IMG/VR virus record: IMGVR_UViG_3300025671_000476
Coordinates: 1-25,263 of that record
Origin: a virus
Reading direction: 5' to 3' (one strand)
Length of the DNA: 25,263 bases
A program made the translations under genes and the position numbers. This document shows, in pieces, positions 1 to 25,263 of this stretch; the first letter of the stretch is position 1, and each line of letters starts with the position of its first letter. Below the pieces are notes generated by a model that was given only the letters and a program-made list of their open reading frames with translations, was not told the origin of the DNA and made no database searches.

Positions 1-62
1 CCTAACACGATCTTTAGTTCATACGATGACCACCCTTATTAATATAAAAACCTAGTATTTAC

Positions 63-113
63 TTATCGGGCCTTTTAGTTTATAGATAATTCTATGGATA
101 AAGGACCCGATAA
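63..113 (+). promoter_or_regulatory. Nested hairpin enclosing the terS start codon
   Basis: Bases 63-75 pair with 100-113, giving a 13-bp stem with a single bulged A at 105 (core arm TATCGGG, then CCTTT). The loop holds an inner hairpin, ATAGA (82-86) with TCTAT (91-95), so the start codon at 94-96 lies in the inner stem. No Shine-Dalgarno sequence precedes the start. The pairing is seen directly. A role in limiting terS translation, or as a binding site for TerS, is inference. It could also be a chance structure. Confidence 0.55.
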
Positions 114-555
114 TATTATTGATTTTACTAGTGCAGAAAATAAGATTTTATCAGACAAGGAAAAGAAGTTTGTTGAATTCATATTTCAAGGTTTAGGTAA
201 GAAACAAGCGGCTTTGGAAGCCGGTTATGCTCAATCTGCAGCGCACGTTCAAGCGACACGCCTACTAAAGAAAGATAAAATACGCAAGGCCCTTGATCGA
301 TTACGCTCTCTTCAACACCAACAAACAGTTCATACGATGGACAAAGAGATCGAAGCGATTGATGCCATGATCCAAGAAGCTCGAGATAGAGGGCAAATTG
401 GTGCAGCGGTTCAGGCCGCTCGACTCAAGGCACAAATGTTAGGGTACCTTGTTGATAAGAAAGAGATTAAGACAACAAACCTTGACACCATGAGCGAGGA
501 CGACATCGTCAATTACCTTGATTCCCTCAAAGCATCCTACAGCAACACGCAGTAA
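94..555 (+). CDS. terS: Terminase small subunit
   Basis: The 153-residue protein has the features of a phage small terminase of the terminase_2-like type, which recognises phage DNA and hands it to the large subunit for packaging into proheads. Residues about 22-65 carry the usual N-terminal helix-turn-helix: a 'D-K-E-K-K-F-V-E' helix, then 'GLGKKQAALEAGYAQSAAHV' and a basic helix. The central region (about 66-115) is helical and charged, suited to oligomerisation, and the C-terminus (about 120-153) is acidic and polar, as in the portion that contacts the large subunit. The length fits the family. The start at 94 is the only ATG ahead of the domain; it has no Shine-Dalgarno sequence and sits in a hairpin. 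The large subunit is not adjacent: it lies 2.2 kb downstream beyond an island of small genes, which is unusual. The family assignment is from motif recognition only. Confidence 0.82.
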   Translation: MDKGPDNIIDFTSAENKILSDKEKKFVEFIFQGLGKKQAALEAGYAQSAAHVQATRLLKKDKIRKALDRLRSLQHQQTVHTMDKEIEAIDAMIQEARDRGQIGAAVQAARLKAQMLGYLVDKKEIKTTNLDTMSEDDIVNYLDSLKASYSNTQ

Positions 556-561
556 GCGTGG

Positions 562-599
562 TTGATGGTTGTTGATTGTTGACCCTTGACTCTTGATCA
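562..599 (+). repeat. Degenerate heptanucleotide TTGAYNN array, copy 1
   Basis: TTGA occurs at 562, 572, 579, 586 and 593. The last four are exactly seven bases apart (TTGATTG, TTGACCC, TTGACTC, TTGATCA). The 16-base string CCTTGACTCTTGATCA at 584-599 recurs exactly at 1210-1225 in the second array. The array begins seven bases after the terS stop codon. Its function is unknown. Confidence 0.75.
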
Positions 600-603
600 G
601 TAA

Positions 604-688
604 TGTACAACCCGGATCCAGGAGTACGGAGTACGGGATCACGCAACAACATACCAGGATCTTTGTACAAGTCTGTACAACCCGGATC
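604..688 (+). repeat. Direct repeats and iterated GGATC sites between terS and the first small gene
   Basis: TGTACAACCCGGATC is present exactly at 604-618 and 674-688. GGATC occurs four times, at 614, 636, 657 and 684, spaced 22, 21 and 27 bases. A GGAGTAC tandem lies at 621-634. A perfect inverted repeat TTGTACA-agtc-TGTACAA spans 663-680. Iterated sites next to terS would suit a packaging (pac/cos) or regulatory protein site, but that is inference. Confidence 0.6.
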
Positions 689-740
689 AACGAAAAAATT
701 AAATGTCATTATTTATAATAAAGATGTTTACTTCTGTTAA

Positions 741-757
741 TTATTTTAGTAAAATAA
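741..757 (+). promoter_or_regulatory. AT-rich palindrome before the first small gene
   Basis: TTATTTTA-g-TAAAATAA is a perfect 17-base palindrome ending 24 bases before the ATG at 782 and 9 bases before the Shine-Dalgarno sequence AAAGGAG (767-773). The other two small genes of this island have comparable palindromes at their 5' ends. It may be an operator or an RNA hairpin. Confidence 0.45.
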
Positions 758-781
758 AGCAACAATAAAGGAGAAAGAAAA

Positions 782-1141
782 ATGAAAAAAACCGAAACTA
801 AACTACCTAGAACTGTTAATCAAATCGGAAACGATATCTGTCTTTTTAGATTGGTTAACCCGAAACAAGACGGAAGTAAATCGCATGAGATTTACTCAAA
901 AGCACAGAAAGCTACTACGATCAAGGAAGCTTTCGAACAGGGTTACAGAACTATTGATATCGCATACGATAGCATGAGTAATGGGAAGTTTAAGAAACCT
1001 AATGTACTTATCGCAAGATATCTTAAAAAAGACCATAAGGAATTATACTTGACATTCCTTAAGGAATTTGAGGGAGTCAAGCTTTCACCTCAAATGGAAA
1101 AGAATGTGAAGGAATTCACAGCATTAGTTAACAAATTATAA
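782..1141 (+). CDS. Small protein of unknown function, island paralogue A
   Basis: A 119-residue lysine-rich soluble protein that I cannot assign to a named family. Residues about 16-28 read 'GNDICLFRLVNPK', followed by a 'KATTIKEAFEQGYRTIDIAYD' -like stretch (about 42-62, split here by one residue count) and a basic helical C-terminus ending 'VNKL'. The gene at 1581 shares this order: a DN-x-I-x-x-x-RLVN motif, a TTI-x-x-x-x-x-x-G motif, a D-x-x-YD motif and a VNKL end, so the two look like diverged paralogues. It has a good Shine-Dalgarno sequence (AAAGGAG, 8 bases before ATG), a palindrome upstream and a strong terminator 9 bases downstream, so it is probably an independent transcription unit. 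GC is about 34% by hand count, close to the surrounding genes. A nucleic-acid-binding or host-takeover role is possible but unproven. Confidence 0.75.
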   Translation: MKKTETKLPRTVNQIGNDICLFRLVNPKQDGSKSHEIYSKAQKATTIKEAFEQGYRTIDIAYDSMSNGKFKKPNVLIARYLKKDHKELYLTFLKEFEGVKLSPQMEKNVKEFTALVNKL

Positions 1142-1149
1142 TTCGAATT

Positions 1150-1174
1150 GGGGACCTTCGGGTCCCCTTTTTTT
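1150..1174 (+). terminator. Intrinsic terminator after small gene A
   Basis: GGGGACC (1150-1156), loop TTCG, GGTCCCC (1161-1167), then seven T residues (1168-1174). This is a textbook Rho-independent terminator with a stable UUCG tetraloop. Confidence 0.93.
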
Positions 1175-1178
1175 ATTC

Positions 1179-1231
1179 TTGATCGATTGATCCCTGTTGA
1201 TCAGTTGATCCTTGACTCTTGATCATTGACG
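1179..1231 (+). repeat. Degenerate TTGAYNN array, copy 2
   Basis: TTGA occurs at 1179, 1187, 1197, 1205, 1212, 1219 and 1226. The last four are seven bases apart (TTGATCC, TTGACTC, TTGATCA, TTGACGT). Sixteen bases at 1210-1225 are identical to 584-599 in copy 1. As in copy 1, the array directly follows a gene end. Five of the seven units contain GATC. Confidence 0.75.
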
Positions 1232-1313
1232 TTTGTCGTTAGACAAAGTACGTAGTTCGTAGTTTGTCTATAATAAACAATCAATTGCGCTTCGTAAGCA
1301 AAGCTCTGCGCAA
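1232..1313 (+). other. Structured non-coding stretch with mutually exclusive hairpins
   Basis: TTTGTC occurs at 1232-1237 and 1263-1268, and GACAAA lies between them at 1242-1247. The middle element can pair with either neighbour: a 6-bp stem with a 4-base loop, or TAGACAAA (1240-1247) with TTTGTCTA (1263-1270). The second fold also contains an inner TACG/CGTA stem. A further inverted repeat, TTGCGC (1285-1290) with GCGCAA (1308-1313), follows. TATAAT is present at 1269-1274 with no well-spaced -35 box. The structures are seen; an attenuator, small-RNA or promoter function is inference. This is the main gene-poor stretch of the window (1175-1389). Confidence 0.45.
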
Positions 1314-1389
1314 CTCTGATCAACTAAATAATATTATTTGTTTAGAATTGATTTTATTTAAAATATTCTAATTTTAGAAAGGAAAGAAT

Positions 1390-1452
1390 ATGGACTTAAT
1401 ACTGTATATACTACTAATTGCTTTTATAGCTATTACTACTACGCAATTTTAA
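1390..1452 (+). CDS. 20-residue hydrophobic peptide, putative membrane microprotein
   Basis: An ATG at 1390 opens a 20-codon frame ending in TAA at 1450-1452. The peptide is two residues of polar head (M-D), about 13 strongly hydrophobic residues (LILYILLIAFIAI) and a TTTQF tail, so it looks like a single short membrane segment. Support for translation is a Shine-Dalgarno sequence AAAGGA (1378-1383) six bases before ATG, and the palindrome TTCTAA-tt-TTAGAA (1366-1379), which resembles the arrangement at the two flanking small genes. No homologue is known to me and a frame this short can arise by chance, so confidence is moderate. Confidence 0.45.
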   Translation: MDLILYILLIAFIAITTTQF

Positions 1453-1542
1453 GTTCTTTATAAAGAAATATATTTAATAAAAAAAATTAAAAAAAGTTAA
1501 AAAATAATTTTACTTTTTTTAAAAAATATGAAATAAATATAC

Positions 1543-1563
1543 TATTCTTTAATATAAAGAATA
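1543..1563 (+). promoter_or_regulatory. AT-rich inverted repeat before small gene B
   Basis: TATTCTTTA (1543-1551), spacer ATA, TAAAGAATA (1555-1563) is a perfect 9-bp inverted repeat ending 17 bases before the ATG at 1581 and just before the Shine-Dalgarno sequence AAAGGA (1567-1572). It parallels the palindromes at 741-757 and 1366-1379. It could be an operator or an RNA hairpin. Confidence 0.45.
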
Positions 1564-1580
1564 AAGAAAGGAAAAAGAAA

Positions 1581-1970
1581 ATGAATAAAACTAAAGTAGA
1601 AGAAAAAGGAAAAGGAAAACTAAATAAATTTCCTTCTTCTTTAATAAGAATTAAAGATAATTTAATTCTTCATAGATTAGTAAACGATAAAAAAGGAAAA
1701 TCGTTTACTAGATTAGAGAATTATAAATTCTCTACTACTATAGAAAATTCCGTTAAAAACGGAATGAATAAAGACGATTACGATTATAATACTTCTAAAT
1801 TAAAAACTATCTATTCGATAGATTTAAATAATCTAAGAAAAGAAAATAAACTTAGATACTTAGATACTATTAATCTTAATCTTTCATTTCTTAAAGATAG
1901 TAAAATAACTAATAAAGATGAATTATTATCTTTAAATAAGAAAGCGTTAGAAGAAGTAAATAAATTATAA
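1581..1970 (+). CDS. Small lysine- and asparagine-rich protein, island paralogue B
   Basis: A 129-residue protein of unknown function with the same motif order as the protein encoded at 782: 'KDNLILHRLVN' (about 25-35), a 'TTIENSVKNG' segment (about 53-62), 'DDYDYN' (about 65-70), and the C-terminal tetrapeptide VNKL. It is rich in K, N, L, S and D and lacks cysteine, tryptophan and a membrane segment. GC is only about 20% by hand count (69 of 350 bases in 1621-1970), far below gene A and most of the window, and nearly every codon ends in A or T. That suggests a different history or strong compositional drift. It has an AAAGGA Shine-Dalgarno sequence 8 bases from ATG, an inverted repeat upstream and a hairpin terminator 10 bases downstream. 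The leader closely resembles that of gene A. Confidence 0.75.
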   Translation: MNKTKVEEKGKGKLNKFPSSLIRIKDNLILHRLVNDKKGKSFTRLENYKFSTTIENSVKNGMNKDDYDYNTSKLKTIYSIDLNNLRKENKLRYLDTINLNLSFLKDSKITNKDELLSLNKKALEEVNKL

Positions 1971-1980
1971 TCTTAATTTT

Positions 1981-2014
1981 TTCTAGAGAGAGTAAATACT
2001 CTCTCTAGAATTTT
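1981..2014 (+). terminator. Hairpin terminator after small gene B
   Basis: TTCTAGAGAGAGTA (1981-1994), AA, TACTCTCTCTAGAA (1997-2010) is a perfect 14-bp inverted repeat followed by TTTT (2011-2014) and preceded by TTTT. The very tight loop would open a few pairs. The T tract is short, but the A/T flanks suit a terminator that may work in both directions. Confidence 0.75.
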
Positions 2015-2033
2015 CGATTAAGTTTATAGAAAA

Positions 2034-2147
2034 AAATTTCGTATAAGTTTCAAAAAACGAAAGGGCGGCTGATAAAGAGGATCGAAGAGCCGCAACAAAT
2101 GGCTTTTATGTGTATAAATTTCGTATATAAATAAATAAATGGCTTTT
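2034..2147 (+). repeat. Duplicated leader elements before the gene at 2139
   Basis: AAATTTCGTATA is exact at 2034-2045 and 2116-2127. AAATGGCTTTT is exact at 2097-2107 and 2137-2147. The order is R1-R2-R1-R2, so the start region of the gene at 2139 appears to have been duplicated. The first R2 contains an ATG (2099) opening an 11-codon frame that begins M-A-F like the real gene and ends at 2134. A GC-rich hairpin, GCGGCT (2065-2070) with AGCCGC (2088-2093), lies between, with an AAGAGG purine run in its loop. Confidence 0.5.
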
Positions 2148-2789
2148 CTTACTGTCAATATTCCCCCTATTGAAGTTTATGTGAAAAAAGAGTATCTTTA
2201 CGACCATGAAAAAGGTCATGGAGAATTTGAAAAAGGCGTGTGGGTCACTGCTAAGTCGATTACCGGCCGAGCTTTGTATTTCGAAACGTACTTATATAAT
2301 TCTGGCGCTCTTTATGATAAGTTGCCTATATCTGCTTTCTGCTCAAAGCTAGTAGATAAAGACGATAGCTTACCATTAGAAGAGTTACAGTTATGGGATT
2401 GTTTTAGCTATCATGTAGCTGTAATCCAGAAATGTAATCCCGGGACAGGGCGTTGCAAGTATTTATCCCCAAGTAAAAATTGGCACTACGGAACTTATTT
2501 GTTCACGATAGATTCTGCTCACCCTGATCCTAATATTCCTGATGTCGGATATTCCGAAGTCCCGAGCCAACATAAGTCGTTTAATATTCTCGAACTAGAT
2601 AACGGCCACTATGCGGCGCAACCGAATAATCGAATAATTTTTTATGATAAAAGCTTGTCTCCCAAAGAAATGATGTTCCCTGACTATAAAGTTTCGACTA
2701 TTGAATATAGTGTCGAGCATCATTCTAAATGGGTCGCAGGCGATGATGAAAGTTTCTTTTATGAACTTAGAGATACTACAAAAAGCTGA
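2139..2789 (+). CDS. Conserved phage protein upstream of terL, function unknown
   Basis: A 216-residue soluble protein. From memory, proteins of this type (start 'LTVNIPPIEVYVKKEYL', then 'GRALYFETYL', 'GALYDKLPISAF', 'LQLWDCFSYHV') are often encoded beside the large terminase in marine phages, but I know no experimentally assigned role. The sequence alternates beta-type hydrophobic segments with aromatic residues. It has cysteines at about 68, 87, 99 and 106, a 'HPDPNIPD' turn (about 128-135) and a 'NILELDNGHYAAQPNNRI' stretch in the C-terminal third. No signal peptide or membrane segment is visible. There is no Shine-Dalgarno sequence before the ATG; the leader is AT-rich with duplicated elements. 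The 3' end overlaps terL by 29 bases, so the two are probably translated together. Confidence 0.8.
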   Translation: MAFLTVNIPPIEVYVKKEYLYDHEKGHGEFEKGVWVTAKSITGRALYFETYLYNSGALYDKLPISAFCSKLVDKDDSLPLEELQLWDCFSYHVAVIQKCNPGTGRCKYLSPSKNWHYGTYLFTIDSAHPDPNIPDVGYSEVPSQHKSFNILELDNGHYAAQPNNRIIFYDKSLSPKEMMFPDYKVSTIEYSVEHHSKWVAGDDESFFYELRDTTKS

Positions 2790-4269
2790 ACAGATAATCT
2801 TAGATAAAAACGCTCCTCAAGAGATTCGAGAAAAAGCGTTCTTAGTCATCAAGAATCAAAAAGAAAAACAGGAAGTATCTGGAGCACAAACTTCCATATT
2901 AAAGTTCGCTCAACACATGTATAACGGGTATAGTACTCCTGCCCATATACAATTAATCGCTAAAAATTTGGAAGCATTAGAACGAGATGAATTTGATCGT
3001 CTAGCAATTTTTATGCCGCCAAGACATGGAAAGTCAATGCTATGTTCCGAAATGTTCCCTGCCTGGTTTCTTGGAAGGAATCCAAAAAATTTCGTTATTC
3101 AATCTACGTATGCTCAAGAACTAGCTGATGATTTTGGACGCAAGGTGCGTAACCACGTGAAATCGGAAGAGTTCTTAAAAGTTTTTCCGAACACGGCACT
3201 TCGAGATGATTCTACTTCAGCGAAACGTTTTCACACCGTTCAAGGTGGAACATACTCAGCAGTCGGTGCGGGCGGCGCAATTACCGGTCGTGGTGCACAC
3301 TTACTCATTATTGATGATCCGATTAAAGGGCGAGAAGATGCGGAATCTCAAGTTCAAAGAAGGAATTTGATTGAATGGTATAAGTCAGTCGCATTTACAC
3401 GATTAATGCCGGGCGGAAAAGTCATCATTATTCAAACACGATGGCACGAAGAAGATCTCGCCGGTTTCGTTTTAGAAAATGAACCAGGGCAGTGGAAAGT
3501 TTTAGATCTTCCTGCGATTAACGATAACGGGGATGCTCTCTGGCCCGAAGCCTATCCTCTCGAAAAATTAAAAAAGATTCAAGCGACAGTCGGAGAAAGA
3601 GTGTGGCAATCTCTCTACCAGCAGAAGCCAAGTGCGGAGCAAGGGCAAATCTTAAAAAGAGATTGGTGGAGAGTATGGGATAAGAAAAGATTTCCTGCAT
3701 GCCACACGATCATTCAATCGTGGGACACTGCTTTCTCAGCGAAACAATCCGCAGACTATTCAGCAAGAACAACGTGGGGTGTGTTTACGCATATAGATAA
3801 AGAAGGAAAAGATCAAGCTTGTATTATTTTATTAGAAGCGTGGCGTAATCGTGTCGAGTATCCTGAACTACGAAAAGAGGCTCAACAATCATTTTTCGAT
3901 TGGAAGCCCGATGTCGTTTTAGTCGAGAAACGAGCATCAGGTCAAAGCTTACTTCAAGATCTACGAAGAGCAGGGATCCCTGTGAAAGAATTTACACCCG
4001 ATCGAGATAAAGTTTCCAGAGCCCATGTCGTAGCTTCCATGTTAGAAACGGGACTAATTTGGATTCCGAATGAAGCGTGGGTCGATGATTTAGTTGAAGA
4101 ATGTGCTTCTTTTCCTTATGGAAAGCACGACGATTTAGTCGATACGTCAACTCAAGCGTGGCAGCTGATACGAGATAACTATTTAGTTTCTCACCCGAAC
4201 GATCCTGAAGATGAAGAATGGGACGATAAACCTTATCGAGTCATACAGAAAAAGTCCTTTTACAGTTAA
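2761..4269 (+). CDS. terL: Terminase large subunit
   Basis: The packaging motor: an ATPase that pumps DNA into the prohead, joined to a nuclease that cuts the concatemer. With the start at 2761 the protein is 502 residues, normal for the family. Walker A is P86-P-R-H-G-K-S92, and Walker B is 'LLIIDDP' with D185 and D186. The nuclease half follows: D322 in 'QSWDTAF', E389 in 'LVEKRAS' and D457-D458 in 'GKHDDLVD', the expected acidic metal-binding residues. An in-frame ATG lies 60 bases upstream, but the intervening 20 residues resemble no terminase N-terminus and would deepen the overlap with the preceding gene. Starts at 2743 or 2746 remain possible. All key motifs are intact, so the motor should be functional. 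Confidence 0.95.
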   Translation: MNLEILQKAEQIILDKNAPQEIREKAFLVIKNQKEKQEVSGAQTSILKFAQHMYNGYSTPAHIQLIAKNLEALERDEFDRLAIFMPPRHGKSMLCSEMFPAWFLGRNPKNFVIQSTYAQELADDFGRKVRNHVKSEEFLKVFPNTALRDDSTSAKRFHTVQGGTYSAVGAGGAITGRGAHLLIIDDPIKGREDAESQVQRRNLIEWYKSVAFTRLMPGGKVIIIQTRWHEEDLAGFVLENEPGQWKVLDLPAINDNGDALWPEAYPLEKLKKIQATVGERVWQSLYQQKPSAEQGQILKRDWWRVWDKKRFPACHTIIQSWDTAFSAKQSADYSARTTWGVFTHIDKEGKDQACIILLEAWRNRVEYPELRKEAQQSFFDWKPDVVLVEKRASGQSLLQDLRRAGIPVKEFTPDRDKVSRAHVVASMLETGLIWIPNEAWVDDLVEECASFPYGKHDDLVDTSTQAWQLIRDNYLVSHPNDPEDEEWDDKPYRVIQKKSFYS

Positions 4270-4292
4270 ATAAATATCGTTATAGTATTCGA

Positions 4293-4526
4293 ATGGCAAG
4301 TATGTATAAAGCGACCAAGCCCATGCCGGCGAAATCTAGTCCGAATTATGCGAAAGCTTTAATCGAGGAAGATGATCGTTTCTATGACAAATATCCTAGA
4401 TGTCTAAGAGATGATGAGATGCTCGTAGAGGCGATGAATAATCCAGGAAAAGAAATCACTAGCGATAGCATGCAAGAAACACCTATGGAAGTAAGTGGCA
4501 TGATGGTCATTAAAATAAAGGGGTAG
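4293..4526 (+). CDS. Small protein of unknown function
   Basis: A 77-residue protein between terL and a run of tiny genes. It has a basic N-terminus, an acidic 'ALIEEDDRFYDKYPR' region (about 22-36) and a methionine-rich C-terminal half with seven methionines in the last 40 residues. I recognise no domain. The ATG has no Shine-Dalgarno sequence (upstream is AT-rich), and the gene starts 23 bases after terL. It is likely co-transcribed with terL and portal. Codon use resembles its neighbours. Confidence 0.65.
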   Translation: MASMYKATKPMPAKSSPNYAKALIEEDDRFYDKYPRCLRDDEMLVEAMNNPGKEITSDSMQETPMEVSGMMVIKIKG

Positions 4527-4530
4527 AGTT

Positions 4531-4650
4531 ATGAAGAAAAAAATGGACTTAGATAAAGACGGAAAAATTTCGTCTTATGAAAAGAAACGAGGCATGGCGA
4601 TTATGAAAGCAATGTCAAAGAAAAAGAAAAAGGGTAAGAAGAAAAAGTAA
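4531..4650 (+). CDS. 39-residue EF-hand-loop microprotein
   Basis: ATG at 4531 is preceded by AAGGGG (4518-4523) at a workable distance, and the frame ends in TAA at 4648-4650. Residues 6-17 read DLDKDGKISSYE, an exact match to the canonical calcium-binding EF-hand loop: Asp at positions 1, 3 and 5, Gly at 6, Ile at 8, Glu at 12. The next segment (about 18-29) could be the F helix, with four methionines. The last ten residues are nine lysines and one glycine, so the protein pairs a metal-binding loop with a polybasic tail that could bind nucleic acid. Only one EF-hand is present, so calcium binding would need a dimer or be weak. The stop overlaps the next ATG (TAATG). Confidence 0.7.
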   Translation: MKKKMDLDKDGKISSYEKKRGMAIMKAMSKKKKKGKKKK

Positions 4651-4841
4651 TGCCTAAAAAATATAAAGGAACAAGATCAAGTTTAGGACCTGGTCCGAGT
4701 GATCGAGAAGGCGTAGAAACCGCAGCACGTGCTATGGAAGGAATGAAATCTAGATACTTAAATACGACTAAAGCTGAAACTTCTTCAATGGGAAGTGACG
4801 GAAGTAAAGAAACCAAAGAGTGGTTAAGTTCAAAGGAGTAA
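4650..4841 (+). CDS. Small protein of unknown function
   Basis: A 63-residue protein that starts on the last base of the preceding stop codon (TAATG), so it is probably translated by reinitiation. It has a basic N-terminus with a 'SSLGPGPSDREG' turn (about 10-21), a short helix with two methionines and a Ser/Thr/Glu-rich tail ending 'WLSSKE'. No recognisable domain, signal peptide or membrane segment. Its setting in a chain of tiny overlapping genes between terL and portal suggests a minor role linked to packaging or the head, which is inference. Confidence 0.6.
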   Translation: MPKKYKGTRSSLGPGPSDREGVETAARAMEGMKSRYLNTTKAETSSMGSDGSKETKEWLSSKE

Positions 4842-4844
4842 ATC

Positions 4845-4973
4845 ATGCCAGGATCAAGATATAAAGAATTAAAAGAACTTCTCGATAAAGCTGTAGAAGA
4901 AGATGATCAAGATACGATTGATATTATCGAGCCTGAACTAGAGCAACTTGAACCGGAAGATGATGACGATTAA
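4845..4973 (+). CDS. 42-residue acidic small protein
   Basis: ATG at 4845 follows AAGGAG (4833-4838), the best ribosome site in this stretch. The frame ends in TAA at 4971-4973, sharing its last base with the next ATG. The protein is a predicted amphipathic helix (about 6-20) followed by a strongly acidic region ending in four consecutive aspartates after 'EPE'. It is sandwiched between two very basic proteins, so a charge-complementary partner role is conceivable but unsupported. No homologue recognised. Confidence 0.6.
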   Translation: MPGSRYKELKELLDKAVEEDDQDTIDIIEPELEQLEPEDDDD

Positions 4974-5245
4974 TGCCGGACAAGCAACCTCCTAAAACAA
5001 AGAAATATTTTCGCTCTACAAAAAGTGGAGCGGGTATGACGAAAGCAGGGGTAGCTCGGTATCGAAGAGAAAATCCAGGTTCAAAATTATCGACAGCGGT
5101 AACAGAAAAAAATCCGAAAGGAAAACGTGCCGCTCGAAGAAAATCGTACTGTGCTAGAAGTGCGGGTCAAATGAAAAAATTTCCGAAAGCGGCCAAAGAC
5201 CCTAATTCTAGATTACGTCAAGCGAGAAGAAGGTGGAGATGTTAA
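4973..5245 (+). CDS. DUF6321-like basic phage protein
   Basis: A 90-residue, very basic protein. The order 'GMTKAGVARYRRENPGSKL', then 'KRAARRKSYCAR', then 'DPNSRLRQARRRWRC' matches what I recall of the DUF6321 family (glycine-rich lead, RRKSxCAR core, DPNSR, C-terminal W-x-C). The family is common in phages and has no established function. Two cysteines, one in the core and one at the very C-terminus, are typical and could bind metal or form a disulphide. The lysine and arginine content suggests nucleic-acid contact. The start overlaps the preceding stop (TAATG). The family name is from memory; a profile search would settle it. Confidence 0.72.
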   Translation: MPDKQPPKTKKYFRSTKSGAGMTKAGVARYRRENPGSKLSTAVTEKNPKGKRAARRKSYCARSAGQMKKFPKAAKDPNSRLRQARRRWRC

Positions 5246-5325
5246 ATAGATCTTCTTTTCCAAAACAAATGAAAAATTGTAAAAAGAGAAAAACAAAAAA
5301 GAAAACGAAAGGCAAGAAAAAGTAA
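5239..5325 (+). CDS. 28-residue lysine-rich microprotein
   Basis: ATG at 5239 overlaps the last two codons of the DUF6321-like gene and has GGTGG close upstream. The frame ends in TAA at 5323-5325, overlapping the next ATG by one base. The product begins MLNRSSFPKQMKNC and continues as an almost unbroken run of K, R, T and G. It joins two genes without a gap, which supports it being real, but at this length the evidence is positional. It resembles the polybasic tail of the EF-hand microprotein at 4531. Confidence 0.5.
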   Translation: MLNRSSFPKQMKNCKKRKTKKKTKGKKK

Positions 5326-5579
5326 TGGCTACTAAATTAGAAAACGAATTAGAAAAATTAAGAAAAGAAAATAAAAGATTAGATAGGGAAGTTACTAAGC
5401 TTCAATCGAAAGTTTCACAGAAAGACCAATCGTTAAAAGAAAAAGATTTACATATAACATTTTTAACTGATCGTCTATCCAATTGGGCAGATAAATTTTT
5501 TGAATTACGAACTAACTTTATTAATTTACCAATAGGTGAAAAAGTTAAGCTACAGGAGAAAATGCAAGGTGGCGAATGA
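5325..5579 (+). CDS. Coiled-coil small protein upstream of portal
   Basis: An 84-residue protein with a clear heptad pattern over about residues 4-55 (leucine or isoleucine repeats in 'KLENELEKLRKENKRL' and beyond), so a two- or three-stranded coiled coil is expected. A short C-terminal segment with 'NLPIGEKVKLQEKM' follows. It starts by TAATG overlap and its last 11 bases overlap the portal gene, whose Shine-Dalgarno sequence AGGAG (5554-5558) lies inside it. Function unknown. Confidence 0.7.
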   Translation: MATKLENELEKLRKENKRLDREVTKLQSKVSQKDQSLKEKDLHITFLTDRLSNWADKFFELRTNFINLPIGEKVKLQEKMQGGE

Positions 5580-7899
5580 AGATAACAAATTAGAAGATGT
5601 ACTAGAAATAGAATCAGACGGTTCTATTAACGTAGACATTTCTGAAGGTGATGAAGAAGAGGAAGAAGAGTTTGTTAATCCTTATGAAACAGATCACTAT
5701 GCAAACTTAGCTGAAGATCTAGATAAAGATAAACTAGCTGAAATTTCATCTGACCTTTTAAATAAATTTGAAAACGATAAGTCCTCTCGAAAAGATTGGG
5801 AAGATCAATATTCAAAAGGACTAAAAATGTTAGGTGTTATTTCAGAAGAAAGAGATGATCCATTCCCTGGTGCTTCTGGAGTTCATAATCCTTTAATGGC
5901 GGAAGCTGCAACTCAATTCCAAGCGAGAGCAATTTCTGAAATGTTTCCACCCGGCGGCCCTGTAAAAACACAAATTATTGGAAAAGTTACAGAAGAAAGA
6001 GAGATGCAGGCTCAAAGAGTTCAAGAATTTATGAACTATCAAATCACTCAGTTAATGCCCGATTACTTTAGCGAACTAGATCAGATGTTATTTAACTTAT
6101 CTCTAGCAGGATCAGCGTTTAAAAAAGTTTATTATGACACTGCTTCAGATCAAGTAAGTGCTAAATTCATTCCTGCGGAAGATTTAGTCGTTTCCTACAG
6201 TACAACTGAATTAGATACTTCTCCTCGATATACTCAAATTATGAAATTAACGACTAATGATGTTAAAAAATACATGAAAACGGGTTTTTATCGTGACATT
6301 AAATTAACTTCAGCTTCAAATGATGATGAAGAAAGTCAAGTTCAACAGACTTTAGATGAATTAGACGGAATTAACCCTGGTAATAGTGATCAAACTAGAC
6401 AAGTTTTAGAGTTTCATGTTAACTATAACTTAGGAAATGATGAAGATGACTTAGAGTTACCTTACATTATTACAGTAGATCGCTCTTCACAGCAAATTTT
6501 AGCGATTAGACGCAATTGGAAAGAAGATGATAAGCTACAAAACAAGCGAGTTTACTTTATTCACTATAAATATTTACCAGGTTTAGGCTTTTACGGCTTC
6601 GGTTTAATACACATGATCGGTGGATTACAGCATGCAAGCACGGGTGCACTCAGAGCGTTACTTGATAGTGCTGCATTTGCAAATTTAAATGGTGGATTTA
6701 AAGCGAAAGGTGCTCGAATTGAAGGTGGAGACATTACAGTATCACCTGGTGAGTGGGTTGAAGTCGAAGCTTATGGCGATGACTTAAGAAAATCGTTTAT
6801 TCCACTTCCATTTAAAGAGCCATCACCTACTTTAATGCAATTATTAGGAATTTTAACTGAATCTGGACGTAGATTTACTTCAATTGCTGATGCTATGGTC
6901 GGAGATGCAGCTTCATCTGCTCCTGTCGGAAGTATTGTAGCACAAATTGAGCAAGGATCAAAAGTATTTAGTGCGATTCATAAAAGATTACACATGGCGC
7001 AGGGAAAAGAACTTAAATTAATCGGTGAATTAAACGGAGAATTCCTAGATAACGAATATCCTTACGAAATTATCGGCGATGAGAAGATGGTTAGACGAAA
7101 AGATTTCGATGGACGTGTCGATATTATCCCTGTATCTGATCCAAATATTTTTTCAGCGGCACAAAGAATCGCTATGGCGCAAACCGAACTTCAACTAGCT
7201 CAATCTGCTCCTCAAATTATCGATGTGCGTAAAGCCTATGAACGATTAGTGCGTGCTTTGAATATACCAGAGCCTGAAGAACTATTACTTGAAGAAATGG
7301 AGCCAAAAAGAATGGATCCTGTCTCTGAAAATATGGCGGTATTGAATCAAACTCCGATAAAAGCGTTTATGGATCAAAATCACACTGCTCACTTAGCAGT
7401 TCATCAACAATTTTTAGCTGATCCACGATTTGGTGGAAATACTCAAGCACAACAAGCTATCTTAGGTCCTATGTTAGCACACATGGCGGAACACTTAGCG
7501 TATCAATATAAAATGACTATGCAAAGTTTAGGACAACAAGCAGGAATGCCGATACAAATTCCTAATATAGACTTTAAAGACAGAGATAGTGAACAGGAAG
7601 AACTATCTCCAGAAGCAGAAAACGCTTTAGCGCAGTTTGAAGCACAAACAGCTCAACTTCTAGCTCAAAGTCAACCTCCGAGTGAAGAACAAGTTAAACA
7701 GCAACAACAGAACGCTAAAGATCAAGCTGAACTTCAGCTTAAAGCGAAAGAAATGCAGATAAGAGAAGCTAGGTTTGTAGAAGGCGTAAAGAAAGATGAA
7801 AAAGTTCAAGATAGACTTGAAAGAGAATCAAAATTAAAAGCACTAGATACAGCTATGAAAATGGCGGAAAGGAAAGATGCTGCAAAAAAAGAGTCTTAG
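5569..7899 (+). CDS. Portal protein (P22-like)
   Basis: The portal is the dodecameric ring at one head vertex through which DNA enters and leaves. I place the start at GTG 5569, ten bases after AGGAG, giving 776 residues, in the range of the large P22-type portals. A GTG 33 bases earlier lacks a Shine-Dalgarno sequence. The N-terminal 40 residues are very acidic. The conserved 'DPFPGASGVHNPLM' segment is at about 96-109 and 'ISEMFPPGGPVK' at about 121-132. The middle holds clip/stem material such as 'LPGLGFYGFGLIHMIGG', and the last 120 residues are Gln-, Glu- and Lys-rich coiled coil, the usual barrel/C-terminal region. Position after terL and before scaffold and capsid genes fits. The ring acts with the terminase and later with the adaptors encoded at 12734 and 14544. 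Confidence 0.88.
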   Translation: MANEDNKLEDVLEIESDGSINVDISEGDEEEEEEFVNPYETDHYANLAEDLDKDKLAEISSDLLNKFENDKSSRKDWEDQYSKGLKMLGVISEERDDPFPGASGVHNPLMAEAATQFQARAISEMFPPGGPVKTQIIGKVTEEREMQAQRVQEFMNYQITQLMPDYFSELDQMLFNLSLAGSAFKKVYYDTASDQVSAKFIPAEDLVVSYSTTELDTSPRYTQIMKLTTNDVKKYMKTGFYRDIKLTSASNDDEESQVQQTLDELDGINPGNSDQTRQVLEFHVNYNLGNDEDDLELPYIITVDRSSQQILAIRRNWKEDDKLQNKRVYFIHYKYLPGLGFYGFGLIHMIGGLQHASTGALRALLDSAAFANLNGGFKAKGARIEGGDITVSPGEWVEVEAYGDDLRKSFIPLPFKEPSPTLMQLLGILTESGRRFTSIADAMVGDAASSAPVGSIVAQIEQGSKVFSAIHKRLHMAQGKELKLIGELNGEFLDNEYPYEIIGDEKMVRRKDFDGRVDIIPVSDPNIFSAAQRIAMAQTELQLAQSAPQIIDVRKAYERLVRALNIPEPEELLLEEMEPKRMDPVSENMAVLNQTPIKAFMDQNHTAHLAVHQQFLADPRFGGNTQAQQAILGPMLAHMAEHLAYQYKMTMQSLGQQAGMPIQIPNIDFKDRDSEQEELSPEAENALAQFEAQTAQLLAQSQPPSEEQVKQQQQNAKDQAELQLKAKEMQIREARFVEGVKKDEKVQDRLERESKLKALDTAMKMAERKDAAKKES

Positions 7900-8098
7900 G
7901 CCAACCGGAGAAGAAATAAGACAAGCTAAAAAATTTCTTCAAAATAAAAAAATAAAAACTCAAGTAATAAAACCTAACTTATTTGCGATGGCTTCAAAAG
8001 AAGTAAATAAAAATTATGATCAAACACTACAATCTATTTTAGAGGTACTAAATGCTAAAACTAACGGAAGCAATTCTAGAGGAAATAAAAAAACTTAG
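7877..8098 (+). CDS. Small protein of unknown function
   Basis: A 73-residue basic protein whose start overlaps the end of the portal gene by 23 bases, with AAAGG just upstream. It contains 'GEEIRQAKKFLQNKK' (about 11-25, helical), a 'VIKPNLFAMASKEVNKNYD' stretch and a predicted helix 'QTLQSILEVLNA' (about 50-61). It overlaps the next gene by 47 bases. No named family recognised; it presumably belongs to the portal to co-chaperonin expression block. Confidence 0.6.
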   Translation: MLQKKSLRPTGEEIRQAKKFLQNKKIKTQVIKPNLFAMASKEVNKNYDQTLQSILEVLNAKTNGSNSRGNKKT

Positions 8099-8255
8099 AA
8101 GAGATTTATCTGAACGAACTGTTAATCCAGGATTTGATACTCACGAACAATATATCAAAACTATTGGAATAGTTCATGGTTTAGATAGAGCCAGAGATAT
8201 TATTAAAGATATTTCTGAACGATACATGAAAGGAGATATACTCGAAGATGAGTAA
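8052..8255 (+). CDS. Small helical protein of unknown function
   Basis: A 67-residue, mainly helical protein. It begins with a charged helix (about 3-21), contains 'NPGFDTHEQYIKTIGIVHGL' in the middle and ends acidic. Small proteins of this general pattern, ending in a 'GxxxALDxI'-like helix, are often found just before phage co-chaperonin or scaffold genes, but I know no function. AGAGGT lies a few bases before the ATG. It overlaps the GroES-like gene by 8 bases. Confidence 0.6.
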   Translation: MLKLTEAILEEIKKLRRDLSERTVNPGFDTHEQYIKTIGIVHGLDRARDIIKDISERYMKGDILEDE

Positions 8256-8625
8256 TATTATCATGAATAATGATTGGCACACCGATAGTGATGTCGCTGA
8301 TCCAAAAGAACTACCAATCCCGTGTGGATTTCGAATACTCATTCGACCAATCGCACCGATTAAAAAAACGAAAGGTGGAATTATCTTAACTGATAAAGCT
8401 GTAGAAGATCAAGCTTATCTTAATAGCAAAGGAAGAGTTCTTGCTATGGGAGATGAATGTTACGATAAAAGCCAAAAACCGTGGTGTACAATTGGCGACT
8501 ATGTTGTATATGGTAGATATGCAGGAAGTAAGATTGACGTAGGTGGCGTTAAGATGCTCTTGTTAAATGATGATGAGATATTAGCAGTTTTACCAAACCC
8601 TGATATCTTAACAACTAAAGTATAA
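8248..8625 (+). CDS. groES: GroES-like co-chaperonin (Cpn10)
   Basis: A 125-residue co-chaperonin of the Cpn10 fold, which caps the host GroEL chamber. The strand signature 'GFRILIRPIAPIKKTKGGI' (about 27-45) matches the Cpn10 start. The mobile-loop equivalent is 'KKTKGGIILTDKAVEDQAY', then 'SKGRVLAMG' (about 64-72) and 'IGDYVVYGRYAG' (about 84-95). The C-terminus 'LLLNDDEILAVL' is also typical. Length is above the 97 residues of bacterial GroES, as in phage versions such as T4 gp31. Placed between portal and scaffold, it probably helps fold the major capsid protein with host GroEL. The start at 8248 has AAGGAG 13 bases upstream; ATG 8263 is an alternative. Confidence 0.85.
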   Translation: MSNIIMNNDWHTDSDVADPKELPIPCGFRILIRPIAPIKKTKGGIILTDKAVEDQAYLNSKGRVLAMGDECYDKSQKPWCTIGDYVVYGRYAGSKIDVGGVKMLLLNDDEILAVLPNPDILTTKV

Positions 8626-8666
8626 ACACGTGGCGCACAACCACGCAATACATGGGAGGTTAAACC

Positions 8667-9620
8667 ATGATAGACGAAGAACTAAAGGAAGTCGAGGTAA
8701 CTCTTGACGAGGAAAAAGAAGAACAAACAAATCAAAATCCAATTGAAGAAGCAATCAATGCGCAACAGTTGGATAATGAAGGAGATTCTTCTAAGAATGC
8801 AGAATCAGAAAAGCCTGAATTAGAAGTTGAACTTTCTAATCTTAGATCTGAATTAGAAGAAATTAAAAAAGAGCCTTACTCGGAAAGAGTAAAAAAACGT
8901 ATCGCAAAAGAAGTTGCTAAGACTAGAGCGGCAGCTGAAAAAGCAAAAATGCTTGAAGATCGTTTAGCTCGTATTGAAGCTTCTATGGCAGAAAAAGAAA
9001 AAGAAGAAAAAGAAGTTCAATATAAAACGGTAGCACAACAATTACGAGAAGCTATTGAATCAGGTGAAACTGATAAACAGGTAGAATTAATGGAAGCAAT
9101 GTCAGATTTAAGACAAAGAAAATCTAACGTTCAACCTGAGAAACCAGTTGAAAATACTAATAATGTTGAAGATAGAATTAATTCTCTTCCAGAATTAGCA
9201 AAAGATTGGATTGCTAGAAACTCTGGCTGGTGGAATAAACCAGAGCATAGAGATGCTACAACTTTATCTTTTGGTATTGATAATCAATTAGTAGAAGAAG
9301 GATATGACGTAAATGATCCGGAATATTATCAAGAACTCGATAAAAGAATGTCAAAGTATTTTCCTGACTTAATAAATCCGCAACAAACAGCAGATAAAAA
9401 CACTTCACAAGATGATAAAAAGGTTGTATCTTCAGAACAGAAGAGAGTGCAATCGCCAGTTGCAGGTGTTTCTCGATCTACATCGGGTTCTGCTAAGAGC
9501 GTTAAGCTATCTGCTGATGATCTAGCAAATGCTAGAAAATTTGGAATAGATATTAGCGATCCAGCGGCACTGAAAAGATACGCAAGGGAACTTGCTAGTC
9601 TTTCAATACAGGACAAATAG
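8667..9620 (+). CDS. Scaffolding protein
   Basis: A 317-residue protein that fits the prohead scaffold: the internal core around which capsid subunits assemble. The first 60 residues are acidic, and about 50-115 is a long charged coiled coil. A conserved-looking 'SLPELAKDWIARNSGWW' segment (about 173-189) is followed by a Ser/Thr/Gln-rich linker (about 235-270) and a C-terminal helix-turn-helix-like 'LSADDLANARKFGIDI' region (about 281-296), the likely capsid-binding end. Identification rests on composition, motif recall and position directly before the head genes. The Shine-Dalgarno sequence GGGAGGT (8654-8660) is strong. A small inverted repeat CGTGG/CCACG (8629-8645) precedes it. Confidence 0.75.
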   Translation: MIDEELKEVEVTLDEEKEEQTNQNPIEEAINAQQLDNEGDSSKNAESEKPELEVELSNLRSELEEIKKEPYSERVKKRIAKEVAKTRAAAEKAKMLEDRLARIEASMAEKEKEEKEVQYKTVAQQLREAIESGETDKQVELMEAMSDLRQRKSNVQPEKPVENTNNVEDRINSLPELAKDWIARNSGWWNKPEHRDATTLSFGIDNQLVEEGYDVNDPEYYQELDKRMSKYFPDLINPQQTADKNTSQDDKKVVSSEQKRVQSPVAGVSRSTSGSAKSVKLSADDLANARKFGIDISDPAALKRYARELASLSIQDK

Positions 9621-9635
9621 AAAAGGAGCCTGATA

Positions 9636-10067
9636 ATGACAACTAAAGAAACACGAGATGAGCTTTCTCGTAAAAAAGCTTGGAGACCGCCATCATTGTT
9701 AGAGGCGCCACCAGCGAGGCCAGGATATAAGCAACGTTGGGTAGCGACTAGCATTTTAGGTCAAGATAACCCAACTAATTGGGCGAAACGAATGAGAGAA
9801 GGTTGGCAACCAAGAGATCCAAAGACAGTGTCTAAGGATTTCGCAGTGGCTACCATTGAACATGGAAAGTTCGCCGGTTACATTGGCGTTGAAGGAATGG
9901 TTCTCTGTGAAATGCCAGAGGAATTGATTTCGCAGCGTAATGAATATTATGCAAATAAAACACGAAATCAAGAACTTGCAGTCGAGCATGACTTACATAG
10001 ATCAGAACAACCAGGTAATCCTATCCAACGAGAACATCGATCTAAAACGACAGTAGGTGGTGAGTAA
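9636..10067 (+). CDS. Head-region protein of unknown function
   Basis: A 143-residue protein between scaffold and the capsid genes. It opens with a basic helix, then 'RPPSLLEAPPARPGYKQRWV' (about 17-36), 'DNPTNWAKRMREGWQPRDP' (about 44-62) and 'GMVLCEMPEELISQRNEYY' in the second half. Proteins with this 'YxxRWVxxSxxGxDNPxN' layout recur beside the major capsid gene in marine phages. I believe they are virion-associated but know no tested role. AAAGGAG precedes the ATG. The C-terminus is polar and histidine- and arginine-rich, possibly flexible. Confidence 0.65.
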   Translation: MTTKETRDELSRKKAWRPPSLLEAPPARPGYKQRWVATSILGQDNPTNWAKRMREGWQPRDPKTVSKDFAVATIEHGKFAGYIGVEGMVLCEMPEELISQRNEYYANKTRNQELAVEHDLHRSEQPGNPIQREHRSKTTVGGE

Positions 10068-10099
10068 GGCAATGGCAATTTTAAGGAGGTAAATATAAA

Positions 10100-10669
10100 A
10101 TGGCTAACGCAGACACACCAAACGGTTTTGTACCTAAAAGACACTTAACCGGTGGCGTAATCAGAGCCAATGAATACCTAATTGCAAATGGCAAAGCTGC
10201 AAATTTCTTTTCTGGCGATATCGTAGATCTCGGATCAGATGGATATTTAGACACTTTCGCTAATACTGAAAAAGCAATTGGAGTATTTTACGGCGCTGAA
10301 TATGTCGATGAAAGTACAGGTGACGTGAAGTTTGTAAAAAAATGGACTTCCGGTACCACAGTAAAAGCTAACACAACAGTGAAAGCTTATGTTTATGACG
10401 ACCCAATGATTACTTACACAGTACAGGCCGGTAACGGTTCTATTGCTCAAGCTAACATTGGTGAGACAGCAAACGTTCTATTAACAGCAGGTAATTCTAC
10501 TTACGGTTATTCACAACACGAGTTGGATAACGATACTCTAGCAACAACTTCACTTGTTCTTAGAGTTCTAAGAAAAGTAGATGAGCCTAATAATGATTTC
10601 GGTGAGAATGCTAAAGTTGAAGTAGTTATCAACCAGCACAGATTATCGACTCAAGGCGCAGGAGTATAA
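10100..10669 (+). CDS. Putative capsid decoration or minor head protein
   Basis: A 189-residue protein immediately before the major capsid gene, with a very strong ribosome site (AAGGAGGT, 10083-10090), so high expression is expected. Sequence starts 'MANADTPNGFVPKRHLTGG', a pattern I associate with head decoration or stabilisation proteins of marine phages. The rest is beta-rich, with 'FFSGDIVDLGSDGYLD' (about 36-51) and 'IGVFYGAEYVD' (about 61-71), recalling the small beta-barrels that bind the capsid surface. Only 6 bases separate its stop from the capsid gene. Decoration is inferred from position, fold guess and expression signal. Confidence 0.6.
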   Translation: MANADTPNGFVPKRHLTGGVIRANEYLIANGKAANFFSGDIVDLGSDGYLDTFANTEKAIGVFYGAEYVDESTGDVKFVKKWTSGTTVKANTTVKAYVYDDPMITYTVQAGNGSIAQANIGETANVLLTAGNSTYGYSQHELDNDTLATTSLVLRVLRKVDEPNNDFGENAKVEVVINQHRLSTQGAGV

Positions 10670-10675
10670 TAAGTT

Positions 10676-11584
10676 ATGGCATTAAATAGATCTTTATTTA
10701 CAAAACAGCTTAACTTAGGCCTCAACACTATTTTTGGTATGGAATATGACCGTTACCCAGAACAGTGGAGAGAAATATTCTCTGTTGAGCAATCACAAAA
10801 GGCTTTTGAAGAAGATGTACAGATGATTGGTTTCGGTGCAGCTCCTACTAAAGCAGAAGGCGCAGCTATCTCTTACGAATCAGGAAGAGAAGGTATTGTA
10901 GCAAGATATACCCACGAGACAATCGCATTAGCATTTTCAATTACTGAGGAAGCTGAAGAAGATGGTCTTTACGGTTCACTTGGTGCAAAGTACGCTAGAG
11001 CTTTAGCAAGATCAATGCAGCACACAAAAGAAATCAAAGGTGCTAACATCTTAAACAACGGCTTTAACACAGTAGTCGGTGGTGACGGAGTAAGCATGCT
11101 TAATGCATCTCACCCACTTGGCGGTGGCGGAACAGCTTCAAACATTCTCGCAACTGCAGCTGACTTATCAGAAACATCTCTAGAGACAATGTTAATTCAG
11201 ATTTCTGAAATGACAGACGATAGAGGTATTCCTGTTGCAGCTACAGGTCAGAAGCTAATCGTTCCACCTGAGTTAATGTTTATTGCTGAAAGAATCATTA
11301 ACAGTAACTTAAGACCAGGTACAGCTGACAATGATATTAACGCTATGAAATCAATGGGAATGATCCCTGGTGGCGTAGCAGTTAATCAGCGTCTAACTGA
11401 CCCTGATGCGTTCTTCTTAATGACTGACGTGCCAGATGGCATGAAGCATTTCGTAAGACGTTCACTTAAAAAAGCTGTTGAAGGTGATTTTGAGACAGGA
11501 AACTTACGCTACAAAGTATCAGAAAGATATTCATTCGGTTTCACCGATTGGAGAGGTATCTTCGGTACTCCAGGCGCAGCCTAA
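10676..11584 (+). CDS. Major capsid protein (HK97-fold type)
   Basis: A 302-residue protein with the hallmarks of a phage major head subunit, closest in my reading to the Mu gpT-like group within the HK97 fold. 'NTIFGMEYDRYPEQWREIF' (about 17-35) opens the N-arm. 'YTHETIALAFSITEEAEEDG' (about 79-98) is the segment before the spine helix, 'GVSMLNASHPLGGGG' (about 139-153) fits a P-domain loop, and 'GQKLIVPPELMFIAERI' (about 197-213) fits the A-domain. There is no long N-terminal delta domain, which agrees with a separate scaffold gene upstream. No protease gene is recognised in the window. The gene ends 14 bases before a hairpin. Confidence 0.88.
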   Translation: MALNRSLFTKQLNLGLNTIFGMEYDRYPEQWREIFSVEQSQKAFEEDVQMIGFGAAPTKAEGAAISYESGREGIVARYTHETIALAFSITEEAEEDGLYGSLGAKYARALARSMQHTKEIKGANILNNGFNTVVGGDGVSMLNASHPLGGGGTASNILATAADLSETSLETMLIQISEMTDDRGIPVAATGQKLIVPPELMFIAERIINSNLRPGTADNDINAMKSMGMIPGGVAVNQRLTDPDAFFLMTDVPDGMKHFVRRSLKKAVEGDFETGNLRYKVSERYSFGFTDWRGIFGTPGAA

Positions 11585-11597
11585 TAATTAAAAAACT

Positions 11598-11624
11598 GAG
11601 AGAGGGTGTTATCGCCCTCTCTTT
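11598..11624 (+). terminator. Hairpin terminator or attenuator after the major capsid gene
   Basis: AGAGAGGG (11599-11606) pairs with CCCTCTCT (11615-11622); an extra U-G and G-C pair closes a TTAT loop. The T tract is short (TTT, then C). It could terminate partially, or act as a 3' stabiliser of capsid mRNA. Confidence 0.7.
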
Positions 11625-11637
11625 CTCAACATAACAA

Positions 11638-11692
11638 GTTACATAAACTGAGTTGAGCAGACGGTATAGAGATTATGTAACTCGGTCTATAC
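11638..11692 (+). promoter_or_regulatory. Interleaved inverted repeats (possible pseudoknot) in the leader of the small virion gene
   Basis: GTTACATAA (11638-11646) is complementary to TTATGTAAC (11673-11681). GTATAGA (11664-11670) is complementary to TCTATAC (11686-11692). The order a-b-a'-b' is that of an H-type pseudoknot or two mutually exclusive hairpins. A third option pairs 11648-11654 with 11679-11685. The structure ends 3 bases before the Shine-Dalgarno sequence AAGGAGG (11696-11702) of the gene at 11708. Confidence 0.5.
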
Positions 11693-11707
11693 ACCAAGGA
11701 GGTTAAT

Positions 11708-11935
11708 ATGGCTAACACTACTTTTTCAGGACCAGTTATTTCAAATAACGGTTTTACAGCTACCGCAATTCTTTTTGCAGATTTGCCAACAGCTTCAGAA
11801 AATACAGGTCGTATCCTATTTGTATCAGATGCATTAAAAGCTTCTGAAACTACAGGTAACGGTACAGGGAACTTAGTTTTCTCTGACGGTTCGAACTGGA
11901 TTAGAGTAGATACTGGCGCTACTGCTGGTGACTAA
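11708..11935 (+). CDS. Small, strongly expressed virion protein
   Basis: A 75-residue protein with a consensus ribosome site and hairpins on both sides, so it is probably made in large amounts from its own or a processed message. The body reads 'PTASENTGRILFVSDALKA' (about 27-45) and 'NLVFSDGSNWIRVDTGATA' (about 55-73). The 'GxxxFVSDA...LVFSDGSNW' pattern is widespread in marine phage structural proteins and in ends of fibre proteins. It may be a head decoration or head-fibre protein. The assignment is inferred from expression signals, composition and neighbours. Confidence 0.65.
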   Translation: MANTTFSGPVISNNGFTATAILFADLPTASENTGRILFVSDALKASETTGNGTGNLVFSDGSNWIRVDTGATAGD

Positions 11936-11940
11936 TTAAT

Positions 11941-11968
11941 ATAGGGCCTGTTAAAGGCCCTATTTATT
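11941..11968 (+). terminator. Intrinsic terminator after the small virion gene
   Basis: ATAGGGCCT (11941-11949), loop GTTAA, AGGCCCTAT (11955-11963), then TTATT. This is a strong GC stem with a T-rich tail. The next ATG is only 18 bases further on and has no Shine-Dalgarno sequence. Confidence 0.85.
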
Positions 11969-11986
11969 GTATATAGTTGCGATATC

Positions 11987-12454
11987 ATGTCAAGTTATAT
12001 AGATCAATTTATTTACGATCCAAATAGAGATACTCAAAGAACATTTGAAGAAGTTCAAGCAGAAATGAAAAGCAATAAAGCTTATTCAACTAAAGAAGAA
12101 GAAGTACTAGATGTAGATTTAGAAAATGAAGAAACTAAAAGTGATGATAAAAAAGTTGATGAAGCATTAGAAAAAGCTGAGAAAAAAACTGATGAAGCAG
12201 TATCTCAATTATCAAAATATGCAGATGCTTACAAAAAAATAGCTTCTTCTTCATCTGCTCAAAAACCAATTACAGGTCAAAATTTAATGGGAACACCTAG
12301 TTCAATGGGAGCATTTGGACCAATGAGTGCAGTACAACAATCTACTAGTCCTTATTTTGCAAGTCAAGGAGTATTATCAACTGCCAAAATGAAAGAACTT
12401 GATTCTAAAATAGCAACATTAAGAAAAATTTTACAAGGAGGTGTCAATGTCTAG
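11987..12454 (+). CDS. Protein of unknown function, acidic coiled coil
   Basis: A 155-residue protein. The N-terminus 'SSYIDQFIYDPNRDTQRTF' is followed by an acidic, helical middle (about 35-80) with a likely coiled coil, and then a Gly/Ser/Met/Gln-rich flexible segment (about 85-125). A final short helix includes 'MKELDSKIATLRKIL'. No family recognised. Its ATG has no Shine-Dalgarno sequence and lies 18 bases beyond a terminator stem, so expression would rely on read-through or a promoter that I cannot identify. The Shine-Dalgarno sequence of the next gene is inside its 3' end. It lies between head and connector genes, so a minor virion role is plausible. Confidence 0.65.
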   Translation: MSSYIDQFIYDPNRDTQRTFEEVQAEMKSNKAYSTKEEEVLDVDLENEETKSDDKKVDEALEKAEKKTDEAVSQLSKYADAYKKIASSSSAQKPITGQNLMGTPSSMGAFGPMSAVQQSTSPYFASQGVLSTAKMKELDSKIATLRKILQGGVNV

Positions 12455-12734
12455 TTCAGATATTTTCGCTAAAAGCACTACGACAACAGGAAGTGATGTT
12501 ACTTTATTTGCTGGCCCAATAAGAATAAAAGGATTTATTGTAACTCCTACAGGCACAGCAGGTACTGTTACTTTTAAAGATGGTAGTACTACACTATTCG
12601 CATTAAGCACGGCAGCATCAGCAGCATCTGGTCCAGTTCAGATTTCATTACCATCTGAAGGTATTAAATGTTCAACTAATGCTACTGTAAATTTAACTGC
12701 AGGTGTATCAGCGATAACAGTATTTATGGCGTAA
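12447..12734 (+). CDS. Small beta-rich structural protein
   Basis: A 95-residue Ser/Thr/Ala/Gly-rich protein. The ATG at 12447 has AAGGAGG (12435-12441) five bases upstream, so I prefer it to the in-frame GTG two codons earlier. The sequence alternates hydrophobic strands ('RIKGFIVTPTGTAGTVTFKD', about 28-47) with a 'VQISLPSEGIKC' strand, as in small beta-sandwich virion proteins. The protein encoded at 16009 has a comparable layout. Its last base overlaps the next start (TAATG). High expression and position suggest a decoration or neck-associated protein. Confidence 0.6.
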   Translation: MSSSDIFAKSTTTTGSDVTLFAGPIRIKGFIVTPTGTAGTVTFKDGSTTLFALSTAASAASGPVQISLPSEGIKCSTNATVNLTAGVSAITVFMA

Positions 12735-13417
12735 TGGCTACATCAGGTACAGCAACTTTTAACTTAACGGTTAATGATGCGATTCAAGAAGCAATGGATC
12801 GTATTGGAGGAGAACCCGTTTTAGGTTATGATATACGTTCAGCGAAACGTAGTCTTAATGTTATGTTTGCTGATTGGGCAAATCGTGGTGTTAATCAGTG
12901 GACACTTGAAAAGAAAACTTTAAGTTTAACTTCTGGCACAGTTACTTACACTTTAGATACAGACACTGTCGATATCGTAGATATGTATGTAACGAGAGAT
13001 AGTACTGATTATAGCGTAGAAAGAATTAGTTTAACTGATTATAACGCTTACCCTAATAAAGCAACGGTAGGAAGAGCAACTCAATTTTATTTACAAAAAG
13101 ATAGAACACCTGAATTATATATTTATCCAGCACCCGATAATTCTACTGATGTTATTTCTTATTGGAGAATAAGAAAAATAGAAGATATTACAGCTTTAAG
13201 TTCAAGTGGAAATGAACAAGATATTGATATTCCTTTTCGATTTTACGAATGTATGGTTGCAGGTTTAGCTTATTATATGGGAATGAAAAGAGCAGGTGTA
13301 GATTTAAATAAACTATCATATTTAAAAGCTGAATATGAAACTGCATTTACGAGAGCGAAAGATGCAGATTTAAATGAAACATTTAGAATAGTTCCAGGTT
13401 ACCGAAGTGGCTTTTAA
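12734..13417 (+). CDS. Head-to-tail adaptor (P22 gp4-like)
   Basis: A 227-residue protein that resembles the tail accessory/adaptor ring that docks under the portal in P22-like phages. The N-terminal helices include 'NDAIQEAMDRIGGEPV' (about 14-29), 'RSAKRSLNVMFADWANRG' (about 35-52) and 'NQWTLEK' (about 54-60). A beta segment 'GTVTYTLDTDTVDIVDMYV' (about 68-86) and a helical C-terminal third ('FYECMVAGLAYYMGMKRAG') follow. This helix-strand-helix order and the 'SLNxMFADWANRGxNxWT' signature are what I recognise. The start is a TAATG overlap. It probably works with the protein encoded at 14544. P22 gp4 also has muramidase activity; nothing here shows that. Confidence 0.75.
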   Translation: MATSGTATFNLTVNDAIQEAMDRIGGEPVLGYDIRSAKRSLNVMFADWANRGVNQWTLEKKTLSLTSGTVTYTLDTDTVDIVDMYVTRDSTDYSVERISLTDYNAYPNKATVGRATQFYLQKDRTPELYIYPAPDNSTDVISYWRIRKIEDITALSSSGNEQDIDIPFRFYECMVAGLAYYMGMKRAGVDLNKLSYLKAEYETAFTRAKDADLNETFRIVPGYRSGF

Positions 13418-13781
13418 CAAACGTGGACCTAGAAAAGCACCTTCTTTTCCTTTCGCTAAAGGAAAATATGCTCGAGCAATTTCAGATCGTTCAGGATTAG
13501 AATATCCTTATTTAGAAATGGTTCGTGAATGGAACGGACTTTTAGTTCATACTAGCGAATATGAATCTAAACAACCACAACTCGATCCAATAGTTTTTAG
13601 TGATCCAGAAGCACTAAAGAATGCCAGACCTCAGGCTCCTCTTTCAGCTACAGGAGGCGTACCTAATCAATTATCAGTAATCTATCCGGGCACTTTCGGA
13701 GACACAGGACAGGAAGTAGGAGTAGCTACCGGAAACCAAATTGGATTGGAGTTAGGAAATGTCTCAGTCGTCATCAGCTAA
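13407..13781 (+). CDS. Conserved neck-region protein, function unknown
   Basis: A 124-residue protein starting with GTG inside the end of the adaptor gene. The basic N-terminus 'KRGPRKAPSFPFAKGKYARA' (about 5-24) is followed by 'ISDRSGLEYPYLEMVREWNG' (about 25-44), 'LLVHTSEYESKQPQLDP' and a Gly/Val-rich C-terminus. The 'SDRSG...YPYxEMVxEWNGxxVHxSExExKxPQ' pattern is one I recall from many marine phage genomes in the connector region, without known function. It overlaps both neighbours, so translation is probably coupled. A minor structural role is inferred. Confidence 0.68.
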   Translation: MAFNKRGPRKAPSFPFAKGKYARAISDRSGLEYPYLEMVREWNGLLVHTSEYESKQPQLDPIVFSDPEALKNARPQAPLSATGGVPNQLSVIYPGTFGDTGQEVGVATGNQIGLELGNVSVVIS

Positions 13782-14544
13782 AGATGCATATATAATGCTT
13801 TGTACACCATGTTATGGTGGTATGATGCATGAAGCTTATTTTCACAGTGTCGTAAAATTATTTCAAGAAGCAAGAGATAAAGAATTTAAAATTCATTTAA
13901 ACACTATGGGAAACGAAAGTTTAATTACAAGAGGAAGAAACACGATGGTATCTCAATTTATGGATAATGAACATTGTACTCATTTATTATTTGTAGATTC
14001 CGATATCGCTTTCTATCCTGAATTAGTTACTAAATTATTAGAATACGATAAAGATGTTGTAACAGCGATTTATCCTCGAAAGACTATTGAATGGAAAAAT
14101 TTAGAATACTACGTTAAAAAAGGAGATCTAAAAACTATGGAGCAAAAGTTATTAGGATATAACTTAAACTTTCCTGATCCCTTAAATATAGACGTACAAG
14201 ACGGATTTGTAGAAGTATTAGATGCCGCTACAGGATTTATGCTTATTAAAAAAGACGTATTTGTAAAAATGAGAGAAGCGTATCCTGAATTAAAATATAC
14301 TTCCGATCAGATTATTAATAATAATAAATATTCTAGTGATTGGTGCTATGCTTTTTTCGATTGTATGATTGATCCTAAAAGTAATCGATATTTAAGTGAA
14401 GATTATACATTCTGTCGTAGATGGCAGCAAATAGGTGGAAAAATATACGCTGAAATAACATATCCATTAACTCATTACGGAACTTACGGTTTTAGAGGAA
14501 ATGTATCGCATAAATTTGCAAAAAAAGATAGTATAGACGCATAA
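13759..14544 (+). CDS. GT-A type glycosyltransferase
   Basis: A 261-residue enzyme that would transfer a sugar from an activated nucleotide sugar. It has the GT-A fold signature: start 'YIMLCTPCYGG' (about 11-21), 'ITRGRNTMVSQFM' (about 56-68), and 'LLFVDSDIAFYPE' (about 76-88) with the D80-S81-D82 metal and nucleotide-binding triad. 'AIYPRK' (103-108), 'ATGFMLIKKDVF' (about 157-168), an acidic 'SED' (213-215) that suits the catalytic position, and 'LTHYGTYGF' (about 237-245) with a metal-coordinating histidine candidate follow. It lies between two connector genes and overlaps both, so it is made with the virion parts. Possible targets are virion proteins, DNA or host surface sugars; the sequence does not decide. 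All key residues are present, so I expect an active enzyme. Confidence 0.82.
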   Translation: MSQSSSAKDAYIMLCTPCYGGMMHEAYFHSVVKLFQEARDKEFKIHLNTMGNESLITRGRNTMVSQFMDNEHCTHLLFVDSDIAFYPELVTKLLEYDKDVVTAIYPRKTIEWKNLEYYVKKGDLKTMEQKLLGYNLNFPDPLNIDVQDGFVEVLDAATGFMLIKKDVFVKMREAYPELKYTSDQIINNNKYSSDWCYAFFDCMIDPKSNRYLSEDYTFCRRWQQIGGKIYAEITYPLTHYGTYGFRGNVSHKFAKKDSIDA

Positions 14545-15197
14545 TGGCAACAACTTACGCAGATTTAAAGACAGATATCCAGACTTGGATGCAAAATACA
14601 GGAACGGATTTTACTAATCAATTAGATACGTTTATTAATAATACGGAACAGCGATTATTAAGAGAAATTGATCCTGAAGCATTTGTCTTTAATAAATTTA
14701 CTAATTTAACAAGCGGTAATCGTTTTTTAGCTAATCCTAGCGATCTTTTAATTATAAAAAATCTTTTAATAGAAAACGGTAGTGATAGAATTTTTCTTGA
14801 AATGAAAACAGATGAATTTATTTATGAGTATTGGCCGGACGATAGTCAAACAGGAGTTCCTAAATATTTCGCTAATTATGATGATGATTCAACTTTACTT
14901 GCGCCTACTCCAGATTCAAATTATCGAGTAGAAATGCAGTATGTTGGAAGAATTGAAACTCTTTCTACAACCAATACAACTAACTGGTTAACAGAAAACG
15001 CTGATGACGCACTACTTTACGGTTGTTTATCGGAAGCTTCTATTTTTACAAAGAATATGGAAGATTATGCGTTATATGATAAAAGATATCAGGAAATCGT
15101 AGCTGGATTGAATAATCAATCAAGAAGGCGCAGACGAACTGACTACAAATTCCCTGCTAGCCCTGCTGGCACGGATACCTTGACAGGAAGCCAATAA
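14544..15197 (+). CDS. Head-tail adaptor (SU10/gp6-like)
   Basis: A 217-residue protein that I read as a second neck adaptor of the phage SU10 / gp6-like type. Features: 'ATTYADLKTDIQTWMQN' (about 2-18), 'FINNTEQRLLREIDPEAF' (about 30-47), a strand region with 'GNRFLANPSDLLIIKNL', a 'YRVEMQYVGRIETL' strand pair (about 126-139) and the late 'LLYGCLSEASIFTKNMEDY' helix (about 156-174), followed by an arginine-rich loop (five arginines, about 193-199). A helical start, beta middle and C-terminal helix with 'LLYGCLxEA' are characteristic. The start overlaps the glycosyltransferase stop (TAATG). It should form a ring with the portal and the protein encoded at 12734. Confidence 0.72.
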   Translation: MATTYADLKTDIQTWMQNTGTDFTNQLDTFINNTEQRLLREIDPEAFVFNKFTNLTSGNRFLANPSDLLIIKNLLIENGSDRIFLEMKTDEFIYEYWPDDSQTGVPKYFANYDDDSTLLAPTPDSNYRVEMQYVGRIETLSTTNTTNWLTENADDALLYGCLSEASIFTKNMEDYALYDKRYQEIVAGLNNQSRRRRRTDYKFPASPAGTDTLTGSQ

Positions 15198-15209
15198 GGA
15201 GGTAATACT

Positions 15210-15629
15210 ATGGCAATATCGCAAGCACTCTGTACTGTATTTAAGCAGGATTTAATGGACGCAGGACAAGATCTGACTTCAGCAACATTAAAGATAGCTT
15301 TATATACTAGTTCAGCAACTTTAGACGGAACAACAACCGCCTATTCTACATCTAATGAAGTAACCGGAACAGGTTACACTGCGGGTGGAGAAACATTAAC
15401 AAACGTAGTCGTTGCAACAGACGGAACGACAGCTTATCTCGATTGTGATAACGTATCATGGTCAAGTGCTACAATTACAGCAAGAGGAGCGTTAATTTAT
15501 AATAACTCTAACTCTAATTCAGCTATTTGTGTACTCGATTTTACAACTGATAAGTCATCTTCAAATGGAACATTTGAGATACAGTTTCCAGCACCTGGTG
15601 CTAGTACTGCGTTAATTAGAATTGCTTAA
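15210..15629 (+). CDS. Conserved phage structural protein
   Basis: A 139-residue protein with a perfect AAGGAGGT ribosome site. It starts with a helix that ends in 'DLMDAGQDL', then 'LKIALYTSSATLDGTTTAY' (about 27-45), 'NEVTGTGYTAGGETL' (about 49-63) and 'VSWSSATITARGALIYN' (about 81-97). This strongly conserved, all-beta pattern is common in marine phage genomes next to tail and connector genes. I do not know a demonstrated function. Strong initiation suggests a multi-copy virion part. It is followed without a gap by three similar-sized beta-rich genes. Confidence 0.68.
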   Translation: MAISQALCTVFKQDLMDAGQDLTSATLKIALYTSSATLDGTTTAYSTSNEVTGTGYTAGGETLTNVVVATDGTTAYLDCDNVSWSSATITARGALIYNNSNSNSAICVLDFTTDKSSSNGTFEIQFPAPGASTALIRIA

Positions 15630-16009
15630 TGGCGTTTGTATTAAACGATAGAGTAAAGGAAGAAACAACTACAACTGGTACAGGTACCATTTCTTTAGAT
15701 GGCGCAGTTGATGGTTTCGAATCTTTTGTATCAGGAATAGGCAACAGTAATAATACTTACTATGCAATAGTAGGAGGTTCTGAATGGGAAGTAGGAATCG
15801 GAACAGTTACTGATGCTACTCCTGATACTTTATCGAGAGATACAATATTAACTAGTTCTAATTCAGATAATGCTGTTAATTTTAGTGCTGGTACGAAATC
15901 TGTATTTTGTACTTTACCTGCTTCAAAAACAGTATACATTGATAGTGATGGCAACACTGTAGGAGCGGCCTCCGAAGCATTTGCTATTACAATGGCGGCA
16001 AGTTTATAA
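15629..16009 (+). CDS. Conserved phage structural protein, beta-rich
   Basis: A 126-residue protein starting 'MAFVLNDRVKEETTTTGTGT', then 'AVDGFESFVSGIGNSNNTYY' (about 26-45), 'GSEWEVGIGTV' (about 50-60), 'LSRDTILTSSN' (about 68-78) and 'VNFSAGTKSVFCTLPASKT'. The 'ADRVKExTxTxGxG ... YYxIVxGSEWEVGxGT ... VNFSAGTKxVFCT' layout is one I have seen repeatedly in phage tail and fibre neighbourhoods. A virion role is likely but undefined. The TAATG overlap with the previous gene indicates translational coupling. Confidence 0.68.
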   Translation: MAFVLNDRVKEETTTTGTGTISLDGAVDGFESFVSGIGNSNNTYYAIVGGSEWEVGIGTVTDATPDTLSRDTILTSSNSDNAVNFSAGTKSVFCTLPASKTVYIDSDGNTVGAASEAFAITMAASL

Positions 16010-16338
16010 TGGCTAATAATTTTACATTTAATGGGGCAAGCTTAACAGATGCTACCCTTACAACTATTTTTACTACAACTAATAAAAAAGTAATTGTAGG
16101 ATTATTATGTTCTAATACAGGTAGTGCTGCAATTAACGTTTCCGTTAAAATTGACCCTGACGGAACAGGTGCTAGTGAACGATTCTTAGTTAAAAATGCA
16201 GCTGTACCGCAAAATTCTTCTTTAGAGATAATATCAGGAAAAGTTGTTTTACCAGCTTCTGGTAAAATAAAAGCACAAAGTTCAGCATCTGGAGGAGATT
16301 GCGATATTAATGTTTCTTCAATAGATGGTGTTAGCTAA
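16009..16338 (+). CDS. Small beta-rich structural protein
   Basis: A 109-residue protein with alternating beta segments ('KKVIVGLLCSNTGSAAINVS', about 26-45; 'LEIISGKVVLPASGKIKAQS', about 72-91) and no helix-rich region. Organisation is like the 95-residue protein encoded at 12447: a beta pair around a 'NTG/PTG' turn, then a central strand, then a 'LPSxGxI' strand. The two may be distant relatives or just share a small-sandwich fold. It starts by TAATG overlap and ends by TAATG overlap with the MAYIG gene. It is probably an appendage or fibre-base protein. Confidence 0.62.
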   Translation: MANNFTFNGASLTDATLTTIFTTTNKKVIVGLLCSNTGSAAINVSVKIDPDGTGASERFLVKNAAVPQNSSLEIISGKVVLPASGKIKAQSSASGGDCDINVSSIDGVS

Positions 16339-16781
16339 TGGCTTATATCGGTGCAGCTCCTCGTAATAATTTTGCAAGTTTAACCAGTCAACAGATTACT
16401 GGTGATGGTGGTTCTGTTTATACTTTAGATCGTCAAGTCACTGTACCCGAAGATTTGGCTTTGTTCGTCAATGAGGTGAGGCAGAATCCGAACACTTATA
16501 CAATTTCCAATAGTGGACTTCAATTAAACTTAGGGGGAAATATCTCTGCGAGTGATACTTGTTATGTGGTCTACTTACAACAAACTTTAGAATCAGTTGG
16601 CCCGACACCAAGCACCGTGCAAGGCACAGCGTGTGCTCCTCAATTCTTTCAAAACAATCAACAGACTTTTAATGATTTAACTTTACCTGCCAATAGAAAT
16701 TGCTCACTGGTAGGAACAATAACTGTAGCAGCAGGTAACACTATTACTATTCCTGCTACCTCAACCTTGGTGATCATATGA
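16338..16781 (+). CDS. Fibre-base or appendage protein, MAYIG type
   Basis: A 147-residue protein beginning 'MAYIGAAPRNNFASLTSQQI', an N-terminal module that is common at the start of marine phage fibre proteins and probably attaches them to the virion. The next part, 'YTLDRQVTVPEDLALFVNEV' (about 30-49) and 'NLGGNISASDTCYVVYLQQ' (about 69-87), is a small beta domain. The C-terminal 45 residues, with 'LVGTITVAAGNTITIPATS', look like a beta-helix or trimerising end. The protein encoded at 19738 starts and ends in the same style, so the two appear paralogous. The last four bases (ATGA) overlap the next gene. Confidence 0.7.
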   Translation: MAYIGAAPRNNFASLTSQQITGDGGSVYTLDRQVTVPEDLALFVNEVRQNPNTYTISNSGLQLNLGGNISASDTCYVVYLQQTLESVGPTPSTVQGTACAPQFFQNNQQTFNDLTLPANRNCSLVGTITVAAGNTITIPATSTLVII

Positions 16782-17350
16782 CCAGTATTTTAGAAGTAGA
16801 ACAACTCGATACGTTAAGCAGTAATGCTTCGAGTACCTTGACGATTGGTGGAACGAATACCACGACAATTGCTTTTGGTCCCAATGTAACTACGACACCG
16901 AGTAGTCTTGCGAATACCCCTGCTTTCAAAGTAGATAAAACAAGCACTCAATCTATAAGTGATGGTGTTTGGACAAAAGTAACTTTTACTAATGAGTATT
17001 ATGATACAGATAATGCATTTGCTGATTCAAAATTTACAGTTCCTTCTGCTAAAGCAGGTAAATATTTTTTTTCTGCTATGTTAAGATGTACGGCTGATAA
17101 TGGAACAGCAGAATATTACAGTTTAGCTTTTTATAAAAATGGCAATAGAGAATCAATTACCAATCAATTACAAACAGCGGACAATCAATTAAGAAATTCA
17201 CATATATTTGCTTCTGCAACTTTTAATTTATCAGTAGGACAATACATAGAGGTTTATGCAAATTTTGGAGCAAACAATCCCGTTGTTGGAGGTAGTGCGT
17301 CTCAAGATATTGCTTCTTTTTTTACAGGATTTAAATTAATAGGAGTATAA
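16778..17350 (+). CDS. C1q-like fibre protein 1
   Basis: A 190-residue protein with a short anchor 'MTSILEVEQLDTLSSNASST' and a C-terminal beta domain from about residue 47 ('TPAFKV') to the end ('FTGFKLIGV'). Within it are 'FTVPSAKAGKYFFSAML', 'YSLAFYKNGNR' and 'VGQYIEVYANFG', which match the strand order of C1q/TNF-like trimeric heads. Such heads often bind carbohydrate or protein surfaces, so a receptor-binding role is likely. By hand count GC drops from about 44% in 16781-16920 (anchor part) to about 28% in 16921-17040 (start of the head). It is the first of three tandem paralogues. Confidence 0.78.
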   Translation: MTSILEVEQLDTLSSNASSTLTIGGTNTTTIAFGPNVTTTPSSLANTPAFKVDKTSTQSISDGVWTKVTFTNEYYDTDNAFADSKFTVPSAKAGKYFFSAMLRCTADNGTAEYYSLAFYKNGNRESITNQLQTADNQLRNSHIFASATFNLSVGQYIEVYANFGANNPVVGGSASQDIASFFTGFKLIGV

Positions 17351-17868
17351 TGAGCAACATCTTAGTCAACACCATTAAAGACACAGGCAATAATACGTTG
17401 CTCAGTAGTGACGGTTCAGGGTCCGTGACTCTTGGTTCAGGGTTCCCTCAGAATACTCCTAGTTTTAGAGCTTACGCTAGTTCGAACTTTACTACTGCAA
17501 ATGGTACAAGAACTATTGTTCCTTTTGACAGTGTAACATTTGATACAGGAAATTATTTTAACACATCGACTTATCGGTACACACCATTAGTTGCTGGTTA
17601 TTATAATTTTTTTGCTACAGTTAAAGCTAATTCTGCTACAGATGCAGAAAATTTCGTTATCTATATTAGAAAAAATGAAACAGAAATTATGGAAGTCACA
17701 AGTCCTCAATTATATTATAATTCTGTCAATGGTTCTATTATCACACATTTAGATGGTGTTGATGATTTTGTAGATGTATATGTCAGACAAGATAGTGGTG
17801 GTAATTTAGAATATAACGGATTAGATAAAAAAGTTTATTTTCAAGGGTTTAGATTAATAGGAGCATAA
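17350..17868 (+). CDS. C1q-like fibre protein 2
   Basis: A 172-residue paralogue of the preceding protein. The anchor 'MSNILVNTIKDTGNNTLL' is followed by a Gly/Ser-rich strand and then the C1q-like domain from about 35 ('NTPSFRAY') to 'FQGFRLIGA'. Matching elements are 'YRYTPLVAGYYNFFATVKA', 'FVIYIRKNETEI' and 'DDFVDVYVRQDSGG'. Sequence identity to its neighbours is low except at these points, so divergence is old or selection for variety is strong. Hand-counted GC is about 46% in 17351-17460 and about 32% in 17461-17640. It starts by TAATG overlap. Confidence 0.78.
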   Translation: MSNILVNTIKDTGNNTLLSSDGSGSVTLGSGFPQNTPSFRAYASSNFTTANGTRTIVPFDSVTFDTGNYFNTSTYRYTPLVAGYYNFFATVKANSATDAENFVIYIRKNETEIMEVTSPQLYYNSVNGSIITHLDGVDDFVDVYVRQDSGGNLEYNGLDKKVYFQGFRLIGA

Positions 17869-18435
17869 ATGACAAGCAAGATCAAAGTAAACATACTCGC
17901 TGACGGTGGAGATAACTCAATCATCACCTCCGATGGTGCGGGAAGCTTTACTCCTGCTTCAGGATTAGCGACAGGTGTTCTTGCGATGACTCCTGCTTTT
18001 CATGCTTTTTTAAGTTCTACTCAAAGTTTATCAGATGATACTACAACAAAAGTTCAATGTAATAGTGAATTATATGATACCGATAATTGTTATGACAATT
18101 CTACTAACTATCGTTTTACACCAACAGTAGCAGGAAAATATTTTGTTTACGGAAGTTGGATGAGTGATAATAGTACCGCCTCTACTCTTCAATATGGTAA
18201 TGCAAGAATACGAAAGAACGGCTCTGATATACTTTTTCAAGTTTTAGATTTTAGAAATAATTATGCTGGATATAGTAACACCTTTGCTGTATCTGGCGTT
18301 GTAGATTTTAATGGAACTACCGATTATGTAGAGTTGTATGCTACTATAAAAATTTCTTCAGGAACGACTGGAATTGGTGGTAATGCAACACATAGTAGAA
18401 CCGCTTTTGGAGCATACAGGATTATAGGAGCATAG
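17869..18435 (+). CDS. C1q-like fibre protein 3
   Basis: A 188-residue third tandem paralogue. It starts directly after the previous stop (TAAATG). The anchor is 'MTSKIKVNILADGGDNS', followed by 'GAGSFTPASG', and the C1q-like head begins at about 41 ('MTPAFHAF') with 'YRFTPTVAGKYFVYGSWM', 'ARIRKNGSDILF', 'TTDYVELYATIK' and the end 'FGAYRIIGA'. GC falls sharply from about 48% (17881-18000) to about 27% (18001-18120) by hand count, near the anchor/head junction. Three adjacent genes of this kind imply either three different appendage heads on one virion or alternative ones. Confidence 0.78.
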   Translation: MTSKIKVNILADGGDNSIITSDGAGSFTPASGLATGVLAMTPAFHAFLSSTQSLSDDTTTKVQCNSELYDTDNCYDNSTNYRFTPTVAGKYFVYGSWMSDNSTASTLQYGNARIRKNGSDILFQVLDFRNNYAGYSNTFAVSGVVDFNGTTDYVELYATIKISSGTTGIGGNATHSRTAFGAYRIIGA

Positions 18436-18438
18436 ACC

Positions 18439-19533
18439 ATGGCACTCACAACATTACCCACCGCAGCATTCGCCACAGGATCCGTGGGCACTTCACAATT
18501 AGCGGATGGTGCAGTGACCACCGAGAAGTTAGTAGCGGATGTCAACTTCCGTAACCTCATCATCAATGGTGATATGTCTATTGCACAGAGGTCAACCAGC
18601 ACATCAAGTTACAGTGGAATATCATACAGCACGGTAGATAGATTCAAAACAGTTTTTGAATATGGCACCTACACAGTTAGCCAAGAATCTTTGTCTAGTG
18701 GTGCCGCCTACAACGCAGGATTTAGAACAGCATTCAAGGCTTTAGTCACTTCAACAGCATCTCCAGGAGCAGCAGGAGAACAAGTAACATTTGAGCAAAG
18801 AATAGAAGGACTAATGTGCCAAGCACTTAAAAAAGGCACATCAAATGCTGAAAGTTTAACTTTATCATTTTGGGTAAGGTCATCTAAAACTGGCACTAAT
18901 CTACAAGTAAATTTAAGAGATAATGATAATGATAGAATCATTGGTGCCACATATGATATTAACACAGCAAACACATGGGAAAAGAAAACTTTTACATTCG
19001 CTGGAGACACTTCGGGAGCGTTAGACAACGATAATGGTCAATCTCTTATATTAGAATGGTGGTTAGATGGTGGTTCAAATTATTCTGGAGGATCAGTGCC
19101 TACCTCATGGCAAGCTAGAAATAATACTGATAGAAATGTAACAAACTTTGATTTGGCAGGTGGTACAGACGATTGGTGGATCACAGGAGTCCAACTCGAA
19201 GTCGGTACATCTGCTAGTAACTTTGAGTTCTTACCTTATGATGTGAATTTACAGAGGTGTCAAAGATATTTTGAATTTGCTGAAGGTGGATATCAAGGTC
19301 CTGTTTATGGAACTGCAACTGACATGAGAGTAAGTGTTCCTTTCAAAGTTACAAAAAGAGCCAATCCAACTCTTACTAAAATTAGTGGTAATGAAAATTG
19401 TTGTAGTTCAGTTACAGTAGTAGTAGCTTCTATAGACGAAACACTAGGTGCTAGAGTTCAAGGTACAAATGTTTTTTCAGCAGGTGCAGGTAAATATTGG
19501 AATGTCAAATTTAGTGCAGACTCGGAGTTATAA
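18439..19533 (+). CDS. Tail fibre with carbohydrate-binding-type domain
   Basis: A 364-residue fibre protein. The N-terminal anchor, about 40 residues ('ATGSVGTSQLADGAVTTEKL', about 12-31), is a repeat type common in phage fibres. Then comes the conserved 'RNLIINGDMSIAQR' (about 38-51), 'STVDRFKT', 'LTLSFWVRSSKTGTNLQVNL' (about 140-159) and 'WWITGVQLEVGTSASNFEFL' (about 246-265), a jelly-roll layout like carbohydrate-binding modules. 'RCQRYFE' and a beta-rich C-terminal end of about 85 residues follow. The partial gene at 24821 has the same anchor and domain, so these are paralogues. GC is about 53% over the first 120 bases and about 39% over the next 120. It likely binds a surface polysaccharide. 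Confidence 0.78.
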   Translation: MALTTLPTAAFATGSVGTSQLADGAVTTEKLVADVNFRNLIINGDMSIAQRSTSTSSYSGISYSTVDRFKTVFEYGTYTVSQESLSSGAAYNAGFRTAFKALVTSTASPGAAGEQVTFEQRIEGLMCQALKKGTSNAESLTLSFWVRSSKTGTNLQVNLRDNDNDRIIGATYDINTANTWEKKTFTFAGDTSGALDNDNGQSLILEWWLDGGSNYSGGSVPTSWQARNNTDRNVTNFDLAGGTDDWWITGVQLEVGTSASNFEFLPYDVNLQRCQRYFEFAEGGYQGPVYGTATDMRVSVPFKVTKRANPTLTKISGNENCCSSVTVVVASIDETLGARVQGTNVFSAGAGKYWNVKFSADSEL

Positions 19534-19536
19534 AAA

Positions 19537-19737
19537 ATGATTACACAAGCAATATATGAAAAAGAAATAATTACACATAAAGACGGAACAGAAGAAGTAA
19601 TCACTTTAGGAATTAGAGCTATTATAGACGAAGTAGAAATGATAGTTCCAATTTCTAATGATAACAGACACTATCAAGAAATACTCAAATGGGTAGCTGA
19701 AGGAAACACAATTACAGATAATGGAGGCGGTGAATAA
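19537..19737 (+). CDS. Small putative fibre-assembly helper
   Basis: A 66-residue protein placed right after a fibre gene. Its C-terminal half 'NRHYQEILKWVAEGNTITD' is typical of the small proteins that accompany phage fibres and may act as assembly chaperones, as XkdW-type or DUF-type genes do. A mixed helical/beta start ('ITLGIRAIIDEVEMIVPISN') precedes it. No Shine-Dalgarno sequence beyond AT-rich DNA is visible. It ends with TAAATG shared with the next gene. The helper role is an inference from position and pattern. Confidence 0.6.
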   Translation: MITQAIYEKEIITHKDGTEEVITLGIRAIIDEVEMIVPISNDNRHYQEILKWVAEGNTITDNGGGE

Positions 19738-20193
19738 ATGCCCTACATCGGACAAGAACCCTTAACAGGACAATATATTATCTTAGATGATATATCTTCA
19801 AGTTTTGACGGAAGCACCGTTACTTTTAATTTAACGAATGGCACGGAGCCTGTGTACCCTCAAACAGAACAAAATCTAATTGTGAGTATTTCAGGTATTT
19901 ATCAATACCCTCGAGATGCTTATATGATCTCTTCTAATCAAATTACCTTTACGTCCGCACCGCTAGCCACGGACACTTTTTCAGGAGTCGTGCTCGGAGA
20001 TGTCTTATCAATCGGTAGTCCTACCAATAATAGTGTCACTTCCGAATCTCTAGGATCACAGTTTTATACCATTAACCGACAATCGGTCGTCAACGTGACC
20101 GTGGAGGCTGATGAGAATGGTATGGTCGCAGGACCTTTTTCAGTAACAGGAACAATTACAATTGAAAGTGGTGCCACTTTCGTTATATTATAA
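19738..20193 (+). CDS. Fibre-base or appendage protein, MPYIG type
   Basis: A 151-residue paralogue of the protein encoded at 16338. It begins 'MPYIGQEPLTGQYIILDDIS', continues with a beta domain ('QNLIVSISGIYQYPRDAYMI', about 43-62; 'FSGVVLGDVLSIGSPTNN', about 81-98), and ends 'GPFSVTGTITIESGATFVIL', a C-terminal cap common in phage fibres. Its base composition is visibly less AT-rich than the C1q-like genes. Likely part of a virion appendage whose distal part is another gene product, such as the one encoded at 20200. Confidence 0.7.
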   Translation: MPYIGQEPLTGQYIILDDISSSFDGSTVTFNLTNGTEPVYPQTEQNLIVSISGIYQYPRDAYMISSNQITFTSAPLATDTFSGVVLGDVLSIGSPTNNSVTSESLGSQFYTINRQSVVNVTVEADENGMVAGPFSVTGTITIESGATFVIL

Positions 20194-20199
20194 GCAACC

Positions 20200-20586
20200 A
20201 TGAGTATCCTTAAAGTTGATTCAATGCAGTGTGTTTCGACCGACACGTCGATTAGTATGAATAATGCTGTCTATTTTCCCACAGGCACCTTAACTGATGG
20301 TGCTACGATTAATTGGAATGTCTTTGATAATCCAACTTGTCAAGTAACTTTGGGAGGGAATCGTACTTTAGCAGCACCGACTAATATGGTGGACGGTGGT
20401 TTTTATTCTATTCTCATCATTCAAGATGGCACCGGTTCACGAACCCTGACGTTCAATTCTGTCTACAAGTTCAACGGAGCAACAGCTCCTACGTTGACAA
20501 CTACAGCAGGGGGAAAAGATTTATTAATTTTTAGAAGTGATGGTACGAATATGCTCGAAGCAGGAAGAAGTATAGGAATCGCCTAA
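20200..20586 (+). CDS. Short fibre protein with conserved beta domain
   Basis: A 128-residue protein. It opens with the shared anchor type 'MSILKVDSMQCVSTDTSI' and carries a widely distributed fibre domain: 'GATINWNVFDNPTCQVTLGG' (about 34-53), 'NRTLAAPTNMVDGGFYSILI' and 'GSRTLTFNSVYKFNGATAPT'. It ends 'DLLIFRSDGTNMLEAGRS'. I recall this domain at the ends or in the middle of many marine phage fibres, with unknown ligand. The anchor links it to the C1q-like proteins encoded at 17350, 17869 and 23947. Confidence 0.7.
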   Translation: MSILKVDSMQCVSTDTSISMNNAVYFPTGTLTDGATINWNVFDNPTCQVTLGGNRTLAAPTNMVDGGFYSILIIQDGTGSRTLTFNSVYKFNGATAPTLTTTAGGKDLLIFRSDGTNMLEAGRSIGIA

Positions 20587-21194
20587 TGTTTGCTTTAGTA
20601 GAAAATAATCAGTTTATTAAAATCGTTAATTCCAATAAAGGAATTACGATTGGTGAGAATCAATATCCCAAATCTATTTTTACTTTATGGAGTAACAATG
20701 AAAGAGAAGCAATCGGTATCTACGAGGTACAGGTGGATAACACCAATAAAAAAGACGAAGCCTATTACATTAATACAGATGTTTCTTATAGCTTTAGCAA
20801 CGGTGCTGTTGTGGGAGTGTATGGAACAGCTACTCCTAAACCTTTAGATGATGTTCTCTTTGTTGAAGGTGATGAAATACCAGATGACAAAGCAGTAGGA
20901 GATATTAAACAATACGGATTAAAAGAATTAGAGATTGCCAAGATTAAAGCACAAGCAGGTGGACTACTTGCACCGACCGATTGGTATGTTATTCGCTACC
21001 AAGAAGATAACACCAAAACAATTCCAACAGATGTTGCTACTTACCGAAGTGAAGTGAGAGCAAAGTCAGATGAAATGGAAAGTATGATTAATGCTTGTGG
21101 TACAGTCGAAGATTTAAAAACTTTATTTACTTGGACTGAAGATGAAAACGGAGTGGTCTCTCGACCTCTAGTAAGTTTCCCCGAGGAGTTATAA
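20586..21194 (+). CDS. Tail-fibre-associated protein, putative assembly factor
   Basis: A 202-residue protein that starts by TAATG overlap. The N-terminal part ('MFALVENNQFIKIVNSNKGI', then 'IGENQYPKSIFTLWSNNERE' and 'AIGIYEVQ') recalls phage proteins encoded with tail fibres. The C-terminal half contains 'TDWYVIRYQEDNTKTIPTDV' and 'ATYRSEVRAKSDEMESMIN', a DUF4376-like helical tail. In related phages such proteins are annotated as fibre assembly or tail proteins. It lies directly before the 789-residue fibre gene, so it may be its chaperone. The role is inferred. Confidence 0.65.
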   Translation: MFALVENNQFIKIVNSNKGITIGENQYPKSIFTLWSNNEREAIGIYEVQVDNTNKKDEAYYINTDVSYSFSNGAVVGVYGTATPKPLDDVLFVEGDEIPDDKAVGDIKQYGLKELEIAKIKAQAGGLLAPTDWYVIRYQEDNTKTIPTDVATYRSEVRAKSDEMESMINACGTVEDLKTLFTWTEDENGVVSRPLVSFPEEL

Positions 21195-21195
21195 G

Positions 21196-23565
21196 ATGCC
21201 TTTCGCAGGAGTAGGCGGAACATCGATTCGAGGGGGATATGCAATAGATAATTCCGTCAGATTAAACGATAACGATTCAGCAGGTTTTTCACGAACAAAT
21301 CAATCTTCACCAACTGATGCAAAAATATTTACTTGGTCAGGTTGGGTTAAAAGAGGAAATATAGATACATCATCAGCACTTTTTAATGGAGCTAGTGGAA
21401 ATAATGTAAGTAGTTTTTATTTTAGAGGAAGTGGTTCACAAAATTACATTAGACTTGTAGAAACATCTGATAATTTTGTTTCTTATGATACTTTAATTGA
21501 TACGCAGATGCTTTTTCGTGATATCGGTGCTTGGTATCATGTTGTATTAAAATATGATTCTACTAATGGAACTGCTAATGACAGAGCAATAATTTATGTT
21601 AATGGTGTTCAAGTAGATTTAACAATTTCAAATACTGTAGATAGTAATTATACATCACCTTTAAATGAAGGCAGTTATTCTAATTATTTAGGAAGAGCTA
21701 GTGGTGGTAATTATTTAGACGGCTATCTAGCAGAAGTCAATTTCATAGACGGACAAGCATTATCCCCTACTGACTTCGGTGAATTTGATGAAGATAGTGG
21801 TATATGGAAGCCGATTGAATACACAGGAACTTATGGCACGAATGGTTTTTATTTAGATTTTGAAAATAGTGGTAGTTTAGGTGCTGACCAATCGGGTAAT
21901 GGTAATAACTTTACTCCTACGAATATAGTATCTACTGACCAAATGATAGACACACCTACAAGAAATTTCTGTACTATGAATCCTTTAGACAGATTAAATA
22001 TTGGTGGTGCAAATTCAGAACAAGTCACATCTGAAGGAAATTTAAAAAGCACAGGAACAGGTAGTGAAGGTCGTTCTATTGGTAGTACCTTTGCGATTAC
22101 TCCTAATGGTATTTCTAAAGCGTATGCCGAATGGTATTCAGTTTCAGGCAGTACATCTAAAGATTTATTTTATTCTAATAATATTAATGGATATATAGCT
22201 AATGATGATGCTACTGCAGGAAATATCGTAATGATGGCAGTGGATTGTGTTGCAGGTAAATATTGGTTTGGTAATAACGGAACTTGGGATGCTAGTGGTG
22301 ACCCTGCTAATGGAACAAATCCAACAGGAACTTTTACTGCAAATTCAGAAGTCCAATTTGGTCATAGATGTTATGATTCAAGTAGGTCACAAGTAGTTAA
22401 TTTTGGGCAAGATAGCACTTTTGCAGGTAATACAACTAGACAAAATAATACCGATTCTAATGGTGAGGGTGACTTTTATTATGCTCCACCAACAGGGTTT
22501 TTAAGTTTAAATAGTTCAAATTTAAGTACACAAGCATCCCCTACGATTGATGACGGAAGTCAGTATTTTAATACTGTTTTATATACAGGTACAGGAAGTG
22601 ATTTATCTATAACAGGTGTTGGATTTCAACCCGATTGGACTTGGATTAAATCAAGAAGTAATGCAAACAATCATAATGTATTTGATAGTTCAAGAGGACA
22701 AACAAAAAGATTATATCCAAATTTAACTGATGCCGAAGATACAGTAAGTGGATTTACTTTAGATAGTGACGGATTTAGTACAGGTACAAGTTCTATTGGC
22801 GATATCAATGTTAATGGAGCAACTTACGTATCATGGAACTGGAAAGCAAACGCAGGGAGTACATCATCTAACACAGACGGAAGTATCACCTCAACAGTTC
22901 AAGCGAATACTACTGCAGGATTTAGTATTGTGACTTGGACAGAAACGACTGCAAATTCTCAAACAATAGGTCATGGATTAGGAAAAACACCTGCTATGAT
23001 TATTACTAAGTTAAGAGATGATAATGTATTAAACCCTGCTTGGTACACTTTTCATCAAAGTATAGGTAAGGGCGAGAGAGTTATGTTAGATTCAACATCT
23101 GGTGATGTGACTTCTGGTTTTTTCAACGGAACATTAGATAGTAGTGTATTCCATGTAAGTTATGGTGATGCTTATGATAATAAATCAGTAGTCGCCTACT
23201 GTTTCGCAGAAATAGAAGGATATAGCAAGTTCGGTAAGTATACTGGGAATGGAAGCAGTGACGGAACATTCGTCTATACAGGGTTTAAACCTGCTTTTAC
23301 TTTAATTAAAAGAACAGATGCTGTTCAAGCATGGGTATTACATGATTCAGCTAGAGCAGGATATATAAATCCAACTGATAATTATGTTTATGCAAATGCA
23401 ACAAATGTAGAAGCAGAAGATATAGACCTCGATTACTTATCAAATGGATTTAAAATAAGATCAACTTTTAATGATACTAACGCATCGGGTGGCACTTACA
23501 TCTACATGGCATTTGCCGAAAATCCCTTTGTTTCATCAACAGGAATACCAGTGGTAGCAAGATAA
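21196..23565 (+). CDS. Large receptor-binding-type fibre with LamG, SPRY-like and three C-terminal repeats
   Basis: A 789-residue fibre, the largest product in the window. Domains: a Gly-rich anchor (about 1-20); a LamG/concanavalin-like domain (about 28-205: 'FTWSGWVKRGN', 'AWYHVVLKYDSTNG', 'IIYVNGVQV', 'YLDGYLAEVNFIDGQALSP'); a second lectin-like, SPRY-resembling region (about 220-430: 'SGNGNNFTPTN', 'NPLDR', 'AYAEWYSVSG', 'VDCVAGKYWFGNNG', 'VNFGQDS'); and a C-terminal portion of DUF7483 type. The latter contains three repeats of about 95-100 residues at about 457-550, 576-672 and 676-775. Each has a 'GFxPxxxxIKxR ... HDSxRG ... SDGF' core and an aromatic end (VSWNWKA, VVAYCFAE, IYMAFAE). 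Lectin-like modules point to glycan recognition. No signal peptide and no catalytic motif are visible. The domain names are from pattern recall. Confidence 0.8.
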   Translation: MPFAGVGGTSIRGGYAIDNSVRLNDNDSAGFSRTNQSSPTDAKIFTWSGWVKRGNIDTSSALFNGASGNNVSSFYFRGSGSQNYIRLVETSDNFVSYDTLIDTQMLFRDIGAWYHVVLKYDSTNGTANDRAIIYVNGVQVDLTISNTVDSNYTSPLNEGSYSNYLGRASGGNYLDGYLAEVNFIDGQALSPTDFGEFDEDSGIWKPIEYTGTYGTNGFYLDFENSGSLGADQSGNGNNFTPTNIVSTDQMIDTPTRNFCTMNPLDRLNIGGANSEQVTSEGNLKSTGTGSEGRSIGSTFAITPNGISKAYAEWYSVSGSTSKDLFYSNNINGYIANDDATAGNIVMMAVDCVAGKYWFGNNGTWDASGDPANGTNPTGTFTANSEVQFGHRCYDSSRSQVVNFGQDSTFAGNTTRQNNTDSNGEGDFYYAPPTGFLSLNSSNLSTQASPTIDDGSQYFNTVLYTGTGSDLSITGVGFQPDWTWIKSRSNANNHNVFDSSRGQTKRLYPNLTDAEDTVSGFTLDSDGFSTGTSSIGDINVNGATYVSWNWKANAGSTSSNTDGSITSTVQANTTAGFSIVTWTETTANSQTIGHGLGKTPAMIITKLRDDNVLNPAWYTFHQSIGKGERVMLDSTSGDVTSGFFNGTLDSSVFHVSYGDAYDNKSVVAYCFAEIEGYSKFGKYTGNGSSDGTFVYTGFKPAFTLIKRTDAVQAWVLHDSARAGYINPTDNYVYANATNVEAEDIDLDYLSNGFKIRSTFNDTNASGGTYIYMAFAENPFVSSTGIPVVAR

Positions 23566-23600
23566 TGAAAAATAGTGTAAAAAATATAAAGGAGTAAAAC

Positions 23601-23936
23601 ATGGCACAACTAAGTACAAAAATTAAGAAGTATCTAGCTGATAATGGCGTGAGTTCGGTTGATTTCACCACTGACGTTTTATTACAAGATGATTCTAATG
23701 GTCAAGGTCCCTACATCGCACAGTGGAACGTTGACAGTGTTGCCGAGCCTACTGCTGATCAACTCAATGCTTTCGAAGCGGCAGCCACGACTGAAGAGTC
23801 TAACGCTCAAGTCGTTGCCACTCGTAAAGCATTATATGGTTCTATCGAATCCCAAATCGAAAATATTATCGAGAACGGATTAGATGCGGAAATCACTAGA
23901 GTGAATCAGATCAAGGCTGACAACCCCAAGAGTTAA
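23601..23936 (+). CDS. Small XkdW-like tail protein
   Basis: A 111-residue protein with AAGGAG before its ATG. The N-terminal half 'KKYLADNGVSSVDFTTDVLL' (about 9-28), then 'GPYIAQWNVDSVAEPTADQL' (about 36-55), follows the pattern of the XkdW-like proteins found next to phage tail fibres. The C-terminal half is helical and charged. It is probably a fibre-assembly helper for the large fibre upstream or the C1q-like protein downstream. Its last bases contain the Shine-Dalgarno sequence of the next gene. XkdW is named from a motif impression, not a search. Confidence 0.65.
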   Translation: MAQLSTKIKKYLADNGVSSVDFTTDVLLQDDSNGQGPYIAQWNVDSVAEPTADQLNAFEAAATTEESNAQVVATRKALYGSIESQIENIIENGLDAEITRVNQIKADNPKS

Positions 23937-23946
23937 GGAGTAATCA

Positions 23947-24543
23947 TTGTCCACGATCAAGGTAAATTCTATTGAGAACAGAAACGGTTCAAGCATTACT
24001 ATTGGTAAAACAGGAACCACTGTTGATTTTGCCGCTGGAACCACTGTTGATTTTTCCACAAATAGTCCAACCCTTACAGGTGTTGCGACTACTAATGGTA
24101 TTACTTCAGCGGAGCAATGGAGGTTGTCGACAAGTTTCACTGGTAATGCCGATCCAATTACAAATTTAGAAAGAGCAGATAATACAAAATCAGGTAGTGT
24201 TGGTACAAGTATTACAGAAAGTTCTGGTGTTTTCACATTACCAACAGGAATTTGGAAGATAGAACTTATTTCTCAAATTTATGGAAGTGGGGGCACAGAT
24301 GCTCAAGTAAATTGTCAAATAAAGGTTGATGAAACAAATAGTGGAACTTTTACTGAATACGCTAATGGTTTAATTAATTTAGTTAATAATTCTTGGACAA
24401 CTGGTTATATCTCCATAATGTTAGATGTTACTGATAGTAATGTAAAAGTAAGATTTGCTATTGCTGGTAATGCTGGTGAAGTGGGGGGAAATAGCTCTCA
24501 AACATTTACACATATGAATTTTATTAGATTAGGAGATACATAA
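23947..24543 (+). CDS. C1q-like fibre protein 4, TTG start
   Basis: A 198-residue protein that starts with TTG, preceded at 6 bases by AAGGAG (23935-23940). The choice is supported by the N-terminus it gives, 'MSTIKVNSIENRNGSSI', the standard anchor shared with the genes at 17869 and 20200. A 24-base tandem duplication encodes 'TGTTVDFAAGTTVDFS'. The C-terminal part (about 58-198) is a C1q-like domain with 'FTLPTGIWKIELISQIYG', 'VNCQIKVDETNSG' and an end 'FTHMNFIRLGDT'. It is separated from the first three paralogues by the large fibre. It is followed by its own small helper gene, TAATG-coupled. Confidence 0.76.
   Translation: MSTIKVNSIENRNGSSITIGKTGTTVDFAAGTTVDFSTNSPTLTGVATTNGITSAEQWRLSTSFTGNADPITNLERADNTKSGSVGTSITESSGVFTLPTGIWKIELISQIYGSGGTDAQVNCQIKVDETNSGTFTEYANGLINLVNNSWTTGYISIMLDVTDSNVKVRFAIAGNAGEVGGNSSQTFTHMNFIRLGDT
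24013..24054 (+). repeat. Tandem 24-base duplication within a fibre gene
   Basis: GGAACCACTGTTGATTTT is exact at 24013-24030 and 24037-24054, a period of 24 bases (eight codons). It repeats 'GTTVDF' in the linker between the anchor and the C1q-like head. Exact identity suggests a recent slippage event. Confidence 0.85.
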
Positions 24544-24821
24544 TGCGACCAACACACATTGAAGATTATTTAGTATCTTTACACACAGGACAATGGTTTG
24601 GGTGGAGTGATGCAAAAAACAAAGTTTATGCAAACCTCATTATTCACGATAGTTCAAAAACAAAACCAACAGAACAAGAATGTATTGACGGATTGGCTCA
24701 GTTACAAGCTGACTATGACCAAGCTATTACTGATAAAGAAGCAAGAAAAGCATCAGCCAAATCAAAGCTAGAAGCACTCGGTTTAACCACCGAAGAGATT
24801 AAAGAGGCGTTTGGAATCTAA
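24543..24821 (+). CDS. Small putative fibre-assembly helper
   Basis: A 92-residue protein. The N-terminal part 'THIEDYLVSLHTGQWFGWSD' (about 4-23) and 'KNKVYANLIIHDSSKTKPTE' (about 25-44) resembles the small proteins found after fibre genes. The C-terminal half is a charged helix ending 'LEALGLTTEEIKEAFGI'. It overlaps both neighbours by one base (TAATG), so translation is coupled between the C1q-like fibre and the next fibre. The chaperone role is inferred, in line with the helper-like genes at 19537, 20586 and 23601. Confidence 0.65.
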   Translation: MRPTHIEDYLVSLHTGQWFGWSDAKNKVYANLIIHDSSKTKPTEQECIDGLAQLQADYDQAITDKEARKASAKSKLEALGLTTEEIKEAFGI

Positions 24822-25263
24822 TGGCCATCACCCGCTTAGGACCGAACCAAGATATCACCGCTGCGAAGATTGCGGGACAGATCAATTTTAAGAATTTGAT
24901 TATCAACGGGGATATGTCCATACATCAAAGAGGTAGTGCTGTTACCTCTACGAATGGTTTTGGAGTAGATAGATTTCAATACAACGATTCAAATAATTAT
25001 GATCAAAGAGTATTTACATTTAATCAAGACACAGATGTACCTACTGGTCAAGGTTTTGGAAAATCAATGAAAATAAATGTAACAACGCCAGAAACAACAA
25101 TAGCATCAGATGAATATGCTAGGGTTTTTACTAGACTAGAAGGTCAAAATTTACAGCAATTAAAATTTGGAACATCTAGTGCAGAAAGCGTTACTCTATC
25201 TTTTTGGTTAAAAACAAATGTTACTGGGAATTTTGCAGTATCTTTATTATTAGATGATGACTC
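24821..25263 (+). CDS. Tail fibre with carbohydrate-binding-type domain, cut by window end
   Basis: The gene starts by TAATG overlap and is open at the window end (147 codons seen). It is a paralogue of the fibre encoded at 18439: an anchor 'MAITRLGPNQDITAAKIAGQ', then 'KNLIINGDMSIHQRGSA' (about 23-39), 'GVDRFQYND' (about 46-54) and 'SAESVTLSFWLKTNVTGNF' near the cut (about 123-141). The DNA of the shared motif has diverged, so this is not a recent copy. GC is 57% over the first 60 bases and about 25% in 24961-25020 by hand count, the same anchor/head contrast seen in the other fibre genes. The remainder lies outside the window. Confidence 0.8.
   Translation, partial: MAITRLGPNQDITAAKIAGQINFKNLIINGDMSIHQRGSAVTSTNGFGVDRFQYNDSNNYDQRVFTFNQDTDVPTGQGFGKSMKINVTTPETTIASDEYARVFTRLEGQNLQQLKFGTSSAESVTLSFWLKTNVTGNFAVSLLLDDD

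Follow-up and report, generated by a model that had tools for sequence, protein, structure and literature searches.

The window analyzed here is the whole of a 25,263-base virus fragment, record IMGVR_UViG_3300025671_000476, which comes from a marine phage of ~61 kb whose distant relatives include the SAR11 phages HTVC023P and HTVC027P. Its genes run in a single direction in the order terS, gene A, tiny ORF, gene B, ferredoxin-like gene, terL, portal, and major capsid (features from terS to gene B are listed in Table 1). The best relatives of its TerL belong to pelagiphages, one Pseudanabaena phage, and others, and identity to the nearest isolates is 42.6% for pelagiphage HTVC027P, 43.0% for HTVC023P, and 44.7% for phage 023Pt. 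The TerS of L167, which is identical to that of the window, matches Pfam PF03592 Terminase_2 (E=2.4e-10). Gene A has no PHROG match and no Pfam match above the Pfam cut-off, and a search of bacterial genomes for its relatives found none. Together with gene B and a third gene located ~3 kb upstream of terS (L006 885-1247), it makes up one paralogous family, in which gene B is far more AT-rich. The terminator of gene A is clear; its promoter is a consensus match only, and the consensus scan by itself was not above chance. Most of the relatives with flanks that were read have a short hydrophobic ORF of varying sequence at the position of the tiny ORF, and similar short hydrophobic ORFs occur in the terS-terL interval of HTVC023P. 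Between gene B and terL, the ferredoxin-like gene (2139-2789) is phrog_3704 and is related to a gene in SAR11 and cyanobacterial myophages; in L004, L017, and L018 a 50-aa ORF stands in its place, so the gene B-terL junction is also variable.

Table 1. Features of the window from terS to gene B (columns: feature, coordinates, strand, basis or remark).
terS (terminase small subunit), left neighbor of spacer 1	94..555	+	PHROG 51, E=4.6e-12; stop 553-555
Gap 1, terS-gene A spacer, first module copy, with the gene A promoter region at its end	556..781	.	sequence; periodicity over lineages
Heptamer array 1, four TTGAYNN units	572..599	+	degenerate start from ~562
Second heptamer stretch, GGAGTAC x2.3	621..636	+	Tandem Repeats Finder
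Decamer stretch, GTAC at 665 and 675, GATC at 685 (exact 10 bp steps)	665..690	+	sequence
Promoter-like site of gene A, TTTACT-17-TAAAAT	727..755	+	similar sites 5' of gene A in relatives
Gene A, small cassette gene, 119 aa	782..1141	+	presence/absence among relatives
Gap 2, second module copy, past the terminator	1142..1389	.	sequence; words in common with gap 1
Gene A intrinsic terminator	1150..1174	+	1150-1167 plus T run; same place in relatives
Heptamer array 2	1181..1232	+	irregular GATC-containing start; regular four units 1205-1232
Gap 2 decamer pair CTCTGCGCAA CTCTGATCAA	1301..1322	+	sequence; gap 2 period 10 over lineages
Tiny ORF, 20-aa hydrophobic peptide MDLILYILLIAFIAITTTQF, first gene past gap 2	1390..1452	+	sequence
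Gene B, diverged paralogue of gene A	1581..1970	+	BLASTP E=2e-06; position conserved

The initial annotation of this DNA described two arrays of four TTGAYNN units with a common 16-base core, and direct reading agrees with it: array 1 is TTGATTG TTGACCC TTGACTC TTGATCA, the regular part of array 2 is TTGATCC TTGACTC TTGATCA TTGACGT, and positions 584-599 and 1210-1225 are both CCTTGACTCTTGATCA, identical over 16 bases. The exact four-unit pattern occurs in the record only at 572-599 and 1205-1232, and its reverse does not occur in the record at all. A three-unit pattern with ≤2 mismatches has 12 matches in the window compared to 0.87 expected, and none of 100 dinucleotide shuffles reached this number (maximum of 3), so the enrichment over shuffled sequence by which the annotation proposed to judge the arrays is indeed present. 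Both arrays were said to follow a gene end directly, which is true of array 1, a few bases past the terS stop, but not of array 2, which follows the gene A intrinsic terminator ~60 bases past the gene A stop. Among the IMG/VR matches listed for the four-unit pattern (L033-L150), most are intergenic arrays of unrelated contigs, often TTGACAA or TTGATAA and sometimes on both strands of one contig, and as mostly unrelated contigs they show only that such arrays are common. The two arrays of the window are more than chance, and they are part of a larger feature that had been half seen, as the annotation mentioned neither the 10-bp half nor that the words turn over and change together in both spacers.

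The arrays make up the left-hand part of a noncoding module with two components, in which 7-bp repeats are followed by 10-bp repeats carrying GATC, GTAC, or GCGC, and this module is present on both sides of the small gene A, between terS and terL. Besides the decamer stretch in Table 1, gap 1 includes an earlier tetramer pair at 605 and 615. Periodicity was measured as runs of matches at a fixed lag and compared with dinucleotide shuffles. Over 16 lineages, lag 10 and lag 7 yielded z=38 and z=25 in gap 1 and z=18 and z=16 in gap 2, respectively, while 17 further spacers, picked by TerS alone after the first periodicity result, again had 10 (z 14.2) and 7 (z 9.9) as their top two lags. Thus, 10 bp is a stronger period of the spacers than 7 bp. 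In the 16 lineages, the 7-bp signal peaks early, within 70 bases, and that at 10 bp extends further; 10 is also the commonest spacing of GATC/GTAC/GCGC/GATTC sites.

In the gaps of the window and of G001, GATC, GTAC, and GCGC show an enrichment of ~5-7 fold. G001 is a complete circular relative (61,190 bases, 123-base end repeat), and across its genome the arrays are found only in gaps 1 and 2. We scanned large genomes of three clades segment by segment. The top lag-7 segments are gaps 1 and 2 in both G001 and G002, the top lag-7 and lag-10 segments of G010 both lie in these gaps, and the same is true of the top lag-7 segment of G011 and the top lag-10 segments of G012. The exceptions are G001 and G011, which have another segment tied for lag 10, and G012, which has its lag-7 peak outside these gaps. 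The segment richest in GC in G010 and G011, whose genomes have 33% GC, is the spacer after terS, at up to 0.70. Many IMG/VR contigs end in or near the terS-gene A region (L029, L030, L031, L156, L157, L199, L217, L223, L226, and others), an excess that was counted by eye only; the ends do not fall at one base, which makes an assembly broken by strain variation likelier than a physical genome end.

The annotation had proposed a scan of relatives for the arrays, and the arrays do recur in them. A gene A protein search returned 30 loci, none selected for repeats, and nearly all of these have TTGAY words in both gaps. A gene A alignment search then reached relatives at 37-48% identity, in which both gaps again have repeated words, but different ones. 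The words include TTGATTC with GGGATTCAGA (L193, L209, and L218), TTGACTC with GGATCAGNNN (L195-L198), TTGACTTGATTGACTTG (L201, L207, and L210), GTTGAAATTGGCTTG (L204 and L212), TGACGATGATCATGACG (L214 and L219), and ATTGACA (L215). L017 and L018, which are close to the window, have TTGTGGC in both gaps, even though the L017 TerS is 97% identical to that of the window. A TerS alignment search added a clade with the GC-rich words CATCAGC and CGTCCTCCAC, as well as a clade with a homologous TerS in which the spacers are AT-rich and lack arrays. We refer to the latter as the freshwater clade from a reading of its sample numbers rather than from the result of any tool, and its lack of arrays indicates that they are dispensable. 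All told, relatives recovered by protein searches with gene A or TerS, independently of the arrays, have the module at the same place, and these comparisons show that across a wide marine phage family its place and 7/10 architecture are conserved while its words are lineage-specific. The word turnover also disposes of GATC methylation or restriction as the common theme, and with it of the suggested methylation-sensitive GATC sites in that part, because other lineages use GATTC, GTAC/GCGC, GC-rich words, or no GATC word. As a separate matter, CGCG is nearly absent from these genomes (1 vs 45 expected in G001, 0 vs 28 in G002, 0 vs 18 in the window, and 0-2 in G010-G012), a scarcity that suggests escape from host restriction at CGCG; G001 has a C5-cytosine methyltransferase gene (L169 18742-19791).

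The words of the two gaps change in concert. In total, gap 1 and gap 2 of the same genome have 268 7-mers in common, compared to 145.7 (sd 20.5) when gap 1 is paired with gap 2 of other lineages, and 268 was reached in 0 of 20,000 permutations. Most of this signal comes from L017, L193, L201, L204, and L215, in which the top-ranked gap 2 is the genome's own. This is not so in several TTGAY genomes, which is what a word common to close relatives would lead to. Indels of exactly 7 separate near-identical spacers (L014/L015, L027/L028, and L196/L121), such indels are found within more diverged pairs as well, and there are also indels of ~10. This pattern is the mark of unit-wise slippage, and with their unit-length indels among relatives the arrays behave as tandem heptamers.

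Gene A itself is absent from several lineages, which keep a single spacer from terS to the tiny ORF. At least five changes of the gene A state occur on the TerS tree, two of them forced by well-supported branches; L225 lies outside this tree due to a TerS fragment that is too short, and it was counted by context as a further case. The nearest relative of L225 is L210, which is ~85% identical in DNA and has gene A. In the single L225 spacer, the left part matches gap 1 of L201 and the right part matches gap 2, and the switch falls at 78-95, within the decamers, with either of two different parents. The chimera scored 450 vs 431 for a reading as gap 2 only, which is a modest margin. Elsewhere, the junction is near the terS end in L213 and just past the decamers or ambiguous in L296/L297, while L277, L298, L304, and L307 were too diverged for junction placement. 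It should also be noted that L218, compared with L193, has a convergent gene inserted right after the gap 2 decamers. The idea that the arrays are a recombination seam for small genes is supported in that they are sited where small genes turn over, with one clean junction and several others that are consistent with it, but this is not proved as a rule.

The reading we favor, for which we consider the chances evenly balanced, is that the spacers are slippage-born, mutually homogenized sequences around the cassette gene A, and that their homology is the seam for its loss and regain. The heptamers would arise through replication slippage, recombination or copying between the spacers would keep the two copies alike, and the resulting homology would create a seam at which gene A, promoter and terminator included, could be lost or regained. 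The 10-bp half is constant enough to suggest an additional, putative DNA-binding role. Several points weigh against this account. L225 provides the only clean loss junction, the tree does not fix whether gene A was lost or gained, slippage alone does not account for the recurrence of palindromic tetramers at a 10-bp period across so many lineages, and concerted words could also result from a common binding protein rather than from homogenization.

Such a protein is central to the next explanation, which we regard as doubtful but worth serious attention. Here, the modules would be operator or activator arrays by which one phage or host protein co-regulates a gene A unit and a tiny-ORF/gene B unit, and the words would change together because the protein reading them changes. 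This fits with the words common to both gaps, with decamers located upstream of an AT-rich promoter region in each, with a 10-bp spacing that would place the sites on one helix face, and with the retention of one module ahead of the tiny ORF in genomes lacking gene A. In HTVC027P, GCTTGAA heptamers likewise adjoin promoter-like sequence in two terS-terL gaps. However, no candidate regulator was found, the third paralogue upstream of terS has no such array, and the convergent gene of L218 separates gap 2 from the next promoter. We also considered the gene A protein as the array binder and rejected it, as its model is of low confidence (pLDDT 68.5) and has no fold match.

A regulator of two transcription units seems as likely as TerS acting at a pac site. 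In the latter case, which we judge unlikely, a TerS ring would bind phased repeats beside its own gene and would read their spacing or shape more than their bases, leaving the words free to drift. The module lies immediately past terS, its repeats have a 10-bp phasing, and the encoded TerS is a Terminase_2 protein, the family of the SPP1 and SF6 small terminases. Recognition of the heptamer word itself by TerS is improbable because L017 retains 97% of this protein with another word, and that same pairing is compatible with a TerS that reads spacing. There is also precedent in the SPP1 pac, where three sets of direct repeats are found around terS, of which boxA is absent from SF6 and different repeats take its place, and the DNA-binding domain of SF6 TerS binds without base specificity (PMC4737164). 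Conversely, a second module copy lies past gene A, the freshwater clade has a homologous TerS without arrays, and the SPP1 pac overlaps the start of terS rather than its end. Predicted intrinsic curvature was also no higher than in dinucleotide shuffles (mean z -0.2 by a wedge model). Multimeric protein binding had been listed among the possible roles of the arrays, and the 10-bp phasing together with the place beside terS is suggestive of a putative site of this kind. A more general form of the idea, which we hold just as tentatively as the pac site, is a packaging or regulatory element read by its helical spacing. If one subunit occupied each 7- or 10-bp unit, the words would be free to turn over by slippage or recombination, with period, order, and place remaining fixed.

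Still less probable in our estimation is that the spacers are functionless slippage debris, collected where an almost entirely coding genome has one of its rare noncoding stretches. Arrays of heptamers are frequent in the intergenic DNA of many unrelated contigs, heptamers are over-represented in bacteria (PMC4692102, PMC4679880), and both the unit-length indels and the array-free freshwater clade would be expected of such debris, but it leaves unexplained the concerted words of two gaps, the constant placing of 7-bp repeats ahead of 10-bp ones, and the lack of such arrays from that genome's other gaps of 100-380 bases. An RNA element was considered and rejected, since Rfam returned only chance-level matches far below the gathering score; the window's gap 2 does fold well (z -6), but folds and z-scores differ across lineages. 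A replication origin with iterons is very improbable. The tandem repeats do adjoin AT-rich DNA, but the cumulative GC skew near terS has a weak maximum and not a minimum, and the complete relative has its primase and helicase genes far off, with just small genes immediately 5' of terS.

Two unsolved problems meet at this locus, namely how a small terminase ring chooses its genome without base specificity and by what route small cassette genes come into the genomes of lytic phages. With a fixed period, order, and place, changing words, two concerted copies, and natural one-copy genomes, this phage family offers a comparative system for both. Among phages, the terS-terL interval of HTVC023P and HTVC027P is similar in having small genes and long gaps, and the HTVC027P gaps have GCTTGAA/GCTTGCG heptamers. 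Unlike the window, however, they have no 10-bp array of comparable strength, their TerL is only ~43% identical, and the window TerS and gene A are not detectable in either by tblastn. HTVC023P (L231) also has three copies of a ~33-base unit, AAATCTTGAGAATACATACCGAAAATTTTTTGC, at 12372-12566, directly after terS. For a fixed place with free words, the SPP1/SF6 pac is the best precedent, as it likewise has direct repeats adjoining a Terminase_2 terS with a sequence unconserved between relatives, except that the repeats here are located past terS and again past the next gene and are not curved by the wedge model. Gene A resembles phage moron cassettes in that it is small, has a terminator of its own and a candidate promoter, and is missing at the same place from some relatives, close ones included, between conserved neighbors. 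It differs in that both of its flanks are copies of one periodic spacer, providing homology for exchange; classic morons are not known to have such flanking repeats.

The heptamers are reminiscent of bacterial repeats, such as the STRR of Calothrix, the TAACTGA repeats of Beggiatoaceae (PMC4679880), and the GGGAATC repeats of Xanthomonas/Nostoc (PMC4692102), which are similarly noncoding 7-bp tandems that vary in length between close relatives. As in TAACTGA, each unit of the TTGAY lineage includes a TGA, and three units therefore stop all frames. The parallel with cyanobacterial STRR drawn by the annotation holds for the tandem heptamer units in noncoding DNA, but it fails on dispersal, because the arrays of the circular 61 kb G001 are confined to two adjacent gaps, whereas the bacterial repeats occupy tens to hundreds of dispersed sites. 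The phage heptamers are further set apart by a coupled 10-bp array and by a lineage-specific word that is common to both gaps. Phages thus join the organisms with intergenic heptamer repeats, and they show a second, helical period beside the heptamers.
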